This document shows positions 1 to 64,000 of a DNA stretch of 64,000 nt, piece by piece. This DNA comes from Anaeromyxobacter diazotrophicus. Its GTDB lineage: Bacteria; Myxococcota; Myxococcia; Myxococcales; Anaeromyxobacteraceae. The notes under the pieces were generated by a model that saw only the letters and a list, made by a program, of their open reading frames with translations, had not been told where the DNA came from and made no database searches. How positions within the stretch are numbered: position 1 is the first letter of the stretch; each line of letters begins with the position of its first letter. The position numbers were made by a program, and so were the translations under genes. The stretch spans positions 62,001 to 126,000 of the forward strand of contig NZ_BJTG01000003.1 of NCBI RefSeq assembly GCF_013340205.1, read 5' to 3'.

Positions 1-2
1 CC

Positions 3-2285
3 CTGGCCGGCCTCGCCACCGAGCCGGTGAGCCAGCTGCCCGCGTGGCGGAGCTACCTGCTGGTCGGGGACGAGCTCCTGCAGCAGCTCCCCGTCGCTGG
101 CCCGGGCACGCCGCCCGAGCTGGTCGCGAAGCAGTCGCGGCAGCCCTGGTTCGAGGACGGTGGCACGGTCCAGGAGCTCTCCGTGGGGACGTTCCGCTAC
201 ACCTTCGCGACCGCGCTGCCGGAGGGCTTCGACCCGGCGGAGACGCTTCGCGTCGGCGTGTGGCTGCGCGAGGTGGTCCCCGGGACACCCGACACCAGCT
301 CGACCTTCGACTTCGTGCCCGCCGGCGGCGCGCCGCGGTCGCGCGAGCTCGTCCTCGACCAGAACTGCAACCACTGCCACGGGCTGCGCCAGGGGCACAA
401 CCGCTCGCGCACCGGCTGGAAGCTCTGCGTCACCTGCCACACCTACCAGCACGCCGACGCCGAGACGGTGGACCCGGCGGCGATGGCAGGCGCGACGCCC
501 GCCACGAACCCGAACCCGCTCGAGTTCGGCCGCCTCATCCACCGCGTCCACCGCGGGCGCCAGCTGCCGACGCTCTATCTGTCGAGCAGCACCGCGCCGG
601 CGCCGGCGCTCCCCCCGCCCGCGCCGGCGGTGGCGCTCCCGCTCCCCTTCGCGGCCAACCGCAACAAGTCGCTCCTCGGCCAGAAGTTCTCGGTGGTCGA
701 CGATCAGAACGGCGCCGGGGAGATGATCTTCGGCCAGGTCATCTCGCGGACCGACAACAACCAGCCGGCGCGGAACCAGCCCACCGGCCTCGTCTACCTG
801 CCCGCGGGGCAGGACTACCGCAACTGCGACGTCTGCCATGCCGGCGCGGCCCAGCAGGGCGAGGTGGTGACCACCATCGCCCGCCGGACCTGCCAGGGCT
901 GCCACCCCGACCTCTGGTATGGCGACGGCCCGACGGACCCGGTCCACCTCGCCCACCCCGGTGGGCCGCAGGCGGACGACACGCGGTGCGCCGGCTGCCA
1001 CGTCGACCCCGGCGCGATCGTGCCGCACTCCGAGGCGCACCAGGCCCCCTTCAAGAGCCCATACTACAACACACTCTCCGTCAAGCTGGTGGCGGTGAGC
1101 GGCATGGTGGCGGGCGGCTTCCCTACTGTGACCTTCTCGGCCAGAGACCTGAACGGCCCGCTCACGCCGTCGCTGACGGCGCCCGTCCCGTTGGCCGACG
1201 CGGGACGGAGCGGCCGGGCGAGCCCGGTTCCGCGCGCGCTCGCCAGCGTCAGCTTCACGCTCATCGGCCCGTCCACCGAGTACCTGAGGACCAGCCCGAC
1301 CGTCAGCGACTCGACCAGCGCGACTTCGTCTCCTCCCCGCCTGGCCGTGGAGGACCCCGTCGTCAAGGGCCAGTACTCCTACACCTTCACGAAGGCCCTG
1401 CCAGCGACCGCCTCCGGCACGTGGACCGTCGTGATCACGGCCAGCCGGAGCGTCAAGACCGCCGTCTACGACAACACCGGCAAGTTCACGTGGCCGTACA
1501 CGGGCGAGACCCTCGCCGAGACGACCGACAACGACGTCCAGTACGTCGACCTCGCCGCGGGGGTCTGGCCGGGCGGCACGCCCGTGCCGCGGCGGCGGGT
1601 GGTGGACACCGCGAAGTGCAACGTGTGCCACCTGCGGCTCCAGATGCACGGGAGCCGCAACCAGGTGCAGTACTGCGTGACCTGCCACACCGCCGACTTC
1701 ACCGACTTCGGCTCGAGGCCGAAGCGGGCCGACAAGTCAGGCATGGTCAACCTCTCGACGGTCACGACCTCGGCCACCACCGGGCTCCCGGTGGCCGCCA
1801 CCTACGACGGCATCGAGGAGCGCTCGGTGCACCTCAAGGTGATGCAGCACCGGATCCACACCGGGTACCGGACCGGCAGCGCCTCGCTCGGCCTCGCCAA
1901 GCCGTTCGTCATCGTCTTCGGCAGCCCGTACTTCTTCGACGACGTGACCATGCCGAACATGATCCGGAACTGCACGCTGTGTCACGTCGGGAACGCGTTC
2001 GAGATCGAGAACATCGATTCGAGGCAGGCCTACACCGTCGCGAACGAGACGCCCAACCTCCAGCACCAGGGAACCCCCGCCGCTCCGGCACCGAGCACCC
2101 ATTCGCCGAACGAGCCGCACACGCCGCCCATCACCGCCGCGTGCATGGGCTGCCACGACACGCAGGCGGCCCTCACCCACTCGCGGCAGTTCACGACGCT
2201 CGACAACGTCGAGCAGTGCCTCCCCTGCCACGGGCGCGACGGCGTGAGCCCGGTGGCGGCCGTCCACGGGGTGAGCCTCCCATGA
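3..2285 (+). CDS. Decahaem c-type cytochrome, OmcA/MtrC family (5' partial)
   Basis: Outer-surface multihaem cytochrome expected to deliver respiratory electrons to extracellular acceptors. The frame is open to the window edge, so the signal peptide and true start lie upstream; a GTG at 27 is only an internal candidate. Ten CxxCH motifs are visible in two groups of five: nt 366-1001 (CNHCH, CVTCH, CDVCH, CQGCH, CAGCH) and nt 1617-2232 (CNVCH, CVTCH, CTLCH, CMGCH, CLPCH). About 200 residues without haem separate them. This beta/pentahaem/beta/pentahaem layout is that of MtrC and OmcA. The stop overlaps the next start (ATGA). It heads a five-gene operon with a beta-barrel and small cytochromes, which supports a porin-cytochrome role. 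The family call is firm; the electron acceptor is unknown. Confidence 0.9.
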   Translation: MAGLATEPVSQLPAWRSYLLVGDELLQQLPVAGPGTPPELVAKQSRQPWFEDGGTVQELSVGTFRYTFATALPEGFDPAETLRVGVWLREVVPGTPDTSSTFDFVPAGGAPRSRELVLDQNCNHCHGLRQGHNRSRTGWKLCVTCHTYQHADAETVDPAAMAGATPATNPNPLEFGRLIHRVHRGRQLPTLYLSSSTAPAPALPPPAPAVALPLPFAANRNKSLLGQKFSVVDDQNGAGEMIFGQVISRTDNNQPARNQPTGLVYLPAGQDYRNCDVCHAGAAQQGEVVTTIARRTCQGCHPDLWYGDGPTDPVHLAHPGGPQADDTRCAGCHVDPGAIVPHSEAHQAPFKSPYYNTLSVKLVAVSGMVAGGFPTVTFSARDLNGPLTPSLTAPVPLADAGRSGRASPVPRALASVSFTLIGPSTEYLRTSPTVSDSTSATSSPPRLAVEDPVVKGQYSYTFTKALPATASGTWTVVITASRSVKTAVYDNTGKFTWPYTGETLAETTDNDVQYVDLAAGVWPGGTPVPRRRVVDTAKCNVCHLRLQMHGSRNQVQYCVTCHTADFTDFGSRPKRADKSGMVNLSTVTTSATTGLPVAATYDGIEERSVHLKVMQHRIHTGYRTGSASLGLAKPFVIVFGSPYFFDDVTMPNMIRNCTLCHVGNAFEIENIDSRQAYTVANETPNLQHQGTPAAPAPSTHSPNEPHTPPITAACMGCHDTQAALTHSRQFTTLDNVEQCLPCHGRDGVSPVAAVHGVSLP

Positions 2286-3475
2286 CCTCCCTCTCCGCCT
2301 TCGCCCGGCGCCTCGGCGCCGCCGCGCTCCTCGCGACGCTGGCGGGCTGCTCCTCGCCGCGCGTCGAGCGGGCGCCGGCCGACGTGACGTTCAGCGTCGG
2401 GATCATCGACGGCAACCCCGGGATCCCGGTCGTGGGCGGCCCGCCCGGGAACGGCGGCGCGCCGCAGACCGCCACCACCGTCCACCTCAAGTTCCTGGGC
2501 GGGGCGCCCGGGCCCTTCACCGTGGTGGCGCAGCGCCTGGCGCGGCCGCCGGCCGCCGGCCAGCCGGTGGACTGGACGTCCATCCCGGCCAGCACCGTCC
2601 CGCTCGTCCCGGCGGCGGAGGCGGTGGGCCTGTCGAAGGAGGCCTGGAACACCGAGTTCCAGGCCGCGCTCGGCTACCTGCAGGTCTGGGACTACGGCAT
2701 CTACGACGTGGACATCAAGGCCGCCTACGACGACCAGCGGCTCTACCTGCAGCTCCAGTGGCGCGACTCGACGCAGAGCCTCGCCCACCACGACTGGATC
2801 TACCGGGTCGACCCGGCCACCGGGCTCGGCGCGTTCGCGCGCCGGACCACCGACGAGGACGTCGTCTACCTCTCCTTCCTCATCGACCCCGCCGCGGCGG
2901 GGCGCGCCGCCTCGGGCTGCACCACCGCCTGCCACGTGAGCGAGCGGCGCGGCGCGACCACCCCCGACGACCTCGCCTACCGGTTCACGATGCACGCCGC
3001 CGCGCCGGGCCTGCGCGCGGACTCGTGGGCATGGCACGCCGGCCGGACGAACCCGCTCGGCCTGGCGGACGACGCCTCCTGGGACGAGGCGGGCCTGTAC
3101 GGCGACTGCCCCGACCCGCCGGCCTGCACGCAGCTGTGCGCCGGCGGCGAGGCGCCGCCGTGCAGCACGCCCCCGTACGCCGGCGACGACGACGCGCCGG
3201 CGCCGGCGCCGCTCTTCATGTCGGCGGACGGGATCGACGCCAGCCCCGCCTTCCTCTTCCTCGGCGGTGCCGGCGCGCCCGCAGCGGTGCCCTTCGATCC
3301 CGGCGCGGCGGCCTCGGCCGGCGCGACCCTCCCCGGCGCGGCGCTCCAGCGGCCGAGCGCGCACCGCGGCGACGTGAGCGCCCGCGGCACCTGGGCGAAC
3401 GGCGTCTGGACCCTCGAGCTCTCCCGCGACCTGGTGACGTCAGACCCGAACGACGCGCAGTTCCCCCTCCAATGA
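2282..3475 (+). CDS. Lipoprotein with ethylbenzene-dehydrogenase-like haem domain
   Basis: Predicted 397-aa lipoprotein: hydrophobic signal ending in LATLAGC with Cys23 as the lipidation site. The middle (about residues 120-200) has the strand pattern of EB_dh-type haem-binding domains (DVDIKAAYDDQRLYLQLQW) found in b/c-haem electron carriers. It also carries a CTTACH (CxxxCH) motif near residue 222, a possible extra haem site. Further Cys pairs follow (CPDPPACTQLC, then APPCSTPPY). Start ATG overlaps the stop of the decahaem gene by four bases, and its own stop overlaps the next start, so translation is probably coupled. Likely a periplasmic or outer-membrane-anchored electron-transfer partner. 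The EB_dh assignment is by eye and moderate. Confidence 0.7.
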   Translation: MTSLSAFARRLGAAALLATLAGCSSPRVERAPADVTFSVGIIDGNPGIPVVGGPPGNGGAPQTATTVHLKFLGGAPGPFTVVAQRLARPPAAGQPVDWTSIPASTVPLVPAAEAVGLSKEAWNTEFQAALGYLQVWDYGIYDVDIKAAYDDQRLYLQLQWRDSTQSLAHHDWIYRVDPATGLGAFARRTTDEDVVYLSFLIDPAAAGRAASGCTTACHVSERRGATTPDDLAYRFTMHAAAPGLRADSWAWHAGRTNPLGLADDASWDEAGLYGDCPDPPACTQLCAGGEAPPCSTPPYAGDDDAPAPAPLFMSADGIDASPAFLFLGGAGAPAAVPFDPGAAASAGATLPGAALQRPSAHRGDVSARGTWANGVWTLELSRDLVTSDPNDAQFPLQ

Positions 3476-3903
3476 CCCGCGCCCTCCCAGCCGCCCTCAC
3501 GCTCACCTTCGCGCTCGCCTGCGGCGGGCCACGCACCGGCGCGGCCGTCCCCGCCGCCGCGCGCGGCCCGGCGGCGACCTACGCCGACGTCTCGGCCGTC
3601 TTCGCGATGAGCTGCGCCACCCAGGGGTGCCACACCGGCCACCCGCCCGCCAACACGCCGGACTCGTTCGACCCGCAGTACGCCTACGACGCCCTGGTGG
3701 GCCAGCCGGCCCTCCAGGTCCCCTCCCTGCCGCTCGTCGACCCGGGGAACCCGGACCACAGCTACGTGGTCCTGAAGGTCCGCGGGACCGCCTCGGGCGT
3801 GGGCGGCGTCGCCACCCGCATGCCGCTCAACGCCCACCCGCTGTCGGACGAGGACCAGGCGGCCCTCGAAAGCTGGATCCTCGCCGGAGCCTCCCATGAC
3901 TGA
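3472..3903 (+). CDS. Small lipoprotein with atypical CX4CH haem-type motif
   Basis: 143-aa exported protein: signal peptide with a possible lipobox (FALAC, Cys17). The only haem-type motif is CATQGCH (Cys48, Cys53, His54), which has four rather than two residues between the cysteines. CX4CH is a recognised variant in some c-type cytochromes, often in short PSCyt-like or lipoprotein cytochromes. The C-terminal half (a VDPGNPDHSYVVLKV segment, then a MPLNAHPLSDEDQAALESWI-type helix) is the usual fold end of such domains. Start and stop overlap the neighbours by 4 and 8 bases within the conduit operon. It is probably a monohaem periplasmic or outer-membrane relay. Haem attachment is inferred, not shown. 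Confidence 0.7.
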   Translation: MTRALPAALTLTFALACGGPRTGAAVPAAARGPAATYADVSAVFAMSCATQGCHTGHPPANTPDSFDPQYAYDALVGQPALQVPSLPLVDPGNPDHSYVVLKVRGTASGVGGVATRMPLNAHPLSDEDQAALESWILAGASHD

Positions 3904-5038
3904 ACGCCTCCTCCTGCGCGCCGCCGCCGCGGCCCTCCTCGGCCTGGCCCTGCTCGCCGCGGCGCCGGCGGGCGCGCGCTCGACCGTGAACGTGTCGGGC
4001 TCCATCTACGTGGACCAGTGGTGGCTCTCGAAGAAGGCCGCCAGCGACCGCACCGTGGGGACCATCACCCCGGACGGCGCCCTCAAGGTGTCGGTGGACG
4101 TCCACGACGAGCTCGCCATCTCGGCCAAGGCCTGCTTCAGCTGCCACGGCATCGAGATGGAGCACTTCAGCCTCGACTACACGCCGAAGGCCTACTTCAA
4201 CGTGTCGGCGGGCCGGGTGGTGGTGCCGTTCGGCGAGTACGCGAACCGCGTCGACCCCTCGAGCCACCGCACGGTGAGCGCGCCGCTCATCTTCGACATG
4301 GGCCGGATCCCCTACGGCGACCGGACCGGGTGGAACCTCGGCGTCGTGCCCGCGCCCTACGTCGACACCGGCGTGGTCGTCTACGGCCAGACCTGGATCG
4401 GCGAGCGGGTCCAGGTCTGGTACGGCGGCTACGGGGTGGCCGGGCTCCGGGGCTCGAACGACGTGGACTTCGCCTCCATGCGCTCGTCCTACTACGCGGA
4501 CAACAACCGCGTGCCGAGCGGCGGCGCGCGGCTCGCCCTCACCTGGTCGCAGCAGGATCCCTCCTTCGTGATCGGCGACGTGAGCCTGGGCGGCTCCTTC
4601 ACCGGCGGCCGCTACGACCAGGCCGGCACGCTCGGCTACAAGGCCTGGGGGGTGGACGCGCAGACGCGGATCGGCCCGTGCGTGGTGCGCGCCGAGTACG
4701 CGGCGCGCAGGACCGACGTCGATCGCAGCGCGGCCGGGTACCGCTTCGACGTGATCGACCCGTACTTCGACAAGCGCGGCTGGTACGCCGAGCTGGAGCA
4801 CCCGCTCGGCAAGTGGGTGGGCGCCGTCTACCGGGTCGAGCGCATGGAGCGCCTCGGGATCCCGGTCCCGGGGACGCTGCCGGTCATCGGCCCGGAGGCG
4901 AGCATCAAGCGGTACACCGCCGGGCTCATGATCACGCCGGCCGCCTCCCTCTACCTCAAGGCGAGCTACGAGTACTGGGAGATGACCGGCATCGGCGCCA
5001 TCCACTCGACCCACGCCGGGATCGGGGGGAGCTTCTGA
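3896..5038 (+). CDS. Outer-membrane beta-barrel carrying one CxxCH
   Basis: 380-aa protein with a clear signal peptide (cleavage after about residue 27, AGA-RS). The rest is composed of alternating polar/aromatic strands rich in Tyr, Trp and Gly (for example VQVWYGGYGVAGL) and ends in Phe (GIGGSF), as outer-membrane barrels do. Unusually it holds a haem motif CFSCH at residues 80-84, after the second or third strand. It occupies the MtrB-like porin position in the operon, between surface cytochrome and small cytochromes, but is about half the length of MtrB. I infer an electron-conduit porin. A simple phosphate/metal porin is the alternative, but that would not explain the haem motif. Confidence 0.75.
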   Translation: MTERLLLRAAAAALLGLALLAAAPAGARSTVNVSGSIYVDQWWLSKKAASDRTVGTITPDGALKVSVDVHDELAISAKACFSCHGIEMEHFSLDYTPKAYFNVSAGRVVVPFGEYANRVDPSSHRTVSAPLIFDMGRIPYGDRTGWNLGVVPAPYVDTGVVVYGQTWIGERVQVWYGGYGVAGLRGSNDVDFASMRSSYYADNNRVPSGGARLALTWSQQDPSFVIGDVSLGGSFTGGRYDQAGTLGYKAWGVDAQTRIGPCVVRAEYAARRTDVDRSAAGYRFDVIDPYFDKRGWYAELEHPLGKWVGAVYRVERMERLGIPVPGTLPVIGPEASIKRYTAGLMITPAASLYLKASYEYWEMTGIGAIHSTHAGIGGSF

Positions 5039-5382
5039 TGCTCGCCGCCACCCTCGGGGCCGCGCTCGCGCTGCAGCTCGCGCTCGGCCAGCAGGCGGAC
5101 TGGGACCCGCGCGACGACGGCCCGGGGACCATCGACGTGTCCGACTACCCGGAGGCGCAGCAGAAGGAGTACGCGCTCTTCAAGGTGAAGTGCGCGAAGT
5201 GCCACCCGGTGTCGCGCCCCATCAACTCCCAGTACGACGCGACCAACTGGAAGCGCTACATGAAGCGCATGATCCGCCGGCCCAACTCCGGCATCAACGA
5301 GCAGCAGGCGGTCGCGCTCTACGACTTCCTCAAGTACTACAGCTCCCGGACCGCCCCGAAGGGCGGCGGCGAGCAGCCCTGA
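5038..5382 (+). CDS. Small monohaem c-type cytochrome
   Basis: 114-aa periplasmic protein with a short signal peptide (residues 1-18) and one haem motif, CAKCH at 52-56. It is followed by a helical tail containing Met residues (YMKRMIRRP) that could supply the distal ligand. The final helix (EQQAVALYDFLKYYS) matches the C-terminal helix of class I cytochromes. Its ATG shares one base with the stop of the barrel gene, so it is the last member of the conduit operon. Expected role: soluble shuttle between inner-membrane or periplasmic donors and the outer-membrane complex. The next gene starts 13 bases downstream but is a signalling gene. Confidence 0.85.
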   Translation: MLAATLGAALALQLALGQQADWDPRDDGPGTIDVSDYPEAQQKEYALFKVKCAKCHPVSRPINSQYDATNWKRYMKRMIRRPNSGINEQQAVALYDFLKYYSSRTAPKGGGEQP

Positions 5383-5395
5383 CCGGACGCCGACG

Positions 5396-7288
5396 GTGGC
5401 CCTCGCCCTCGCCCACGCGCAGAGCTCGCTGCGCTTCCGCCTCTTCGCCGCGACGGTGGTCGTCGTGGGCGCGGCGCTCGCGTTCTCGATGGTCGGATTC
5501 GAGCACGTGGCGCGCGGCGTGGTCCTCGACGCCACCCGCTCGCACCTCGCGGCGCGGGCGCGGGAGGTGCTCGAAGCCACCCAGCGCTTCCAGCGCGAGC
5601 GCGCGCTCACCACCCGCAGCTGGGCCGAGGCGGACGCGATGCAGCTGTCGCTCGAGTCCGGCGACCCCAAGTTCGCGGAGGACTACCTCCTGCGCTCGAT
5701 CCAGGACCAGGGCGGCGCGTTCGCCGTGGCGGCCCTGCTCGACGCCCGGGGGCGGGTCGTCTGCGCCGTGCACGCCGCGCCGGAGGGCGAGCGCCACGGC
5801 AGGTCGCTCGAGGCGCTGCGCGGGCGGCGCGTGGCGCTGCGGGCGGTGGCGGAGGTCGAGGGCGGCGCGAAGCTGGCGGTGACGGTGGCGACGGCCCAGG
5901 CGCTGGGCGCCGCGGCCGAGGAGAGCCCGGCCCTGGTGCTGGCCGCGCCGGTCCGCGACTTCACCGGGGACCTGGTGGGGGTGGTGGTGGGGGTGGTCTC
6001 CCGGCCCGCGGTGGGCCGGCTCCTGGCCGAGATCGCCGGCGCGGACCCGGCCTACGTCCCGGTGGTGGCCGACGCCGAGCGGCGGCTCGTCACCACGCTG
6101 CCGGGCGTGTCGGCCCCGGCGGTCGAGGCGCTGCTGGCGCCGGGCGAGGACGGCGGCCGCGGCCTCGAGCGCCACGCGGCCGGGGGCGGCCGGTGGCTCG
6201 CGATGCGGACCGCGCCCGGCGCCGAGACCCCGGGCTGGAGCGCGCTCATGGCGGTCTCCGAGCAGGAGGCCTACGGGACGCTGCGCCGGCTGCGGCGGCT
6301 GCTCATCGGGATCTTCTCGCTGGTGCTCGCCGGGGCGAGCGTCGCCAGCATCGCCGCGCTCCGCCGCGCCGCGCAGCCGCTCGCCGAGGTGGCGGCCTCG
6401 ATGGTGCGCGTGTCGACGGGCGACCTCACCACCCGCCTGCCCGACGCCTACCGCGACGAGCTGGGGCGGCTGGTCCAGTCGTTCAACACCATGGTCGCCG
6501 AGGTGGAGCGCTCGCACGGCGAGCTGAAGCGGACCGAGGCGCTGCGGCGCGAGATGCAGATCGCGCAGTCCATCCAGACCGCGATCCTGCCGCGCGCCCC
6601 CGCGCTCCGGGAGTTCGAGCTGGCGGCGCGCATGAAGGCCGCCGAGGACGTCGGCGGCGACCTCTACGACATCCTGGCCTTCCCCGACACCTTCTGGCTC
6701 GTCATCGGCGACGTGTCCGGCCACGGCCTCCACGCCGGCCTCATCATGCTGATGGCGCAGGCCGCCGCCCACGCCGCCATCACCAGCGCGCCCCACGGCG
6801 CGCCGGCCGAGGTGGTCGCCTGCGTGAACCGGGTGCTGCACGAGAACGTGCGCCGGCGCATGGGCCGGGACGACTACCTCACGCTCATGGTGGCGCGGTA
6901 CGCCGGGGCCGGCCGCTTCGTCGCGGCCGGGGCGCACCAGCCGGTCCTGGTCGCGAGCCCGGGCGGCCGGGTCGACGCGGTCGAGCCGGCCGGCCCCTGG
7001 TGCGGGGTCATGGAGGACGTCCGGCGGCACCTCGTCGAGTACGAGCTCCAGGTCGAGCCGGGGGGCCTCCTCTGCCTCACCACCGACGGGATCGTGGAGG
7101 CGCGCGGGGCCGGCGACGCGCTGTACGGCCAGGAGCGGCTCGTCGAGGTCCTCTCCGGGCGCGCGGGCGCGAGCGCGCCCGAGGTGCTGGCGAGCGTCTT
7201 CGCGTCGGTGGAGCGCTTCGCGTCCGTCCAGGACGACGACATGACCGCCGTCGTGCTGCGGCGAAGGGAGACCGATGACACCGTCTGA
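5396..7288 (+). CDS. Membrane HAMP-PP2C (RsbU/SpoIIE-type) phosphatase
   Basis: 630-aa membrane receptor-phosphatase. TM1 lies near residues 18-40, an extracytoplasmic sensor (CHASE4-like, about 40-295) follows, TM2 is near 300-318, and HAMP runs about 320-375 (ends SFNTMVAEVERS). The C-terminal PP2C domain is complete: EDVGGDLYD, GDVSGHGLHA, TTDGIVEARG and the final DDDMTAVVL supply the metal-binding aspartates. Such enzymes dephosphorylate a STAS-type antagonist in partner-switching pathways. The two following genes, overlapping in order, encode exactly the HATPase and STAS-like partners. Start is GTG at 5396, the only initiator placed before TM1. The ligand is unknown. Confidence 0.9.
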   Translation: MALALAHAQSSLRFRLFAATVVVVGAALAFSMVGFEHVARGVVLDATRSHLAARAREVLEATQRFQRERALTTRSWAEADAMQLSLESGDPKFAEDYLLRSIQDQGGAFAVAALLDARGRVVCAVHAAPEGERHGRSLEALRGRRVALRAVAEVEGGAKLAVTVATAQALGAAAEESPALVLAAPVRDFTGDLVGVVVGVVSRPAVGRLLAEIAGADPAYVPVVADAERRLVTTLPGVSAPAVEALLAPGEDGGRGLERHAAGGGRWLAMRTAPGAETPGWSALMAVSEQEAYGTLRRLRRLLIGIFSLVLAGASVASIAALRRAAQPLAEVAASMVRVSTGDLTTRLPDAYRDELGRLVQSFNTMVAEVERSHGELKRTEALRREMQIAQSIQTAILPRAPALREFELAARMKAAEDVGGDLYDILAFPDTFWLVIGDVSGHGLHAGLIMLMAQAAAHAAITSAPHGAPAEVVACVNRVLHENVRRRMGRDDYLTLMVARYAGAGRFVAAGAHQPVLVASPGGRVDAVEPAGPWCGVMEDVRRHLVEYELQVEPGGLLCLTTDGIVEARGAGDALYGQERLVEVLSGRAGASAPEVLASVFASVERFASVQDDDMTAVVLRRRETDDTV

Positions 7289-7802
7289 GGGGCCCGCCCG
7301 CGGCGCGCCCAAGCCGATCCTGCTCTTCCTCCGGATGTGCCCGGTGTGGGTCTTCGTGGACGAGGTGCGCCACTTCGTCGAGTCGTTCTGCGCCTGCGCC
7401 GGGGTGAGCCCCGAGCGCGAGTCACAGCTCGCCCTGGCGACGCACGAGCTGATGCAGAACGCGATCACGCACTCGACCTCCGCCTGCATCGAGCTGCGGC
7501 TCGCCATCGACGCCGGGCGGGACGCGGTGGAGGTGAGCCTCACCAACGACTGCAGCCCGGGCGCCCCCGAGGCGCTCCGGTCGCGGCTGGCGGCGCTGCA
7601 GGCCGAGCCGCCGCTCGCGAGCTACCTGCACACGATGGCGGCCGACCCCCGCGCGCGGGGCGGGCTGGGGCTGGCCCGCGTCCGGTACGAGGCGCAGCTC
7701 GAGCTCGACGTAACGACGGAGGCCGGCCGCCTGACGGTCAAGGCCTTCGGACAACTGAATCCGCCGCCGCTGGCGGCTGCCACAGGAGCATCCCATGGGT
7801 GA
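7275..7802 (+). CDS. HATPase-type anti-sigma/switch kinase (RsbW/SiaB-like)
   Basis: 175-aa GHKL-fold protein. The N-box ELMQNAITHS and a degenerate G-box GGLGLARVR are present, as in serine-kinase anti-sigma factors of the RsbW/SpoIIAB class; no transmembrane segment is seen. It starts inside the end of the PP2C gene (14-base overlap) and overlaps the STAS-like gene by 8 bases, so the three are translationally coupled. Expected role: phosphorylate the STAS-like partner and release or sequester a target when the phosphatase acts. No sigma factor or diguanylate cyclase lies nearby, so the final target is unknown. A SiaB-type kinase/scaffold is the main alternative. Confidence 0.8.
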   Translation: MTPSEGPARGAPKPILLFLRMCPVWVFVDEVRHFVESFCACAGVSPERESQLALATHELMQNAITHSTSACIELRLAIDAGRDAVEVSLTNDCSPGAPEALRSRLAALQAEPPLASYLHTMAADPRARGGLGLARVRYEAQLELDVTTEAGRLTVKAFGQLNPPPLAAATGASHG

Positions 7803-8202
7803 GTCGACGACCGCCGCCGCGCGAGCCGGGGCGAGCTTTCAGGTGAGCGACCAGAAGTACTCCGCGGCGCTCGCCACCTCGGGCGCCGCGCCGGTGGTGC
7901 GCTTCCTCGGCACCGTGAGCACGCCCAACCCCGCGAGCGTCCTGAACCCGTTCGTGGAGGCGGTGCACGAGGAGGTCGGGCGCACCGGCGCGAAGGTCGT
8001 GACGGTGGACTTCAGCGAGTTCGAGTTCTGCAACTCGTCGGGGTTCAAGTCCTTCATCTACTGGATCGAGCTCATCCGCCAGCTCCCGGCGGAGCGCCAG
8101 TACCGGCTGCGCTTCCTGGTCGCGCCGGGGCGCCGCTGGCAGAAGACGAGCCTGCTCGTGCTCACCTGCTTCGCCACCGAGGCGGTCGAGATCGCCGCAT
8201 GA
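7795..8202 (+). CDS. STAS-like antagonist of the partner-switch module
   Basis: 135-aa soluble protein. The segment VTVDFSEFEFCNSSGFKSF is the beta-strand/loop/helix where STAS and SiaC-like antagonists carry the phosphorylated Ser/Thr; here the two serines of CNSSG are candidates. A conserved C-terminal region follows (RWQKTSLLVLTCF). The arrangement resembles cyanobacterial slr1659-type regulators, which work with a HATPase and PP2C partner. Overlaps with both neighbours fix the operon order phosphatase, kinase, antagonist. Assignment to a partner-switching antagonist is from context and motif; the exact superfamily needs a profile search. Confidence 0.75.
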   Translation: MGESTTAAARAGASFQVSDQKYSAALATSGAAPVVRFLGTVSTPNPASVLNPFVEAVHEEVGRTGAKVVTVDFSEFEFCNSSGFKSFIYWIELIRQLPAERQYRLRFLVAPGRRWQKTSLLVLTCFATEAVEIAA

Positions 8203-8444
8203 GCGCCGCCGGCGCCGGATCCGGAGGCGGCTGCCCGAAGCGCGCCATGTGCGACGCGGTGTTCGCGCACGTGACCTTCGCGCCCAGCGCGGGGGTGGTG
8301 CGCGCGCTGTACTGCGAGGCGCGCTTCGAGGCCTGCGAGCGCTTCCGGCTGGCCGCCGCAGGCCGGCCGGTCCCGCCGACGCTGCGGCCGGACGGGACCG
8401 AGCGCCGGAGCGCGGGGAGGGCGCGGGGCGCCGGCGGGCGGTGA
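8199..8444 (+). CDS. 81-aa cysteine-rich protein of the partner-switch operon
   Basis: No function recognised. The start overlaps the STAS-like stop (ATGA), so it belongs to the operon. Four cysteines form two pairs: CPKRAMC (residues 12-18) and YCEARFEAC (about 49-56), followed by a conserved-looking ERFRLAAAGRPVPPTLRPDG. The spacing is suited to a bound metal or Fe-S cluster, or to a redox switch. There is no signal peptide or membrane segment. The basic low-complexity tail after residue 66 looks disordered. It could be the output or a redox-sensing accessory of the module; this is inference. Confidence 0.75.
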   Translation: MSAAGAGSGGGCPKRAMCDAVFAHVTFAPSAGVVRALYCEARFEACERFRLAAAGRPVPPTLRPDGTERRSAGRARGAGGR

Positions 8445-8501
8445 GCGCGCGCCGGGGGCCACGCTCCCGAGTCCTCCGCGGCTCGGCCGGCTCTCACCCG
8501 C

Positions 8502-9668
8502 ATGTCCAAGCACGCACTGGTGGCCGGCGGCGGCTTCGCCGGGCTCGAGGCCGCCATCCAGCTCCGGCGGGCCGGGCTGGACGTCACCCTGGTCTCGAAT
8601 CGCCCAGCGCTCTGCATCTACCCCATCTCGATCTGGGTCGCGACCGGCGAGCGGCAGCTCGACGACGTCTGCCTCGACCTGGCGGACGCTGCCCGCCGGC
8701 ACGGGTTCCGCTTCGTGGTCGGTGAGGTCGAGGCGCTCTCCGGCGCGCGCCGCTCGGCCACCGTGAACGGCCTGGAGCTCCAGGCCGATCACCTCGTGGT
8801 CGCCGTGGGCGGCGAGAAGCTGCGGCCGAGGGGCGTCGAGCACACCTTCTCGCTCGGCGGAGATCCGGCCGGCGCGCAGCGGCTCGCGGCGGCGCTCTCC
8901 GCCCTCATGGCGAAGGGGCGCGGGCGCGTCGCGATGGGGTTCGGGGGAAACCCCAAGGACCCCTCGGCCGCGCGCGGCGGCCCCGCCTTCGAGCTCATGT
9001 TCAACGTGGACGCGCTGCTCCGGCGGCGCGGGCTGCGCGACCGCTTCGAGCTGACGTTCTTCGCGCCCATGGCGAGCCCGGGCGAGCGCATGGGCCAGAA
9101 GGCCGTCGCGGCCATCCAGAGGATGTTCGGCCGCGTGGGCGTGGCGATGCGCTTCGGGAAGAAGATCGCCGGCTTCGAGCCGGGCGCGGTGCTGTTCGAG
9201 GACGGGGCTCGGCTCGCCTCGGACCTCGTGGTGTTCCTGCCCGCGGGCGAGGGCGCCCCGGTGGTGAAGGCCTCCGACCTGCCGAGGAGCGAGGCGGGCT
9301 TCGTCGAGACCGACCCGGGCTGCGCGGTGCCGGGCTTCCCGGGCGTGTGGGCGATCGGCGACGCCGCCGCGCTGCAGGGGCCGGAGTGGCGCGCGAAGCA
9401 GGGGCATCTGGCGGAGGTGATGGCGCGCGTGGCCGCCCGGAACATCGCGGCCGCCGAGGAGGGCCGCGCGGAGCGGGAGAGCTACCTGCCCCACGTCGGC
9501 ATCACCTGCCTGCTCGACATGGGCCACGGCGCCGCGTACGTGCACCGCGACGGCCGGGGCGAGCGGATGATCCCGCTGCCGGTGGTGGGCCACTGGCTCA
9601 AGAAGGGCTGGGGCGGCTACTACAAGCTCTCGAAGAAGAAGCTCGTGCCGCGGCTGCCGGGGCTGTGA
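8502..9668 (+). CDS. FAD-dependent SQR/NDH-2-like oxidoreductase
   Basis: 388-aa flavoprotein with an N-terminal Rossmann FAD motif (VAGGGFAGLEAA, residues 7-18) and the second FAD contact near the end (GVWAIGDAAAL). Its C-terminus (GHWLKKGWGGYYKLSKKK) resembles the amphipathic membrane-binding tail of type II NADH dehydrogenases and sulfide:quinone reductases. Cysteines occur, but I cannot place the catalytic SQR disulfide pair confidently, so quinone reduction with NADH or sulfide as donor are both possible. It stands 57 bases after the Cys-rich gene on the same strand and may share its transcript. Confidence 0.75.
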   Translation: MSKHALVAGGGFAGLEAAIQLRRAGLDVTLVSNRPALCIYPISIWVATGERQLDDVCLDLADAARRHGFRFVVGEVEALSGARRSATVNGLELQADHLVVAVGGEKLRPRGVEHTFSLGGDPAGAQRLAAALSALMAKGRGRVAMGFGGNPKDPSAARGGPAFELMFNVDALLRRRGLRDRFELTFFAPMASPGERMGQKAVAAIQRMFGRVGVAMRFGKKIAGFEPGAVLFEDGARLASDLVVFLPAGEGAPVVKASDLPRSEAGFVETDPGCAVPGFPGVWAIGDAAALQGPEWRAKQGHLAEVMARVAARNIAAAEEGRAERESYLPHVGITCLLDMGHGAAYVHRDGRGERMIPLPVVGHWLKKGWGGYYKLSKKKLVPRLPGL

Positions 9669-9859
9669 ACCGGCCGCCCTGGGCCCCCGCGCTCCCCTGC
9701 CGCCCCCGCCCGCGGCGCCCTGCGCGGGCCGCCGCGCGCCTCGGGCGTTCACCCGATGCGGGGCACCGGACTCATACGTCGCACCTTCGGTGATCGGCCC
9801 AATTTCGGCGGGGCCGCGGGAGGCGCACACTCTCATCATCGAAGCGAAGGAGGGTGGCC

Positions 9860-10273
9860 ATGGCGAAGACCTACGCAGGCGGGACCCCGGTGAAGAGCGG
9901 CTACTACATCGACGCGAGGAGCTTCGCGTTCGCGAACGTGGCGCGGGACGGCGGCGCGCTCCCCGGCGGCGCGGGGAACAAGTTCGCCCGCGTCCCGACG
10001 CTGGTCGTCATGGCGGCGGCGCCGGCCCTCGGCGGCCTCTTCGTGGTGGCGCTGCCGTTCATCGGCGTGGGGGTGGTGGTGAAGGCGCTCCTCCGCGCGA
10101 TGGCGGGCGGCGCGAAGGAGGTCGCGGCCACGGTCGCCACGCCGGCCATGCCGGCGGGCTCGACCGCGCTCACCGGCAAGCCGCCCGAGGAGGGCGCCAC
10201 CGGCAAGCCGGCCGCGGACGAGAAGGCCGAGGCGCTGGCGAAGGAGATCGCGGCGAAGCGCTCGGAGAAGTGA
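9860..10273 (+). CDS. Unknown protein with one or two hydrophobic segments
   Basis: 137 aa, family not recognised. ATG at 9860 is preceded by a good Shine-Dalgarno run (AAGGAGGG at about 9847-9854); a GTG two codons earlier would place the SD too close. The protein has a polar N-terminus, a hydrophobic stretch at about residues 45-75 (VVMAAAPALGGLFVVALPF then GVGVVVKALL) and a charged Lys/Glu-rich tail. It is probably an inner-membrane or membrane-associated protein. It is a single-gene unit followed by a hairpin terminator. Confidence 0.7.
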   Translation: MAKTYAGGTPVKSGYYIDARSFAFANVARDGGALPGGAGNKFARVPTLVVMAAAPALGGLFVVALPFIGVGVVVKALLRAMAGGAKEVAATVATPAMPAGSTALTGKPPEEGATGKPAADEKAEALAKEIAAKRSEK

Positions 10274-10305
10274 GCGTCGCCGGAGTCCAGAGCAGGGTGG
10301 GGCGG

Positions 10306-10331
10306 GGGCGCTGGCGAGCACGCCAGCGCCC
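10306..10331. terminator. Hairpin between convergent genes
   Basis: Perfect 11-bp stem GGGCGCTGGCG (10306-10316), loop AGCA, CGCCAGCGCCC (10321-10331), sitting between convergent genes ending at 10273 and 10355. No T-run follows on either strand, so it may be a bidirectional, weakly intrinsic or Rho-assisted terminator. Confidence 0.7.
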
Positions 10332-10354
10332 TCGGCGCGTCCGGCCTCGCGCGG

Positions 10355-11080
10355 CTAGCGCTTGGGGCCGCCGCCCGGCGGCTTGCCCGCGCCGCCGCCC
10401 GGCCGCCGCCCGGCGCCGGGGCGGCCGCGCCCGCCCCCGCGCTCGTTCTTGCGGTCGTCGCGCAGCGAGTCCATGGAGAAGCCACCGGTCGCGGCGCCCG
10501 CGCCCTTGCCGCCGCCGCGGTCGCCACCGCCGCCGCGCCCGCCGCCGCGCTTCCCGCCGCGCCCGCGCTCGTCCTTGGGAGACCCGCCGACCTGCCGCAT
10601 GTGCTGCGGGTGGAAGTCGACCAGGTACTGGTGCTCCCCGATCGCCTTCGCCCCGCTGAGCGGCTCCTCCTTGCCGAAGACCCGGACCAGGCGCACGTCC
10701 TCGGTGCGCCGGCCGACGGCCTCGACCGCGGCGCGCAGCATCGTCAGCCGATCGCCGGAGCAGCCGGTGGCCTTGGCGACCGCCTCGTCGAGCGCCGCCT
10801 TCACCGCGTCGCTCTCCGGCGCCGGCTCGGGCTTGCCCTGCGGCTTCGCCTCGGGCGCCGCGGCGGCGGGGGTGGCGGCCGGCTCCGGCGCGGCCTGGGC
10901 GGCGGCCTCGCCGCCCGCCTCGGGCGCGGCGCCCTCCGCCGGCTGCGCGGGCGCGGCCGCGGGGGCCTCGGAGGGCTTCTCCTCGGCCGGGAGCGAGCGC
11001 CTCGCCTCCGCGATGGCGGCCGCAGCCGTGCGAATCAGGGTCCCGCTGAGCTCGGTCAGAGTTTTCACGCGCGTAGCCAT
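10355..11080 (-). CDS. Unknown protein with Ala/Pro linker and RGG-like tail
   Basis: 241 aa from the ATG at 11080. The longer open frame upstream is Arg/Pro-rich and looks non-coding. Three parts are visible: an N-terminal helix (TLTELSGTLIRTAAAAIAEARRS), a long Ala/Pro/Glu linker (about 35-90), and a compact domain at about 93-160 (CSGDRLTMLRAAVEAVGRR, then EHQYLVDFHPQH). The last 80 residues are Gly/Arg-rich with repeated RGG/GGGRGG units, which often bind RNA or drive condensate formation. No named family is recognised. A nucleic-acid-binding role is inferred only from the RGG tail. Confidence 0.7.
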   Translation of the reverse strand: MATRVKTLTELSGTLIRTAAAAIAEARRSLPAEEKPSEAPAAAPAQPAEGAAPEAGGEAAAQAAPEPAATPAAAAPEAKPQGKPEPAPESDAVKAALDEAVAKATGCSGDRLTMLRAAVEAVGRRTEDVRLVRVFGKEEPLSGAKAIGEHQYLVDFHPQHMRQVGGSPKDERGRGGKRGGGRGGGGDRGGGKGAGAATGGFSMDSLRDDRKNERGGGRGRPGAGRRPGGGAGKPPGGGPKR

Positions 11081-11384
11081 ACACCACGGGCTGCGCGGCG
11101 AAAAGGCCGCGCGGAGCGTCTCCCCCTCCGCCGGCCGGCCGGGCGGGCGCGCCGCCGGGCGGCCGCCAGCCGGTGAGGGGAGGTGGGCTCCGGCCCTGCC
11201 CGCTCCGCCGCGCGCGCACACGGACGCATCCGGTGTCCGAGTGACCCTGGGCAACTTGACGCTGTATTCCCAGACACACATCGACAGCTCCACTCGGGGT
11301 GTCCTAGCCTCTGGGAAGTTCGACTCTCAGTAATCGAGCGTCGGCCACTGTCGGTGAACGCCTGGCGAGACCGGAGAGGGCGGC
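11081..11384. other. Divergent intergenic region upstream of hydrogenase operon
   Basis: About 300 bases between the start of the RGG-tail gene and the hydrogenase small-subunit gene. It must hold both promoters. A TTGACG hexamer occurs at 11256-11261, but I see no convincing -10 element at normal spacing. A GG-N10-GC match near 11249 is too poor elsewhere to call a sigma-54 promoter. No gene is supported here. Confidence 0.5.
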
Positions 11385-12278
11385 ATGTTCACGAGACGTG
11401 ACTTCCTGAAGTGGAGCACCAGCTCGGCGGCGGCGCTCGGGCTGTCGCAGACGGGGCTCTTCCGCCTGCAGCAGGCGCTCGCGGCGGAGAGCTCGCCGCC
11501 CCTCATCTGGCTGCACGGCGCCAGCTGCTCGGGGTGCTCCATCGCCGCGCTCAACGCGGTGTCGCCGACCACGGTCGGCGACGTGCTCCTCAACAAGGTC
11601 TCGGCCAAGTACGACGCGCTGCTCATGGCGGCGGGCGCGGATCAGGCCATCCGCGCCATGGACCAGGCCGCGGCCGCGGGCCAGTTCATCCTGGTGGTGG
11701 AGGGCGGGGTCCCGGTCGCGGCGGGCGGCCGGTACTGCACCATCGGCGATCGCGGCGGCCGGCCCATCACGCTCCTCGACGCGGTCAACGACCTCGCGCC
11801 GCGCGCCTCGCGCGTGCTCGCGGTCGGCACCTGCGCCGCCTACAAGGGCGTGGCCGGCACCGGCGCCAACCCCACCGGCGTGACCCCGCTCTCGACCGTG
11901 CTGCAGGGCAAGACGGCGAAGCCGGTCATCAACGTGCCGGGCTGCCCGGCGCCGCCCGACCAGCTCTTCAAGATCATCGTGGGCCTGCTGGCCGGCGGCG
12001 AGTACGCGCTCGACCTGGACGGCCGTCCGGGCACCTGCTTCCCGCACACCGTCCACTTCACCTGCCCCCGCAAGCACCTGCCCAAGGCGAAGGCCTTCGG
12101 CGAGCCGGGCTGCCTCCTCAACCTGGGCTGCCAGGGCAAGGTGACGATGGCGATGTGCCCCAAGCACAAGTGGAACAACGGCAAGAACTGGTGCGCGCAG
12201 GCGGGCCACCCCTGCATCGGCTGCGCGGCGCCCGAGTTCCCCGCGTCGCCCCTGACGCCGGCCGGCACCTTCATCTGA
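11385..12278 (+). CDS. Periplasmic NiFe hydrogenase small subunit
   Basis: 297-aa Fe-S subunit that relays electrons from the NiFe site. The N-terminus has a twin-arginine export signal (TRRDFLKW). Proximal-cluster cysteines are seen in CSGCS, GTCAAYKG and PGCPAPP; medial/distal ligands lie in the C-terminal third (HFTCPRKH, GCLLNLGC, MAMCPKHKWN, NWCAQAGHPCIGC). At the NWC position, standard enzymes with a medial 3Fe-4S cluster have Pro; the Cys here suggests a 4Fe-4S cluster. The chain ends soon after GCAAPEF and lacks the C-terminal membrane helix of HyaA/HybO-type subunits, so the enzyme is soluble or held by partners. First gene of a three-gene unit; the large subunit begins 20 bases later. 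Confidence 0.93.
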   Translation: MFTRRDFLKWSTSSAAALGLSQTGLFRLQQALAAESSPPLIWLHGASCSGCSIAALNAVSPTTVGDVLLNKVSAKYDALLMAAGADQAIRAMDQAAAAGQFILVVEGGVPVAAGGRYCTIGDRGGRPITLLDAVNDLAPRASRVLAVGTCAAYKGVAGTGANPTGVTPLSTVLQGKTAKPVINVPGCPAPPDQLFKIIVGLLAGGEYALDLDGRPGTCFPHTVHFTCPRKHLPKAKAFGEPGCLLNLGCQGKVTMAMCPKHKWNNGKNWCAQAGHPCIGCAAPEFPASPLTPAGTFI

Positions 12279-12298
12279 GCGGACGAGGGCCAGACACC

Positions 12299-13744
12299 AT
12301 GGAGAAGCGAATCACGGTCTCACCGGTGACGCGCATCGAGGGGCACCTCGGCCTCGAGCTCGAGATCAGCGAGCGGGGCACCGTCCTCGCCGCCTACGCC
12401 TCCGGGACGCTGTTCCGCGGGTTCGAGAGCATCATGCGCGGCCGGGATCCCCGGGACGCCATCCACCTCACCCAGCGCATCTGCGGGGTGTGCCCGGTCC
12501 CGCACGCGCGCACCGCGGTCGAGGTGCTGGAGGCGGCGTTCGGCGTCCAGGTCTCCCGGAACGCCACCCTGCTCCGGAACCTGGTCCAGGGCGCGGGCTC
12601 CGTCTCGGATCACATCCTCCACTTCTACCACCTGGCCCTGCTCGACTACGTCCACGGGCCGGCCATGCCGCCGTACACCCCGGCCATCTCGGCCGACCAG
12701 CGGTTCTCCGAGGCGGAGGCGGCGGTGTTCGCCGACCACTACCTGCAGGCGCTCGAGATGCGGCGGCGCGCGCAGGAGATGGGCGCGCTCTTCGCCGGGA
12801 AGCTCCCGCACGTCATGACCTTCGCGCCGGGGGGCGTCACCCAGCAGCCGACCGCCGCCAGCGTCGCCGACTTCCGGAGCGGCCTCGACCAGCTGATCCC
12901 GTTCATCGAGAACGTGTACATCCCCGACGTCATGAAGGTGGCCGAGCGGTACCCCGACTACCTCGAGATCGGGGCCGGGCCCGGCAACCTGCTCTCCTTC
13001 GGCGCCTATCCGGACGGCGCCGGCGGCCAGCTCTTCGAGGCGGGGAAGTTCCTGGAGCACGGGCACCCCCGCGGCGAGCACAGCTGGAACTGGGCGGAGC
13101 GGCCGGGCGACGAGCACGCGCGCCGCCACGTCTTCCCCCTCACGGCCGGCGACGTCGCCTCCATCGACGAGTCGGTGAAGCACGCCTTCTACGGCGGCCC
13201 GCGCCGTCACGGCGGCGACCCCGCCACGCCCAACCCGGACAAGCCCGGCGCCTACTCCTGGGTGAAGGCCCCGCGCCTCGGCGACGAGGTGTTCCAGGTG
13301 GGCGCGCTGGCGCGCATGATCGTCAGCGGCAACTACCGCGGCGGGCTCTCGGTCATGGACCGGCTCCTCGCCAACGCCTTCGAGACCGCCAAGGTGGCCG
13401 GCGCCATGCGGACCTGGCTCGACGGGCTCGCGCTGGACGGGAGCGGCTACCAGCCGGTCACGACCATGCCCAAGGCCGGCCAGGCGGTCGCCCTGACCGA
13501 GGCGCCGCGCGGCGCGCTGGCGCACTGGCTCGAGTACGCGGACGGCAAGGTGACCGGCTACCGGATCATCACGCCGACGTCCTGGAACGCCTCGCCGCGC
13601 GACGACCGCGAACGGCCCGGCCCCATCGAGCAGGCGCTGATCGGCGTGCGCGTCGCGGATCGCAGCCAGCCGGTGGAGGTCTACCGGGTGATCCACTCGT
13701 TCGACCCGTGCATGGGCTGCGCCGTGCACACCACCATCGTCTGA
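12299..13744 (+). CDS. NiFe hydrogenase large subunit
   Basis: 481-aa catalytic subunit for H2 oxidation or evolution. Both NiFe ligand motifs are intact: RICGVCP at about residue 59 and DPCMGCAVH at the C-terminus. After the final His only TTIV remains, the short peptide that a HyaD/HybD-type endopeptidase would remove after nickel insertion. RIEGHL near the N-terminus is the usual family signature. ATG at 12299 is chosen because the longer open frame upstream lies inside the small-subunit gene. The protein is exported with the small subunit by the Tat pathway. No maturation gene (hyp or endopeptidase) lies in the window, so these must be supplied elsewhere. Confidence 0.95.
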   Translation: MEKRITVSPVTRIEGHLGLELEISERGTVLAAYASGTLFRGFESIMRGRDPRDAIHLTQRICGVCPVPHARTAVEVLEAAFGVQVSRNATLLRNLVQGAGSVSDHILHFYHLALLDYVHGPAMPPYTPAISADQRFSEAEAAVFADHYLQALEMRRRAQEMGALFAGKLPHVMTFAPGGVTQQPTAASVADFRSGLDQLIPFIENVYIPDVMKVAERYPDYLEIGAGPGNLLSFGAYPDGAGGQLFEAGKFLEHGHPRGEHSWNWAERPGDEHARRHVFPLTAGDVASIDESVKHAFYGGPRRHGGDPATPNPDKPGAYSWVKAPRLGDEVFQVGALARMIVSGNYRGGLSVMDRLLANAFETAKVAGAMRTWLDGLALDGSGYQPVTTMPKAGQAVALTEAPRGALAHWLEYADGKVTGYRIITPTSWNASPRDDRERPGPIEQALIGVRVADRSQPVEVYRVIHSFDPCMGCAVHTTIV

Positions 13745-13782
13745 GCCGCGGAACGCTCGTGCAATCTTCACGGAGGGGAGCC

Positions 13783-14643
13783 ATGTCGAAGCAGGCGAAC
13801 GGAGTGGTCTCGAGGCGCGCCTTCCTCACCGGCGCGGGCGGCGCCGCGGCTGCGGCCGCGGGCCTGGTCGCGCTGGGGCTGCCGGCGGCGGCGGAGGCGC
13901 AGGCGGCGCCGTCGGTCCCGTGGCCGCTGCCGGTGCTGAACCCCGACGTCGCGCGCGACGCCGGGTACTTCGGCTACTGGACGAACGACCCCTGGAAGAA
14001 CACCAACTACGGCTGCGCCTACGGCGTGGCCTCGGCGCTGCTCGCGTCCATCCGGAGCGCGCTCGGCCCGGGCTCGCCCTGGGACGGGCTGCCGCTCGAG
14101 ATGTTCAAGTGGGGCAAGACCGGCTGCGTCGAGTCGGGCACGCTCTGCGGCGCGCTGGCCGGCGCGCTGCCCATCTTCTCCCTGGCCGCGCCGGCCTCGG
14201 TGGTGGAGATGGGCGGGGACCTCCTCCGCTGGTACCAGGAGACGCCGCTCCCGTCGATGGAGATGGACTGGCTCGACCCCAAGCGGCGCTACCCGCAGCA
14301 GGCGCAGAGCGTCTCCGGCTCGCCGCTGTGCCACATCTCGGTGTCGAGCTGGTGCAAGGTCTCCGGCAAGCTGTCCGGGTCCACCGACCGGAAGGCGCGC
14401 TGCGGGAAGATCACCGGCGACGTGGCCAAGATGGCGGCCATCATCCTCAACCGCTTCGGGTCGAGCTCGAAGTACGTGCCCATCTATGCGGCGCAGCCGG
14501 ACCTCTACGCCGAGTGCGTCCACTGCCACATCGACGCGCCCCCGCCGCCCACCCCGGACGGCGTGCGGCTCAACAACAGCCTCGGCATCTCGAACTGCAA
14601 GACCTGCCACCCCGACGCGGCGCCGGTGATGAGCAAGAAGTAG
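13783..14643 (+). CDS. Tat-exported split-Soret-type dihaem cytochrome (C_GCAxxG_C_C family)
   Basis: 286-aa protein, ATG at 13783 after the SD GGAGGGGAG. The N-terminus is a Tat signal (SRRAFLTGAGG). The body has the C_GCAxxG-like pattern YGCAYGVASALL followed by TGCVESGTLCGAL, and two haem motifs close the chain (CVHCH near 245, CKTCH near 273). This combination matches split-Soret cytochrome c precursors known from sulfate reducers. Additional cysteines (PLCHISVSSWCK, ARCGK) could hold an Fe-S centre. As the third gene of the hydrogenase operon it probably takes electrons from the small subunit, replacing a membrane cytochrome b. The partner role is inferred from position. Confidence 0.85.
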   Translation: MSKQANGVVSRRAFLTGAGGAAAAAAGLVALGLPAAAEAQAAPSVPWPLPVLNPDVARDAGYFGYWTNDPWKNTNYGCAYGVASALLASIRSALGPGSPWDGLPLEMFKWGKTGCVESGTLCGALAGALPIFSLAAPASVVEMGGDLLRWYQETPLPSMEMDWLDPKRRYPQQAQSVSGSPLCHISVSSWCKVSGKLSGSTDRKARCGKITGDVAKMAAIILNRFGSSSKYVPIYAAQPDLYAECVHCHIDAPPPPTPDGVRLNNSLGISNCKTCHPDAAPVMSKK

Positions 14644-14756
14644 CCGGCCCGCCGCTGGCCTTCACCTGGGGGGCGATCCGCGGCCGCGGGTCGCCCCCCG
14701 CTTCGTCGGCGCGAGGCGCGCCGCGCCGGCCTCCTCCCGCTGCCCCCGAAAAGCTC

Positions 14757-14795
14757 GAGCCCGGCGCCCGCGGAGGTTCCGCGGGAGCCGGGCTC
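14757..14795 (-). terminator. Strong intrinsic terminator
   Basis: Near-perfect stem: GAGCCCGGC/GCCGGGCTC and CCGCGG arms around AGGTT (14757-14795). Read on the minus strand it is followed by AGCTTTTCGGG, a short T-run, so it terminates the minus-strand signalling operon ending at 14823. It may also act on the convergent hydrogenase operon. Confidence 0.75.
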
Positions 14796-14822
14796 GCGTG
14801 CAGCGCCGGGGCTGCGCCCCGG

Positions 14823-15023
14823 TCAGAGGTCGGTGTTGAGCACCGCCTTCACGGCGGCGGCCAGCTTCTCCAGCTTGCCGGCGTCGTCGGGCGTGGCCGG
14901 GTTCACGAGCGCGAGCAGGAGCCCGCTCTTGAGCGACAGCGCGCCCTTGATCTCGGACTCCTTGAGGTTCTTCTCGCGGATGATCTGCTCGACCTTCAGC
15001 TTCGCGTCATAGAGCTGGCCCAT
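14823..15023 (-). CDS. 66-aa unknown protein, last gene of Roadblock/Cache operon
   Basis: Small soluble protein without recognised family. It begins with a charged amphipathic helix (LYDAKLKVEQIIREKNLKES) and continues KGALSLKSGLLLALV and a C-terminal helix (KLEKLAAAVKAVL). No cysteines, signal peptide or membrane segment. Its ATG lies three bases after the stop of the Cache receptor gene, so the two are surely co-transcribed. It could be a small binding partner of the receptor or Roadblock proteins; that is inferred from operon position only. Confidence 0.7.
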   Translation of the reverse strand: MGQLYDAKLKVEQIIREKNLKESEIKGALSLKSGLLLALVNPATPDDAGKLEKLAAAVKAVLNTDL

Positions 15024-15026
15024 GGC

Positions 15027-16229
15027 TCACTTCCCCCCCCGGCCCGTGGTGCCCGTGGCCTTGTGTGCCTGCCCGATGAGCTCGACGAACAGCTGCCGGA
15101 ACTGCTCGAACAGCGTCTCGAAGGCGCCGATCTCGTCGTCGGCCGACGGCACGATCTCGAGGTCGAACTCGCCGCCCACCACCCGCGTCGCCACCTGGAT
15201 CATGTGCTGGAGCCGCTTGACGATGAGCACCTGGAAGACGAGGACGAAGAGGACGGCCAGGAGGACCATGAGGGCCGCCACCCCGAGCACCGCCTGGCGC
15301 TGCCCGGAGCGCATCTCGTCGTAGACCGCGGTGATGTCGCGGAGGACGAAGACCGCGCCCACCTTGGCGCCGGACACGTCGTGGATCGGGAACACGCCCC
15401 GGGCCAGCGTCTTGCCGCCCCTCGACAGGATCTCGAGCGGCACGCCCTCGTCCGGGAGGTCGGCGATCTTGCCGTTGTACTGGAAGATCTCGTTGTCGTC
15501 GGAGGTGTTGTCGGCGAGGAGGAGGTCGGGCATGTCGGCCCAGTTGTTGCGCTGGCCCGCCGTCGCCCGCAGGGTGGCCCACTTCTTCTCGTCCATCCGG
15601 CCCTTCGAGAGCAGGAGGCCGTAGTCGTCGCCGCTCACCTTCTTGATCTGGCCGAGGAAGCCGCCGATCTCCTTGCCGAGCTCGAGGTAGCCGATGGGGC
15701 GGCCGCCCTCCTCCACCGGCACCAGCACGCGCAGCACCATCCCGGTGAACCCGAGGTCGAGACCCGTCACCATGCGGCGCTCGCGGGCGACCCGCGCCAG
15801 CGTGACGCGCTCCACGAAGTCGCCGTGCATGTCGGGCGTGCCGACGCGGAGGACGTTGCGCAGGCCCTTGGCGTTCATGTCGCCGGCCTGCTCGGGCTCC
15901 CAGTAGTTCCAGTGCGTGATGCCGAAGCGGCCGCGCCAGTCGCGGTAGAGCGGCTGCGACAGCGTGAGCAGGCGCGCCGGATCGCGCGAGATCATCCCGG
16001 CCCGCACCTCCGGGTCGCGGGTCAGGGCGGAGATCGAGGCGGACATGAGCTCGGTGCTCGTCCGCTCGACCTCGGAGAACGCCACCGCGGCGCTCCGGAT
16101 CGAGTCCTTGGTCAGGCGCTCGGCGTTCTGGTCGTAGATGCGGTTGAAGTACAGCACCAGCCCGATGGCGCCGAGGCTGAGCCCTCCGATGATCAGGAGG
16201 AGGATCTTGAATCTGATGGTCTTGATCAT
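15027..16229 (-). CDS. Double-Cache-type membrane receptor with HAMP but no output domain
   Basis: 400 aa. TM1 is at about residues 8-28. A large periplasmic sensor (about 30-310) has dCache features (the region RDWRGRFGITHWNYWEP and a second sub-domain ending GAVFVLRDI). TM2 is at about 316-340, followed by a HAMP linker (KRLQHMIQVATRVVGG onward). The protein stops about 20 residues after HAMP: no MCP, kinase, GGDEF or phosphatase domain. It is preceded by two Roadblock genes and followed by a 66-aa gene, so output probably goes through protein contacts with these. The ligand is unknown; amino acids, organic acids or haem-type ligands are typical for Cache domains. Confidence 0.8.
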   Translation of the reverse strand: MIKTIRFKILLLIIGGLSLGAIGLVLYFNRIYDQNAERLTKDSIRSAAVAFSEVERTSTELMSASISALTRDPEVRAGMISRDPARLLTLSQPLYRDWRGRFGITHWNYWEPEQAGDMNAKGLRNVLRVGTPDMHGDFVERVTLARVARERRMVTGLDLGFTGMVLRVLVPVEEGGRPIGYLELGKEIGGFLGQIKKVSGDDYGLLLSKGRMDEKKWATLRATAGQRNNWADMPDLLLADNTSDDNEIFQYNGKIADLPDEGVPLEILSRGGKTLARGVFPIHDVSGAKVGAVFVLRDITAVYDEMRSGQRQAVLGVAALMVLLAVLFVLVFQVLIVKRLQHMIQVATRVVGGEFDLEIVPSADDEIGAFETLFEQFRQLFVELIGQAHKATGTTGRGGK

Positions 16230-16281
16230 GCGTTCTCCGAAGCGGGGTGGAGCTCCTCTGGGTCAACGGCTGGGCTGGGCG

Positions 16282-16893
16282 TCAGGGCATCCCTTCCCAC
16301 CAGCGCAGCCCGGAGGCCGAGGTGGTGGTCTCGTCCTGCTTGGCCTGCGGCTCGGCCGCGCTCGTCGCGGGCGCGGCGGCGCCGCCGGGGCGGGCCGCGG
16401 CGCCTCCCTCGGCCAGCCGGCGGCGCAGCTCGTCGAGCCCCTTGGTCGGGGCCGCGACGCGCCGCTTCGCTCCGGGAGCCGCCGCCTCCGGCGCGGGCGC
16501 GCTCGCGACCGGCGCCGGCGCAGCCGCCGGCGCGGGGGCGGGCGCGGCCGGGGTGGCCTGCCGGAGCTTGTCGAGCTTGGCGACCGCGGCGCCGAGCGAC
16601 AGCGTCAGGAACTGCACGTTCGTCGTCTTGGTGCAGAGCACCGCCAGCATCGAGCCGCCGAACGGCTTCGCGAGGAGCCGCGCCTCCTTGAAGCGCACGT
16701 CGAGCAGCTCGGCCGTGTCGCTCGTCACCTCCAGGCCGACGGCGCCGTCCGCCAGCGCCCGGGCGGCGTCCTGGAGGGCCGCCACGTCGAAGAGGGGCGG
16801 GAAGACGTGGGCCGTGAGCTGGCCGTCGGGATCGCACACCAGGCTGCCGACCACGCCCGGGACCGAGTTGAGCTGCGAGAGGACCGTCTGCAT
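16282..16893 (-). CDS. Roadblock/LC7-domain protein
   Basis: 203 aa. Residues 1-113 form a Roadblock/LC7 fold (start MQTVLSQLNSVPGVVGSLVC; later LAVLCTKTTNVQFLTLSL), the family that includes MglB, the GTPase-activating partner of MglA in myxobacteria. An Ala/Pro linker and a charged tail ending GLRWWEGMP follow. The tail may be a docking peptide. Second gene of the minus-strand operon, 34 bases after the DUF4388-Roadblock gene. No Ras-like GTPase lies nearby, so the partner is unknown. Confidence 0.82.
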   Translation of the reverse strand: MQTVLSQLNSVPGVVGSLVCDPDGQLTAHVFPPLFDVAALQDAARALADGAVGLEVTSDTAELLDVRFKEARLLAKPFGGSMLAVLCTKTTNVQFLTLSLGAAVAKLDKLRQATPAAPAPAPAAAPAPVASAPAPEAAAPGAKRRVAAPTKGLDELRRRLAEGGAAARPGGAAAPATSAAEPQAKQDETTTSASGLRWWEGMP

Positions 16894-16927
16894 GGGTGAC
16901 CTCGGGATCGAGCGCCGCGGAGCGCGA

Positions 16928-17665
16928 TCAGTGACCGGACGCGAGCAGCTTGAGGACCTCGGCCTCGACGGCGCCGAGCTCGCTCGTGCCCTCGGCGGTG
17001 ACGCCCAGGTAGTGGTTCTTGCCGGCGAGCAGGAGCAGGTGCTGCCCCTTGCCGTGCAGCGCCATCGAGCGGATGTCGCCGGCGCCGAGGCTGGCGCCGA
17101 GCCGCGAGCCCATGAGCGCGAGGTAGGCCGCGCGGCCGGCGAGGGTGGCGCCCTCGAAGCTGCCGTCCTCGACGCAGGCGCCGTCCTTGCCGAGCAGCAC
17201 GGCGTAGCTCACGCCGGCCGCGCCCTTCACGCGCTCGACCACGGTGGCGGCCGCCGTCCTGGCCGGCGCGGGCGCGGCCGCGGCCGCGGCCGGCGCGACG
17301 GGCGCGGGCGCCGCCGGACGCCCGGCGCGGCGCTCGTCCATGAGGCGGTGCGCCTCCATCAGGATGAACGTCGTGCTCTTCTCGACCGAGTGGCTGGTGG
17401 TGGAGACGTTGGGCTCGAGGCTGAAGTGGCCCGACCGCCACTCCATGATGTCGTAGAACGCCTCCTCGCCGAGCTTGCCGCCCTGCTCGGCGTGGATGAC
17501 CTTCCCCTCGCGGAAGAAGATCCGGCCGGTGCGATCGCCCTGCTGAACGGTGATGCAGCCCGAGAACCCGTTGTTCCCGTTGAGCTGGATGACGTCGGAC
17601 AGCTCCAGCCCGGTCACGTCCCCTCGAAAGCCCTGGGGCTCGCCTGCCGACTCGATTGGCATCAT
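16928..17665 (-). CDS. DUF4388 plus Roadblock protein
   Basis: 245 aa. The N-terminal DUF4388 (about 10-105) has the typical core GLELSDVIQLNGNNGFSG and GRIFFREGKVIHAEQG. An Ala/Pro linker leads to a C-terminal Roadblock/LC7 domain (about 150-245). DUF4388 proteins are frequent in Myxococcota signalling and motility loci. ATG at 17665 (a second ATG directly follows) is chosen because AGGAAAAGG lies just upstream on the minus strand, whereas the longer frame has no such site. It heads the four-gene operon. Confidence 0.85.
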   Translation of the reverse strand: MMPIESAGEPQGFRGDVTGLELSDVIQLNGNNGFSGCITVQQGDRTGRIFFREGKVIHAEQGGKLGEEAFYDIMEWRSGHFSLEPNVSTTSHSVEKSTTFILMEAHRLMDERRAGRPAAPAPVAPAAAAAAPAPARTAAATVVERVKGAAGVSYAVLLGKDGACVEDGSFEGATLAGRAAYLALMGSRLGASLGAGDIRSMALHGKGQHLLLLAGKNHYLGVTAEGTSELGAVEAEVLKLLASGH

Positions 17666-17758
17666 GGTGCCTTTTCCTGGTGCGGGGAGCCGGGACGCAT
17701 TGAAGCGAGCGGTCCCTTGGGGACGGTACGTTCGCACCACCGGAGCGGCCGCGCAAGG

Positions 17759-17793
17759 CGCAATAGAGCGCGCCTGGATTGAAAACTATTGCG
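17759..17793. promoter_or_regulatory. Inverted repeat in divergent spacer, possible operator
   Basis: CGCAATAG (17759-17766) is inverted as CTATTGCG (17786-17793), with a 19-base spacer that is unusually AT-rich for this DNA. A further short palindrome, CTATTGCGATAG, lies at 17786-17797. It falls in the 361-base region between the DUF4388 gene and tusA, about 100 bases upstream of the former. Apart from this and the weak promoter below, I see nothing else in the stretch. Confidence 0.4.
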
Positions 17794-17961
17794 ATAGCGG
17801 ATGGTTCCGGCGAACACGCACATTGAGGTGCGCGCGGGTGGTTCTTTGTGCGCCTCCGCGAACTGACGTTTACTGTCTGTCGATGTGAGCGACGCCCCCA
17901 CGTGCCGATCGTCGCCGGTCACTCACCGTGAATACGTGTCCCTTGGTCGCGGTGGGTGTCG

Positions 17962-17990
17962 TTGACTTCGGATCCGGCACCCAGCAAACT
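17962..17990 (+). promoter_or_regulatory. Weak sigma-70-like promoter candidate for tusA operon
   Basis: TTGACT at 17962-17967 and CAAACT at 17985-17990 are 17 bases apart and 37 bases upstream of the tusA start. The -35 is good, the -10 poor. Low confidence. Confidence 0.25.
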
Positions 17991-18026
17991 CGCCCCGACT
18001 CGATCGACGCACGCGAGGTGCACACC

Positions 18027-18254
18027 ATGGCGGAGAAGACGCTCGATTGCCTCGGCGAAGCCTGCCCCGTCCCGCTCATCCGGACGCAGCGCGCGCTGGC
18101 GGACCTGGCGGTGGGCGACGTGCTGGTGGTGCAGATCGACCACTCCTGCGCGATGAAGAACATCCCGGAGTGGGCCGAGAAGAGCGGCCACGACTACGAG
18201 ATCCAGGAAGTGGACGACGGGCAGTGGGAGATCGCCATCGAGAAGGCGAGCTGA
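18027..18254 (+). CDS. tusA: TusA-family sulfur carrier
   Basis: 75-aa TusA/SirA-fold protein. The signature ACPVPLIRTQRAL carries the persulfide-bearing cysteine (Cys13) of the CPxP motif; DHSCAMKNIPEWAEKSGH is the usual second half of the fold. It passes sulfane sulfur between enzymes or to a transporter. The stop shares its last base with the start of the first YeeE/YedE half, and the operon continues with a second half and a thioredoxin-reductase-like enzyme, the common YeeE/YedE-TusA arrangement for thiosulfate or selenium/sulfur uptake. ATG at 18027 is chosen over an upstream start lacking family similarity. Confidence 0.92.
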   Translation: MAEKTLDCLGEACPVPLIRTQRALADLAVGDVLVVQIDHSCAMKNIPEWAEKSGHDYEIQEVDDGQWEIAIEKAS

Positions 18255-18859
18255 TGGCGCCCCCCGCGGAAGGCCAGGCCGGCGGCGCGTTTCCCCACGC
18301 CGTGACCGCCGCAGCGCCGCCGCTCCGGTGGCGCGATCGCGAGACCTACAAGACCCTCTTCGTCCACCCGTGGACCTACACGGCCGGGGCGGTGATCCTG
18401 GCGCTGCTCAACATCGCGCTGCTCGCCGCCACCGGGAAGGCCTGGGGCGTCACCACCTCGCTCGCCTACTGGGGGAGCTGGGCCTGGGAGGCGCTCGGGG
18501 GCGATCCGCACCGGTGGGCGTACTTCGCGGAGGTGAAGCCGGCCTTCAACGCGCCGGGGTTCAACCTGCTCAAGGACGCCGGCTCCCTCACCAACCTCGG
18601 CATCGTCGCCGGGGCGCTGCTCTCCGTCCTGCTCGCCGGGCAGTTCCGGGTGAAGCGCCTCAAGTCGCGGCGGCAGATCGCGGCGGCCGTCCTCGGCGGG
18701 CTGGTGATGGGCCTCGGGGCGCGCATCGCGTTCGGCTGCAACATCGGCGACCTGTTCACGGCGGTGCCCTCGATGTCGCTTCACGGCTGGGTGTTCATGG
18801 TCTCCATCTTCCTCGGCGCCATGGCCGGCTCGAAGCTCCTCATCAAGTACTTCATCTGA
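18254..18859 (+). CDS. YeeE/YedE-type sulfur transporter half (C-terminal-like)
   Basis: 201-aa integral membrane protein with about four to five helices (AVILALLNIALLAATG; NLGIVAGALLSVLLAG; AAAVLGGLVMGLGARIAFG; VFMVSIFLGAMAGSKLL). The motif GARIAFGCNIGDLF carries the conserved Cys that in YeeE-family thiosulfate channels passes the sulfur compound by short contacts. This motif belongs to the second half of full-length family members, although the gene comes first here. Acts with the next gene and TusA. Confidence 0.85.
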   Translation: MAPPAEGQAGGAFPHAVTAAAPPLRWRDRETYKTLFVHPWTYTAGAVILALLNIALLAATGKAWGVTTSLAYWGSWAWEALGGDPHRWAYFAEVKPAFNAPGFNLLKDAGSLTNLGIVAGALLSVLLAGQFRVKRLKSRRQIAAAVLGGLVMGLGARIAFGCNIGDLFTAVPSMSLHGWVFMVSIFLGAMAGSKLLIKYFI

Positions 18860-18870
18860 CGGAGCGCTCC

Positions 18871-19584
18871 ATGACCGTGGCCGCAGAGCTGCGCAGCGAT
18901 GACGTCCGCCGCCCTCTCCGGGCTCCCTCGCCGCGGAAGGAGCGGGCGAGCCAGCTGCCCTACGCGGTGGCCCTCGTTGCCGCCGTGGTGGCGGTGGGCT
19001 ACTGGCTGGGCGGCCCGGCCGGCTCGCCGAGGTCGGGCTTCGTGTGGGCCATCGGGATCGCGCTGGGGCTCACGCTGCAGCGCTCGAGGTTCTGCTTCAC
19101 CGCCTCCATGCGCGACCCGGTGCTGACCGGCAGCACCAGCCTCACCAAGGCCGTCGTCGCCGGTTTGGCGGTGGGGACGGTCGGCTTCGCGGCCCTGCAG
19201 CTCGGGGCCTACTTCAAGGCGGGGCAGCTCGCCGACGCGATGAAGCTCGCCGGCCTCGAGCCGGTCGGGCTGCACACCGTGGTGGGCGGCGTCCTCTTCG
19301 GGATCGGCGCGGTGATCGCGGGCGGCTGCGCCTCCGGGACGTTGATGCGCATGGGCGAGGGCTTCCTCCAGCAGTGGCTGGTGTTCCCGTTCTTCGTCCT
19401 CGGCTCGGCGCTCGGCGCCGCGACCTGGCCGTTCTGGAAGACCGCCCTCCGCGTGGACGCGAAGGGCGGCGTCTACCTGCCCGCGGCGCTCGGCGGGTTC
19501 GTGCCGGCGCTGGTGGTGCAGTTCGGGCTGCTGCTCGGGGTGTGGCTCCTGGCCGACTGGTGGGGACGGCGGAGCGCCAGGTGA
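18871..19584 (+). CDS. YeeE/YedE-type sulfur transporter half (N-terminal-like)
   Basis: 237-aa membrane protein with about six helices. Two family motifs are visible: LQRSRFCFTASMRDP (Cys in the first half of YeeE proteins) and IAGGCASGTLMRMGEG (central Cys). Together with the Cys of the preceding gene these supply the three conserved cysteines of one full-length YeeE/YedE channel. It starts 11 bases after the first half and is followed 18 bases later by the reductase gene. A short cytoplasmic tail ends WWGRRSAR. Confidence 0.87.
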   Translation: MTVAAELRSDDVRRPLRAPSPRKERASQLPYAVALVAAVVAVGYWLGGPAGSPRSGFVWAIGIALGLTLQRSRFCFTASMRDPVLTGSTSLTKAVVAGLAVGTVGFAALQLGAYFKAGQLADAMKLAGLEPVGLHTVVGGVLFGIGAVIAGGCASGTLMRMGEGFLQQWLVFPFFVLGSALGAATWPFWKTALRVDAKGGVYLPAALGGFVPALVVQFGLLLGVWLLADWWGRRSAR

Positions 19585-19602
19585 AGCTGGGGTAAGGACG
19601 CC

Positions 19603-20610
19603 ATGGCGCTCGAGAAGGAACGGCAGGATTACGAGGTGGTGGTCGTCGGCGGAGGCCCGGCCGGGCTGACCGCCGCGCTCTACGCGGCCCGCGCCCGGCG
19701 CAAGACGCTGCTCCTGGAGAAGGGCCTGCTCGGCGGGCTCGCCACCTCCACCAGCGAGGTCTGCAACTATCCGGGGTTCCCGGAGGACATCAGCGGGCTC
19801 GAGCTGATGAAGCGGTTCGAGGCCCAGGCGCGGCGCTTCGGGGTGGAGATCAAGAACGCGCCGGTGAAGAAGCTCAACCTGGCCGGCGCGGACAAGGTCG
19901 TCGAGACCTTCCGCACCGCGTACCACGCGCGGGCGGTCGTGCTCGCCACCGGCGGCAAGCCGCGCCTGCTGGGCGTCCCGGGCGAGGAGGCGTTCCTCTA
20001 CGACAAGGGGATCTCCTTCTGCGCCACCTGCGACGCCGCCCAGTGCACCGGCAAGACCGTGCTGGTGGTCGGCTCGGGCGACGCGGCCCTGGAGGAGGGG
20101 AGCTTCCTCACCCGCTACGCGCGCAAGGTGATCGTCTCCGTCCGGCACGAGGAGGGGCGCGTCCGGGCTCAGCCCGCCGCGCGCGAGGAGGCGCTCGGGA
20201 ACCCGAAGATGGAGTTCCGCTGGAACACCGTCGTGGACCACTTCGAGGGCGACGGGCGGCTCGAGACCGCCGTGCTCCGGGACACGCGCAACGGGGCGCT
20301 CGTGCCGCTCGCCGTGGACCGCTGCTTCTACTTCATCGGCCACCTGCCGGCGACCGCCCTCTTCGCCGGGCAGGTGGCGCTCTCCGAGCAAGGGTACGTC
20401 CGCACCGACGCGCGGATGCGGACGAGCCTGGAGGGGGTCTTCGCCGCCGGCGACGTCCGCGACACGAGCCTGCGGCAGATCGCGACCGCGGTGGGCGACG
20501 GCGCCGTCGCCGGCTCGGAAGCCCAGCGCTACCTCACCGACCGTGATAGCCTCCCGGCGCGCGCTGCTCCGCTACCCCGCGCGTCTCTCGAGGAGGAACT
20601 GCCATGCTGA
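19603..20610 (+). CDS. Thioredoxin-reductase-like FAD enzyme with CATC centre
   Basis: 335 aa. FAD motif VVVVGGGPAGLTAA at about 12-25, redox disulfide CATC at residues 140-143, second nucleotide motif VVGSGDAALEEGSF, and the final FAD contact FAAGDVRD. In NADPH-dependent thioredoxin reductases the second nucleotide site has HRRxxxR; here it reads RHEEGRVRA, so the basic pocket for the 2'-phosphate is missing and NADH or another donor is likely. As the fourth gene of the TusA/YeeE operon it probably reduces a persulfide or sulfur carrier. No thioredoxin is adjacent. Confidence 0.85.
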   Translation: MALEKERQDYEVVVVGGGPAGLTAALYAARARRKTLLLEKGLLGGLATSTSEVCNYPGFPEDISGLELMKRFEAQARRFGVEIKNAPVKKLNLAGADKVVETFRTAYHARAVVLATGGKPRLLGVPGEEAFLYDKGISFCATCDAAQCTGKTVLVVGSGDAALEEGSFLTRYARKVIVSVRHEEGRVRAQPAAREEALGNPKMEFRWNTVVDHFEGDGRLETAVLRDTRNGALVPLAVDRCFYFIGHLPATALFAGQVALSEQGYVRTDARMRTSLEGVFAAGDVRDTSLRQIATAVGDGAVAGSEAQRYLTDRDSLPARAAPLPRASLEEELPC

Positions 20611-21305
20611 CGTACCTCGCCGCCGGCCTCGCGCTGGCCGTCGCCGCGGGCGGTGACGCCCCGTCCGTCCAGCTCGGCAAGGCCGCGGCCGCCGCGCGGG
20701 CCGCCCGGGCCGAGGGCGACCTGTGCGTCGCCGCCTGCCCGCCCATGCCCGCCGCGCCCACCTCCGACTGGCTCCGCTCGCCGGAGGGGCGCAAGGTCAA
20801 CGCCTGCCCGATGAGCTGCCGGATGGACCTCGCGGCGTCGGCGCTCTTCCGCAGCCTCGCCGACCTGGCGACGAGCCCGAAGCCGGACCCCGAGGCGCCG
20901 GTCATCAAGGCGGCCGGGAAGGACGGCCCGGAGCTCCTGAAGCGCCTGCGGCTCGCGCTGCGCGAGGCGGAGGGCCAGCGGCTCGGGCCGCTCTGCGCCA
21001 GGGCCCGCGCCTCCGTGCGCCCTCCCGACGAGGTGGTCTTCGTCGAGTGCACGGGACGCGCCGCCCCCGCGACGGCGGGTGAGGGGCTCACGCCCCCGGA
21101 CGCAGGCCGCGCCCCGCGCTGCGCCGCCGCCTTCGCGGAGCGCGAGCTCGCGTGGCTGAAGCGCTGCGGCAGCGCCGAGGCGAGGACCGACCTCGACGCG
21201 TGCGTCGAGCAGGCGGTCGCCGCGCGCCGGGTGTCGGCCGCCGCCGCCCGGGAGAAGTGCGAGAACGACGCGGTGGAGCGGCTCGCCGCGCACGGCCACT
21301 CCTAG
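20604..21305 (+). CDS. Secreted cysteine-rich protein of unknown function
   Basis: 233 aa, family not recognised. A short signal peptide (residues 1-16) is followed by paired cysteines CVAAC (41-45) and CPMSC, and further single cysteines to the end (LCARAR, VECTG, APRCAAA, LKRCGS, DACVEQ, REKCEN). The even number and spacing suggest periplasmic disulfides. The ATG overlaps the reductase stop by seven bases, so it is probably translated as the fifth gene of the sulfur operon. Any link to sulfur metabolism is inferred from that position. Confidence 0.7.
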   Translation: MLTYLAAGLALAVAAGGDAPSVQLGKAAAAARAARAEGDLCVAACPPMPAAPTSDWLRSPEGRKVNACPMSCRMDLAASALFRSLADLATSPKPDPEAPVIKAAGKDGPELLKRLRLALREAEGQRLGPLCARARASVRPPDEVVFVECTGRAAPATAGEGLTPPDAGRAPRCAAAFAERELAWLKRCGSAEARTDLDACVEQAVAARRVSAAAAREKCENDAVERLAAHGHS

Positions 21306-21329
21306 GCGAGGCCGTCCCGGGCCGCGCCG

Positions 21330-21986
21330 TCACCGGGGGGCGGGCGGCGCGGTCCGCTTCCCGGCGTAGGCGCGCGGGTCGAGCGCGTAGCGGAAGGCGA
21401 TGCTGATGCGCGGCCCGGCGCGCGCGACCTTGGGCACCGCGTGGTCCCAGGCGCGGTGCGTGGCGCCGCCGGTGACGAGCAGGTCGCCGCGCCCGAGGTA
21501 CAACGCGCGCGAGCGGCCGCCGCCCTTCGGTCGGAGCAGGAACTTGCGCGGCTCTCCCAGCGAGACGAGCGGGATGATCGGCTCGGCGACCTCCGCCCGG
21601 ATCCGGTCGCCGTGCCAGGCGACGCTGTCCTGGCCGTCGCGGTAGAGGTTGAAGCCCGCCGAGTCGAACGTGACGCCGTAGCGCGCCCCGAGGCAGCGGC
21701 GCATCGCCTCCACCAGCGCGGGCTCGAGCGGCCGGCCCGAGGCGAGGCTCCAGGGCGAGGTGAGGCGGGGCTCCCGGACGCGGCGGTCGTACATCCAGCG
21801 CGTCCGCTCGCCCCAGGAGCGCGCCGCCAGCACCTCGGCGAAGAGGCGATCCGACCCGCTCACCCAGCCCGGCAGGTAGTCGAGCCAGCTCGCCTCGTCG
21901 AGCTGGAGGCGGACGAGGCCGCCGAAGCCGGGGTCGAACGCCGGCGCGGCGGCGTCGAAGAGCGTGGGCTGGAAGGGGAGCTCCAC
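21330..21986 (-). CDS. AlkB-like 2-oxoglutarate/Fe(II) dioxygenase
   Basis: 218 aa, the usual length for AlkB homologues. The iron triad His125-x-Asp127 (WHGDR) and His182 (DHAVPK) is present, and the 2-oxoglutarate arginine pair lies in RISIAFR (193-199). NLYRDGQDSVAWHGD is the characteristic AlkB core. It is expected to repair alkylated bases in DNA or RNA by oxidative dealkylation. Monocistronic-looking; convergent with the sulfur operon, 24 bases from its end. Confidence 0.9.
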   Translation of the reverse strand: MELPFQPTLFDAAAPAFDPGFGGLVRLQLDEASWLDYLPGWVSGSDRLFAEVLAARSWGERTRWMYDRRVREPRLTSPWSLASGRPLEPALVEAMRRCLGARYGVTFDSAGFNLYRDGQDSVAWHGDRIRAEVAEPIIPLVSLGEPRKFLLRPKGGGRSRALYLGRGDLLVTGGATHRAWDHAVPKVARAGPRISIAFRYALDPRAYAGKRTAPPAPR

Positions 21987-22053
21987 CGCCCTCCCATAAC
22001 GGCGCGCGCGCCACGCCGGCGCGGGCGGGCCGGCGGCCGGGCGCTCCCCCGCG

Positions 22054-23574
22054 TCACGCCAGCGGGAACCCCGCCCGCTCGAGCAGCCCCTTCAGCTCGG
22101 CCTTGGCGACCGCCTTGCGGTACGCCTCGGCCGGCTCGACCACCTTGCGCTTCACGAGGTCGAGCAGGCCGTCGTTGAGGGTGGCCATCCCCTGGCCACG
22201 CCCCGTCTGCATGACCGAGGCGATCTGGAAGGTCTTCCCCTCGCGGATGAGGTTCGACACGCTCGGCGGGCAGAGCAGGATCTCCTGCGCGGCCGCGCGG
22301 CCCCCACCGATCTTCTTGCAGAGCGTCTGCGAGATGACGCCCTTGAGCGACTCGGACAGCATCATCCGGATCTGCTCCTGCCGGTCGGCGGGGAACTGGT
22401 CGATGATCCGGTCGACGGTGGAGGGGGCGGTGTTGGTGTGCAGGGTGCCGAAGACGAGGTGCCCGGTCTCGGCGGTCTCGATGGCGATGGCGATGGTCTC
22501 GAGGTCGCGCAGCTCGCCCACCAGGATGATGTCGGGATCCTCCCGCAGCGCCGCGCGCAGCGCGCGCTTGAACGACTGCGTGTGCGTCCCCACCTCGCGC
22601 TGGTTCACGATGCAGCGCTTGTTCGGGTGGACGAACTCGATGGGGTCCTCGATGGTGATGATGTGGTCGTCGCGGTTGCGGTTGACGTGGTCGATGAGCG
22701 CCGCCAGCGTGGTCGACTTGCCCGAGCCGGTGGGGCCGGTCACGAGCACGAGCCCCTTCGACAGGTGGCACAGCTCGAGGACGGCGGGCGGGACGCCGAG
22801 CGCCTCCGCCGAGGGGATCTCGTGCGGGATGAGCCGGAACACCGCCCCGAGGCCGTTCCGGTCGGCGAAGACGTTGGCGCGGAAGCGCCCCGCCGCCGTC
22901 TGGTGGGCGAAGTCGGTGTCGTGGACCTGCTCCCACTCCTCGCGGTTCTTGGCCGGCGCGATCGACCAGACGAGCTCGGCGAGGCGCGCCGCCGGGAGCG
23001 GCCCGTAGTCGGCGAGCGGGACCACGTCGCCGTCGAGCCGCAGGCAGGGGACTCCGTCCGAGCTCAGGTGCAGGTCGGAGGCGCCGCGCGCCGGGAGCGC
23101 GGCCAGGAGCGCCTCGAGGGCGGCCCGCGGGTCGGCGGGGCGCTCGATGGGGGTGGGCGGCGCCGCCGGCGCGGGGGCGGGCACGGGCGTGAGCGCCGGT
23201 CCTGCCTGCGCCGTGGGGACCTCCGCCGGAGACGCTGCCGGGAGCTCCGCCGCCGCCGGGGCGGGCCGCGGCTCCCGGGCGAGCTCGAGCGAGGCCCGCA
23301 GCGCGTCGTCGTGCACCTCGACGCGGACGTCCACCAGGCCCGCCGGCGCCGCGTAGGTGAAGTCGAAGGGCCGGGCGGCGCCCAGGCTGGCCCGCAGCGC
23401 CGGCGGGACCACCTCCTGCAGCGCGCTCACGATCTGCCGGGTGGTGAGCGCCTGGTGGACGAGCCGCTGCGCGCCGCTCGAGGTCTCGAGCCGGACGCCG
23501 CCGCCCGTCTCCAGCACGAGCTGCGCCCCCGGGATCGCGGCCATCCGGTCGATGAGGACGTCGAGCCTCGCCAT
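22054..23574 (-). CDS. PilT-family twitching ATPase with duplicated N-terminal domain
   Basis: 506 aa, about 150 longer than typical PilT. Residues 160-506 are a full PilT: N-domain (ASDLHLSSDGVPCLRL), Walker A GPTGSGKSTT (280-289), Walker B/Asp box DIILVGELRD and His box TGHLVFGTLHTN. Residues 1-100 look like a degenerate second copy of the PilT N-domain (GAQLVLETGGGVRLET aligning with the first motif), joined by an Ala/Pro linker. It powers pilus retraction or a related secretion machine. The gene follows the unknown 160-aa gene by one base, so they are co-expressed; no pilins are nearby. Confidence 0.9.
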   Translation of the reverse strand: MARLDVLIDRMAAIPGAQLVLETGGGVRLETSSGAQRLVHQALTTRQIVSALQEVVPPALRASLGAARPFDFTYAAPAGLVDVRVEVHDDALRASLELAREPRPAPAAAELPAASPAEVPTAQAGPALTPVPAPAPAAPPTPIERPADPRAALEALLAALPARGASDLHLSSDGVPCLRLDGDVVPLADYGPLPAARLAELVWSIAPAKNREEWEQVHDTDFAHQTAAGRFRANVFADRNGLGAVFRLIPHEIPSAEALGVPPAVLELCHLSKGLVLVTGPTGSGKSTTLAALIDHVNRNRDDHIITIEDPIEFVHPNKRCIVNQREVGTHTQSFKRALRAALREDPDIILVGELRDLETIAIAIETAETGHLVFGTLHTNTAPSTVDRIIDQFPADRQEQIRMMLSESLKGVISQTLCKKIGGGRAAAQEILLCPPSVSNLIREGKTFQIASVMQTGRGQGMATLNDGLLDLVKRKVVEPAEAYRKAVAKAELKGLLERAGFPLA

Positions 23575-23575
23575 C

Positions 23576-24058
23576 TCAGCGCTCCAGGAGATCGATGCGG
23601 CGGACGTGCCGCTTGTGGACGAAGCGGATGATCGCCCCGTCGCTCGCGTGCACCGGCAGGAACTGGCCGACGCCGTTGAGGAAGTCGATGGGCCGGGCGC
23701 GTTCGGGCGGGAGCACGTAGCTCAGGTGCCCACACAGGCGCTGCCCGTCCACGAGCGTGATCTCGACCGCGACCTCGGTCGGAAAGCCGAGGTCGTCGAG
23801 GGCCGCGCCCTCGGCGTCGGCGTCGGCTGCCGCCTCGGCCACCACCACCGCCGCGCGGCTGATGAAGGCGACCGCCCCGCTCTCCAGCTCGACGGCGGGC
23901 AGGAAGGTGCCCTCCTCCTCGAGCAGCTCGCCCAGCCGCTCGTCGCCGGAGCGCCCGGGACCCGCGTCGGTCAGGAACAGGCCGACCCGGACGGCCCCAC
24001 CGCCCGCGAGCGTGAGCGAGACCGGCACGCGCCGCTTTGGCACCTTGAGCTCGTCCAC
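23576..24058 (-). CDS. Unknown 160-aa protein upstream of PilT paralogue, internally repeated
   Basis: Family not recognised. The protein seems to contain two related halves: EEEGTFLPAVELESGAVAFI in the first half and GVGQFLPVHASDGAIIRFVH in the second, each following a predicted beta-rich stretch. No signal peptide, TM segment or cysteine cluster. It ends one base before the PilT-like start, which suggests a complex or shared regulation. It might be a cytoplasmic accessory of the retraction ATPase; this is context inference. Confidence 0.7.
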   Translation of the reverse strand: MDELKVPKRRVPVSLTLAGGGAVRVGLFLTDAGPGRSGDERLGELLEEEGTFLPAVELESGAVAFISRAAVVVAEAAADADAEGAALDDLGFPTEVAVEITLVDGQRLCGHLSYVLPPERARPIDFLNGVGQFLPVHASDGAIIRFVHKRHVRRIDLLER

Positions 24059-24282
24059 GCTCGCGCCACGAGAGCAGGGCGCGTGCCAACCTCCCTCCGG
24101 CCGGAACCGGCCGCGCCCCGGGCCTCCCCGCGCGCGGTGACGCCGGACCGCGTGGCTCGGCGCCGACCCACGGGTGAGCGCGGCGCCGCGGCCGCGCCCC
24201 GCCGCGCCGGCTGCCCGCCGGTGATCCGGTGCCCATCTTCCCGGTGTGCGGCGCGCTGCCCGGGTCGCCGGGGGAGGGGCAC

Positions 24283-25236
24283 ATGAAGGTCGGGGTGGTC
24301 GGCGCGGGGGCGGTCGGCTCGGCCTGTGCCTTCGCGCTGACGCTGCGCGGCGTCGCGCGCGAGATCGTACTCGTGGACCGCACCCGCAAGCGCGCCCGCG
24401 CGGTGGCGGCCGACCTCTCCTACGGCGCGCCGCTGACCGGGCGCGTGGTGCTCCGCGACGGCGACTACCCCGATCTGGCCGGCGCCGAGGTGGTGCTCAT
24501 CACGGTGGGCGTGAACGAGAAGACGGGGGGCGCCACCGATCGCTCCGACCCGCAGGGGCGCCTCCGGCTGCTCGACACGAACGCCGGGATCTACCGCGAG
24601 CTGGTCCCGAAGGTGGCGGCCGCGGCGCGCGGGGCGGTGCTCCTCGTGGTCACCGACCCGCCCGATCCGCTGGCCGACCTGGCGCGCCTCGCCGCGGGCC
24701 ACCACCGCGTCCTCAGCACCGGCACCTTCCTCGACAGCCTGCGGTTCCGCGTTCACCTCGCGGCGGCGCTCGACGTCGATCCGGCCGCGGTGGAGGCGCA
24801 GATCCTGGGCGAGCACGGCACCTCGGAGGTGTTCGTCTGGTCCGGCGTGCGCGTCGCCGGCGTGCCGCTCGCGGACGTGCTCTCGGCGCGCGGCCTCTCG
24901 CGCGCGGCGTGCGTCGAGGCGGTGGAGCGGGAGGTGCGCTACGCGAACATCGCCATCATCGAGGGGAACCAGGCGAGCCAGTACGGGATCGGCGTCGTCT
25001 CGGCCCGGCTCTCCGAGATGATCCTGCGCGACGAGCACGGGGTGGTCCCGGTGGGCGCCTACAGCGAGCGGTTCGGCGTGACGCTCTCGCTGCCGTCCAT
25101 CCTGGGCCGGCAGGGCGTGAAGGAGGTGCTCCACCCACCGCTCACCGCCGAGGAGGAGCAGGGCCTGGAGCGGAGCGCGGCGACGCTCCGGGAGGCGGGG
25201 GCGCGGATCGGGGTGGGAGCGGCCGCGCCGGGCTGA
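24283..25236 (+). CDS. Lactate/malate-dehydrogenase-family enzyme with altered active site
   Basis: 317 aa, normal family length. NAD-binding GAGAVG (7-12), catalytic His178 (GEHGT) and substrate-carboxylate Arg154 (LDSLRFR) are present. Two features are unusual: the substrate loop after TVGVNEK is long and reads GGATDRSDPQGR, with Glu79 where LDH has Gln and MDH Arg, and the conserved NP(V/A)D motif is TDPPD (Asp125 for Asn). Substrate may therefore be another 2-hydroxy acid rather than lactate or malate. Start is ATG 24283; the 18-codon extension upstream is unsupported. A 224-base spacer before it holds no visible gene. Confidence 0.85.
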   Translation: MKVGVVGAGAVGSACAFALTLRGVAREIVLVDRTRKRARAVAADLSYGAPLTGRVVLRDGDYPDLAGAEVVLITVGVNEKTGGATDRSDPQGRLRLLDTNAGIYRELVPKVAAAARGAVLLVVTDPPDPLADLARLAAGHHRVLSTGTFLDSLRFRVHLAAALDVDPAAVEAQILGEHGTSEVFVWSGVRVAGVPLADVLSARGLSRAACVEAVEREVRYANIAIIEGNQASQYGIGVVSARLSEMILRDEHGVVPVGAYSERFGVTLSLPSILGRQGVKEVLHPPLTAEEEQGLERSAATLREAGARIGVGAAAPG

Positions 25237-25268
25237 CCGCCGCGCCTCCGAGGCGCTAACATCGGGCC

Positions 25269-25928
25269 GTGCCGTTCTGGAGACGCCGCCCGAAGACGCG
25301 CGCCGAGGTGATCGGCGCCGGCGATCGCGCCCGGGCCCGGGGCCGCCTGGAGGCGGCGGCGGCCGCCTACCAGCAGGCGCTCGCGGAGCACGGCCCCGAC
25401 CCGCGCGTCCACGGGAAGCTCGCGCCGGTGCTCATGCTCCTCAAGGACCGCGCCGGCGCGGCGGCGAGCTTCCGCAGCGCGGCCGAGGGCCACCTGGCGG
25501 CCGGCTTCCTGGATCGGGCGCTCGCCGTGTACGTGCAGGCGCGCCAGGCGCTCCCCCTGGAGCCGGAGTTCCACAGCGAGGCCGCCCGCATCCACCTCCT
25601 GCGCGGCCGGCGCATCGACGCCGCCGCCGCGCTCGCGCGCGGAGGCCGGACCCTGGCCAGGAGCGATCCCCCGGCCGCCGCCGAGATGCTCCGCGGCGCG
25701 CTCGCGCTCCAGCCGGCGAACCTGGACGCGGTGCTGGCGCTCGCGCCGCTGCTGCGCCGGGAGCGCCGGGAGAAGGAGGCGCTGGCGCTGCTCGCGCAGG
25801 TCGAGCCGGGCGCGCGCGGGCCGGCGCTCCGGCGCGTCCGCTGGGCGGTCTTCCGGCTGGCGCCGGGCGCCCGCACCGGCTGGCGCCTCCTGGCGGCGTG
25901 CGTCGCGCCGGGCGCGGCCGGCCGCTGA
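25269..25928 (+). CDS. TPR-like helical repeat protein
   Basis: 219 aa beginning with a basic segment (MPFWRRRPKTR) from a GTG start. The body is a run of Ala/Leu-rich helix pairs with TPR character, for example RLEAAAAAYQQALAEHGPDP and FLDRALAVYVQARQALPLEP. No signal peptide. TPR arrays mediate protein contacts; no specific partner can be named. It starts 32 bases after the dehydrogenase and may be read from the same transcript. Its end almost touches the convergent zinc-ribbon gene. Confidence 0.75.
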   Translation: MPFWRRRPKTRAEVIGAGDRARARGRLEAAAAAYQQALAEHGPDPRVHGKLAPVLMLLKDRAGAAASFRSAAEGHLAAGFLDRALAVYVQARQALPLEPEFHSEAARIHLLRGRRIDAAAALARGGRTLARSDPPAAAEMLRGALALQPANLDAVLALAPLLRRERREKEALALLAQVEPGARGPALRRVRWAVFRLAPGARTGWRLLAACVAPGAAGR

Positions 25929-25939
25929 GGGCTGCGGCC

Positions 25940-27178
25940 TCAGGCGAGCCCGGGGTCGCCCGCGGGCGCCGCGGCGGGGCGCTCCCGGCCGCACTCCCGG
26001 CAGTACCTCGCCTCGACGTGCGCGAGGCCGCCGCACCCGGCGCAGGCCGTGAACTGCGCGGCGCCGCAGCAGACGCACGCCCTCGCCCCCGGCGGCAGGG
26101 CCTTCCCGCAGGCCTGGCACTGCCCCTTCGCGATCCGCCGCTCGAGGAGCCGCTCCCGTGAGAAGACCTTGCGCTGCACCACGTGGACCGCCAGCAGGGC
26201 GACGGCCACCGCGAGCGCGATCACGAGGTAGTGCCAGATCGCGACCAGGTTCCAGGCTTCGAGCAGCTCGAAGATGGCCTGGAGCAGCCGCTTCGGGATG
26301 ACCTCGTAGGCCGCCTCGAAGAGCTCGATCAGGATCGGGATGGAGACCACGGCCAGCAGGTGCGCCGACACGAGCGTCTGGACCCCGCGCCGGCGCCGCA
26401 GGCTGACGGCGTTCCAGGCGTAGAACGCCGCGAAGAGCGGCAGCAGGAACGCGAGCTGCATCGCGAGCCGCCGCACCGGGAACCAGGCGACGAGCCGCCG
26501 CAGATCGGACGAGAGCCGGTCCCGCTCCGCGGGGCCGACGCCGTCGAGCCGGCTCCACAGCGCCGCGACGCGCGGTGAGCCGTCCAGCGCCGTGTCGGCC
26601 GTCGCGAGCCGGGCCCGGGCCCCTTCCAGCGCGGCCGTCTTCCGCCGCAGCTCCAGGCGCAGGGCCGCCACGTCCGGGCCGCCCTCCTCCTTCGCGACCT
26701 TCGCGAGGAGCGCGGTGTCGTAAGCCGCCTTCGGCCCGGCGAGCGCGAGCTCGAGGTCGCGGCTCTCGCCGCGCAGCTGACGGTGGAGCTCGAGCAGCCG
26801 GCGGAGCTCCGGGTCGCGCTGGATCGCCTCCAGCGGCTCCAGGACGGCCGCGCAGAGCGGGTGGAGGGCCTTGCGGCGCTCCGCCGGTCGCAGGTCGCTC
26901 GCCGCGTCGCGGTGTGCGCCGTCGGCGAGCCGATCGAGCCGGGTCGCCGGGGTCCAGCTCCTCTCGAGGACGAGGTCCCGGCAGGCCGACGGGACGCGGT
27001 CCCACGGCGAGGCGAGCTGGCGCGTGTGCGCGTCGAGCCCGTCGAGGACCGAGACCAAGATGAACGCGTCGAGGAGGAGGAGGACGACCAGCGCGGCCCG
27101 GTGCAGCGGCTGCCCATCGCCGACCTGGGCGAGGCTCCTGCGGATCGCGCGGACCTTCGAGCGGAGCGTCGAGAGCAT
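25940..27178 (-). CDS. Membrane protein with coiled coil and double zinc ribbon
   Basis: 412 aa, not assigned to a named family. TM1 is at about 27-47 (LVVLLLLDAFILVSVLDG), a periplasmic helical/coiled-coil region runs to about 240, three to four TM helices lie at about 243-345, and the cytoplasmic C-terminus holds two zinc-ribbon halves: CQACGKALPPGARACVCCG and CAGCGGLAHVEARYCRECG. Double ribbons of this type often act as protein or nucleic-acid docking modules. The gene lies 66 bases after a minus-strand MscS-type channel gene and may follow it in a transcript. Confidence 0.75.
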   Translation of the reverse strand: MLSTLRSKVRAIRRSLAQVGDGQPLHRAALVVLLLLDAFILVSVLDGLDAHTRQLASPWDRVPSACRDLVLERSWTPATRLDRLADGAHRDAASDLRPAERRKALHPLCAAVLEPLEAIQRDPELRRLLELHRQLRGESRDLELALAGPKAAYDTALLAKVAKEEGGPDVAALRLELRRKTAALEGARARLATADTALDGSPRVAALWSRLDGVGPAERDRLSSDLRRLVAWFPVRRLAMQLAFLLPLFAAFYAWNAVSLRRRRGVQTLVSAHLLAVVSIPILIELFEAAYEVIPKRLLQAIFELLEAWNLVAIWHYLVIALAVAVALLAVHVVQRKVFSRERLLERRIAKGQCQACGKALPPGARACVCCGAAQFTACAGCGGLAHVEARYCRECGRERPAAAPAGDPGLA

Positions 27179-27244
27179 GGCGGGAGGCTCTCACGCGCCG
27201 TCGGCGCGGGCAACGTGGTCCGCGTGAGCTCGCGATCCGCGGAC

Positions 27245-29110
27245 TCAGGCGGCGTCCGCTCCCCGGCCGGGCTTGCCGTGCAGGAGCGCCACCACCTCGC
27301 GGTAGAGCCGGCGGCGCGCCTCGTGCCGCTCGGGGGCGCGGGTGACGTACCGGACGTTGATCTCGATCCCGCTGGCGGTGGGGACCATCGTGAACCCCGG
27401 GACCGCCGAGAAGGTCTTCACCCGGTAACCGGAGGCCGTGCGCCACTCCTGCTCGGCGAGCTTCGCGTTGGCGGCGGTCTCGCGCTCCACCAGCTTCTGG
27501 ACGCCGTCGAGGACCGGGTAGGGGTCCTGGCCGAGCGGCACGAGGACCCGCAGCTCGTCCCACATCCACTGGCCCGAGCTGGAGAAGTTGAAGTAGTGGC
27601 CCTCGATCGCGAAGCTGTTCACGAACGAGACGCGCCGGCCGGTCGGGTGGCCGGCGTCGACCCAGGCCCCGGTCTCGAGCAGCACCGTGTGGAAGAGGCC
27701 GATCTCGACCACCTCGCCGCCGACGCCCTTGATCTCCACCCAGTCGCCGACGCGGATGCCGTTCTTCCTCATCAGCACGAACCAGCCGAAGAAGGCGACG
27801 ATGAAGTCCTTCATCGCCACGGTGAGGCCGGCGCCGGCGAGGCCGAGGATGGTGGTGACCTGCCCCGGGACGCCGATGACGACGAACAGGATCACGAGCG
27901 CGCCCACCACCTGGACCGCGAACTTCACCACCGTCCGCAGCGTCCCCACCCGAGCCTGCTCGCGCGCGACCCCCTCGTAGAAGCGGTCGACGAGGCGGAG
28001 CGCGAGGAAGGTCGCGAGGAGCACCAGCGCGATGGCGAGCAGGCCCTCGAGGAGGCGGTGGAGCGCCTTCCGGGCGTAGCCGTCGCCCAGCGCCCCCCAG
28101 CTCGCGTAGACCTGCGCCAGCGCCTCCTGGTCCTGGATGCGCCGGCCGATGGTGGTGAGCCGCCGCTCGCCGTCGGCGAGCTGCTTCAGCGACTGGATCG
28201 CGGCCTGCGCCTCCTCGGACGAGGCGCCGCCCGCCGCGGCGGCGCGCTGCGCGAAGCTCGCCGCCGCGCGCTTCGCCGCGGCGCGCGCCTGCTCGGCCTC
28301 CTGGAGCTGCTGCGCGATGATCGCGCGCCGCTTCGTCTGGCGCTGCACCCGGTCCCGGGCGTCGCGCTCCGCCTCCGCGAGCTGCCCCCGCTTGGCGCGG
28401 AGCGCGCTCCAGGCGCGCCAGCGCCCCACCAGGCTCTCGCTGGAGGGGGCGGCGCCCGCTGCCGCCGCCCCCGCCGCCGGCGGCGCAGCCGCCGGGTGGA
28501 CCTCCTTCTGCGCCGCGTCGTGGATGGCCTTGAGCCGCTTGATCTGCGCCTGCGGGTCGCCGCCGGCCCGCTCCAGCGCCTCCGACGCCAGGTCGAGCTC
28601 GTCCTGGTCGAGCTCCTGCTGCGCCTTCGCCACCTCGACGAGATCCGCGAGGCGCCCGTCCGCGTCGCCCCGGGCGGCCTGCTCCGTGAGCCGCTGGATG
28701 CGCGCCGCGCCCGCCGCCACCGCCGCCTGCGCCTTCTGCTTGGCCTCGGCCAGCGCCTTCAGCGCCGGGGTCTGCTCGGGCTTCTCGTCCGCCGCCTGCC
28801 GGAACGCGTCCGCGAACGCGAGGTCCACCGCGTGGTCGGCCAGGCTCTCCGCCTGGTGCGCCAGCTCCTGCTCCTCGGGCGTGACCGCCAGGGCGGCCAG
28901 CCGGTGCGCGGTGAGGAGCGGCCCGGTGTCCACCCGCCGCCAGCGGCGCGCGGGCGGGGCCGCCCCCGGGCGCGCCGGCTGGGCGGGCTGGGCGGCGGGC
29001 GTGGCGTCCGCGGCGGGGGGTGGCAGATCGCGCGTCTGGACGAGGCCGGCCACCGCCGCCAGCACCAGCGCGACGAACAGCAGCCCGGGGAGCCATCGGC
29101 GGAGTTTCAT
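27245..29110 (-). CDS. MscS-family mechanosensitive channel with large periplasmic coiled-coil domain
   Basis: 621 aa from the ATG at 29110 (signal/anchor helix RWLPGLLFVALVLAAVAGLV); the longer frame upstream is not protein-like. Residues about 60-340 are charged helices, a probable periplasmic coiled coil as in MscK/MscM-type channels. Several TM helices follow, then the MscS pore segment (TILGLAGAGLTVAMKDFIVAF) and beta domain (KNGIRVGDWVEI). It releases osmolytes on hypo-osmotic shock. The window also carries a periplasmic-glucan locus, a second osmotic function, but 17 kb away. Confidence 0.9.
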   Translation of the reverse strand: MKLRRWLPGLLFVALVLAAVAGLVQTRDLPPPAADATPAAQPAQPARPGAAPPARRWRRVDTGPLLTAHRLAALAVTPEEQELAHQAESLADHAVDLAFADAFRQAADEKPEQTPALKALAEAKQKAQAAVAAGAARIQRLTEQAARGDADGRLADLVEVAKAQQELDQDELDLASEALERAGGDPQAQIKRLKAIHDAAQKEVHPAAAPPAAGAAAAGAAPSSESLVGRWRAWSALRAKRGQLAEAERDARDRVQRQTKRRAIIAQQLQEAEQARAAAKRAAASFAQRAAAAGGASSEEAQAAIQSLKQLADGERRLTTIGRRIQDQEALAQVYASWGALGDGYARKALHRLLEGLLAIALVLLATFLALRLVDRFYEGVAREQARVGTLRTVVKFAVQVVGALVILFVVIGVPGQVTTILGLAGAGLTVAMKDFIVAFFGWFVLMRKNGIRVGDWVEIKGVGGEVVEIGLFHTVLLETGAWVDAGHPTGRRVSFVNSFAIEGHYFNFSSSGQWMWDELRVLVPLGQDPYPVLDGVQKLVERETAANAKLAEQEWRTASGYRVKTFSAVPGFTMVPTASGIEINVRYVTRAPERHEARRRLYREVVALLHGKPGRGADAA

Positions 29111-29331
29111 GGGCGCAGCACACCACGAAAGCGGCGCGCGTCCCAGGGGCAGCTCGGGAGGCCTCCCCGCCGCCGGCCACCGCGCCGCGCCCGCTGGCCT
29201 GCTCGGGCGTCGCGGCAGACTTCCGTGCGCCGGGTGCGCATTCGCAGTATCCTCGAGGCTGCGCGAGGCATGGTGCCCGCGCGTTTCACGTCCCGCCGGG
29301 AGCGACCAGCCCTGGCGAAAGGAGAGCAGCG

Positions 29332-29805
29332 ATGTTCCCACACATGATGGGTGGGTGGTGGCACGCCCACAGGCGCAGCTGCGGTGAAGGCTTCCCCGGC
29401 GGCCACGGGCGCGGGTTCGGCATGCACGGCGGAGGAGGCCACCACGGCCACGGCGACGACGGAGGTCCGTTCGGCGTGCGCCGCCCGCTCCGCTACCTCG
29501 CCCACCACCTCGGGCTGGACGAGCAGCAGACGGCCGAGCTGGCCCGCGTCCTCGACGAGCTCAAGACGGAGCGCGCCCAGGTCACGGTCGACGAGCGGCG
29601 GGCGGTCTCTGCGTTCGCGGACGCGCTCGCGGCGGACGCGCTCGACGCTGCGAAGCTCGGGGAGGCGGCGTCGTCGCGCGTGCGCAGCGCCGAGCGGCTC
29701 CGCGACGCCGTGGTGACGGCGCTGGGGCGCATCCACGCGCTCCTCGACGCCGAGCAGCGGAAGCAGCTCGCCTTCCTGGTCCGGACCGGCGCCGTCCAGT
29801 TCTGA
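29332..29805 (+). CDS. Spy/CpxP-like His-rich protein without signal peptide
   Basis: 157 aa. ATG 29332 follows the SD AAAGGAGAG. The first 45 residues are rich in His, Gly and Trp (MMGGWWHAHRR, GGGGHHGHGDDGG). The rest is a helical hairpin with LGLDEQQTAELARVLDELK and LLDAEQRKQLAFLV, the LTxxQ-like pattern of Spy/CpxP and heavy-metal sensor proteins. Unlike those, no signal peptide is visible. Metal binding by the His-rich start and an envelope or cytoplasmic chaperone/metal role are inferred. Confidence 0.75.
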   Translation: MFPHMMGGWWHAHRRSCGEGFPGGHGRGFGMHGGGGHHGHGDDGGPFGVRRPLRYLAHHLGLDEQQTAELARVLDELKTERAQVTVDERRAVSAFADALAADALDAAKLGEAASSRVRSAERLRDAVVTALGRIHALLDAEQRKQLAFLVRTGAVQF

Positions 29806-29825
29806 TCGCCCCGCAGCTTGGTCAC

Positions 29826-29858
29826 GGCCCTCGCGGCGCGCCTCGCGCCGCGAGGGCC
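29826..29858. terminator. Perfect 15-bp stem between convergent genes
   Basis: GGCCCTCGCGGCGCG (29826-29840), loop CCT, CGCGCCGCGAGGGCC (29844-29858). The hairpin lies 20 bases after the Spy-like stop and directly abuts the stop of the convergent Mut7-C gene. There is no T-run, but stem strength and position support bidirectional termination. Confidence 0.75.
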
Positions 29859-30620
29859 TCAAGGCCCGGCCAGCGCCGGCGCGCCGCGCAGGATCTCCCG
29901 CACGAGCTGCTCCATCCGCCGGTGGTGCGAGCCCGCCCAGTACACCCGCCCGCACGACGCGCAGCGGTGGAAGTCCTCGTGCTGCTCACGGACCCCCGGC
30001 GGGAGCTCCGCGGCGACCTCCTCCTTCCTGACCGCCGCGAGGCGGCCGTTGCAGCAGAGGCAGCGGCTGAACGGAGCGGCCGAGCGGGCGAGGTCGAGCC
30101 GCCCGGCCACCTCGGCCAGCTGCCGCTGGGGGTCGACCTCACGGACCCGATGCCCGTGCGTGACGATCCGCCGCTTCAGCAGACCGGCGTCGCGGGTGAG
30201 GAGGATCCGGTGCTCGGCGGCCGAGACGCGCGCGAGCTCCTCGTCGCCGGCCTCGCGATCCCAGCGCGCGTCGAACCCGAGCATCCTCAGGTAGCGCGCC
30301 AGGCGCCCGAGGTGCACGTCGAGCACGAACCGGAGCTCGCGCAACGGCGCCGGCCGGACGCGCGTGACCGGCGCGATGTCGATGGCCTCGAACACGGGGT
30401 AGACGCTCACCCGCGCGCCGTCGCGGACGATCCAGGAGAAGTCGACCGACGCTCCGTCGGCCAGGATGAGGTCGATCGCGGTGTGAGGGACGCCGAGCGA
30501 CTCGACGACGTCCTTCACCGACGGCCCGCCCTGGAAGGCGTGGCGGAGCTCGACCCCTCGCCGCCCGGGAGGCAGGAAGTCGCCGAGCTCCGCGTAGAAC
30601 CGGAACCAGGCGTGGCGCAT
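29859..30620 (-). CDS. Mut7-C RNase-domain protein with ubiquitin-like N-terminus
   Basis: 253 aa. The N-terminal 80 residues resemble a ThiS/MoaD-like (ubiquitin-fold) domain (RFYAELGDFLPPGRRG). Residues about 95-240 are a Mut7-C domain: FVLDVHLGRLARYLRMLGFDARWD is the PIN-fold start, LTRDAGLL the central motif, and two zinc-ribbon pairs follow (CLCCN, CASCGRVYW). This fusion is a known bacterial family thought to have RNase activity. The start shares one base with the stop of the CBS gene, so the two are coupled. Confidence 0.88.
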   Translation of the reverse strand: MRHAWFRFYAELGDFLPPGRRGVELRHAFQGGPSVKDVVESLGVPHTAIDLILADGASVDFSWIVRDGARVSVYPVFEAIDIAPVTRVRPAPLRELRFVLDVHLGRLARYLRMLGFDARWDREAGDEELARVSAAEHRILLTRDAGLLKRRIVTHGHRVREVDPQRQLAEVAGRLDLARSAAPFSRCLCCNGRLAAVRKEEVAAELPPGVREQHEDFHRCASCGRVYWAGSHHRRMEQLVREILRGAPALAGP

Positions 30621-30874
30621 CAGTGCATCGGCGCCTGATCGCTCTTCACCTCGGTGAGCGTCCGGCCGGTCGTCTCCTCGCTCTCCGCCTGCGCGAGATC
30701 CTGCAGGCTGATCACGCCCTTCAGCTTGCCCTGGTCGTCGCACACCATGACCCGCGAGACGCGGCCCTCGCGCATGAGGCGCTCGGCGTCCGAGACGTCG
30801 TCCCCGACCCGACAGCTGATGATGTCGCGGGTGACGAACCCCTCAACCGTGCGGTCCGCCGGCGCCGGACGCAA
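30620..30874 (-). CDS. Single CBS-domain fragment (start uncertain)
   Basis: 84 aa from a TTG at 30874. The sequence VEGFVTRDIISCRVGDDVSD through GVISLQDLAQAE is one complete CBS motif; family proteins normally carry two in tandem and bind adenosyl nucleotides between them. Upstream the frame stays open for over 30 codons but reads Pro/Arg/Gly-rich sequence without ATG or a clear ribosome site. Either a one-domain protein that dimerises, or the remnant of a longer CBS gene that lost its first half. It is translationally coupled to the Mut7-C gene. Confidence 0.6.
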   Translation of the reverse strand: MRPAPADRTVEGFVTRDIISCRVGDDVSDAERLMREGRVSRVMVCDDQGKLKGVISLQDLAQAESEETTGRTLTEVKSDQAPMH

Positions 30875-31112
30875 GAGAGGCGGCGGCGAGGGCGGCCCGC
30901 TCCCGCCACCCGCCCGCGGCGGGAAGCTGCCTGGGAACGCCCGCTCGCGAGGTCGGCCGCCGATCCGATCCTGAGCGAGTCTTGAGCGAGGTGCTCGAAG
31001 CCCTGCTCAACCGCTGCGCGGGGAGGTCTGCCCTCGCCGCTGGAGGTGGAGCCCGCGCCGAGCGGGCCGGGCTGGCGCGCCAGCTGCAACGGTCCGGCAG
31101 CGGAGGAACACC

Positions 31113-31286
31113 ATGGGAAAGACCGGCGTGGCGACCGCGCGCGTGCGGAGCGAGATGTACCGGGAGAGGCAGCACGGAGAGGCGCCGCCGCCGAGCGCGT
31201 CGCCGAGGGTGTCGCACGAGGGGGAGGGCGGGGCCGATCGCAGGACCCCCGAGGACGAGGCTGCCGAGCGGCGCCGCGAGTCCTGA
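31113..31286 (+). CDS. Small basic/acidic unknown protein, 57 aa
   Basis: Short ORF with a strong ribosome site: CGGAGGAACACC directly before the ATG. Product begins MGKTGVATARVRSEMYRERQ and ends DEAAERRRES. It is highly charged and probably disordered. GC-rich third positions fit real coding sequence in this genome. No family recognised. It is read on the plus strand in an otherwise gene-poor interval (30875-31621) that I find empty apart from this and the following small ORF. Confidence 0.5.
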   Translation: MGKTGVATARVRSEMYRERQHGEAPPPSASPRVSHEGEGGADRRTPEDEAAERRRES

Positions 31287-31363
31287 GGAGGCGCGGGCAC
31301 GTCCCCGCCCTTGCGCCGCGCCGGCCGCGAGGGCCTGTCAGAGGGGGCTGGTAAGCTCGGAAG

Positions 31364-31576
31364 ATGAGTGGCGACACGCGTTCGAAGCCTGCAGCGAGCA
31401 GCACCAGCACCGTCGGCACCGTCGAGGCGCCCGCCGATCGCCGGGACGTCACGAAGAAGAAGGTGATCGAGCGGCTGAAGGCGCTCGCGCCGTCGCTCCT
31501 GGCGTCGGGCGCGCTCCTCGACGCGCGGCCCTCTTCGCTCGAGCCGCCGCTGCCGCGCGACGCGCGCAAGAAGTAG
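31364..31576 (+). CDS. Small unknown protein, 70 aa
   Basis: ATG 31364, preceded by a modest GGAAG. A Ser/Thr-rich N-terminus (SKPAASSTSTVGTV) is followed by a basic amphipathic helix (TKKKVIERLKALAPSLLASG) and a Lys-rich end (DARKK). No signal peptide or cysteine. Codon use matches the neighbours. It sits 45 bases before a flavin-barrel gene on the same strand. Function unknown; could be a short regulatory or nucleic-acid-binding peptide, but nothing proves expression. Confidence 0.5.
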   Translation: MSGDTRSKPAASSTSTVGTVEAPADRRDVTKKKVIERLKALAPSLLASGALLDARPSSLEPPLPRDARKK

Positions 31577-31621
31577 ACGGCGGGCTTCCGCGCGGGTGGG
31601 CGGTAGGGCACGCTGAGGGGC

Positions 31622-32263
31622 ATGAGGCACGAGCACCACTTCCGCATGTCGCCCGAGGACGCGCTCGCCCTGCTGGCGCGCGCCCCCCTGGTCCACCTCG
31701 CCACCACCACCCCCGCCGGCGCCCCGGTGCTGCGCGCGCTCGACTTCGCGCTGGTGGACGGCGCGGTGACCTTCCACGGCGCGCGCACCGGCGAGAAGGC
31801 CGCCTGCGTCGGGCGCCCGGCGGTGGTCGCCGCCGAGGAGCTCGTGGCGCGGCTGCCGTCGTACTTCGTGGATCCCGAGCGCGCCTGCCCCGCGAGCACG
31901 CTCTACCGCAGCGTCCAGGTCCACGGGAGGCTGGAAGAGGTGACCGATCCCGTCGAGCAGGCGCGGGCGCTCACGGCGCTCATGGCCCGCTGGCAACCCG
32001 AGGGCGGGTTCCGGCCCATCGACCCGCGGGATCCGCACTACGCGAGCGCGCTGCGCGGGGTGATGGTCCTGCGCCTGCGGGTCGAGCGCGTCGACGGGAA
32101 GGCCAAGCTCGGGCAGAACCGCACGCCGGAGCAGCGGCGCGCCCTCGTGGAGGGCCTGCGGCGGCGAGGCGCGCCCGGCGACGCCGAGGCGATCGAGGCG
32201 ATCCTGGCGGCCTGCGGCGAGCTCAGCTCGGCCGCACCGTCCCCGCCTCGTCCACGCACATGA
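31622..32263 (+). CDS. FMN-binding split-barrel (pyridoxamine-phosphate-oxidase-like) protein
   Basis: 213 aa. The N-terminus (HEHHFRMSPEDALALLARA, then LVHLATTTPAGAPVLRALDF) and GAVTFHGARTGEKAACVG give the split-barrel FMN-binding fold. The tail KLGQNRTPEQRRALVEGLRRRG is typical of the PaiB/nitroimidazole-reductase-related branch. Likely a flavin-dependent reductase or FMN/haem-binding stress protein. Its last 41 bases overlap the convergent metallophosphoesterase gene, an antisense overlap. Confidence 0.8.
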   Translation: MRHEHHFRMSPEDALALLARAPLVHLATTTPAGAPVLRALDFALVDGAVTFHGARTGEKAACVGRPAVVAAEELVARLPSYFVDPERACPASTLYRSVQVHGRLEEVTDPVEQARALTALMARWQPEGGFRPIDPRDPHYASALRGVMVLRLRVERVDGKAKLGQNRTPEQRRALVEGLRRRGAPGDAEAIEAILAACGELSSAAPSPPRPRT

Positions 32264-33341
32264 GCGCGACGGCGGGCGCGCCCGCGGCGTCTGCCTCCAC
32301 CTCGAGGAAGGTCACCGGCAGGCCGTCATCCGGGTAGAACGACCCCGCGTTGAACACCTCGAGGCCGTGGCGCCGCGTCCGGCCCCTTCCCTGCCGGTGG
32401 GTGTGCCCGAACACGAACCAGCGCGGGATGGGGTCGCAGCCGCAGAACCGCTCCAGGTACCACTCGACGTTCTCGAGCTGATGCGGAGTGATGGCCTTCC
32501 CGCGCAGCGAGGCCTCGCGCCGGAAGAACAGCCGGGTGAGCCACCCGCCGAGCGTGCTGGCCACCTTGCGGAGCTTGTTCGCCCACCCGCCGGGGCCGAC
32601 CAGCACGCTGATGAGCCGGCTCGTGCCGCGCGTGAACGACACGGCGTTCGCGACCGTCTGGTACTGCGCCGTCTCGATGACGATGCGGCGCACCGTGCGC
32701 TGCAGCTCGGCGGGATCGGTCACGCCGCGCAGCTGCTCCGAGAGGTCGTTCCCGCGGGTCTGCGAGGGGTCGAGGTAGTGGCCGTGCGTGAAGAGCATGG
32801 TCCCGTGCGGCCCGAACGACACCTCGTGGTTGGGGTAGGTGACGTGGACGCGGTCCTTCACGCCGAACGACGCGAACACCCCCGCCAGGAAGGACGCGTC
32901 CCCCGGCCACGCGTGCTTCAGCAGCGGAGTCTGCACCGAGCCCATCCGGTCGCCGCGGGCGAGGACCTCCTGGCAGGCGACCTGGGTCGCGAGCAGGTCC
33001 CAGATCTTGTAGTCGTGGTTGCCGGGCACGTAGACCCAGCGCGCCGCCAGGTCGGCGAGGCCGCGCGGCGACCCCAGCTCCCGCATCGCCCGATCGAGCA
33101 TCGCGAGGAAGTCCCGGAACCCGAGCAGCGGCGCGCGCAGATCGCGCCACGCGCCGCCCTCGAGGGCCTGCGTCAGCGTGGAGAGGTTCACGTCGAGGAG
33201 GTCGCCGGTGAGGACGATCTCCTCGTAGGGCGCGCGCGTGGCCAGGTGGCGGGCGAGCGCCTGGCTCGTGCGCGGATCGTTGATCGAGCTCTCGGGCGTC
33301 CCGAAGTGCACGTCGCTGAGCACGAGGTACCGAGCGGCCAT
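32223..33341 (-). CDS. Calcineurin-like metallophosphoesterase
   Basis: 372 aa. The two-metal motifs are complete: SDVHFG (Asp10, His12), GDLLD, PGNHDY, FTHGHY and FGHTHRQG. Cytosolic, without signal peptide or TM. It resembles UDP-diacylglucosamine-hydrolase-like or generic Ser/Thr phosphatase-type members but has long inserts, so the substrate cannot be named. Possible regulation by convergent overlap with the flavin-barrel gene (41 bases). Confidence 0.88.
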   Translation of the reverse strand: MAARYLVLSDVHFGTPESSINDPRTSQALARHLATRAPYEEIVLTGDLLDVNLSTLTQALEGGAWRDLRAPLLGFRDFLAMLDRAMRELGSPRGLADLAARWVYVPGNHDYKIWDLLATQVACQEVLARGDRMGSVQTPLLKHAWPGDASFLAGVFASFGVKDRVHVTYPNHEVSFGPHGTMLFTHGHYLDPSQTRGNDLSEQLRGVTDPAELQRTVRRIVIETAQYQTVANAVSFTRGTSRLISVLVGPGGWANKLRKVASTLGGWLTRLFFRREASLRGKAITPHQLENVEWYLERFCGCDPIPRWFVFGHTHRQGRGRTRRHGLEVFNAGSFYPDDGLPVTFLEVEADAAGAPAVALMCVDEAGTVRPS

Positions 33342-33509
33342 GGCACGGCATCCTACCCGCGCGGTCCGACGGGCGGAGAAGACGCAGCTTCACACTTCGA
33401 CACGGCCCCTTCACGCCAGCTTCTTTGACGGGCGGTAAGCGAGGACGCAGCGCTCGTCCACCTGGCGCGGTGACGCGCCGGGCCTTATCGCCTCGGAGCC
33501 GGAGTCCTC

Positions 33510-34202
33510 ATGCGCCGCCTCGTCCTCGCACTCCTCCTCGCCGCCGCGCCCGCGCTGGGCCTGACCCAGCCGGCGGATCCCGGCGCGCCGCCGCCTGCTC
33601 CTGCTCCCGCTCCGCCCGAGGGGGCGCCGCCGGCGGCCCAGCCGGCCACGCCGCAGCCTCCGGCGCCTCCGCCGCCCCCGGCGCAGGTGACCTCGCCTCC
33701 CGAGGTCGCGCCGCCCCCCGCGGCCGCGCCGCAGCCGGCCGCCGGGCCCCCCGGCCAGTGGGTCTACACGGACCAGTACGGCTGGCTGTGGATGCCCTAC
33801 GGGCGGGCGTACACGTACATCCCCGGGGACCCGCAGGTGTTCCCCGACGCGTACGTCTATTACCCGGCGTACGGCTGGCGGTGGGTCGTCGCGCCCTGGA
33901 TCTACGGCTACGGCCCGGCGCCGTACTGGGGCGCGCTCGGGCCTCGCCCCTTCGTCTGGTACTCCCGGCCCTGGTTCCGCGTCGGCGGCTACTGGGGCTG
34001 GGGCGGCTACCGCGGCTGGGGGCACTACCGCGGGTGGATCGGCCCCCGGGCCTGGGGTGCGCGCGGGTGGGCCGGCGCGCCGGCGTACTACCGCAGCGGC
34101 GTCGGCGGCCCGCACCCGGCCCACGTCTTCCGCGCCGCGCCGGCGCGCCACGGCGGCGAGCACGAGCGGGGCCGCGGCGAGCGGCGCGAGCACGGCCGCT
34201 GA
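33510..34202 (+). CDS. Secreted Pro-rich and Trp/Tyr/Gly-rich protein
   Basis: 230 aa. A signal peptide ends near residue 19, then about 60 residues of Pro/Ala repeats, then an aromatic region beginning GQWVYTDQYGWLWMPYGRAY and continuing with many YxxW/GYW units, and a His/Arg/Glu-rich tail. The GxWxYTxxYGWxWxPYG module occurs in secreted or outer-membrane proteins of deltaproteobacteria without assigned function. It may be a surface or matrix protein. A 168-base divergent spacer separates it from the phosphoesterase. Confidence 0.75.
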   Translation: MRRLVLALLLAAAPALGLTQPADPGAPPPAPAPAPPEGAPPAAQPATPQPPAPPPPPAQVTSPPEVAPPPAAAPQPAAGPPGQWVYTDQYGWLWMPYGRAYTYIPGDPQVFPDAYVYYPAYGWRWVVAPWIYGYGPAPYWGALGPRPFVWYSRPWFRVGGYWGWGGYRGWGHYRGWIGPRAWGARGWAGAPAYYRSGVGGPHPAHVFRAAPARHGGEHERGRGERREHGR

Positions 34203-34223
34203 GCCGGTCGCCGGCGGCCGGCG

Positions 34224-35552
34224 CTACCCCGCCGCCCCAGCGCGCCGCCGCTGCTCGCGGCCGAGGTACACCCCGAGCGCGAGCCAGACCAGGCTGAGCG
34301 GCACGCTCACCCACGAGGTGCCGGCGACGCCCAGCCCCAGGCCCGCCAGCCCCGCGTAGAGCCAGCCGCTCAGCATGTCGCCGCCGCGGAACACCACCGT
34401 GTCGATGAAGTTCTTCGACTTGTAGCGCTCCTCCCGGCTGACGACCGTGAAGAGGAGCTCGCGCGAGGGGCGCAGGATGGCGTACTGGGCCGCGCGCCGG
34501 AGCCCCTGGAACGGCGCCAGGACGACCAGCGCCGGCGAGACGCCCAGCACCGCGTACCCGGCGGCGGTGAGGGCCGGCGCGATCCCCAGCCCCACCGCCA
34601 CGCCGAGCCGCTTCAGCACCTGGCCGGTGACGAGCGTCTGCAGGAGCAGCGTGCAGACGTTGACGACGAGGTCGATGCGGGCGAAGAGCGCGGTCCTGGC
34701 GCCGCGGTCGCTCGTCGCCGCCGCCACCAGGTGCGCCTGCTGGAAGTAGAGGAAGGTGTTCGCGACCGTGAGCAGCAGGATGTAGAGCGCGGAGGCGAGC
34801 AGGTACGGCGAGGCGAGCACCGGCCGGATGCCGCTCCACACCGTCCCGCCCACCGCCTGCTCGCGGTCGGCGGTCGCGGCGGCGCCGCGCCGGGCCGCGC
34901 CGGCCCGCGCCCAGCGCTCGAGCAGGACGACGCAGGCGACCGACACCTCGAGCAGCAGCGCCGAGGCGAGCAGGAGGTTCGCGCCGCCGAGCGGCCTCGC
35001 CAGCCAGGAGGTGACGAGCGGGCCGGCGAGCGCGCCGAGCCCGCCACCGGCGGAGATGAAGCCGAAGAGCCGCTTCCCCTGCTCGCTCGTGAACACGTCC
35101 GTCATGAAGCTCCAGAAGACGGAGGTGACGAACAGGTTGTAGACGGCGGCCCAGACGTAGAACGCGAACGGCACCCAGCCCTTGCCCAGCTCCAGCTTCC
35201 AGAGCGCGCAGAAGAGGACGAGGTCGAGCGCGAAGAAGTGGTAGGCCCAGGTGATGAGCCGGTGCCGCGGCCAGCGCGACGCCAGCCACCCGAAGAGCGG
35301 CGAGGCCACCGCCATCGCGACGAAGGTCCCGGTGAAGAGCACCGGCAGCTTGTCGACCCCGCGCGAGATCCCCATCTCGTCGCGGATCGGCCGCAGCACG
35401 TAGTACCCGCACAGCAGGGCGAAGAAGTAGGCGAACGAGAGCGCGAGCGCGCCGAGCTCGCCGGCGCGCACGTCGACGGCGCGCCGGAGGAGGCCGGCGC
35501 GCGCGGGCGCCCCGGCGGCGTCGCCCTCCGGCGGCACGCGGGCGCCGCTCAA
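34224..35552 (-). CDS. MFS/ATP-ADP-carrier-like transporter
   Basis: 442 aa with about 12 predicted TM helices. FALLCGYYVLRPIRDEMG near the N-terminus and the later RPSRELLFTVVSREERYKSK followed by NFIDTVVFRGGD are the signatures of the NTP/NDP-exchange-related MFS group. Outside intracellular parasites such proteins are common in free-living bacteria and their substrate is not known, so nucleotide transport is not assumed. It overlaps the upstream MDR gene by four bases (ATGA), giving a two-gene operon. Confidence 0.85.
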   Translation of the reverse strand: MSGARVPPEGDAAGAPARAGLLRRAVDVRAGELGALALSFAYFFALLCGYYVLRPIRDEMGISRGVDKLPVLFTGTFVAMAVASPLFGWLASRWPRHRLITWAYHFFALDLVLFCALWKLELGKGWVPFAFYVWAAVYNLFVTSVFWSFMTDVFTSEQGKRLFGFISAGGGLGALAGPLVTSWLARPLGGANLLLASALLLEVSVACVVLLERWARAGAARRGAAATADREQAVGGTVWSGIRPVLASPYLLASALYILLLTVANTFLYFQQAHLVAAATSDRGARTALFARIDLVVNVCTLLLQTLVTGQVLKRLGVAVGLGIAPALTAAGYAVLGVSPALVVLAPFQGLRRAAQYAILRPSRELLFTVVSREERYKSKNFIDTVVFRGGDMLSGWLYAGLAGLGLGVAGTSWVSVPLSLVWLALGVYLGREQRRRAGAAG

Positions 35553-36643
35553 GGGATCACGACGATCGCGATCTTGCCGCGCACCGCGCCGCCGCCGCGC
35601 TCCTTGTCCTCGAACGCCTCCCGGACGCGATCGAGCGGGTAGGCGCGGTCGACGTGCGGCGTCACGATGCCGGCCTCGACCAGGCGGGCGAGCGTCTCGA
35701 GCGACGCCGTGTCCATCCGGGTGTTCTCGTCCACGGCGGTCACGCCGTAGCGCTCCGGGAGGTCGCTCGGCGGCGGGTGCGTCATCGAGACGAGGATCCC
35801 GCCGCGCCGCAGCACCTTGAACGAGCGCGCCCAGGTGTCGCCGCCGACGGTGTCGAAGGCGGCGTCGTACCCGGAGAGCAGCTCGTCGAACCGCTGGCTG
35901 CGGTAGTCGATCACCTCGTCCGCCCCGAGCTCCTTCGCGAAGGCGAGGCCGCCGCCGGTCGCGGTGGTGGCGACGTGCGCGCCGGCGTTCTTCGCGATCT
36001 GGATCGCGACGCTCCCGATGCCGCCGCCGCCGCCGTGGACGAGGACCTTCTGACCCGGCAGCACCTTCAGGTACTCGACCACCGCCTGGAGCGCGCTCAC
36101 GCCGACGAGCGGCAGCGAGGCCGCGTCGGTGAAGCCGACGTTCCGCGGCTTCCGCGCGAGGCGCGCGGCGGGCGCGACCGCGTACTCCGCGAAGGCGCCC
36201 GAGCCGCCGGTGGTGACGGCCGCCTGCCCGTACACCTCGTCGCCGACCCGCAGGGAGCCGACCCCCGCGCCGAGCCGCTTCACCACCCCGGCCACGTCGT
36301 ACCCGAGGGTCACCGGCAGGCTGAGCGGGAAGCGCTGCTGCCGCGAGCCCTCGCGGATGTAGGTGTCCACCGGGTTGAGGCTCGACGCGTGCACCTCGAG
36401 CAGGACCTGCCCCGGCCCCGGCGCGGGGACGTCCACCTCGGTCACCGCGATGGCGTCGGGGTGCCCGTAGCTCGCGATCCGCGCCGCCTTCATGCGCGCG
36501 GGCAGCGCCGGCGCCGCGGCGGGAGCGCCGCCGGGCCGCACGGCCTGCGCCTCGTGCTGACAGCCGGCCGCCGCCGCGGCGAGCAGCGCGACCGCGAGCA
36601 CCCGCCTCCCACCCCGAAGCAGCGAACCCGGCGCGACCTCCAT
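35549..36643 (-). CDS. MDR-family oxidoreductase with lipoprotein signal
   Basis: 364 aa. ATG 36643 follows a good SD (AGGAGGAGC). The first 28 residues are a lipoprotein signal (VLAVALLAAAAAGC, Cys28). From residue 48 the chain is a normal zinc-independent MDR/quinone oxidoreductase (MKAARIASYGHPDAI; HASSLNPVDTYIREG; NAD(P) loop HGGGGGIGSVAIQIAK). Family members are cytosolic NAD(P)H enzymes, so a lipid-anchored copy is odd; if exported it would need a cofactor source outside. An alternative start at the internal ATG of MKAARI would give a soluble enzyme, but no SD is seen there. It shares an operon with the MFS gene. Confidence 0.82.
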   Translation of the reverse strand: MEVAPGSLLRGGRRVLAVALLAAAAAGCQHEAQAVRPGGAPAAAPALPARMKAARIASYGHPDAIAVTEVDVPAPGPGQVLLEVHASSLNPVDTYIREGSRQQRFPLSLPVTLGYDVAGVVKRLGAGVGSLRVGDEVYGQAAVTTGGSGAFAEYAVAPAARLARKPRNVGFTDAASLPLVGVSALQAVVEYLKVLPGQKVLVHGGGGGIGSVAIQIAKNAGAHVATTATGGGLAFAKELGADEVIDYRSQRFDELLSGYDAAFDTVGGDTWARSFKVLRRGGILVSMTHPPPSDLPERYGVTAVDENTRMDTASLETLARLVEAGIVTPHVDRAYPLDRVREAFEDKERGGGAVRGKIAIVVIP

Positions 36644-36740
36644 GCGAACGGCTCCTCCTGCGCGGGGCGCCCGCGCCGGGACGCTGTAAGTGGGCGCCGG
36701 CCGCGCCGCCAAGAAAGCGGCCCGTCGCCGCGCGGGCAGG

Positions 36741-38129
<1,389 letters not shown>

Positions 38130-38151
38130 GAGGGGCCTCCGGGAACCGGGA

Positions 38152-38181
38152 CTGAAAGAACTAGCATGAAAGACCTTTCAG
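38152..38181. promoter_or_regulatory. TGAAAG palindrome, candidate activator site
   Basis: CTGAAAG at 38152-38158 and a palindrome TGAAAG-AC-CTTTCA at 38167-38180; CTGAAAG also pairs with CTTTCAG (38175-38181). Three copies of one half-site in 30 bases, about 75-90 bases upstream of a sigma-54-type promoter, is the normal place for an enhancer-binding-protein site. The adjacent PAS-AAA+-Fis gene is the obvious regulator. Confidence 0.55.
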
Positions 38182-38242
38182 CCGCGCCCCCCGGCCGGTC
38201 CTCAACCTGCCGCCGTTCCAGGGCGCGGGCCGGGAGGAGCCC

Positions 38243-38258
38243 GGGCGCGCGACTTGCT
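38243..38258 (+). promoter_or_regulatory. Sigma-54-type promoter
   Basis: GGGCGC (38243-38248), five bases, TTGCT (38254-38258); the invariant GG and GC are 10 bases apart. The predicted start point falls about two bases before the ATG at 38271, so the mRNA would be nearly leaderless. That is a reason for caution. Confidence 0.5.
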
Positions 38259-38270
38259 CGTCTCGCCGGC

Positions 38271-40535
38271 ATGCAGGAGCGCTCCCCCACGGTCGCCACC
38301 GGCGCGCTGGCGCCGCCCATCGAGATCCGGGTGCACGGGCGCGGCGGCCAGGGGGCGGTCACCTGCGCGAAGCTCCTCGCGCGCATGTACGCGGAGCAGG
38401 GGCTCCACGTGCAGACCTTCGGCGACTACGGCTCGGAGCGGGCCGGCGCCCCGGTGCGCGCCTTCACCCGCGTGGACACCGCGCCGGTCGCCAACCGCAA
38501 CAAGGTCTACCACCCGCACCACCTGCTCGTGCTCGACACGGCGCTCCTCGGCGACGACGTCCTGGACGGCGCCGCGCGCGAGGCGGTGCTGCTCGTGAAC
38601 AGCGCCCGCGGGCTCGGGGCCTTCGGCGAGCGGCACCGCGCCTTCCGCGTCGCCGCCGTGGACGCCACCGCCGTCGCGCGCCGCCACGGCATCGGCTCGG
38701 CCGCCCTCGTCATCGTGAACACCACCGTCGCCGGCGCCTACGCGCGCGTGGTCGGCCTGCCGTGGGAGGTGGTGGAGCGGGCGTACCGGGCGCTGGAGCT
38801 GGACGGCGATCTCCCCGCCGCGCGCGAGGCGTACGAGGCGGTGGTGGTGCGCGCCCCCGAGCCCGGCGCCGCCGCGCCGGCGCCGCGCGCCCTGGCCGCG
38901 CCCGCGCCGCCCGTGATCGGCCTCGCCGAGCTGGCGGAGGACCTGCCCACCCGGCTCCCGACCGGCACCTGGCGGACGCAGCGGCCGCGCTACCGGACGC
39001 ACCTCGCGCCCTGCAACGCGGCCTGCCCGGCGGGCAACGACGTGGTCGGCTTCGTCGGGGCGCTCCGGACCGGCGGCGTCGAGGCGGCGGCGCGGCTCCT
39101 CCTCGCGACCCAGCCCTTGCCGTCCGTCTGCGGACGGGTCTGCCCGGCGCCGTGCATGGCGGCGTGCAACCGCGCCGCCTACGACGGCGCGGTGAACGTC
39201 CGCGCGCTGGAGCGCTGGATCGGCGACCACCTCGGCGCGGCGCCGGAGCGTCCGCCGGACGCGGCGCGGCCGCGGCGGTTCGCGGTGGTCGGGAGCGGGC
39301 CCGCCGGGCTCTCCGCCGCCTTCGCGCTCCGCACGGCCGGGCACGCGGTCACGATCCTGGAGGCGGCGCCGCGCCTGGGCGGCGTCCTGCGCAACGGGAT
39401 CCCCGCCTACCGGCTGCCGCACGACGTCCTCGACCGCGACCTGGCCCGCCTGCTGGCGCTGGGCGTGGACGCGCGCTGCGGCTACGCGGTGGACGCGGCG
39501 GCGGTGCGGGAGCTCGCCGCCGGCCACGACGCGGTGATCCTGGCCGCGGGCCGGCAGCGCGCGAGCGACCTCGAGGTGCCCGGCCGGTCGCTGCCGGGCG
39601 TGGTGGACGGGCTCGGCTTCCTCGACGGGGTGAAGAACGGCGGCGGCCGCGCCCTCGGCGGCCACGTGGTGGTGGTGGGCGGCGGCAACACCGCGGTGGA
39701 CTGCGCCCGGACGGCGCTCCGCTGCGGCGCGGAGCGGGTGACGCTCGTCTACCGGCGCGGGCGCGCCGAGCTCCCCGCCATCGCGAGCGAGATCGACGAG
39801 GCGGCCGCGGAGGGGATCGCGCTGCTCCTCCACCGGCAGCCCGTCGCCTTCACCGGGGACGACCAGGTCGAGGGCGTGGTCCTGGCCGAGGTCGAGGCGG
39901 GGGCGCCGGACGCGAGCGGCCGGCGCCGCCCGGTGGTCACCGATCGCACCGCCGTCCTCGCCTGCGACGGCGTGCTCCTCGCGCTCGGCCAGGCCGCCGA
40001 CCTGGGCCTCCTCCCGGCGGGCTGGGCGGTGCGCGAGGGCCGCGCCTTCGACGGCGACCGGCCGACGAACGTGTGGCTGGCGGGGGACCTCGACACCGGC
40101 GAGGGGACGGTGACGCACGCGGTGGGGAACGGCCGGCGCGTCGCCGGGCGCGCGCTCTGCGCCGCGGAGGGCCGCCCGGCGCCGGCCGAGCCCGCGGCGC
40201 CGCTCGAGGAGCGGGTCGCGCCGGCGCACGTGCGCTTCAGCCACTTCGAGGTGGCGCCGCCGCGGCTCGAGCGGCACGCCGCCGCGGAGGTGCGCGCGCG
40301 GGGGTTCGAGGAGGTGAGCCGCGGGCTCGACGACGCCGCGGAGGCCGAGCGCTGCTTCTCCTGCGGGCGCTGCACGCGCTGCGACACGTGCCTCCTCTCG
40401 TGCCCCGAGGGCGTGGTGAGCCGCAGCGGCGACGGCTACGCGGTGGACGAGGCCTTCTGCAAGGGGTGCGGCATGTGCGTGGCGGAGTGCCCGCGGCGGG
40501 CGATGGAGATGACGCTCGACCTGGGGGCGGGGTGA
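38271..40535 (+). CDS. 2-oxoacid oxidoreductase gamma subunit fused to GltD-like flavoprotein and ferredoxin
   Basis: 754-aa triple fusion. Residues about 15-190 are the gamma subunit of pyruvate/2-oxoacid:ferredoxin oxidoreductases (IEIRVHGRGGQGAVTCAKLL). About 245-660 is a GltD/NADPH-dependent glutamate-synthase-beta-like module: 4Fe-4S cysteines (CNAACPAGNDV; CGRVCPAPCMAAC), FAD motif VVGSGPAGLSAAFAL, NAD(P) motif VVVGGGNTAVDCA. The last 90 residues hold ferredoxin clusters (CFSCGRCTRCDTC; CKGCGMCVAECP). The flavin module would let the enzyme exchange electrons with NAD(P)H directly. Alpha and beta subunits follow immediately. Confidence 0.9.
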   Translation: MQERSPTVATGALAPPIEIRVHGRGGQGAVTCAKLLARMYAEQGLHVQTFGDYGSERAGAPVRAFTRVDTAPVANRNKVYHPHHLLVLDTALLGDDVLDGAAREAVLLVNSARGLGAFGERHRAFRVAAVDATAVARRHGIGSAALVIVNTTVAGAYARVVGLPWEVVERAYRALELDGDLPAAREAYEAVVVRAPEPGAAAPAPRALAAPAPPVIGLAELAEDLPTRLPTGTWRTQRPRYRTHLAPCNAACPAGNDVVGFVGALRTGGVEAAARLLLATQPLPSVCGRVCPAPCMAACNRAAYDGAVNVRALERWIGDHLGAAPERPPDAARPRRFAVVGSGPAGLSAAFALRTAGHAVTILEAAPRLGGVLRNGIPAYRLPHDVLDRDLARLLALGVDARCGYAVDAAAVRELAAGHDAVILAAGRQRASDLEVPGRSLPGVVDGLGFLDGVKNGGGRALGGHVVVVGGGNTAVDCARTALRCGAERVTLVYRRGRAELPAIASEIDEAAAEGIALLLHRQPVAFTGDDQVEGVVLAEVEAGAPDASGRRRPVVTDRTAVLACDGVLLALGQAADLGLLPAGWAVREGRAFDGDRPTNVWLAGDLDTGEGTVTHAVGNGRRVAGRALCAAEGRPAPAEPAAPLEERVAPAHVRFSHFEVAPPRLERHAAAEVRARGFEEVSRGLDDAAEAERCFSCGRCTRCDTCLLSCPEGVVSRSGDGYAVDEAFCKGCGMCVAECPRRAMEMTLDLGAG

Positions 40536-40537
40536 AC

Positions 40538-41701
40538 ATGGCCGGTCAGCTCCTCAGCGCCAACCACGCCGCCGCCCTCGCCGCCGCGCTCGCCGGGCGG
40601 GCCAACCGCGCGGCGCGCGGCTTCTGCAGCGGCGTCTACCCCATCACGCCCTCCACCGAGTGCATGGAGCTCCTCTGCAACCAGGAGATCGAGAAGGGCG
40701 AGGTGGTGCGGGTCGAGAGCGAGCACAGCGCCATGGCGGTGTGCATCGGGGCGGCGGCGAGCGGGGCGCGCACGTTCAGCACCTCGTCCTCGAACGGGCT
40801 CGCGCTCATGGCGGAGAACGTGGTGGCCGCGGCGCTCCTGCGGCTGCCGGTGGTGATGGTGGCCGCGAACCGCACGCTCGGGCCGCCCTGGAACATCTGG
40901 GCGGACCACGGCGACACCCTGCTCCTGCGCGACAGCGGGTGGGTGCAGCTCTACTGCGCGGACAACCAGGAGGTCCTCGACAGCGTGCTGTGCGCCTACC
41001 GGCTCGCCGAGGACCGGCGGGTGCTCCTGCCGGTCCTCGTCTGCCAGGAGGGGTTCGTGCTCTCGCACACGATGACCGAGACCGACGTCCCCTCGCAGGA
41101 GCGCGTGGACCGGTTCCTGCCGCCGCTCGAGCTGCCCGGCCGGCTCGGCGCGACGCCGCGGGTGATGGGCGGCATCGACGCGCCGCACACCACCGAGGTG
41201 CACCGCGCCCAGCACCACGAGGCCATGGGGCGCGTCTTCGAGGTGTACCGCGAGGTGCAGGCGGCCTTCGAGCGCGAGCTCGGGCGACGCCCCGCCGACC
41301 CGGTGGTGGCCTACCGCGCCGAGGACGCCGAGGCGCTGATCGTGTCGATGGGCACCATCGCCTCCACCGTCGTGCGCGCCGTGGACGAGGCCCGCGCCCG
41401 CGGGGAGCGGCTCGGCGCCGTCCGAGTCCGCATGTTCCGGCCCTTCCCGGCGGACGCGCTCGCGCGGCTCTTCCGGGGCAAGCGGCGCATCGCGGTGATC
41501 GACCGGAACCTCAGCCTCGGGTTCGGCGGCGTGCTGTGGGGCGAGGCCCGGGGGCAGGCCGAGCCGGGGGCGATCGTGCAGGGCTACGTCATCGGGATCG
41601 GCGGCGGCGACGTCCGGCCCGCGCACGTCGCGGCCATCGCCGCCGATCTCGCGGCGCGCACCGCCGCGGGGGCGCCGGTCCTGCTGGAGGCGGGCACATG
41701 A
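40538..41701 (+). CDS. 2-oxoacid:acceptor oxidoreductase alpha subunit
   Basis: 387 aa. The PFOR/KGOR alpha fold is evident: SGVYPITPSTECMELL at about residue 31, SEHSAMAVCIGAAASGARTF and TSSSNGLALMAENVV (pyrimidine-binding part of the TPP site), later VRMFRPFPADAL. It oxidises a 2-oxoacid with CoA to acyl-CoA and CO2, or runs in reverse. ATG 40538 lies two bases after the gamma stop; the stop overlaps the beta start by four bases. The exact 2-oxoacid cannot be deduced. Confidence 0.92.
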   Translation: MAGQLLSANHAAALAAALAGRANRAARGFCSGVYPITPSTECMELLCNQEIEKGEVVRVESEHSAMAVCIGAAASGARTFSTSSSNGLALMAENVVAAALLRLPVVMVAANRTLGPPWNIWADHGDTLLLRDSGWVQLYCADNQEVLDSVLCAYRLAEDRRVLLPVLVCQEGFVLSHTMTETDVPSQERVDRFLPPLELPGRLGATPRVMGGIDAPHTTEVHRAQHHEAMGRVFEVYREVQAAFERELGRRPADPVVAYRAEDAEALIVSMGTIASTVVRAVDEARARGERLGAVRVRMFRPFPADALARLFRGKRRIAVIDRNLSLGFGGVLWGEARGQAEPGAIVQGYVIGIGGGDVRPAHVAAIAADLAARTAAGAPVLLEAGT

Positions 41702-42624
41702 GCGAGCTCACGGCGACCGTCGCCTCCGCCCCGGCGCCGGCGCGCGCCGCGCCGCTCCTGCGCCCGGGCAACAGCAACTGCCCCGGCTGCGGGATGTCGA
41801 TGGCGCTCCAGATCTTCGCCCGCGGCATCGAGCACCGGCGCGTGCAGCTCGTCGTGCCGGCCTCGTGCGCGGCGGTGATGGCGGGGCCCTTCCCCACCAC
41901 CTCCCTGGCGGCGCCGGTGGTGCTCTCCACCTTCGGCGCCGGCGCCGCCGTCGCCACCGGGCTGGCGCGCGTGGCGCGGCTCAACGGCGACGGCACGCGC
42001 GTCGTGTGCTGGGCCGGCGACGGCGGCACCTACGACATCGGGATGGCGAGCCTCTCCGCCGCGGCCGAGCGCGACGAGGACGTGCTCTACGTCTGCTACG
42101 ACAACGAGATCTACGGCAACACCGGCGGCCAGCGCTCCTCGGCCACCCCCGCCGGGGCGAGCACCACCAACACCCCCGCCGGCAAGCTGGAGGAGAAGAA
42201 GGACATCCTCGCCATCCTGGCGGCGCACCGCGTCCGGTACGCGGCGTCGCTCTCCATCGCCCACCCGCAGGACGCGGTCCGCAAGGTGCGGCGCGCGCTC
42301 GACACCTCCGGCTTCCGGTTCCTGCACGTGCTCGCCCCGTGCCCCACCGGCTGGAAGTCGGAGCCCGCGCTCGGGATCGAGCTCGTCCGGCTGGCGGTGC
42401 GCTCGGGGCTCTACCCCATCGTGGAGATCGTGGAGGGTCGCAAGCTCGTCATCAACCACGAGCCCGACTTCTCGACGGAGGCGCTGGAGCTGTACCTGTC
42501 GCTGCAGCGGCGGTTCCAGCGGTCCGGGCTGTCGGCGGAGCGGTTCGCCGCCGCCATCGCCCAGAACTGGCGCGATCTGCGCGCGCGCAGCGGGCGCATC
42601 GTGCCCGCCGACCGCGAGGGGTGA
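41698..42624 (+). CDS. 2-oxoacid:acceptor oxidoreductase beta subunit (TPP-binding)
   Basis: 308 aa. CPGCGMSMALQI gives the proximal Fe-S cysteines, and the TPP/Mg motif is WAGDGGTYDIGMASLSAAAE through DNEIYGNTGGQ. LAPCPTGWKS is the usual final cysteine segment. It completes the heterotrimeric enzyme of this operon. Start overlaps the alpha stop (ATGA). The following XRE-cupin gene begins 17 bases later, so the regulator is likely co-transcribed. Confidence 0.93.
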   Translation: MSELTATVASAPAPARAAPLLRPGNSNCPGCGMSMALQIFARGIEHRRVQLVVPASCAAVMAGPFPTTSLAAPVVLSTFGAGAAVATGLARVARLNGDGTRVVCWAGDGGTYDIGMASLSAAAERDEDVLYVCYDNEIYGNTGGQRSSATPAGASTTNTPAGKLEEKKDILAILAAHRVRYAASLSIAHPQDAVRKVRRALDTSGFRFLHVLAPCPTGWKSEPALGIELVRLAVRSGLYPIVEIVEGRKLVINHEPDFSTEALELYLSLQRRFQRSGLSAERFAAAIAQNWRDLRARSGRIVPADREG

Positions 42625-42641
42625 AGGTCCGGGGGGACGGC

Positions 42642-43205
42642 ATGCGAAAGGACATCGGCGAGCGCATCCGAAGGATGCGGGAGACGCAGGAGCTGACGCG
42701 GGACGAGGTGAGCCGCCTGGCCGGCCTCGGCGCCGATCGGCTCGCTGCGCTGGAGGAGGGGCGCGAGGTCCCCTCCATCGGCGTCGTCATCAAGCTCTCG
42801 CGCGTGCTCGGGTCGAAGCTGGGCGGGCTCCTCCACGGCGGCGCGGTCGCTTCCGAGGCGCTCACCGTCTGCCGCGCCGGGGAGGTCGGCGTGGGGTACG
42901 ACCAGGGCGACACCGACCAGGGCTACACCTACCGCAGCCTCACGCGCCCCGGCACCCCCGGCCACGGCATGGAGCCGTTCCTGCTCACCTTCGATCCCCG
43001 CGCCAACGACGCGAGGCCGCTCGCGCACGACGGCCAGGAGTTCGTCTACGTGCTGGAGGGCGAGATCGAGCTCTTCCACGACGGCCAGCGGCACACGCTA
43101 CGCCAGGGCGACAGCGCCTACCTCGACGCGACCCGCCCCCACCTCTTCCGCGGTCTGGGCGAGCGGCCGTCGCGGATGCTCGCGGTGGTGTGGTCGGCGG
43201 GGTAG
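42642..43205 (+). CDS. XRE-cupin transcriptional regulator
   Basis: 187 aa. A helix-turn-helix of the XRE type (RIRRMRETQELTRDEVSRLAG, residues 8-28 onward) is joined to a C-terminal cupin (DGQEFVYVLEGEIELFHDGQ and GDSAYLDATRPHLFRGLG) that would bind a small ligand or metal. Such regulators often control the operon they end. Here it follows the 2-oxoacid oxidoreductase genes and may bind the 2-oxoacid or CoA-ester product. The metal ligands look incomplete compared with enzymes, in line with a sensor role. Confidence 0.88.
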   Translation: MRKDIGERIRRMRETQELTRDEVSRLAGLGADRLAALEEGREVPSIGVVIKLSRVLGSKLGGLLHGGAVASEALTVCRAGEVGVGYDQGDTDQGYTYRSLTRPGTPGHGMEPFLLTFDPRANDARPLAHDGQEFVYVLEGEIELFHDGQRHTLRQGDSAYLDATRPHLFRGLGERPSRMLAVVWSAG

Positions 43206-43230
43206 GGCGGCCACTCCCGCCGCCCGCCGC

Positions 43231-43926
43231 TCACTCGAGCGGCACCCGCCCCCCGGCCGCCCAGGCCTCCACCAGGCCGGGGTCGGCCAGGAACGCGCCG
43301 GCCATGCCGGACACGTCCCGGCTCCGCGCGTCAAGGCCACGGGCGGAGAGCGCGGCCGCGACGGCCCGGTGCGCCTCGTCGTGGAGCGCCTTCTGGAGCA
43401 GGTTCATCCGGACGGCGCCGGCCCCCTCGTCCTCCTCGTCGCCGGCGCGCTCCGCGAGCGCGCGGCGGCACTCCGCCGCGTCCAGGGAGGAGACGCCGCG
43501 GCAAGCGAGCGGCCGGACCGGGTGGACGGCGCACGCGCCGTGCGCGTCGAGGAACGGACACGCGAGGCCGCCCCGGATCCGCTCGGCGTCCTCGCACCAG
43601 CGGACCCGCTCGTGGAAGGCGAGCAGCGCGGCGGCGCGGCGCGCGACCTCGCCCGGCGCGAGCCGCCGGCGGAGGAAGCCCGCCACCGCGAGGCCCTCCA
43701 CCGGGAGCGTCGCCACGTTCACGGTGCAACAGGCCGCGCACCCCGGCGCGCAGGCCGGCCGCGGCTCGTCGCGGCCCGCGCTCGACTCCAGCGCGAGCGC
43801 GATCCGCCGCTCGAGCGCCGCGCCGAGCGCCAGGAAGCCTTCCTCGTCGCGGCACCCGCCGGCGAGGGCCTGCGCCGTCAGGCGCTCGAGCTCGCGGCCG
43901 CACTCCAGGACCGGCGCCTCGTCCAT
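43231..43926 (-). CDS. YkgJ-type zinc/iron-chelating cysteine-cluster protein
   Basis: 231 aa. The family signature CAPGCAACC (Cx3CxxCC) and a second cysteine set CPFLDAHGACAVHPVRPLACRG are present, as in YkgJ/Fe-S or zinc-cluster proteins (UPF0153). An N-terminal helical part precedes it. Cytosolic. No specific function is known for the family. ATG 43926 fits the family start; convergent with the XRE-cupin gene (25-base gap). Confidence 0.82.
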   Translation of the reverse strand: MDEAPVLECGRELERLTAQALAGGCRDEEGFLALGAALERRIALALESSAGRDEPRPACAPGCAACCTVNVATLPVEGLAVAGFLRRRLAPGEVARRAAALLAFHERVRWCEDAERIRGGLACPFLDAHGACAVHPVRPLACRGVSSLDAAECRRALAERAGDEEDEGAGAVRMNLLQKALHDEAHRAVAAALSARGLDARSRDVSGMAGAFLADPGLVEAWAAGGRVPLE

Positions 43927-44079
43927 CGCCTCACCCCTGCGCCGATGCTGCCAGGTCCGCGCGGCGGAGGGCACGCCCCGGGCAGGCCGGGCGCGGCGCG
44001 CGCTGAGGGGCGCGGCTATGGGGGAGCGCCGTGGCGCGCTTGAAGCGCCACGGGGTGAATCCCTCCAGGAGGATGCACG

Positions 44080-44856
44080 ATGGCCAGCTCGAACCAGGGT
44101 CTCTTCGTCTGGTACGAACACCTCACGAAGGACGTCGCGGCGGCGATCGCCTTCTACTCCGACGTCGTCGGGTGGAAGACGCAGCCGTTCGGAGAGGGCG
44201 GCCACGACTACACGATGTGGGTGGGCAGCCAGGGGCCGCTGGGCGGGGTGATGGAGCTCCCGGCCGAGGCGGCGAAGATGGGCGCGCGGCCGCACTGGAT
44301 GGCGCACGTCCAGGTCGACGACGTCGACGCGGCGGCGAAGCTCGCGAAGAAGCTCGGCGGGAAGGTGTGGAAGGAGCCCGAGGACATCCCGACCGTGGGG
44401 CGGTTCGCGGTGCTGGCCGATCCGCAGGGGCCGGTCTTCTCCGTCTTCAAGCCGAGCGGCCCGATGTCGCTCCACGACCCCGCCAAGGACGGCGAGTTCT
44501 GCTGGAACGAGCTGTTGACGAGCGACAGCGCCGCCGCGGCCAGGTTCTACGGCGAGCTCCTCGGCTGGAAGATCCTGGAAGAGATGGACATGGGGCCGAT
44601 GGGCACCTACCGGATCTTCGGCGTCGGCGACCGGCGGCTGGGCGGGATGATGACGACGCCGAAGGGCGCGCCGCCGCCGCCCATGTGGCTCTACTACGCG
44701 TCGACGAGCGACCTCGACGCGGCGATCGGGCGCGCCACCCGCAAGGGCGGAAAGGTCATGAACGGCCCGATGGACGTGCCCGGCGGCGGGCGCATCGCGC
44801 AGCTGATGGACCCGCAGGGCGCGGCGTTCGCGCTGCACCAGGCGCCGAGGAAGTGA
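44080..44856 (+). CDS. Two-domain VOC (glyoxalase/dioxygenase-fold) protein
   Basis: 258 aa formed of two tandem VOC modules: VWYEHLTKDVAAAIAFYSDVVGWK (about 10-33) and CWNELLTSDSAAAARFYGELLGWK (about 137-160), each ending in the AxxxDPxGA-type motif (VLADPQGPVFSVF; LMDPQGAAFALH). Proteins of this arrangement are common in actinobacteria and myxobacteria with unassigned substrates. Cytosolic. A single gene with a 153-base spacer upstream that holds no other gene. Confidence 0.87.
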   Translation: MASSNQGLFVWYEHLTKDVAAAIAFYSDVVGWKTQPFGEGGHDYTMWVGSQGPLGGVMELPAEAAKMGARPHWMAHVQVDDVDAAAKLAKKLGGKVWKEPEDIPTVGRFAVLADPQGPVFSVFKPSGPMSLHDPAKDGEFCWNELLTSDSAAAARFYGELLGWKILEEMDMGPMGTYRIFGVGDRRLGGMMTTPKGAPPPPMWLYYASTSDLDAAIGRATRKGGKVMNGPMDVPGGGRIAQLMDPQGAAFALHQAPRK

Positions 44857-45045
44857 GGCCTCGCGCGCACCGCGATATGGGTGCCCGCGCAAGGCTTGCA
44901 CCGCTGCACCGTCCGTGAGATCCGGCAGGGCAGCGTCAACTCACGGGTTCCACGCCCGGTCGCCCGCTGGCGCGCGGCGTGCAGCCTGCGCGCCGCCGGA
45001 AACCTCAGGCTGCCCCTCCTGGTGCGAGCCTGGCGGAGGTCACGC

Positions 45046-45708
45046 GTGAGAGTGCCGAGCCTGCTGTTCGCCGCCGCCGTGGTCGCGGCCCTCCCCTCGG
45101 CCGGGCGCGCCGACGGCCCGGGGGCGTGCCACTGCTACCGCGAGCGGACCTTCGACCTCGAGCGCCCCGGCGCGGCCGATCCCTACATCCTCGCCACCAG
45201 CCGCAGCTCCCTCCTCTCGGCGGCGTTCGGACCTCCGAAGCGTGAGCTGGTCGAGGCGGTGATGACCGGGACCTCGCCCGACGACCTCTGGGTCGCGCAC
45301 TGGGCCGCCTCCAGGATCGGCGCCGACCCCTCGCGGCTGCTCGAGGCCAAGAAGGCCGGTGGCTCGTGGAAGGCGGCGCTCGCGCCGCCCGGCCGCCTCG
45401 GCAAGGCGTTCGAGGGCGCGCTGTCGCGCGGCGCGCCGGACGGCGAGCTCGCCGCCCTGGCCGTGGACGACGTCCTCACCTCCCGGCTGCGGGCCGAGCC
45501 CGCGGCCGTCGCCGCGCTGCACGAGGCGGGCGCGTCGCCCAGCGAGGCCATCCTGGCCGTCGTCCTCGCGGACCGCCTCCAGACGAAGCCGGCCACCGTC
45601 CTCGCGTCGGTGAAGGGCGGCCACGCCACCTGGGGCCAGGTGCTCCAGGGGCTCGGCCTCACCCCCAAGGACGTCGATCCGCTCGTCCGGCAGCTCGAGT
45701 CGCGCTGA
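45046..45708 (+). CDS. Secreted protein with CHCYR motif, unknown
   Basis: 220 aa from the GTG at 45046 (SD GGAGGTCAC; the longer frame upstream lacks a signal). Signal peptide ends near ADG (about 23). The mature N-terminus has ACHCYRERTFD, a compact Cys pair that could bind a metal. It is followed by PYILATSRSSLLSAAFG and several short helix pairs (PSEAILAVVLADRLQTKPATVLA). Family not recognised. Convergent with the GH144 gene; the 189-base spacer upstream shows no gene. Confidence 0.65.
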   Translation: MRVPSLLFAAAVVAALPSAGRADGPGACHCYRERTFDLERPGAADPYILATSRSSLLSAAFGPPKRELVEAVMTGTSPDDLWVAHWAASRIGADPSRLLEAKKAGGSWKAALAPPGRLGKAFEGALSRGAPDGELAALAVDDVLTSRLRAEPAAVAALHEAGASPSEAILAVVLADRLQTKPATVLASVKGGHATWGQVLQGLGLTPKDVDPLVRQLESR

Positions 45709-45733
45709 AGCCGGGACCGACCGTCTCGGTAGG

Positions 45734-45752
45734 GCGGGGGCTCGTCCCCCGC
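45734..45752. terminator. GC hairpin between convergent genes
   Basis: GCGGGGG-CTCGT-CCCCCGC (45734-45752) between the secreted-protein gene and the GH144-like gene; perfect 7-bp stem without T-run. Confidence 0.5.
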
Positions 45753-45759
45753 CGCAGGG

Positions 45760-47208
45760 TCAGCGGAGCGACAGCGACGCCTGCCGCTCGGGCGCGCCGA
45801 GCCAGCCGCCGCTGAACCCCGCGCGCTCGAGCCCGCTCGCGAGGACGGGGCTCTTCCGGAGGAGCTGCCACACGAAGCCGGTGCGGTAGTTCTCCACCAT
45901 GAGCAGGATCGGCCCCTGGTCGATGCCCAGGTAGGCGTCGTCGAACCACCCCTGCGGCGCCCCGGGATAGGAGAGGTTGAAGGCGTCCTTGAACCCGTAC
46001 GCACCGTAGAGGCGGTCGCCGAAGCGCTCCTTGAAGCTCACCAGGGTGGGGATGGCCACCTCCGGCGCGAACGCCACCGAGCCGCCCGCGGCGGTGGGCG
46101 CGATGGTCCCGTCGTCGGTGGCCGCGTCCGCGCCGCGCGCCCAGTAGGCGCGGAACCGCTCCGCGCCGGGCGGCGGGCGGGCGGAGTCGAGCGGGCCGTC
46201 GGAGGCGGTCAGCCCCCACCCGAGCTCGCCGTAGCCCTTCCAGCCGCCGGGGTTGGCGATGCAGTAGGCGCGGTTGGCGTAGGTCGCGCGCACGGAGTTC
46301 TGGAAGTAGTCGCTCCCCCGCGCGCGCATGACGCGGTCCTGGATCCCGCGGAAGTCGATCCAGACGTGCGAGTACTGGTGGCCGAAGAGCGGCCCGAAGG
46401 CCACGTGCGCCGGCCCGCGGGACCCGTCCCACTGGTACGAGCTGGCCCACGCCTCCCAGGCCCGCGGGTCGACCGGGTGCGTCGGCGACCCGAGCGCCAG
46501 GACGTAGAGCAGCATGCCCTCGTTGTAGCCGCTCCAGTCCACGTCGATGAAGCCCGCCTCCGGGCTCCAGCCCATGCTGAGGAGCGGCGCGTGGCGGGGC
46601 GAGGTGGCCCAGGCCCAGTCCACCCTCCGGTAGAGGCGATCGGCGAGGCGGCGGATGGCGCGCTCGGTCGCGTCCTCCCGGTCGAAGTACGCCTGTGACG
46701 AGAGGACCCCGGCCATGAGCAGCGCGGTGTCGATGGTGGACAGCTCCGAGCGGTTCGCCCGGACGGCGCGGCGGGCGTCGAGGAAGTGGTAGTAGAGGCC
46801 GTGGTGGCCGGAGGTGCCCTCGGCTTCGGGGCCCTGCGGCGCGCGCCAGAGCGTCTCGAGCGTGACCAGCGTCCGCGCGGCGGCGTCCGCTCGCGAGACG
46901 TAGCCCCGCTCGACGCCCACCAGGTACGACGTCAGCGCGAACCCCACCGCCGCCACGCTCGACACGTCCGACCCCGGCGCGCGGTCGGGGGTGAGCCCGG
47001 TCCCGGCGGGGGACGCCTCCCAGAAGAACTTGAAGGTGTCGCGCTGGAGCTGGTCCAGGAACGCCTGCTGCGCTGGCGAAGCGCGGAAGGGCCGAGGCGC
47101 GGCGGCGTCACCCTGGGTGACCCCGGCTGCGGCCCTCGCTCCCGCGGGCGAGAAGGCGAAGAGCGCCGCTGCGCCGACAGCGCACAGCGCCGTACGTGTG
47201 TGCCTCAT
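45760..47208 (-). CDS. GH144-like glucanase / glycoamylase-domain protein
   Basis: 482 aa. ATG 47208 starts a signal peptide (RTALCAVGAAALFAFSPAGARA). The mature protein shows the glycoamylase (PF10091-type) pattern: FLDQLQRDTFKFFWEASPAGTG at the start, IDTALLMAGVL, WSGYNEGMLLYVLALGSPTHP, HQYSHVWIDFRGIQD and a closing GPILLMVENYRTGF. GH144 contains endo-beta-1,2-glucanases. Its divergent neighbours are opgG and opgH, which make beta-1,2-glucan backbones, so it probably trims or recycles periplasmic glucans. The function call combines family and context. Confidence 0.83.
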   Translation of the reverse strand: MRHTRTALCAVGAAALFAFSPAGARAAAGVTQGDAAAPRPFRASPAQQAFLDQLQRDTFKFFWEASPAGTGLTPDRAPGSDVSSVAAVGFALTSYLVGVERGYVSRADAAARTLVTLETLWRAPQGPEAEGTSGHHGLYYHFLDARRAVRANRSELSTIDTALLMAGVLSSQAYFDREDATERAIRRLADRLYRRVDWAWATSPRHAPLLSMGWSPEAGFIDVDWSGYNEGMLLYVLALGSPTHPVDPRAWEAWASSYQWDGSRGPAHVAFGPLFGHQYSHVWIDFRGIQDRVMRARGSDYFQNSVRATYANRAYCIANPGGWKGYGELGWGLTASDGPLDSARPPPGAERFRAYWARGADAATDDGTIAPTAAGGSVAFAPEVAIPTLVSFKERFGDRLYGAYGFKDAFNLSYPGAPQGWFDDAYLGIDQGPILLMVENYRTGFVWQLLRKSPVLASGLERAGFSGGWLGAPERQASLSLR

Positions 47209-47442
47209 GCGCACGTCCAGTCGTCTGCTTTCCATTCGGGGCTGGAACGGTCCGCCCGCGCCGCGAAATTCCTCCGCGCGACCGGCGGCGGAGGGGCGGC
47301 CGAGGCGTTGCTCGCTCACTTTGGGTGAATGGCGCGCGGGTCCGCGAGGCGCTCACCGCGCCCGCCCCACGGCGGACGGACGTCTTGGGCTCTGCGGGTG
47401 GCCGCGGGCGCGCGTCGGGGCCATCCTGTCCGCGACGACGCG

Positions 47443-49098
47443 ATGGGACGAACTGAAAAAAGCCGCTCGGATGCTGGCTTTTGCGGCAGGCCGTGCGCGG
47501 GACGCGGGCAGGGGCGCGGGGGCGGTCCGGCGATCGGGCTGCTGGCCGCGATCGGCCTGGCGCTCCCTGCGCAGGCGCTCGCCGCCCCGCCGCCCGCGGG
47601 CCACCCGCCGGAGATCCATCCGATCACCCGGGCGGAGCCGCGCCTGGCGCGCGACGGGCCGTTCGGCCCGGGGACCGTGATCGCGCTCGCTCGGGCGCTC
47701 GCCCAGGCGCCGTATGCCCCGCCGCCCGCCACGGTGCCGGACAGCCTGGCGAAGCTCACCTACGACCAGTACCGCGACATCCGGTTCCGGCCCTCGGAGA
47801 CGATCTGGGCGCACCCGAGCCGCGGCTTCCACCTGCAGCTCCTGCCCCCCGGCTACCTCTTCACCAGCGGCGTCGAGCTGGCGCTGGTGAAGGACGGCCG
47901 GGCGAAGCACCTCGCCTACCGCCCGGACCTGTTCACGGCCGGGAAGCTCGTCCCGGCGCCGCTGCCGGCCGAGGACGTCGGCTTCTCGGGCTTCCGGCTG
48001 CTGTACCCCTTGAACGACCGGCGGCACTTCGACGAGGTGGCGGTCTTCCAGGGCGCGAGCTACTTCCGCTCGCTCGGCCGCGACCAGGAGTACGGGCTGT
48101 CGGCGCGCGGCCTGGCGGTGAAGGTGGGGCACCCGAGCGGCGAGGAGTTCCCCGCCTTCCGGGCCTTCTGGATCGAGGAGCCGAAGCCGCGCAGCGCGGC
48201 GGTGACGGTGCACGCGCTCCTCGACAGCCCGAGCGTCGCCGGGGCCTACCGGTTCGAGATCCACCCGGGCCGCGACACGGTCATGCTGGTCGAGGCGGTG
48301 CTCTTCCCCCGCGTCGCGCTGGCGGAGGCGGGCCTCGCCCCTGGCACGAGCATGTTCATGTTCGCGCCGAGCGAGCGCGGCGGGGTGGACGACTTCCGCC
48401 CCCAGGTCCACGACTCGGACGGGCTCCTCGTGGTGAACGGCCGGGGCGAGCACCTGTGGCGGCCGCTCGCGAACCCCACCCGACTGCAGATCAGCGCCTT
48501 CGCGGACCAGGGGCCGCGCGGATTCGGCCTCGTGCAGCGCGACCGCGACCCGGACCACTACCAGGACCTCGAGTCCCGCTTCGAGCGCCGCCCGAGCCTG
48601 TGGGTCGAGCCGGCGGGCGACTGGGGCGAGGGCGAGGTGGTCCTGACCGAGATCCCGTCGGACGCCGAGATCCACGACAACGTGGTGGCCTTCTGGCACC
48701 CGCGCCGGCCCATCCCCGCGGGCGGCGAGCTCCGCTTCGCCTACCGGCTGGCGTGGGGCGACGAGCCGTCCGCCGAGCGCGAGCTCCTCCGCGTGGTGGG
48801 GACCGCCGTCGGCCGCGCGGACGTGAAGGCGCCGACGCCGGTCCGCCGCTTCGTCGTCGACTATGCGCCGGGGCGTCAGGCGTGCGACGGAGCGTGCGCC
48901 GCCCCGACCGCCGTGGTGACCGCCTCGGCCGGAAAGGTCCACGACGTGGTCGTGAGTGACAACCCGCTCACGCACGGTTATCGGGTGACCTTCATCCTCG
49001 ACCCCGAGAAGGCGGAGCTGAGCGAGCTGCGGCTCGAGCTCGAGCTCGGGGGTTCACGTTGCGCGGAGGTCTGGCTCTACCGATGGACGAAGCGTTGA
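47443..49098 (+). CDS. opgG: Periplasmic glucan biosynthesis protein OpgG/OpgD-type
   Basis: 551 aa. Start at ATG 47443 with a long N-region before the signal core (AIGLLAAIGLALPAQALA). The body follows MdoG: LTYDQYRDIRFRPSETIWA, FHLQLLPPGYLF, FRLLYPLNDRRHFDEVAVF, GASYFRSLGRDQEYGLSARG, FGLVQRDRDPDHYQDLESRF and FAYRLAWGDE. OpgG acts in the periplasm on linear beta-1,2-glucans, adding or shaping beta-1,6 branches. It overlaps the opgH frame by 16 bases, the usual GH order. A Cys pair near the C-terminus (CDGAC) is unusual. OpgD is the alternative paralogue. Confidence 0.9.
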   Translation: MGRTEKSRSDAGFCGRPCAGRGQGRGGGPAIGLLAAIGLALPAQALAAPPPAGHPPEIHPITRAEPRLARDGPFGPGTVIALARALAQAPYAPPPATVPDSLAKLTYDQYRDIRFRPSETIWAHPSRGFHLQLLPPGYLFTSGVELALVKDGRAKHLAYRPDLFTAGKLVPAPLPAEDVGFSGFRLLYPLNDRRHFDEVAVFQGASYFRSLGRDQEYGLSARGLAVKVGHPSGEEFPAFRAFWIEEPKPRSAAVTVHALLDSPSVAGAYRFEIHPGRDTVMLVEAVLFPRVALAEAGLAPGTSMFMFAPSERGGVDDFRPQVHDSDGLLVVNGRGEHLWRPLANPTRLQISAFADQGPRGFGLVQRDRDPDHYQDLESRFERRPSLWVEPAGDWGEGEVVLTEIPSDAEIHDNVVAFWHPRRPIPAGGELRFAYRLAWGDEPSAERELLRVVGTAVGRADVKAPTPVRRFVVDYAPGRQACDGACAAPTAVVTASAGKVHDVVVSDNPLTHGYRVTFILDPEKAELSELRLELELGGSRCAEVWLYRWTKR

Positions 49099-51338
49099 GG
49101 CAGCGGGAGGGGGGCGCCCCGGGGTCCGGCCGCGAGGAGCGGGGCATGCCGCCCGAGCGGCCGCGCCCGATGCCGTCGCAGGCGCTCGGGCGGTTCGACG
49201 GGGCGAGCCGGCGGAGGCCGCGCGACCCGCGCCGGGCGCGCACGCCGGCGTGGCGGCGGGCGGCGGTGTTCGGGGCGGCCCTGGCGCTGGCCGGCTACGC
49301 CATCGAGGAGATGTGGCGCGCGCTGGCGGTCGGCCACCTGACGCCGGTCGCGGTCGCGGTGCTGGCGCTCTTCGCGGTCAACTTCGCCTGGATCAGCCTG
49401 CCGCTGGTGACGTCGCTGGTCGGGTTCGCCCGGGTGGTGACGCGCCGCCGCGAGGGCGCGCCCGCCGATCGCCCGCTCCGCACGCGCACCGCGCTCCTCC
49501 TGCCCACCTACAACGAGGATCCCGCCCGCGTCGCGGCGGCCCTCGAGGCGATGGGGCGCGACCTCGCCGCCCGGGGCGCGGGGCGCGCCTTCGACCTGTT
49601 CCTGCTCAGCGACACCACCCGCGGGGACGTCGCCCTGGCGGAGCTGGAGGCGGTCCGGCTCCTCCGGCGGCGGCTCGAGGGCGCGGTCCGCGTCTTCTAC
49701 CGGCGCCGCGCGCGGAACGTCGCCCACAAGCCGGGCAACATCCGCGACTTCTGCGAGCGGTGGGGCGGCGCCTACGACCACCTGCTCGTCCTCGACGCCG
49801 ACAGCCTCATGGACGGCGCCACCCTGGTCGCGCTGGCCCAGCGGATGGAGGACGACCCGGACGCAGGGCTCATCCAGACCCTGCCGCGCCTCCACCGCGG
49901 GACGACGCTGCTCGCGCGCGTGCAGCAGTTCGCCGGCAGCGTCTACGGCGCCTTGCTCGGCGACGGGCTCGCGTGGTGGACGGGGAGCGAGGGCAACTTC
50001 TGGGGCCACAACGCCATCCTCCGCACCGAGGCCTTCCTCGCCTGCGCCGGGCTCCCGGTGCTGCCGGGCGAGCCGCCCTTCGGCGGCTTCATCCTCAGCC
50101 ACGACTTCGTGGAGGCGGCGCTCCTCCGGCGCGGCGGCTGGAAGGTGACGATCGCCGCCGACCTGGCGGGCTCCTACGAGGAGGGCCCGTCGTCCATCCT
50201 GGACCTGGCCGTCCGCGACCGGCGCTGGTGCCAGGGCAACCTCCAGCACGCGCGGGTCCTCGGGGCGAAGGGCCTGCACTGGCTCTCCCGGCTGCACTTC
50301 GTGGCCGGGATCATGTCGTACCTCTCCTCGCCCATCTGGCTCCTGTTCGTGATCTCGGCGCTGGCGCTCGGCGTCCAGTACGAGTCGGCCCGGCAGCAGT
50401 ACTTCTCGCACGTGCAGACGCTCTTCCCGCTGTGGCCGCGCATCGACCCGGAGCGCGCGGTCCGCCTCTTCGCGCTCACCCTGGGCGTGCTGTTCGGGCC
50501 GAAGGTGCTGGGCTTCCTGTCGGTCGTGGTGAGGCCGGGGCGGCGCCGCGCGCACGGCGGGCTCCTCCTCGCGACGCTGGGCTTCGCGCTCGAGGTGGTG
50601 GTCTCGGCGCTCATCGCGCCCATCCAGGCGCTCATCCACTGCGGGCTCGTCGCGGACGTCCTGCGCGGCCGGAGCTCCGGCTGGCGGGCGCAGCGCCGGG
50701 AGGGCGCGAGCCTCGCCTGGCCGGAGGCGCTGCGCGCGCACCGCTGGCACGCCCTGGTGGGCCTCGCCCTGGCCCTGGTGGCCTGGAGCATCTCCTGGCA
50801 GATGGCGGCCTGGCTCGCGCCCGCCGCCCTGGGGCTGGTGCTGGCGGCGCCGCTCTCGAAGCTCGTCGCGTCGGGCGCCGTGGGCCGCGCCGTCCGGCGC
50901 GCCGGCCTGCTCCGCACCCCGGAGGAGACGCGGACGCCCCCCATCGCGCGCGCGGTCGAGCTCGTCCTGCCCGCCTACCGCGCCGCGCTCGCGGAGACGC
51001 CCGACCTCGCGAGCGTGGTCGAGGACCCGCGGCTCCTGCAGCGCCACCTCGCGCTCACCGACCGGGCGCCGTCCGGCGGGGGCGGCGCCTTCGATCCGGT
51101 CGAGGCCGTGGCGGAGAAGAAGATCCGGGAGGCGGGCACGGTGGCGGAGGCGATCGCCGCCCTCACCTTCGAGGAGCGAGGCCGCGTGCAGGCGCGCCCC
51201 GCGCTCCTGCGCCTGCTCGCGACGGTGCGCGCGCGGGCCGAGCGGAGGGCCGACGCCGGCGCCAGCGGCGCCGCCTCGTGGTGGGGCCTCCCGCGCCCGC
51301 AGCTGGACCTCCCGGTGGACGCCCGCGACCTCGGGTAG
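49083..51338 (+). CDS. opgH: Glucan glucosyltransferase OpgH
   Basis: 751 aa from the ATG at 49083 (an ATG at 49146 with a GAGG site is the alternative). Multi-span inner-membrane GT2 enzyme that polymerises UDP-glucose into beta-1,2-glucan and exports it. Visible motifs: ALLLPTYNEDPARV, LLSDTTRGD, HKPGNIRDFCERWG, VLDADSLMDG, TGSEGNFWGHNAI, LSHDFVEAALLRRGGW and RDRRWCQGN (QxxRW-type). At least six TM helices flank the domain. The N-terminus is shorter than in E. coli OpgH. It overlaps opgG by 16 bases. Confidence 0.93.
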   Translation: MDEALRQREGGAPGSGREERGMPPERPRPMPSQALGRFDGASRRRPRDPRRARTPAWRRAAVFGAALALAGYAIEEMWRALAVGHLTPVAVAVLALFAVNFAWISLPLVTSLVGFARVVTRRREGAPADRPLRTRTALLLPTYNEDPARVAAALEAMGRDLAARGAGRAFDLFLLSDTTRGDVALAELEAVRLLRRRLEGAVRVFYRRRARNVAHKPGNIRDFCERWGGAYDHLLVLDADSLMDGATLVALAQRMEDDPDAGLIQTLPRLHRGTTLLARVQQFAGSVYGALLGDGLAWWTGSEGNFWGHNAILRTEAFLACAGLPVLPGEPPFGGFILSHDFVEAALLRRGGWKVTIAADLAGSYEEGPSSILDLAVRDRRWCQGNLQHARVLGAKGLHWLSRLHFVAGIMSYLSSPIWLLFVISALALGVQYESARQQYFSHVQTLFPLWPRIDPERAVRLFALTLGVLFGPKVLGFLSVVVRPGRRRAHGGLLLATLGFALEVVVSALIAPIQALIHCGLVADVLRGRSSGWRAQRREGASLAWPEALRAHRWHALVGLALALVAWSISWQMAAWLAPAALGLVLAAPLSKLVASGAVGRAVRRAGLLRTPEETRTPPIARAVELVLPAYRAALAETPDLASVVEDPRLLQRHLALTDRAPSGGGGAFDPVEAVAEKKIREAGTVAEAIAALTFEERGRVQARPALLRLLATVRARAERRADAGASGAASWWGLPRPQLDLPVDARDLG

Positions 51339-51419
51339 TCGGGTAGGGCAGGGAGCGCGGGGCGGGATGCAGGGGAGGCGCAGCCAGCTCGCGGCCGCTT
51401 TGGGGTAGCGTGTCGCCTC

Positions 51420-53165
51420 GTGACGGTCCCGCGACCCCTCCTCGCGCTCGCCTCGGCGGGCGTGCTGGCGCTCACCGCGCCGCCTGCCCGGGCGCAGCCC
51501 CTCGACGAGCCCGCCGGCCACGCCATCGTGGTGGGCCTCGACCGCGACTACCCGCCCTACGAGTTCGTCGACGCGGCCGGGCACCCGGCCGGCTTCAACG
51601 TCGACCTCACCCGCGCCATCGCCGAGGTGATGGGCATGACGGTCGAGTTCCGCTCCGGGACCTGGGCCGAGATGCGCGCCGGCCTGCTCTCGGGCGAGAT
51701 CGACGTCCTGCAGGGCCTCACCTATTCGCAGGAGCGGGCCCGGGAGCTCGACTTCGCGCCGCCGCACGCCATCATCCAGCACGCCATCTTCGCCCGCCGC
51801 GGCACCCCGCCGGTCGCGTCGCTCGACGAGCTGCGCGGGAAGAAGGTGATCGTGTTCGGCGGCGGGATCATGGACGAGACCCTCACCGGGCGCGGGTTCG
51901 GGGCGGACCTCGTGCGCACCGGCACCCCCGCCGACGCGCTGCGGCTCCTCGCCTCGGGCCAGCACGAGTACGTGGCGCTGGCGCTCCTCCCCGGGATCCA
52001 CATCCTCCGCGAGCTGCACCTCACGAACGTCGTCCCGGTGGCGCGGCGGGTGGCGGTCGAGCGGTACGGCTACGCCGTGAAGAAGGGCCACGGCGAGCTC
52101 GTGGCCCGCTTCGACGAGGGGCTCGCCATCCTCAAGCAGACCGGCCGCTACGACGCCATCCAGGAGCGCTGGCTGGGGGTGCTCGAGCCGCGCGGTCCGG
52201 GGCTCCGCACCATCCTCGAGTACGTGAGCCTGGCGCTCGTGCCGCTGCTCCTCGTGCTCGGCGGCACGGTGCTGTGGTCGCGCTCGCTGCAGAAGCTCGT
52301 GGCGCAGCGGACCGCGTCGCTGGCGCGCGAGGTCGCCGAGCGCAAGCGCTCCGAGGAGGAGCTGCGGCAGCACCAGCAGCAGCTCATCCAGGCGGGCAAG
52401 ATGGCCGCGCTCGGCGTGCTGGTCTCGGGCGTGGCGCACGAGATCAACAACCCGAACGGCTACATCCTCCTCAACATGCCCATCCTCAAGGCCGCCCTGC
52501 TCGACGCCTGCGAGGTGCTCGACGCCCGCCGCCAGGAGCTGGGCGCGCGCTTCGAGCTCGCCGGCCTCCCCTACGACCGGATGCGCGCGGAGCTGCCGCA
52601 GATGCTCGACGAGATGCTGGCCGGCGGGCGGCGCATCAAGCGCATCGTCGACGACCTCAAGAACTTCGCGCGCCGCGAGGACGCGCCGGCGCTCGAGCCC
52701 ATGGACGTGAACGCCGTGGCCGCCGCCGCGGTCCGGCTGGTCGACGTCTCGATCCGGAAGGCGACGCACCGGTTCACCCTGGAGCTGGGGCGGGACCTGC
52801 CGCGCGTCCTCGGCAACCCGCAGCGCATCGAGCAGGTCCTCGTGAACCTGCTCCTCAACGCCTGCCAGGCGCTGCCCGGCCCCGAGCGCGCGGTCCGCCT
52901 CGCGACGCGCCACGACCCCGCGCGCGGCGAGGTGGTGGTCGAGGTGGCGGACGAGGGCGCCGGCATCGCCCCCGAGGACCTGCCCCGCCTCACCGACCCG
53001 TTCTTCACCACCAAGCGCGAGACGGGCGGGACCGGCCTCGGGCTCTCGATCTCCGCCACCATCGTGAAGGAGCACGGCGGCGCGCTCCAGTTCGAGTCCG
53101 CGGTCGGCGCCGGCACCACGGTGTCCTTCGCGCTGCGCGCGATCTCGACGGAGGCGGCGGCATGA
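51420..53165 (+). CDS. Sensor histidine kinase with solute-binding (SBP_bac_3) sensor
   Basis: 581 aa. The signal segment is followed by a periplasmic family-3 solute-binding domain (GLDRDYPPYEFVDAAGHPAGFNVDL to residue about 255). A TM helix lies at about 265-285, then a coiled coil, HisKA with the phospho-His in VAHEINNPNGY, and HATPase with N-box LLLNACQALPG and G-box GGTGLGLSI. It senses a small organic ligand, most likely a carboxylate or amino acid, and phosphorylates the response regulator encoded by the next, overlapping gene. GTG start at 51420. Confidence 0.92.
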   Translation: MTVPRPLLALASAGVLALTAPPARAQPLDEPAGHAIVVGLDRDYPPYEFVDAAGHPAGFNVDLTRAIAEVMGMTVEFRSGTWAEMRAGLLSGEIDVLQGLTYSQERARELDFAPPHAIIQHAIFARRGTPPVASLDELRGKKVIVFGGGIMDETLTGRGFGADLVRTGTPADALRLLASGQHEYVALALLPGIHILRELHLTNVVPVARRVAVERYGYAVKKGHGELVARFDEGLAILKQTGRYDAIQERWLGVLEPRGPGLRTILEYVSLALVPLLLVLGGTVLWSRSLQKLVAQRTASLAREVAERKRSEEELRQHQQQLIQAGKMAALGVLVSGVAHEINNPNGYILLNMPILKAALLDACEVLDARRQELGARFELAGLPYDRMRAELPQMLDEMLAGGRRIKRIVDDLKNFARREDAPALEPMDVNAVAAAAVRLVDVSIRKATHRFTLELGRDLPRVLGNPQRIEQVLVNLLLNACQALPGPERAVRLATRHDPARGEVVVEVADEGAGIAPEDLPRLTDPFFTTKRETGGTGLGLSISATIVKEHGGALQFESAVGAGTTVSFALRAISTEAAA

Positions 53166-54586
53166 GCGAGCGGGTCTCCCCGGCCTTCGGGATCCTCCTC
53201 GTCGACGACGAGCCGGCCTGGCTGCGCTCGCTCGCCATGACCCTCGAGCGCTCCGCCGGCCTCACCCACCTCATCACCTGCGACGACCCGCGGCGCGTCC
53301 TCGAGATCCTCGACGGGGACGACGTGGGCGTGGTGCTGCTCGATCTCACCATGCCGCACCTCTCGGGCGAGGAGCTCCTGGCGCTGATCGCGGCCGACCA
53401 CCCGGGCGTCTCGGTGATCGTGGTGAGCGGCATGAACCAGATCGAGACGGCGGTCCGGTGCGTGAAGCTCGGCGCGTTCGACTACCACGTGAAGACCGAC
53501 GAGGAGGATCGCCTGGTGGCGGGCGTGCTGCGCGCCGTCCGCATGCAGGAGCTGCAGCGCGAGAACCTCGAGATGTCGAGCCGGCTGCTGGCCGGCGCGC
53601 CGCAGCACCCGGAGGCCTTCTCCGGCATCGTCACCAGCGACCCGACGATGCGCACCCTCTTCTCGTACATCGAGGCGGTGGCGCGGAGCCCGCAGCCGCT
53701 GCTCATCACCGGCGAGAGCGGCGTCGGCAAGGAGCTCATCGCCCGCGCGACGCACCAGCTCTCCGGCTGCCGCGGCGCGCTGGTGGCGGTGAACGTCGCC
53801 GGGGTGGACGACCCGGTCTTCGCCGACACGCTCTTCGGGCACGTGCGCGGCGCCTTCACCGGCGCCGAGCAGCCGCGCCGGGGCGTGGTGGAGGAGGCGG
53901 CGGACGGCACCCTGTTCCTCGACGAGATCGGGGACCTCAGCATCGCCTCCCAGGTGAAGCTGCTCCGGTTCCTGCAGGACGGCGAGTACTTCCCGCTCGG
54001 CAGCGATCGCCCGAAGCGCGTCAAGGCGCGCGTCATCGTCGCCACCCACCAGGACCTCACCGCCAAGGAGAAGGCGGGCCTCTTCCGGCGCGACCTCTAC
54101 TACCGGCTGCGCACGCACCGGGTGCGCGTCCCGCCGCTGCGCGAGCGCAAGGGCGACGTGCCGCTCCTCCTCGAGCACTTCCTCGACGAGGCGGCGCGCT
54201 CCCTGGGCAAGAAGAAGCCCACCGCCCCTAGGCAGCTGGCGCAGCTCCTGGCGGCGCACGACTTCCCGGGCAACGTGCGCGAGCTGAAGGCGATGGTCTT
54301 CGACGCCGTCAGCGTCCACAAGGAGCGCGTCCTCTCGATGGACTCCTTCCTCGACGCCATCGGCCTCCGGCGCGGCGCGCCGGCCGCGGCGCCGGCGGGC
54401 GAGGGCGAGGGGGAGAAGAACCCCTTCGCCGGCCTGGAGCGCCTGCCGGGCTTCGACGAGAGCCTGGAGCTGCTGATCCAGGAGGCGATGTCGCGCGCCG
54501 GCGGCAACCAGACGCTGGCGGCGCGGCTGCTCGGGATCTCGCAGCCGGCGCTCTCGAAGCGGCTCAAGTCGTATCGCCGCGGCTAG
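53162..54586 (+). CDS. NtrC/DctD-type sigma-54 response regulator
   Basis: 474 aa. Receiver domain at about 8-125 ([15 protein letters not shown]; phospho-Asp in [13 protein letters not shown]), AAA+ domain with GESGVGKE, the GAFTGA loop and [10 protein letters not shown], and a Fis-type HTH ([22 protein letters not shown]) at the end. Paired with the overlapping kinase gene (ATGA). Just downstream lie repeated 14-mers and a sigma-54-like promoter in front of dctA, so the likely target is dctA, as for DctB/DctD. Confidence 0.94.
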
Positions 54587-54606
54587 GCGGGTCGGCGCGA
54601 ACCCGT

Positions 54607-54708
54607 ATTCCGGCCGGAATGCGCATTCCGTCCGGCATCGCGCCGCGAGCGGCCCGTGGATACGCCGGAAAACGCTCGCTCACGCCGAAGCTCCATTCCA
54701 GACGGCAT
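54607..54708. promoter_or_regulatory. Three 14-bp palindrome-like repeats, candidate activator sites
   Basis: ATTCCGGCCGGAAT (54607-54620), ATTCCGTCCGGCAT (54625-54638) and ATTCCAGACGGCAT (54695-54708) share ATTCC-N3-CGG-(A/C)-AT; the first is a perfect palindrome. A fourth half-copy (CCGGACGGCAT) ends at 54803 inside the promoter. They lie 90-190 bases upstream of the sigma-54 element, typical for enhancer sites of the adjacent response regulator. The rest of this 319-base gap shows no gene. Confidence 0.6.
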
Positions 54709-54797
54709 ACCCGTTCGCCACGCGCGCGCCGCGCCTCCGGTGCGTGAGACCCCGCGGGGACAGCGCGTTCGCGCGCAGCACACCCTGTCGCACCGGA

Positions 54798-54813
54798 CGG
54801 CATCGTCCGTGCT
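54798..54813 (+). promoter_or_regulatory. Sigma-54-type promoter of dctA
   Basis: CGGCAT (54798-54803), five bases, GTGCT (54809-54813), with GG and GC 10 bases apart. The predicted start point is near 54824, leaving an 80-base leader before the GTG at 54906. An inverted repeat CGGACG/CGTCCG overlaps the element. Confidence 0.55.
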
Positions 54814-54905
54814 CAGGAGGAGAGCTCCCGGGCTCAGGGGAGCTGGCGACGCGCCGCGTCGTGCAACCCAGCCGACGCGGCCGCCGGCGCCGCAAGGAGG
54901 ACGAC

Positions 54906-56219
54906 GTGAAGCGCTTCTCCCGTAGCCTCTACCTGCAAGTCATCACGGCCGTGATCATCGGCGCGCTGGTCGGGCACCTCTACCCGGCCGTCGGGACGCA
55001 GATGAAGCCGCTCGGCGAGGGCTTCATCAAGCTCGTCAAGATGCTCATCGCCCCGATCGTCTTCTCCACGGTCGTGACCGGCATCGCGAAGATGGGCGAT
55101 CTGAAGAAGGTCGGCCGCGTGGGCCTCAAGGGCATCATCTACTTCGAGGTCCTCACCACCATCGCCCTCGCCATCGGCCTCCTGGTGGGCAAGGTCCTCG
55201 TGCCGGGCGCCGGGATGAACGTGAACCCGGCCACCCTCGACACCAAGGCCATCGCCAGCTACACGGCGCCGTCGGCGCACCTGTCCACGATGGACTTCGT
55301 GATGAACATCATCCCGAAGGACGTCGCCGACGCGTTCGCGCGCGGCGAGATCCTCCAGGTGCTGTTCTTCTCCATCCTGTTCGGCGTCGCGCTGGCCGGC
55401 ATGAAGGGCGACTACGCCAAGGTGGTGCTCCAGTTCATCGACGGCCTCTCCGGCGTCCTCTTCAAGATCGTCGGCATCGTGATGCGGGTCGCGCCCATCG
55501 GCGCGTTCGGCGCCATGGCCTTCACCGTGGGGAAGTACGGGGTGAAGACGCTGGTGAGCCTCGCCAAGCTCATCGGCACCTTCTACACGACGAGCGTCCT
55601 CTTCGTGTTCCTGGTGCTGGGCCTGGTGATGCTGATCTGCCGGCTCAACATCTTCAAGTTCCTCCGGTACATCAAGGAGGAGATCCTGATCGTCCTCGGG
55701 ACGAGCTCGTCCGAGTCGGCGCTCCCCCTCATGATGCGCAAGATGGAGAAGCTCGGCTGCGGCAAGCCGGTGGTCGGGCTCGTCGTGCCGATGGGCTACT
55801 CCTTCAACCTGGACGGCACCTCCATCTACCTGACGCTCGCCACGCTCTTCATCGCCCAGGCGACGAACACCCACGTCACCATGGGCCAGGAGCTCGAGAT
55901 CCTGGCCGTGCTCCTGCTCACCTCGAAGGGCGCGGCGGCGGTGACGGGCGGCGGCTTCATCACGCTCGCCGCCACCCTGTCGGCGGTCGGCAACATCCCG
56001 GTGGCGGGCCTCACCCTGCTGCTCGGCGTGGACCGCTTCATGTCCGAGGCGCGCGCCATCACGAACCTCATCGGCAACGGCGTGGCCTCGGTGGCGGTGT
56101 CGCGCTGGGAGGGCGAGCTCGACGTGGAGCGGGCGCGGGCCATGCTCGACCGCAAGGTCCTGCCCGAGGCGATCGACGAGGCGGAGCCGGAGGCCCTCGG
56201 CGTCGCCGCGCAGGCCTGA
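54906..56219 (+). CDS. dctA: C4-dicarboxylate transporter DctA
   Basis: 437-aa DAACS-family symporter for succinate, fumarate and malate (cation-coupled). GTG 54906 after the SD AAGGAGGACGAC. Core motifs are intact: LIGHLY-like N-terminus ([12 protein letters not shown]), [18 protein letters not shown], the serine-rich hairpin [27 protein letters not shown] and the C-terminal [17 protein letters not shown]. Eight helices and two re-entrant loops are expected. Regulated probably by the sigma-54 system just upstream. In this respiratory organism it would feed fumarate/succinate metabolism. Confidence 0.95.
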
Positions 56220-56227
56220 GGAGCCCC

Positions 56228-56329
56228 ATGAAGACCTTCCTCTCGACCCTGAAGCGCGCGCTCGGCGTCCTGGCCGAGCTGGAGCGCAGGACGTACCTCG
56301 GCGAGCGGCCGCGGCCCGACCTGAAGTAG
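56228..56329 (+). CDS. 33-aa ORF downstream of dctA
   Basis: ATG 56228 starts eight bases after dctA; GAGCCCC lies just before it as a weak ribosome site. Product MKTFLSTLKRALGVLAELER then RTYLGERPRPDLK: an amphipathic basic helix and a short tail. No TM. Its place directly after a transporter recalls small regulatory peptides, but similarity alone cannot prove it. Codon use fits the genome. Confidence 0.45.
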   Translation: MKTFLSTLKRALGVLAELERRTYLGERPRPDLK

Positions 56330-56335
56330 CGGCCG

Positions 56336-58858
56336 CTACCAGGCCTCGCGGTCGAAGTTCCCGAGGTGGCCCGGCCGGACCACCTGGCCCCGCCGCAGCG
56401 CGCGCCAGAGCTCCCGGGCGCGCTCCGGCGCGTAGGGGCGGTGGACGAAGTGCACCCGGAAGCTCCGGGCGCCCGCCTCCCGCAGCGCGGCCAGGCGCGG
56501 CGAGAGGTTGTAGGGCGCGTCGTTCAGGGTGAACGCGCGGCAGCGCTCGTTCACCACCAGCGCCTTCCCGCCGTGCGACGAGGTGAGCTCCATCCGCTCG
56601 AAGGTGCAGCTGGCCGGCCCGGGGCAGCCGCCGGCGAGGTTGGCGTAGGGGCAGGACTCGGAGATGAAGAGCGGCGAGTCCTCGTACACCACCACCGACG
56701 CGGCCGGGCCCAGCTCCGCCAGCAGCGCCGCGAGGTTCTCGCGGACGTCCTCGGTGGAGAGGGTGATCCGGCCCACGCCCAGGTCGCGGAGCTGCCGGGC
56801 CGCGGCGCGGTTCACCGCATAGAGGCTCCAGTCGGAGGAGAGGTCGAGGCCCCCGGCGTCGCCGGGCGCGAGGCCGAGGTGCGCCCACGAGGCCGGCCCG
56901 GTCAGCTCCCACCGCCGGTACCCCGCCGCGCGCAGCGCCTCGACGCGGGCCCGGAGTGCCCGCTCCTCCCAGCCCCGCACGATGAGCGGGAGCCCGAGCC
57001 GCAGCCGCTCCGGCCCGGCCCGCGCCGTGAGGGCGGAGAGCCGCTCGACGAGCCCGCGGAGCGGCAGGAGCCCGAGGTCGACGACGACGTCGTCCGCGCC
57101 CTCGAAGTCCTCGGGCTCGAAGGCGTCGAGCGCCTCGAGCCGGTCCACCTTGACGGTGAAGCGCGGTGCGTCGCCCGGGGCGGCGGCTCCAGGTGTGAGA
57201 GCGGCCTCGGCGGCGCGGGCCGCTTCGACCTGGCCCCGCGCATGCGCGGTGACCGCCGCGTCCAGCGCCTCCGCCAGCGCCCGCCGCGCCTCGTTGAGCC
57301 GCGACACCGGCACGAAGCGGCCGGCCGGGTTGCGCCAGTCGAGCCCGGCCAGCCGGAAGCGGGTGTCGCCCAGCTTCTCGAACGCGGCGCGGGCGCTCGC
57401 GGCCATCCCGGCCGGATCGCGCGCCGCCTCGAGCGCGCCGGCGACGGTCACTTCGGCCCGGACAGCGTGCCCCGGCGCGGCCTCGGCGCTCGCCTCCAGC
57501 CGGAGCCCAGTCTCCGAGACCTCGGCCGCGACGGACATGGGCCGGCGGGCGCGCTGCGCGAGCTTGGGGCGCTCGAGCTGGTAGCGGAGCTTCACCGCCT
57601 GGGACGAGGAGCAGGAGACGGGCGCGCCGCGCGGGACGGTGGGGTAGTCGTCCGGCAGCGGCACCTCCACCAGCGCGCCCGCCGGCGCCTCGAAGACGTC
57701 CGCGGCGGCGCCGCGGGTCACGAGCCGCAGGCTGGAGACCCCGAACCCGAACGGACGGTCGAGTCCCGGGACCTCCACCTGGAGCCCGTCGTGGCGCGCC
57801 AGGGCGCGCGCGGTGCGGAACCGGATGGCGGCGCCCGCGCCCGACCGCACCACCGCCTCCACCTGGCCGAGCGGCGCGCCGCGGTGGCCCACCAGGTCGC
57901 GGTCGGCCACGTCCTTCTCGCGGTGCGAGTCGAGGTAGAGCGTCGTCCAGGGGCGCGCGAAGGTGGCCTTGAGGTCCGCCTCCCGCTCCGGCCGCTCCGC
58001 CGCCGGGAGCGTGCCGTCGAGCAGCCGGCGGTAGTAGTCCACCGCGGCCGCGACGTAGGTGGGCCCCTTCTTGCGCCCCTCGATCTTGAGGCAGGCCACG
58101 CCCGCGTCGCGCAGCGCGCCCACGTGGTCGGGCAGCGCCAGGTCCTTCATGGAGAAGGCGAAGCCGGAGCGCAGCCGCTCGGGCAGCGGCGGGCCGTCGA
58201 GGGAGGTCACCTCCCAGCGGTCGCGGCACGGGTAGGCGCAGGAGCCGCGGTTGCCGCTGCGGCCGAGCACGTGCGAGGAGAAGAGGCAGAGCCCGCTGTA
58301 GGCGTAGCAGAGCGCGCCGTGGAGGAAGGCCTCCACCTCCACCCCCGGCACCGCGGCGCAGTCGCGGAGCTCCTCCAGCGTCAGCTCGCGCGCCAGGGTG
58401 ACCCGCGCGAAGCCCAGGTCGCGCAGCGTCTCCACCCCGGCGCGCGAGTGGGCGGCGAGCTGGGTGCTGGCGTGCAGCTCGAGCTGGGGGAAGTGGCGGC
58501 GGGCGAGCCGCGCCACGCCCAGGTCCTGCACGATGAGGGCGTCGGCGCCCAGGTCGGCGAGGTCCCCCAGCGTGTCCACCAGGCCGGGGAGCTCGCGGTC
58601 GAGCACCAGCGTGTTCACCGCCACGAAGGCGCGGCGGACGGGAGTGAGCGCGCGGGCGTGCCCGAGGAAGCGGTCCAGCTCGTCGAGCGTGAAGTTCTGC
58701 GCGTCGGCGCGGGCGGAGAAGCGCTTCAGCCCCAGGTAGACCGCGTCGGCGCCGTACTGCAGCGCGGCCAGGCCTGCCTCCAGGCCGCCGGCGGGGGCGA
58801 GGAGCTCGGGGCGGCGGGGGCCTTCGGCGGTGCTGGATCGGCTCACGGTCCGATGCAT
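56336..58858 (-). CDS. U32-family peptidase (RlhA/YdcP-like)
   Basis: 840 aa. The N-terminal U32 core is clear: ELLAPAGGLEAGLAALQYGADAVYLG, NFTLDELDRFLGHARAL, LHASTQLAAHSRAG-like segment, ELTLEELRDCA, HGALCYAYSGLCLFSSHVLG and RSGNRGSCAYPCRD, the last carrying the conserved Cys set that binds Fe-S in this family. A long C-terminal extension (DUF3656-like) follows, with more Cys (CPYANLAGGCPG). RlhA hydroxylates a 23S rRNA cytidine; a similar rRNA/tRNA hydroxylation role is likely, but peptidase-type naming is historic. Confidence 0.88.
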   Translation of the reverse strand: MHRTVSRSSTAEGPRRPELLAPAGGLEAGLAALQYGADAVYLGLKRFSARADAQNFTLDELDRFLGHARALTPVRRAFVAVNTLVLDRELPGLVDTLGDLADLGADALIVQDLGVARLARRHFPQLELHASTQLAAHSRAGVETLRDLGFARVTLARELTLEELRDCAAVPGVEVEAFLHGALCYAYSGLCLFSSHVLGRSGNRGSCAYPCRDRWEVTSLDGPPLPERLRSGFAFSMKDLALPDHVGALRDAGVACLKIEGRKKGPTYVAAAVDYYRRLLDGTLPAAERPEREADLKATFARPWTTLYLDSHREKDVADRDLVGHRGAPLGQVEAVVRSGAGAAIRFRTARALARHDGLQVEVPGLDRPFGFGVSSLRLVTRGAAADVFEAPAGALVEVPLPDDYPTVPRGAPVSCSSSQAVKLRYQLERPKLAQRARRPMSVAAEVSETGLRLEASAEAAPGHAVRAEVTVAGALEAARDPAGMAASARAAFEKLGDTRFRLAGLDWRNPAGRFVPVSRLNEARRALAEALDAAVTAHARGQVEAARAAEAALTPGAAAPGDAPRFTVKVDRLEALDAFEPEDFEGADDVVVDLGLLPLRGLVERLSALTARAGPERLRLGLPLIVRGWEERALRARVEALRAAGYRRWELTGPASWAHLGLAPGDAGGLDLSSDWSLYAVNRAAARQLRDLGVGRITLSTEDVRENLAALLAELGPAASVVVYEDSPLFISESCPYANLAGGCPGPASCTFERMELTSSHGGKALVVNERCRAFTLNDAPYNLSPRLAALREAGARSFRVHFVHRPYAPERARELWRALRRGQVVRPGHLGNFDREAW

Positions 58859-58926
58859 ATCGCACGGCTCGGGCCGGCGAGAAAAGGCGCCGCCGGGCGC
58901 CGGGGCACACTCGCCTGCCGCGTCCG

Positions 58927-60477
58927 TCAGCGCCGCAGGTACCCGAGCTGCTCCGGCAGGGCGATGTTGTTGCCGTACGCGTCCTCGCCGTAGCCGCTCT
59001 CGGCCAGCAGCTCGAGGTCCGCGAGCACGCGGCGATCGCCGCGGAAGGTGGCGGTGACCGTGGCGACGATGTCGATCTTGCCGAGCGCCTGGAGCCGCGC
59101 CACGGCGTCGACGATGAAGGCCAGGACCGGCTGCCCGCCGCCGAGCGGGCCCTCGATGGGCGGGAGCGGCTGCTCGTAGAGGATGACCTTGGCCTCTTCG
59201 GACAGGCGCACGAGGACGTTGCGCACGGCCCGGACCAGGTCGTCGCCGAGCCGCTCCTCGTCGCCGTTCACGAGCGCGCCGATCTCCTGGGCCAGCCAGC
59301 GGCGCTTCCTGGCGTTGATCGCCTCGTTGGCCCGGAAGAGCTCCATCGGCGAGGCCGCGTCGTAGGTCTCGCCGTCGAGCGTCATGGAGACGGCGCTCCC
59401 GTAGTGGTACGCCACTCGGGCCACCAGCGTGGAGGGCCGCACGTGGAAGCCGCGGTAGCGCGGGACCGGCACGGTGATCTCGCCCCGCTCGGCGTAGCGC
59501 CGGAGGAGCTGCTGGGCGAGGGTCCGGCCGACTTGCAGGTAGCGGGTCACCAGGACCAGCACGACGCGCAGCACCGCGTCGAGCCGCGCCGGCGGGATGC
59601 CGCCGGGGTGGTCGCCGAAGAGCGGGAGCCGGTCGCCGCCGGCCGGCGCGTGCACGAGGTGGCGCTCGCGGTAGTGCACGAGCTCGGTCGCCACCTCGAG
59701 CAGGTGATAGACGGCGGAGGCGTGCCCGCGGAGCGAGAGCAGCTCCGGGTCGTCGCGCTCGACGTCGGTGCGAGCGACGTGGGTGTCGTAGAGCGCCTGC
59801 AGGTTGTGGAAGTCCTCGGCCGCGTCGCGGAGCTCGCCCTCGGTGGGCAGCGCGTCCTGGGACGGGTCACCGCCGGCGGACGCGGCCCTGGGCGCGAGCG
59901 AGCGCGCGCCGCCGTCGGCCAGGTTGAGGAACGCGGTGGCGAGCCGCGCGACCGTCTCGCCCGCGTCCTCGACGTGGCGGAGCGGGCAGTCCGGGGGCAG
60001 GCGCCCGGGGGGCAGGACCTCCGCGCAGACGTCCGCCGGACGCGGGGAGAGCCCCAGCGACCGCGCTGCCTCGGCGAGCCGCCGGCTGGCCGCGTGCAGC
60101 ACCTGGGCCGTGAAGCGCCGCGCCTGGAGGAGGCCGGCGTCCAGATCGGCCTCCTCGCAGAGGAGGCGGTACTGGGCCGACGCGTGGAGCAGGTGGACGA
60201 GCCCGTAGTGCGCGTGCGCGAAGGTCTTCACCCCCGCCATCACACCTCGGAAGTGCCGCCAGCGCTCGTTCCGGAGCGCGCCGTAGGCGTCCAGCAGCTC
60301 CTCGAGCTGGGTGGCCTCGGAGCGGATCATCGCCAGCATCGGCCGGGTCAGGAGCGCGAGCGCGGCGTCGGCGTCGACCGCGCCGAGGCGTCCGGCGACG
60401 TCGAGCAGCGAGCGGGCGCGCGCGTCCACCATCGCCGTGAACGCGGCGTCGTCGACGATGGCAGCCGGGTCGTTCAT
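58927..60477 (-). CDS. Large helical protein with HPr-like domain
   Basis: 516 aa. Residues 1-335 are a helical, Leu/Ala/His-rich domain not matched to a known fold (a conserved stretch is [16 protein letters not shown]). Residues about 338-425 look like HPr: [14 protein letters not shown] with His345 at the phosphorylation site, then [23 protein letters not shown]-terminal part (about 430-516) is unassigned. It is not a PTS transporter. The start overlaps the upstream quinone reductase stop by four bases, so both are coupled. A phosphorylation-controlled regulator is the best guess. Confidence 0.7.
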
Positions 60478-61445
60478 GCCGAGCCGGGGACGAGCACGAT
60501 CTTCCCGTAGGCGCCGGAGGACATCACCTCGCGGTGCGCCTGCGCCGCCTCCGCCAGCGGGAGCTCCTTGCCGACGATGGGGCGCAGCGTCCCGTTCTCG
60601 AGGCCTGCGGCGAGGGCGGCGTGGATCTCGGCGGCCTCGGCGGGCGTCGCGGCCCACAGCGTGAAGCCGCGGATCGAGGCGCGGCGGCTCATGAGCTCGC
60701 GGGCGTTGATGGAGGCCTCTCCGCGGTTGCCGATGACGACCACGCGCCCGCCGGGCGCGAGGAGCTTGAGGTCGGCGGCGAGGTTCACGTTCGCCAGCAT
60801 CTCCAGGATGACGTCGACGCCCTTCCCGCCGGTCGCCTTCAGGATCTCCTCGGTGTAGCCGGCCTTCGAGTGATCGAAGACCTGGTGAGCGCCCTCCCGC
60901 CTCGCGAGCTCGAGGCCGCGCGGGGTCCCCGCGGTGCCGAGGACGGTGAGCCCCTGCGCCCGCGCGAGCTGCGCGGCCGCGACGCCGACGCCGCCGCTGG
61001 CGCCGTGGATGAGCACGGTCTCCCCGGCGCGCGCCGCGCCGTGGTGGTGGAGCGCCGTGTAGGCGGTTCCGTAGGGGACCCACAGGCCGGCGCCCTGCGC
61101 GAAGGAGATCTTCTCCGGCAGCGGGTGGACCTGCGCCTCCTGCGCCAGGGCGAGCTCGGCGTACGCGCCGGAGAGGGTGGCGGCGGTGTAGACGCGGTCG
61201 CCGGGCTTCACCCGGGCGACGCCCGGGCCGACCGCCTCGACGGTGCCGGCCGCGTCGGAGCCGGGGGTGTACGGGAGCGGCGGCTTGATGGCGTAGGTGC
61301 CGGCGCGCATGTACGTGTCGTACGGGTTCACGCCGGCCGCGCGGACCCGGACGAGCACCTGGCCGGGACCCGGCTTCGGCGCGGCCACTTCGTGGAGGGC
61401 GAGGACCTCGGGACCGCCGAACTGGTGAACCTGGATGGCTTTCAT
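60474..61445 (-). CDS. NADPH:quinone oxidoreductase (zeta-crystallin/MDR type)
   Basis: 323 aa. MDR family without structural zinc: N-terminus [34 protein letters not shown], and the nucleotide loop [25 protein letters not shown] five bases before ATG 61445 supports the start. It reduces quinones or 2-alkenals with NADPH in the cytosol. First gene of a pair with the HPr-like gene. Related in sequence to the lipoprotein MDR enzyme 25 kb away, suggesting paralogy. Confidence 0.9.
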
Positions 61446-61611
61446 GTGGCCTCCTGGGGGGCTGGGAGAGCGGGCCAGGTATGGTAACGCGCGGCGCCGC
61501 TCCGCTCACGGCTCGCGACGCGGCCGAGCCTGCCGCCGCGCGCCGGCGGGCGTGCCGGCCGCCGACGGACGCGAACCGGCGAGGTTTCGTCGCCCGGCGA
61601 GGGCGGCGCCT

Positions 61612-62658
61612 CTAGCGCCCCGCGCGCACCCGCTCGTTGTAGGCGGTGATCTTCCCGTTCAGGTCGCGCACGCGGCGCTGGAGGTCCTTCTCCATCCGCC
61701 GCGCCCGCTCGAAGCGCGCGTTGTAGGCGGCCTTCGCGCTCGCGAGCGAGGCGGCCCGGCGGGGGTCGGGGGCCGACGCGAGCGCCGCCTCCGCGGCGTC
61801 GATCCGGGCGCTCTCGGCGTCCAGCTCGGCGGCCTCGGCGGCGAAGCGGCGCTGGTCCGCCTCCAGCGCCTCGCGCTCGGCGTCGAGCTCGCCGCTCGTG
61901 GGGCTGAGCGAGGCGGTCCGGCGATCGCGCGTGGCCGGCCGGGGCGCCGGCTGCGCGTGGGGCCGGGCCGGCGCGCTCCGCGGCGGCCGGGCGGGAGCGG
62001 GCGCGCTCGGCGGAGGCGGCGGGGCCTGCGGGGTCGCCGGGACCGGAGGCGCGACGACGACCGCGGCGGCCGCCGGCGGCGCGGCCGCAGGCAGGTTCGC
62101 GAAGGCTCGCTTCGCCAGGGGCCACGCCCCCGCGACGCAGGCCGCGACCGCCGCCACACCGACCGCGACCGGCAGCCACCTCGGGGAGGAGCGCGCGGAC
62201 CGCTGCGCCGCGGAGGGCTCCGGGGGGCGAGGCGCCGCGCCTGGATCGTTCGGCTCCGGCTGGACGCGGTCGCGCAGCTCCCGCTCGAGCGCTCGCGCGA
62301 CCGAGGCCGGGCAGCCCTCGCCGGCGAGGAACGCGACCACCACCTCCGGCGTCGCGCCGTTCAGGATCATGTCGGACGCGAGGTCGCTCAGGTACTCGAA
62401 CAGGACCTTCGCCGCGTCGGTGGGCGGCACGCGCGCCGAGCCGTCGGGTCCGGCCGCCGGGCCGGGCTCCGGCGCGCCCGGGAGCGCCGGGTCGGAGAGG
62501 GCCCGGTACGCCTCGGACACCGCGCGGAACGCGGCGACGTCGCCGCCGGCGCGGTCCGGGTGGGTGGCGAAGGCGCGCCGCCGGTAGGCGGTGCGGACCT
62601 CCTCCGGGGTGGCCTCGGCCGAGAGCTCGAGGGTGGCGTACGCCAGGGCTCGATCCAC
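61612..62658 (-). CDS. J-domain (DnaJ-like) membrane protein
   Basis: 348 aa. J-domain at 1-65 with HPD (33-35, ATHPDRAGG). A middle charged segment includes DAAKVLFEYLSDLASDM. A TM helix lies near 160-180 (LPVAVGVAAVAACVAGA), then an Ala/Pro-rich linker and a C-terminal coiled coil (ELDAEREALEADQRRFAAEAAEL through KDLQRRVRDLNGKI). Cytoplasmic J-domain and envelope-side coiled coil suggest recruitment of DnaK to a membrane structure. No partner identified. Confidence 0.83.
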   Translation of the reverse strand: MDRALAYATLELSAEATPEEVRTAYRRRAFATHPDRAGGDVAAFRAVSEAYRALSDPALPGAPEPGPAAGPDGSARVPPTDAAKVLFEYLSDLASDMILNGATPEVVVAFLAGEGCPASVARALERELRDRVQPEPNDPGAAPRPPEPSAAQRSARSSPRWLPVAVGVAAVAACVAGAWPLAKRAFANLPAAAPPAAAAVVVAPPVPATPQAPPPPPSAPAPARPPRSAPARPHAQPAPRPATRDRRTASLSPTSGELDAEREALEADQRRFAAEAAELDAESARIDAAEAALASAPDPRRAASLASAKAAYNARFERARRMEKDLQRRVRDLNGKITAYNERVRAGR

Positions 62659-62756
62659 GGTTCCTCCGCCGCCGGTGCCGCCGCGGCGACGCGCAGGCTC
62701 TCATCGCAGGGCTGCGGCCGCAACGCCGACCATGTGCGCCGCGCGCGCACCTGCCG

Positions 62757-63539
62757 CTAGCCGTGCACGGCGCGCCCGAGCTCCCGCATGAACGTCAGCT
62801 CCGCCTCGGAGAGCGGCCCCTTCTCCAGCGCCGCCAGGTTCTCCCGCAGCTCGGCCGCGTTCCGGGGGCCTGTCAGCACCACGTCGACGTGCGGGCTCGA
62901 GAGGCAGAAGCGGTAGCAGTCGCCGGCGGTGGCGGCCGGGCCCTTCCAGCCGCGCGGCGGCCGGAGCAGCTTGCGCCAGGAGGTCGCCGTGTACGCGACG
63001 ACCGCCGGGCGGCGGCTCTGGAGGTGCGGGAAGACGTCGGTCTCGGCGCCGGGGTGCGCGGCGTTGTACCGGATCATGAGCAGGTCGAGGATCGAGCGCT
63101 CCGCGAGCTCGCCTGCCCGAGGGCGGTCGTGGATGGACGCGCCGAGCGCGCGGACCTTCCCCTCCTCGCGCAGCCGGGCGAGCTCCTCCTGGACCGGCCC
63201 CGTGAACGCGGACATCTTGCCCAGCCAGTAGAGCTGGAGGACGTCGAGGTAGTCGGTGCCGAGCGCCCGCAGCGCGCCCTCGGCCGCCTTCCGCACCGCA
63301 CCCGGGAAGTAGCCGAGGAGCGGCCCCGCGGAGACCGCGTACCGCTCGCGGTCGCGCCTCAGCGCGTCGCGCAGCGCCGGGGTGAGCGCCTTCATGCGCG
63401 GGCTCCAGAACACGTACTGCACGCGCTCGAGCGCCTCGCGGCAGCCCGCCTCGTCGAGGCCGAAGGTACCGGAGAGGCCCAGGCGAAAGAGGCGCTTGCG
63501 GAGCGCGGGAACCTCGCGGGCCACGAAGTCGGTCGCCAT
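62757..63539 (-). CDS. Aldo/keto-reductase-family protein with degenerate catalytic residues
   Basis: 260 aa. The AKR fold is visible: FRLGLSGTFGLDEAGCREAL, ALGTDYLDVLQLYWLG, LREEGKVRALGASIHD, VLTGPRNAAELRENLAAL. Yet the tetrad positions look changed: the Asp/Tyr segment is missing, STK is replaced by AVSAG, and the LHW motif reads LYW. It may be a non-catalytic or altered-specificity member. ATG 63539 gives the best N-terminus. Confidence 0.7.
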   Translation of the reverse strand: MATDFVAREVPALRKRLFRLGLSGTFGLDEAGCREALERVQYVFWSPRMKALTPALRDALRRDRERYAVSAGPLLGYFPGAVRKAAEGALRALGTDYLDVLQLYWLGKMSAFTGPVQEELARLREEGKVRALGASIHDRPRAGELAERSILDLLMIRYNAAHPGAETDVFPHLQSRRPAVVAYTATSWRKLLRPPRGWKGPAATAGDCYRFCLSSPHVDVVLTGPRNAAELRENLAALEKGPLSEAELTFMRELGRAVHG

Positions 63540-63608
63540 GCGGGCGATCCTCCCGCCCCGCGGTCGGGGCGGCAAGCGCGTTCGTGGCGCACGCGCCCAT
63601 GAAGGAAG

Positions 63609-63639
63609 AGGGTGACCCCCGAGCTCCGGGGATCACCCT
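63609..63639 (-). terminator. Intrinsic terminator of the Cys-rich gene
   Basis: AGGGTGA (63609-63615) pairs with TCACCCT (63633-63639), with an inner CCCC/GGGG stem around GAGCTC. On the minus strand it is followed by the pyrimidine-rich CTTCCTTC. Lies 36 bases after the stop of the minus-strand gene at 63675. Confidence 0.75.
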
Positions 63640-63674
63640 CCGAGCGATCGTGCCCTCGGGGTTCTATCGCCGCT

Positions 63675-63998
63675 CTACTGACAGACCGCCGCCGCGATGC
63701 AGAGGCTTCCGCTCTTCACGGTGCCGTCGGGGCACCCCGAGAGCTGGCAGCTGGAGGTGGCCGCGTCGAAGGCGGCTCCGGACGGGCACGGCGCGCCGGA
63801 GCAGCTCCCCGGGCCGGCGTCGAGCGCGAAGCCCGCCGGGCACGACCAGGGCCCCACGTACTGGAGCGTCTCGGTATCCCAGGTGAACCCCGGCAGCGCG
63901 CTGCCGGAGGTGCAGGCCTGCTCGTAGTGGCCGAAGCCCGAACCCGCCGGGCAGGCGGAGTTCAGCGCGCCGGCGCAGAAGCGACCATCGACGTCGAG
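63675..63998 (-). CDS. Secreted-type cysteine-rich repeat protein (5' partial)
   Basis: The minus-strand frame runs open to the window edge, so only the last 107 residues are seen. They consist of short Cys/Gly/Pro units with a recurring pattern: CPAGSGFGHYEQACTSGSAL, CPAGFALDAGPGSCSGA, CPSGAAFDAATSSCQ and CPDGTVKSGSLC. Such units resemble disulfide-rich repeats of secreted or surface adhesion-like proteins in myxobacteria. The upstream portion, signal peptide and total length are outside the window. An internal GTG at 63857 is not taken as the start. Confidence 0.65.
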   Translation of the reverse strand, partial: LDVDGRFCAGALNSACPAGSGFGHYEQACTSGSALPGFTWDTETLQYVGPWSCPAGFALDAGPGSCSGAPCPSGAAFDAATSSCQLSGCPDGTVKSGSLCIAAAVCQ

Positions 63999-64000
63999 GA

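Follow-up and report, generated by a model that had tools for sequence, protein, structure and literature searches.

Gene content of the locus

The window, that is, the whole stretch of DNA analysed, comprised 64,000 nucleotides (bases 62001-126000 of contig 3) of the 4.83 Mb genome of Anaeromyxobacter diazotrophicus. Its first genes formed an operon that became complete, with five genes, when the upstream sequence (L009) was added to the window. The operon, the features of its fourth gene and the genes that follow it were as listed below (positions of the window).

3..2285, + strand: OmcA/MtrC-family decahaem lipoprotein, 833 aa at full length (TIGR03507, PF22113, 10 CXXCH)
2282..3475, + strand: EB_dh-domain lipoprotein, 397 aa, with CX3CH at residue 213 (PF09459, 3.4e-23)
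3472..3903, + strand: small PSCyt1-like lipoprotein, 143 aa, with CX4CH (CATQGCH) at residue 48, shared with close homologues
3896..5038, + strand: OprP/OprO-like porin of 16 predicted strands, 380 aa, with a single haem c motif (AF2 model, OprP fold match)
4133..4147, + strand: CFSCH, porin residues 80-84, predicted tip of hairpin beta3-beta4 (alignment 23/23, two models)
4298..4300, + strand: M135 in porin loop L3, invariant (23/23 aligned), candidate distal haem ligand
5038..5382, + strand: exported monohaem class-I-like cytochrome c, 114 aa, with CAKCH at residue 52 (weak SorB similarity, E 0.002)
5396..8202, + strand: regulatory module found after the operon in Anaeromyxobacteraceae, with a SpoIIE phosphatase (HAMP and Cache-like sensor), an RsbW-type ATPase and a third, small protein

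An earlier sequence-only reading had described five overlapping genes, and all five proved to be real. The coordinates overlapped at every junction (stop 2285 and start 2282 between OmcA and EB_dh, 3475 and 3472 between EB_dh and the CX4CH gene, 3903 and 3896 between the latter and the barrel, and 5038 for both barrel stop and monohaem gene start), and a codon-usage gene caller, whose training set included three of the five, concurred with the calls. The decahaem protein scored 281.7 bits against TIGR03507 (cut-off 209.3) and matched PF22113 at 2.2e-37, indicating that it belongs to the OmcA/MtrC decahaem family; its proposed identity was thus correct, with exactly 10 CXXCH, but the true start of the gene lies 217-226 bases before the window (L009:11775 or 11784, to 14285). 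Similarly, the EB_dh assignment of the second lipoprotein held, since PF09459 scored 83.4 bits against a gathering score of 33.3, while a CX3CH (CTTACH) had been overlooked in it; this motif was retained in every full-length homologue listed. The CX4CH lipoprotein and monohaem cytochrome genes were both as described, and CX4CH was present in close homologues of the former. The gene 5′ of the operon was divergent and carried neither a haem motif nor a Pfam match. A further multihaem gene was sought in the 12 kb upstream and in the remainder of the window, and none was found. The MtrA-like multihaem partner, which the sequence-only reading had noted as absent from the locus, was therefore also lacking from the region just upstream, where such a gene could have completed an ordinary conduit.

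A conserved haem motif in a predicted porin

CFSCH was the sole CXXCH of the barrel, and its assignment to that protein stood. Any CXXCH arose in only 5/20,000 shuffles of the mature barrel, indicating that the motif is beyond chance. Relatives of the barrel occurred in Anaeromyxobacteraceae and, at ~36-44% identity, in Myxococcaceae/Archangium-type and other Myxococcota. CXXCH was found at the aligned place in all 31 family loci that were readable, across Myxococcota. In an alignment of 23 proteins with a lowest pairwise identity of 33%, C80, C83 and H84 were invariant, and so was the glycine after H84, giving a cytochrome c-like KxCxxCHG context. No other cysteine was conserved, and M135 was the only other invariant methionine or histidine. 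The objection that CFSCH might not be conserved among orthologues fails because CXXCH was present at the aligned place throughout. One of the two patterns used for genome scans included the motif, which is a bias; a phylum-wide profile search was independent of it. In this search every readable match with E < 1e-90 had CXXCH, and the weaker matches examined (E 1e-25 and above) were porins without it. The weak porin matches L117-L124 were rejected as family members, being cysteine-free porins. Outside Myxococcota, no relative appeared in one pattern-based search through 84,980 species genomes, which does not pick up divergent members, and none was found on the plasmids searched. The top PDB sequence match of the barrel was a non-significant one to cytochrome c555 (E 0.011), lying exactly over the motif. 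Haem-attachment machinery (PF01578) was present three times in the genome.

The structure prediction that the sequence-only reading had proposed yielded a 16-strand porin with the motif in hairpin beta3-beta4. Specifically, the AF2 model, based on the 23-sequence alignment (mean pLDDT 81.6, pTM 0.81), placed CXXCH at the end of strand 3 (73-83) and in a one-residue turn before strand 4 (85-98), preceded by strands 1 and 2 (30-44, 57-68). A second model, led by the distant orthologue L061, again gave 16 strands in the same order with CXXCH at the same hairpin. The nearest solved fold was OprP (Z 27.4, rmsd 3.0 over 304 residues), followed by OprO, and PF07396 (Porin O/P) gave weak matches in 4 of the 23 members (best E 0.002). 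The barrel is, as claimed, small and unlike MtrB. The loops on the motif side were long (110-155, 182-207) and the turns on the opposite side short, so that, by the usual porin rule, the motif presumably faces outwards and CXXCH would lie near the outer mouth of the pore. The motif was ~25 Å from the periplasmic side, as estimated from strand lengths in the haem-free model. A single haem at the outer rim would thus be too far for one fast hop, and the suggestion that the barrel and small lipoproteins provide a wire is unproven and not supported as stated.

Partner genes and possible roles of the barrel

Across loci, the recurrent partners of the barrel were the small CX4CH lipoprotein and the monohaem cytochrome, with EB_dh also frequent. 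A cytochrome gene adjoined the barrel in Anaeromyxobacteraceae, where most loci had a monohaem cytochrome homologue, and also in the Archangium group, where a dihaem cytochrome took its place, no lipoprotein was adjacent and OmcA was missing; no cytochrome gene was found next to the barrel in L062 and L064. Two distant loci had a PSCyt1-like lipoprotein (PF07635 slightly below cut-off) and a different lipoprotein before the barrel, and the haem of the small lipoprotein is doubtful because CXCH replaces CX4CH there. Natural fusions carried the CX4CH domain at the C-terminus of EB_dh (L053, L054; two MAGs) or of OmcA (L055; one MAG) through Gly-rich linkers without an internal signal peptide, which places the three domains on one side of the membrane. 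Among CXXCH-bearing members, OmcA occurred only in Anaeromyxobacteraceae and sometimes in the opposite orientation. OmcA is thus a lineage-specific addition, and the barrel with a small cytochrome, often with a PSCyt1-like lipoprotein, is the recurring set. In L116, a related porin without CXXCH, whose aligned place held one Cys and one His, had a decahaem gene of OmcA type and a monohaem cytochrome homologue as neighbours; the gene set can therefore exist without barrel haem, either after its loss or before its gain.

Altogether, these results suggest that the barrel is probably haemylated and has a part in moving electrons at the outer membrane or through it. We favour the reading that Myxococcota have a family of monohaem cytochrome-porins of the same general kind as Cyc2, from which it is set apart by sequence, motif and haem position. 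CXXCH would carry one haem c where hairpin beta3-beta4 turns, close to the outer pore mouth, and a small redox module of the outer membrane would be built around the barrel as its conserved core. The module would include, on the inner side, a mono- or dihaem cytochrome c of the periplasm and, on the opposite side, the PSCyt1-like lipoprotein together with EB_dh, OmcA or both. In Anaeromyxobacter, the barrel would most likely relay electrons between the surface lipoproteins and the cytochrome of the periplasm; where relatives lack OmcA, it probably acts like Cyc2 and oxidises a soluble substrate. The genes, the invariance of the motif, the predicted fold, the conserved neighbours and the natural fusions are observed; from them we infer the haem attachment, its outer-side position, M135 as distal ligand, the direction of electron flow and the bridging of the membrane gap. 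More tentatively, the family may be a Myxococcota-wide class of direct outer-membrane conduits in which the only transmembrane haem sits in the barrel wall and no multihaem protein threads the pore; H84 and M135, in the pore loop, could then provide His/Met ligation, and electrons could move between the periplasmic monohaem cytochrome and the surface lipoproteins.

The absence of OmcA from the Archangium-type loci, which comprise only barrel and dihaem cytochrome, would also suit an exclusively inward, Cyc2-like route, in which a reduced ion or small molecule in solution enters the pore and is oxidised by the barrel haem, the periplasmic cytochrome receives the electrons and OmcA has a separate task. 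The porin class shared with Cyc2 (OprO/OprP; PMC8406198) and the opposite orientation of OmcA in several Anaeromyxobacter species point the same way. We nevertheless consider this route rather unlikely, as OmcA here belongs to the same overlapping gene run, is fused to the CX4CH lipoprotein in L055, and the motif is modelled at the long-loop end of the barrel, whereas that of Cyc2 is proposed to be at the periplasmic mouth.

The rest of the genome contained an ordinary Pcc pair, a 12-haem protein with a 425-aa porin (G000:C2:16548-18952). It was detected using the proteins of a relative (L031) as queries, to which the 12-haem protein was 52% and the porin 41% identical, and it fits the two-gene Anaeromyxobacter cluster reported in PMC4245776. 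There was also a second 12-haem gene on C4, and two more OmcA/MtrC-family genes had no porin adjacent. Scanning the genome with TIGR03508 (MtrA) returned only sub-threshold multihaem matches, and TIGR03509 (MtrB) returned none, as it did for the control. A cluster at G000:C8:131-139 kb encoded 20-, 10- and 11-haem proteins together with a 584-aa protein. Since an ordinary Pcc pair is present, the haem-porin is not the only possible conduit of the organism. The distant pair might serve the operon's OmcA. Taken further, the pair would export electrons, also to this OmcA, leaving the haem-porin as an accessory channel or assembly factor, and in A. oryzisoli (L047/L031) the pair does adjoin OmcA and the barrel operon. 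However, the pair is on another contig here and was not beside the operon in the other relatives seen, and such a route explains neither the invariant CXXCH of the barrel nor the barrels in loci without OmcA, which makes it distinctly unlikely.

It also seems improbable that CXXCH holds no haem and is a disulphide or metal site stabilising the hairpin. MtrB has a functional CXXC, the motif is modelled in a strand and turn, not in the helix usual in cytochromes c, and the L116 porin retains only one Cys. However, the histidine and the next glycine are as invariant as the cysteines, the neighbours of the barrel are cytochromes, and an exported CXXCH protein in a cytochrome-rich organism is normally haemylated. 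We regard as very improbable that the module senses a redox partner outside the cell and signals it to the downstream RsbU-RsbW switch: the SpoIIE/HAMP/Cache-like gene lies 13 bases 3′ of the operon and beside the monohaem gene in nearly all Anaeromyxobacteraceae loci, and protein-kinase genes adjoin many Archangium-type loci, but these regulatory genes are not the same in all lineages, myxobacteria have many protein kinases, and a sensor needs less than a decahaem protein.

Comparison with known systems

If haem is present, the cytochrome-porin reading would add a second, apparently independent way, after Cyc2, to a redox-active porin, here with the haem in the barrel wall, and would enlarge the short list of conduits by a minimal one, for which a single barrel and a single small cytochrome suffice. 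Many Myxococcota would gain a route of extracellular electron exchange that is invisible to MtrCAB, Pcc and Cyc2 searches, and the system would directly test whether electrons can cross an outer membrane by way of one haem and a pore. The literature searched, which covered few of the subscription journals, described neither this family nor its invariant internal motif, hairpin placement and set of partners.

The predicted fold is that of the phosphate-selective porins OprP and OprO, which are not known to have a haem motif or cytochrome neighbours. The locus resembles MtrCAB in that a surface decahaem protein of the MtrC/OmcA family is encoded beside the barrel. It differs in that MtrB is a much larger barrel enclosing the decahaem MtrA, of which no counterpart is encoded at the locus. 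The comparison with porin-cytochrome families that the sequence-only reading had called for set the barrel apart from both MtrB (no match to the MtrB_PioB family in Pfam or NCBIfam scans) and Cyc2, whose PXFAR[Q/K][T/Y]/PXL motif occurred in 0/23 family members. With the Pcc systems, including the two-gene Anaeromyxobacter cluster, the locus shares a small outer-membrane porin within a cytochrome gene cluster. Pcc porins, however, have 18-22 predicted strands and are paired with a 5-14-haem periplasmic protein (PMC4245776), whereas the barrel locus has no gene for such a protein and the Pcc pair of this genome is separate.

Cyc2 is already a known case of haem on a porin, and GM18_3465 the one earlier prediction of haem motifs in the loops of a barrel; both are overlooked by the statement that the haem of known conduits is in cytochromes threaded into the barrel (PMC8406198, PMC4245776). 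Cyc2 is a 16-strand porin with its own single haem and a porin part of the OprO/OprP class, and it carries PXFAR[Q/K][T/Y] upstream and PXL downstream of CXXCH (PMC8406198). The barrel described here shares with Cyc2 and Cyt572 one CXXCH on an OprO/OprP-like porin of 16 strands and ~400 aa, and the association with small periplasmic electron carriers (PMC8406198, PMC10654088). In contrast to Cyc2, whose N-terminal cytochrome domain is proposed to plug the periplasmic mouth (PMC8406198), it lacks such a domain, and CXXCH is placed between its strands 3 and 4, on the side with the long loops. The Geobacter sp. M18 protein GM18_3465, reported from one species, has 10 haem motifs in the long, exposed loops of a barrel predicted to have 21 strands (PMC4245776), whereas the barrel described here has a single motif in a tight hairpin and belongs to a conserved family.

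A related porin without the haem-binding motif

One locus (L116, G108:C27:107001-125000) contained a gene set resembling the haem-porin operon:

L116 8302-13657, related porin, decahaem OmcA-type gene and monohaem cytochrome homologue

The porin, whose gene lies alongside the other two, has no CXXCH, and the sequence alignment placed PCVAHNN at the corresponding position. This gene set could represent a pre-haem or haem-lost state of the haem-porin module.

Operon copies and gene neighbourhoods

One MAG carried two haem-porin operon copies on a single contig (MEMX01000117.1, loci L046 and L057), each with its own OmcA. Close to the operon at a further locus (L110) was the gene for an EB_dh-like protein:

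L110 13213-15522, 769-aa protein containing CX3CH twice and two EB_dh-like regions

In the window, a few kb 3′ of the operon, genes for the small and large subunits of a [NiFe]-hydrogenase-like enzyme were followed by one for a Tat-signal protein with two CXXCH (11385-14643). The Archangium-type loci (L060, L061, L063, L065 and L069) all encoded an NAD(P)-binding-type protein (about 160-210 aa) just 5′ of the barrel, and most had a convergent protein-kinase gene 3′ of the dihaem cytochrome.

Other multihaem genes in the same genome

The window's own genome (G000) also encoded these multihaem proteins:

G000:C4:108.7-112.1 kb (L126 6778-10082), 16-haem and 26-haem protein genes, side by side
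G000:C8:131-139 kb (L135), 20-, 10- and 11-haem proteins, 584-aa protein of unassigned family and Fe-S/membrane protein

Genes of 298 and 569 aa accompany the C4 pair. The C8 cluster may constitute a further electron-transfer system in the genome that holds the haem-porin operon.

Follow-up and report, generated by a model that had tools for sequence, protein, structure and literature searches.

Results

The window analysed here, a stretch of 64,000 nucleotides from Anaeromyxobacter diazotrophicus, carries three closely spaced genes on its forward strand which encode the two subunits of a [NiFe] hydrogenase and a haem protein.

11385..12278, + strand: [NiFe]-hydrogenase small subunit, 297 aa, Pfam domains and Tat signal
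Small-subunit cluster ligands, by sequence: C48/C51/C150/C187; H224/C227/C243/C249; C258/C270/C277/C280
12299..13744, + strand: [NiFe]-hydrogenase large subunit, 481 aa, NiFeSe_Hases domain and metal motifs
13783..14643, + strand: two-haem split-Soret-type protein (gene 3), 286 aa, C_GCAxxG_C_C family, fold of 1h21

The small- and large-subunit genes are separated by 20 bp and the large-subunit gene and gene 3 by 38 bp. Downstream, the neighbouring gene (15027-16229) lies on the opposite strand and encodes a Cache-domain sensor-like protein, so that no cytochrome b gene follows; the three-gene unit proposed in a first-pass annotation of this DNA is borne out in both coordinates and gene order. 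Promoter and terminator scans of the locus, which carry little information at 75% G+C, detected nothing.

The small subunit starts with MFTRRDFLKW, matches the Tat signal model PF10518 above the Pfam cut-off, contains Oxidored_q6 and NiFe_hyd_SSU_C domains and ends in EFPASPLTPAGTFI. No C-terminal TM helix is present, as the first-pass annotation had read, the best hydropathy of any 19-residue window starting in the last 60 residues being 0.67. The ligand sets of all three Fe-S clusters are complete. The medial cluster has four cysteines as in 2wpn, the fourth being C270 within the motif NWC, and is presumably of the [4Fe-4S] type. An extra cysteine adjoining the first cluster motif, the mark of oxygen-tolerant hydrogenases, is absent from the small-subunit sequence. 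The large subunit (NiFeSe_Hases, 364.8 bits) carries both Ni-Fe-binding motifs, RICGVC and DPCMGCAVH, and with the ligands for three Fe-S clusters these provide the RxCGxC and DPCxxCxxH signatures of a Group 1 [NiFe] hydrogenase. The position occupied by selenocysteine in [NiFeSe] enzymes is here a cysteine (the C of DPC), encoded by TGC.

For both subunits the best matches among solved structures are soluble periplasmic [NiFeSe] hydrogenases, with which the trio enzyme shares the fourth medial-cluster cysteine and the lack of a membrane helix. The cysteine at the selenocysteine position, together with scores below the curated NCBIfam [NiFeSe] cut-offs (431 bits against 780 for NF045518, 238 against 470 for NF045520 and 493 against 600 for NF033181), is the reason for not filing it as a [NiFeSe] enzyme. 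The C-terminal TM helix and the cytochrome b/HybB-type gene in the operon that characterize the Hya/Hyb type are both missing. In a tree of 49 hydrogenases the three known trio enzymes (see below) form a clade with support of 100/100, whose sister is a hydrogenase from a genome of the same genus (G040; 100/98), followed by five Desulfobacterota enzymes (100/99); the clade lies outside the fully supported clade of E. coli Hya and Hyb, while its order relative to the selenocysteine clade is left unsettled by the tree. As judged by sequence, the trio enzyme is a selenium-free hydrogenase near the soluble periplasmic [NiFeSe] group. Given these matches and this clade, the absence of a membrane anchor, which had been put forward as a special feature of the locus, is ordinary for a soluble [NiFeSe]-like branch and was overstated. 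In a Desulfobacterota genome (G253) a related soluble hydrogenase is directly preceded by the gene of an eight-haem cytochrome (L226 5049-6404), another cytochrome pairing inside the same hydrogenase clade.

Hydrogenase large subunits are normally made with a C-terminal extension, which a protease cuts off after the last histidine. In the window enzyme DPCMGCAVH is followed by the four residues TTIV, and the other two trio enzymes have tails of the same length (VTVI and VTVV), against at least 16 residues in the sister enzymes and mostly 11-24 in the rest of the sampled enzymes; within that sampled set a four-residue tail recurs in one Archaeoglobaceae enzyme, and three myxobacterial enzymes have no tail at all. 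No HycI-type maturation protease is encoded near the trio, which lies on contig C3, the two such genes of the window genome both being on contig C1; the sister hydrogenase in G040 has a HycI maturation protease gene directly downstream. The short tail and the lack of a nearby protease gene make protease-independent maturation possible. A second hydrogenase of the window genome (G000; L033 6600-9200, contig C1, minus strand) has a large subunit that stops right at the last histidine, and such tail-less subunits, ending in DPCMVCTVH or DPCMYCTVH and then a stop, also occur in G040 and G005 (L150, L151). Selenocysteine hydrogenases with an in-frame TGA were considered for these three genomes and rejected, the codons being ordinary stops directly after the motif. 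Several related Desulfobacterota large subunits (L202, L203, L206, L208, L155 and others) have the pattern DPU..C..H with an in-frame TGA and are probable selenocysteine enzymes.

Gene 3 was described in the first-pass annotation as a Tat-type C_GCAxxG_C_C protein with two CxxCH motifs, and it does have an RRAFL Tat-type start, the motifs CVHCH and CKTCH, and a PF09719 score of 30.1 bits against a gathering cut-off of 27. Its sequence matches the split-Soret cytochrome 1h21 with an E-value of 2.4e-25, and an AlphaFold2 model built with 75 homologues (pLDDT 83) has 1h21 as its sole strong structural match (Foldseek E 5.8e-12; VIA Z 27.6, rmsd 2.7 over 221 residues). Cys78, Cys122, Cys183, His184, Cys207 and both CxxCH motifs, invariant in the 75-row alignment, are kept, so that the CxxCH pair, the invariant cysteine set and the CHxS histidine of the split-Soret family are all found in gene 3. 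With 135 bits against a cut-off of 400 on the split-Soret equivalog model NF047622, it is a divergent relative of the family and not a canonical member. An insert after Tyr65 (WTNDPxxxTNY) is present in the gene 3 proteins of the trios and missing from nearly all other homologues. In the split-Soret tree the trio proteins form a long branch of 1.31 changes per column, apart from the paralogues resident in Anaeromyxobacter; an origin of gene 3 by duplication of these resident genes was therefore rejected, its neighbours in the tree being weakly supported Bacillota sequences. A second split-Soret-type gene of the window genome (contig C8 283537-284376; L031, L022) keeps the C-terminal histidine and has no hydrogenase nearby. 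A search of plasmids with gene 3 gave no match.

The histidine that lies C-terminal to the second CxxCH motif in the split-Soret family is retained in 101 of 104 two-haem homologues, a set that includes some near-identical sequences, and the three exceptions are the hydrogenase-linked proteins, which read CHPDAAPVMSKK, CHPDAQPVMTKK and CHPDSNPVMGKR there. Alanine, glutamine or asparagine occupies the aligned position in these proteins, and all three share the triplet Pro-Val-Met (PVM), whose methionine stands three residues beyond it. From its conservation the lost histidine is presumed to be a second haem ligand; with His184 the only conserved extra histidine left, a different ligand or a vacant site is probable for one of the haems, and Met283 is the candidate replacement. 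The loss of the C-terminal histidine thus suggests a changed ligation of one haem, perhaps by Met283, tuned to the hydrogenase partner.

The same trio was found in two other species: in Anaeromyxobacter oryzae, where the gaps measure 21 and 41 bp, and in A. oryzisoli, where they measure 19 and 35 bp. The third gene, on whose presence in orthologous operons the first-pass annotation had staked its reading, is there in both. Across the three species the trio proteins are 76-83% identical with dN/dS of 0.23-0.43 (Nei-Gojobori). Chance adjacency was rejected on the recurrence of gene order and near-identical gaps in A. oryzae and A. oryzisoli and on the purifying selection; the flanks there consist of PhnD-like and chemotaxis-type genes, unlike those in the window. 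None of the other Anaeromyxobacteraceae searched has the trio, and none of the more distant hydrogenase loci inspected carries gene 3. Two peptide patterns were run against 84,980 species genomes and the best 80 of 94 split-Soret loci, from bacteria and archaea, were followed up; no hydrogenase was found beside the 78 of these outside A. oryzae and A. oryzisoli within flanks of up to 10 kb (several shorter). Nor was one found within 1.5 kb of 30 split-Soret loci of Desulfobacterota, a phylum covered by samples of 395 and 390 genomes, and in the sampled genomes the nearest Desulfobacterota hydrogenases share no positions with split-Soret matches. Elsewhere split-Soret genes stand alone or beside other redox genes: in Thermincola next to a NapC/NirT-type cytochrome gene, in Pyrodictiaceae next to the gene of a cytochrome b561-type protein. 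In D. desulfuricans, ssc is numbered Ddes_2150 and the gene of a putative NiFe hydrogenase Ddes_2135 (PMC5701242), so that the two are not direct neighbours. The trio is a real, conserved and narrowly distributed operon, whose co-occurrence is of limited statistical weight since the three trios belong to one lineage and count as one event. No description of an operon combining a hydrogenase with a split-Soret gene was found in the literature searched, with most subscription papers outside reach.

A putative metal-reduction conduit occupies 1-5400 of the window and comprises an OmcA/MtrC-family decahaem cytochrome gene (27-2285), further CxxCH proteins and an ORF (3896-5035) without a Pfam match. 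Matches to TIGR03507 were mapped across 12 genomes of the family. The one at the window start has two-piece counterparts in A. oryzae, at a distance of some 630 kb from its trio, in A. oryzisoli, on a contig other than that of its trio, and in G040, where neither a trio nor any split-Soret gene was found. A conserved unit of conduit and trio was rejected on this basis, and the suggestion that the trio feeds the conduit finds no support in synteny; with the counterparts unlinked elsewhere, the proximity of the two in the window is not evidence of a shared path. The window genome also has a separate Hyb-type operon encoding a small subunit, a ferredoxin-like protein with a Tat signal, a multi-helix membrane protein without a Pfam match and a large subunit.

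Discussion

We consider it on balance probable that the product of the trio is a soluble, periplasmic hydrogenase of the uptake type that has a haem partner of its own, from which electrons pass on to other cytochromes. The folded large subunit would be exported via the Tat pathway, carried by the small subunit, and H2 would be split in the periplasm at the Ni-Fe site, whose ligands are present. Electrons would run along the three predicted [4Fe-4S] clusters to the small-subunit surface, where the diheme gene 3 protein, which also retains the invariant non-haem cysteines of its family, would take them up as a docked third subunit or as a dedicated shuttle and hand them to other periplasmic c-type cytochromes; any decahaem protein of the genome could be the end acceptor. 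H2 oxidation then need not involve a membrane quinone-reducing subunit, and a quinone bypass by this hydrogenase is plausible. This relay is supported by the conserved order and spacing of the genes, the Tat signals, the absence of a TM helix and of a cytochrome b gene, the full ligand sets, the position of the enzyme in the hydrogenase tree and the 1h21 fold of gene 3. The Hyb-type operon probably fills the quinone-linked role elsewhere in the same genome, and soluble [NiFeSe] hydrogenases depend on soluble c-type cytochromes in Desulfobacterium autotrophicum (PMC2702500) and Desulfovibrio alaskensis (PMC4215793). The periplasmic route from H2 to cytochromes proposed in the first-pass annotation is accordingly the natural reading of an anchor-free exported hydrogenase with a haem protein third in its operon, and through these precedents it is already known in kind. 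Against the relay through gene 3, the literature searched yielded no biochemical evidence of split-Soret proteins accepting electrons from a hydrogenase, and G040 has the sister hydrogenase although no split-Soret gene was found there. What is new is a dedicated split-Soret partner for a hydrogenase, and a partner that is altered; the route itself is familiar.

We tentatively extend this reading to a three-part hydrogenase with a split-Soret diheme subunit, in which one haem has been re-ligated from His/His to His/Met or to an open site and the four-residue tail of the large subunit matures without a protease of its own, a combination that may well not hold in full. To our knowledge no physiological partner has been established for the split-Soret family, of which a structure has been solved. 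The hydrogenase operon names a donor for it, and the role can be tested with H2, haem spectra and gene deletion; a three-part hydrogenase, if true, would be, as far as we know, the first assigned electron donor of the family. It would also add another wiring of H2 oxidation to periplasmic cytochromes, lacking a membrane subunit, in metal-reducing soil myxobacteria. The pairing is found in three soil bacteria of one family and in no other genome searched.

The varied settings of split-Soret genes (alone, or with NapC-type or cytochrome b neighbours) and the sister hydrogenase of G040, which does without one, would also fit mere co-transcription, with the hydrogenase reducing general periplasmic cytochromes and gene 3 having a separate redox task. 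This is unlikely, however, as order and close spacing are kept across three species, in two genera of the genome collection, despite differing flanks, and the hydrogenase-linked gene 3 proteins have sequence features of their own. We give still less credence to gene 3 as a terminal reductase, in which a haem lacking its second ligand would use H2-derived electrons to reduce a small substrate in the periplasm, such as peroxide, a nitrogen oxide or a metal ion. The replacement, in the three hydrogenase-linked proteins, of a histidine present in 101 of 101 others is in its favour, and an open coordination site would permit substrate binding; but the PVM methionine, conserved in all three, could itself be a ligand, and we know of no catalytic motif or tested activity in proteins of the gene 3 type. 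Delivery of electrons to the quinone pool, from gene 3 to an unlinked cytochrome-to-menaquinone reductase, has a precedent in the Desulfovibrio periplasmic hydrogenases that employ cytochrome c3 together with a menaquinone:c3 oxidoreductase (PMC4215793), but seems similarly improbable with no such membrane gene near the trios and a Hyb-type operon already offering a quinone route.

A soluble hydrogenase with its own haem partner, as favoured here, can be set beside four known systems. The E. coli hydrogenases-2 (hybOABC) and -1 (hyaABC) have homologous catalytic subunits but differ in the membrane subunits of their operons and fall in another, fully supported clade. No enzyme beyond the three trios is closer than the Group 1 hydrogenase of G040 (L147), their sister in the tree with 47% identity, but it has a HycI protease gene next to it, a normal C-terminal tail and no split-Soret gene. 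HysAB of Desulfovibrio (PDB 2wpn, 1cc1, 4kl8) resembles the trio enzyme in lacking a membrane helix, in the fourth medial cysteine and in its soluble cytochrome acceptors, which for the trio are predicted; it differs in having selenocysteine where the trio has cysteine and, as in the sampled selenocysteine enzymes, a tail of at least 13 residues where the trio has four, whereas the trio has a split-Soret gene in its operon and belongs to a separate clade. The split-Soret cytochrome c of Desulfovibrio desulfuricans ATCC 27774 (1h21) shares with gene 3 the fold, two CxxCH motifs near the C-terminus, the invariant cysteine set and the CHxS motif; the two proteins are 32% identical, and while 1h21 ends in KFVNHP with its histidine, gene 3 has no C-terminal histidine, bears an extra segment after Tyr65 and is paired with a hydrogenase.

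Follow-up and report, generated by a model that had tools for sequence, protein, structure and literature searches.

NAD(P)H is generally regarded as restricted to the cytoplasm. Where NAD(P) enzymes are exported, as in the case of glucose-fructose oxidoreductase (GFOR), the usual explanation is that the cofactor stays permanently attached to the enzyme. We know of no carrier partner of GFOR. The locus studied here lies in a window of 64,000 nucleotides (the whole stretch of DNA that was analysed) from Anaeromyxobacter diazotrophicus, and consists of genes for an MDR-type oxidoreductase with a predicted lipoprotein signal and for a membrane carrier. Like this MDR, if its signal is used, GFOR is an oxidoreductase that depends on a dinucleotide and acts outside the cytoplasm; according to PMC4628093, it binds its cofactor and carries a Tat signal. 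It differs in belonging to the Gfo/Idh/MocA family, whose domains gave no Pfam match in the window MDR, and in keeping its cofactor permanently bound. The carrier is related to the NTT family (TLC, PF03219), some of whose members in intracellular bacteria, including PamNTT4 and Npt1, transport NAD according to PMC5381601, which offers a precedent for a carrier that moves cofactor. Among the matches listed in our search of the open-access literature, which covered MDRs as lipoproteins, NAD(P)H in the periplasm, AKR and epimerases exported by Tat, the pairing of such carriers with enzymes, and NTT structures, we saw nothing pertinent. The comparative pairing of carrier and partner reported below is a new result.

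The oxidoreductase and its predicted export signal

The original prediction placed an NAD(P)-dependent MDR enzyme with a lipobox signal in this part of the window (Table 1). Its reading frame, strand and coordinates were exact. The type of enzyme is borne out by the Pfam domains ADH_N, ADH_zinc_N, and ADH_zinc_N_2 and by the dinucleotide-binding motif, of which G204, G207, and G210 are invariant in 22 sequences; ADH_N and ADH_zinc_N together with this motif identify the protein as a member of the family. The structure model, built with 21 homologues, has a mean pLDDT of 88.6 and is confident from about residue 45, with residues 1–39 below 50. It resembles NADPH-dependent quinone oxidoreductases when searched with Foldseek (Coxiella 3tqh, 9.0e-34; NADPH-bound RTN4IP1 2vn8, 9.5e-32). 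The window MDR shares its fold and its dinucleotide motif with MDRs of the quinone-oxidoreductase type (PIG3, RTN4IP1, Coxiella 3tqh), but differs from PIG3-type enzymes by the lipoprotein signal and by a score below the curated cut-off of the PIG3 subfamily model TIGR02824 (160.6 vs 296.8 bits).

Table 1. Features of the locus, with positions in the window.
Feature	Position	Strand	Remarks
Sigma-54-type activator with PAS domain	36741..38129	-	97 nt upstream of the MDR gene, same strand
Shine-Dalgarno AGGAGG of the long start	36654..36659	-	10 nt upstream of ATG 36643
MDR (quinone-oxidoreductase-type) lipoprotein gene, predicted	35549..36643	-	364 aa
Putative signal peptide, residues 1-27 (MEVAPGSLLRGGRRVLAVALLAAAAAG)	36563..36643	-	twin Arg 13-14
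Lipobox Cys28	36560..36562	-	sole cysteine in the protein; sequence
Ala/Pro-rich linker, residues 29-50	36494..36559	-	low model confidence through residue 39
Catalytic MDR domain, residues 51-364	35552..36493	-	Pfam, model, Foldseek
Glycine-rich dinucleotide-binding motif, residues 204-210	36014..36034	-	22-sequence alignment
Overlap of MDR stop and carrier start (TTGA)	35549..35552	-	4 nt
Carrier of MFS/NTT kind	34224..35552	-	442 aa; distantly related to ATP/ADP translocases

The protein begins with MEVAPGSLLRGGRRVLAVALLAAAAAGCQHEAQ, followed by the linker and then by the catalytic domain from residue 51. This N-terminus shows a basic n-region, a hydrophobic core, and a lipobox ending in Cys28; both this cysteine and the good Shine-Dalgarno sequence (SD) had been predicted and were confirmed. 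The 50-codon extension ahead of the catalytic domain looks like coding sequence, because its GC content by codon position (0.92/0.68/0.90) contrasts with the flat values of the preceding 97 nt (0.79/0.84/0.81). In a test of our own, requiring a lipobox, a hydrophobic core, and K/R, 2 of the 2292 start codons of the window followed by 50 open codons pass, and only that of the MDR has an SD. The other start (19240, plus strand; MKLAGLEPVGLHTVVGG...GGCASGTL) lacks one, and its match may be a membrane-transporter motif. The MDR also passes, with GRRVLAV, our loose twin-Arg test (RR, a start codon within 20 codons, and a hydrophobic stretch), and it matches neither the Pfam TAT_signal profile (E 0.1) nor the NCBIfam Tat models (E 0.001). 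Taken together, the start codon, its SD, the lipobox, the linker, and the lack of an SD at the internal ATG (36493) that opens the conserved domain make anchoring as a lipoprotein a well-supported prediction for this MDR.

Alternatively, the enzyme may be made from the internal ATG as an ordinary cytosolic quinone oxidoreductase, the signal being a product of decay or chance and the neighbouring carrier incidental. The homologues provide some ground for this view, since the conserved domain of those we read begins at the internal Met and 110 of 115 homologous frames show no upstream lipobox. The two closest ones found, at 54% (a Saccharibacteria MAG) and 51% identity (in the fragmented genome G117, from the same order; G and L denote our genomes and loci), themselves start at this Met. 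The catalytic domain offers no sign of export either: we rejected its freedom from cysteines as an indicator because 33 of 95 distinct homologous domains, including that of the window, share it, among them those of the nine closest untagged homologues. The AGGAGG at the long start, the missing internal SD, the coding-like extension, and the rarity of lipobox matches in the window argue against internal initiation, which we find improbable.

We found no conservation of the lipobox among the relatives of the MDR. It occurs in five of the 115 frames (duplicates included), corresponding to two proteins, that of the window and one in G112, so that the tag is local with one further case. When a twin Arg and a hydrophobic region were required, only the window MDR passed among the 69 distinct homologues with at least 10 open upstream codons. 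The MDR of G112 (L083 1480–2532, minus strand) has the lipobox LWLAGC at the same place and a domain 40% identical to that of the window. Unlike the window MDR, it has no clear SD and no carrier match within 13 kb; the carrier of that genome lies with an SDR on another contig. The tag was probably gained twice, because the two tagged proteins are only 40% identical and nearer relatives lack it.

The carrier and its neighbours in the window

On the minus strand, the activator gene is followed after 97 nt by the MDR gene, whose stop codon (TGA, 35549–35551) overlaps the start of the carrier gene (TTG at 35552). The activator is a possible regulator of this putative operon. Two other stretches of the window lie on the plus strand. 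One (33510–34202) encodes a signal-peptide-like protein rich in Tyr and Trp, for which neither Pfam nor NCBIfam gave a match at E 0.001. The other (38272–42624), judged from its translations, we take to resemble a 2-oxoacid:ferredoxin oxidoreductase cluster with a glutamate-synthase-like flavoprotein part.

The carrier had been described as an ATP/ADP-carrier-like transporter sharing an operon with the MDR. The 4-nt overlap fits the shared operon, and the likeness to nucleotide carriers is weak by Pfam and clearer by profile. The best Pfam match is MFS_1 (37.1 bits), along with MFS_2 and TLC (23.1 bits, for a gathering cut-off of 21), and no HEAT match was found with Pfam. At E 0.01, 10 of 22 carrier orthologs match TLC and 16 of 22 match MFS_1. 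The window carrier alone matched no solved structure at E 1. A profile of the 22 orthologs, searched against the PDB, retrieved an ADP,ATP carrier (9j3n, 4.5e-12) and a chloroplastic carrier (9j3j, 1.1e-6), with the next match at 0.24. Since the best matches of the family profile are two solved NTTs, the carrier is, as judged by profile, distantly related to the NTT nucleotide carriers. The homology covers much of the protein, including a C-terminal motif (YKSK.FIDT aligned with VKGKAAIDV). A search of the window's own genome with PF03219 gave no match at E 0.001, where no control matched either. The AlphaFold model of the carrier alone (pLDDT 46) was set aside.

We take K155, E245, E385, and K527 of AtNTT1 to be critical for ATP/ADP exchange. 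These positions are supported by 9j3j, where by our count they fall at 71, 161, 301, and 443 with a constant offset and the right letters. In the profile alignment, read by hand, they correspond to G75, A136, Y269, and D392 of the window carrier, the K155/G75 pair lying in a weak segment of 4.1 bits. Because all four are replaced, the window carrier does not appear to be an ordinary ATP/ADP exchanger. It further differs from the NTTs in its missing HEAT match and in the exported-type oxidoreductases that accompany its family.

The loss of the exchange residues and the best match to MFS_1 are both in keeping with the main rival to a role of the carrier in cofactor supply. Here, the carrier would move a substrate or product (sugar, aldehyde, ketone, or acid), and the enzymes would fold in the cytoplasm around a tightly bound cofactor, leave by Tat, and recycle this cofactor with two substrates, in the manner of GFOR. 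This reading sits less well with the profile kinship of the carrier, which is to nucleotide carriers and not to other solved MFS carriers.

Exported-type NAD(P) enzymes beside the carrier

We searched 193 genomes of Myxococcota and found the carrier in 92 of them at E 1e-25. Orthologs (identity of 48–54% and E of at most 2.9e-61, with the window included and one of them partial) are present in 75 of the 193, from 16 genera and four families by our count; the 17 genomes with only weaker matches were left out of this set. An epimerase-type SDR occurs in 72 of the 193 genomes (presumably the same draw as in the carrier search) and together with the carrier in 71. Among the 75 genomes with orthologs, 72 encode an SDR and/or an AKR downstream of the carrier on the same strand, counts that are not independent because the sample includes related genomes. 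The SDR is in this position in 69 genomes, within less than 260 bp in 63 of them. In five genomes (G006, G011, G015, G022, G045) an AKR fills a gap of 953–1093 bp between carrier and SDR, in another (G002) it directly follows the carrier with the SDR 4.1 kb away, and in three (G009, G049, G007) it adjoins the carrier and no SDR was found. The genomes without an SDR or AKR partner are that of the window, which has the MDR instead, G121, where an NDH-2-like gene follows the carrier, and G148, where the contig ends at the carrier.

The genome of the window has no such epimerase-type SDR at E 1e-30. It does encode, on another contig (C1) far from the carrier, an AKR with a Tat-type N-terminus (L248 1486–2454, minus strand). 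The window carrier may serve two enzymes, the MDR and this distant AKR, because the latter adjoins a histidine kinase related (50%) to the carrier-adjacent kinase of G009. Elsewhere, we searched the fetched ortholog loci for an MDR beside the carrier and retained none: the only matches (32–36%, in L142–L144) are on the opposite strand and non-adjacent.

Other genes recur around the carrier. An NDH-2-like gene comes after the carrier and its SDR in some genomes, or after the carrier itself in G121 (L210 1318–2697, where the assignment was checked with Pfam, L211 6563–7969, and L180 2477–3832). Of the 31 loci of family f4 fetched with flanks, 25 by our count have a class I/II aminotransferase gene ahead of the carrier (e.g., L138 7387–8685). 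In three genomes of genus g6, the carrier comes after a 1200-aa FAD-oxidase/Fe-S protein with DUF3683 (L142 2377–5985, L143, and L144).

The partners carry N-termini that resemble export signals. All 62 distinct SDRs that we read pass the loose twin-Arg test, 59 of them with a lipobox, as in MKLSRRGVIQGAAAVGSLWAMGCAT. So do 11 of the 12 AKR rows, which come from nine genomes and three plasmids; the twelfth is a piece of the frame-split gene of G022, and a signal of this kind sits on the other piece. By genome, the N-terminus of the partner was read in 65 of 72 and is of export type in all 65; seven carrier-adjacent SDRs were unread. In comparison, among 5000 random in-frame points the test selects 231. 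The curated Tat models matched few partners, all below cut-off: TIGR01409 reached 15.5 vs 16.7 bits in at least one of eight proteins, and PF10518 reached 15.0 vs 22.7 bits in one of eight and, elsewhere, 19.9 vs 22.7 bits in one SDR among eight proteins that were not all partners.

Outside the phylum, a search of plasmids gave 12 records with the carrier, of which we examined 10. Six of them have an exported-type NAD(P) enzyme beside it. In Azotobacter, an F420/NADP-reductase-like gene with a Tat-type N-terminus lies directly downstream of the carrier, and two genes upstream lies an SDR whose frame, extended beyond the annotated start, contains a Tat-like stretch. A similar F420/NADP-reductase-like gene adjoins the carrier of Pantoea pPAT9B04, its Tat-type signal beginning before the annotated start. 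In three plasmids of Cupriavidus (metallidurans CH34, EM10, and campinensis), the gene directly upstream of the carrier encodes an AKR with a Tat-type signal; the campinensis carrier runs in two frames. The more distant carrier of Catenovulum (30% identity) is directly preceded by an SDR with a Sec-like signal. The other four records have no adjacent enzyme of this kind: the AKR of Pantoea pPAT9B03 is untagged, those of Comamonadaceae and Mycetohabitans show no exported-type NAD(P) neighbour of the carrier, and in the Rhizobium plasmid (L261 3049–6710) the carrier frame is interrupted by an apparent pair of transposase genes. Upstream in this Rhizobium plasmid lies a small protein with a Tat-like start. 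In Cupriavidus, an untagged gene that we take to be zinc-type alcohol-dehydrogenase-like comes after the carrier (L258 5353–6459, L262 5404–6557, L263 5333–6439).

These partners also bear on the idea that the carrier scavenges NAD or nucleotides, importing dinucleotides from lysed neighbours with the exported proteins as periplasmic binding or processing partners. NAD transport by the NTT carriers of intracellular bacteria would suit this idea. The partners, however, belong to catalytic oxidoreductase families, including aldo-keto reductases, that to our knowledge are not among the families of binding proteins, and the Azotobacter, Pantoea, and Cupriavidus hosts of the plasmids are not, as far as we know, predators. 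We therefore give scavenging little credence.

More distant carriers served as controls. Seven such paralogs (26–33% identity) have no directly adjacent match to the families searched (SDR, AKR, MDR); one of them, L195, has an MDR match 2.8 kb away. Two genes upstream of another paralog (L216) is a 540-aa protein with a Tat-like start (1651–3273). A tree of 32 carriers separates five of these paralogs from the remaining 27 (support 100/99), and the window carrier falls within the latter, partnered clade, beside that of G189 (97/95). The Catenovulum and Mycetohabitans carriers have long branches and their placement is unsure.

What the pairing may mean

The carrier is associated with exported-type NAD(P) enzymes both in the Myxococcota genomes searched and on six of the ten plasmids examined. 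The simplest reading, and the one we favour, is that it serves their cofactor, because the partner families share NAD(P) and export-type N-termini and the carrier is kin to nucleotide transporters. The recurrent system would pair a nucleotide-transporter-related carrier with an exported oxidoreductase that depends on NAD(P) and belongs to different families in different lineages (epimerase-type SDR, AKR, F420/NADP-reductase-like, classical SDR, or MDR). We infer that the carrier would move NAD(P)(H) across the inner membrane, or swap there the oxidised for the reduced form of the cofactor or a related nucleotide, which would allow the exported enzyme to turn over in the periplasm. In the window, the sequence strongly indicates that the MDR leaves the cytoplasm and is held in the cell envelope by a lipoprotein anchor. 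That this MDR and a carrier of NAD(P)(H) or a related nucleotide form a local version of the two-part system is, in our estimate, plausible but just short of an even chance. The envelope nucleotide supply suggested by the original prediction gains from the frequency of SDR and AKR partners and from their export-type N-termini, and loses from the replacement of the NTT exchange residues.

Gene order cannot decide between a carrier of cofactor and a carrier of substrate. The Tat-type tags of the partners would permit folded, cofactor-loaded export, as in GFOR, and the 39 places where the SDR occurs away from carriers count against cofactor transport. On the other side, several enzyme families, probably differing in substrate, share one carrier, which speaks against substrate transport. 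We regard the latter as possible but doubtful.

If the carrier serves the cofactor, free-living bacteria may devote a system to NAD(P)(H) outside the inner membrane, in which a carrier of NTT lineage keeps up a cofactor pool or trades oxidised for reduced cofactor and different lineages add different exported dehydrogenases (SDR, AKR, F420/NADP-reductase-like, MDR), a generalisation that we put forward more tentatively than the reading of the window itself. It would explain what a so far uncharacterised group of carriers does in free-living bacteria, and the pair of carrier and exported-type NAD(P) enzyme provides a genetic handle on the question of whether bacteria carry out NAD(P)H chemistry in the periplasm.
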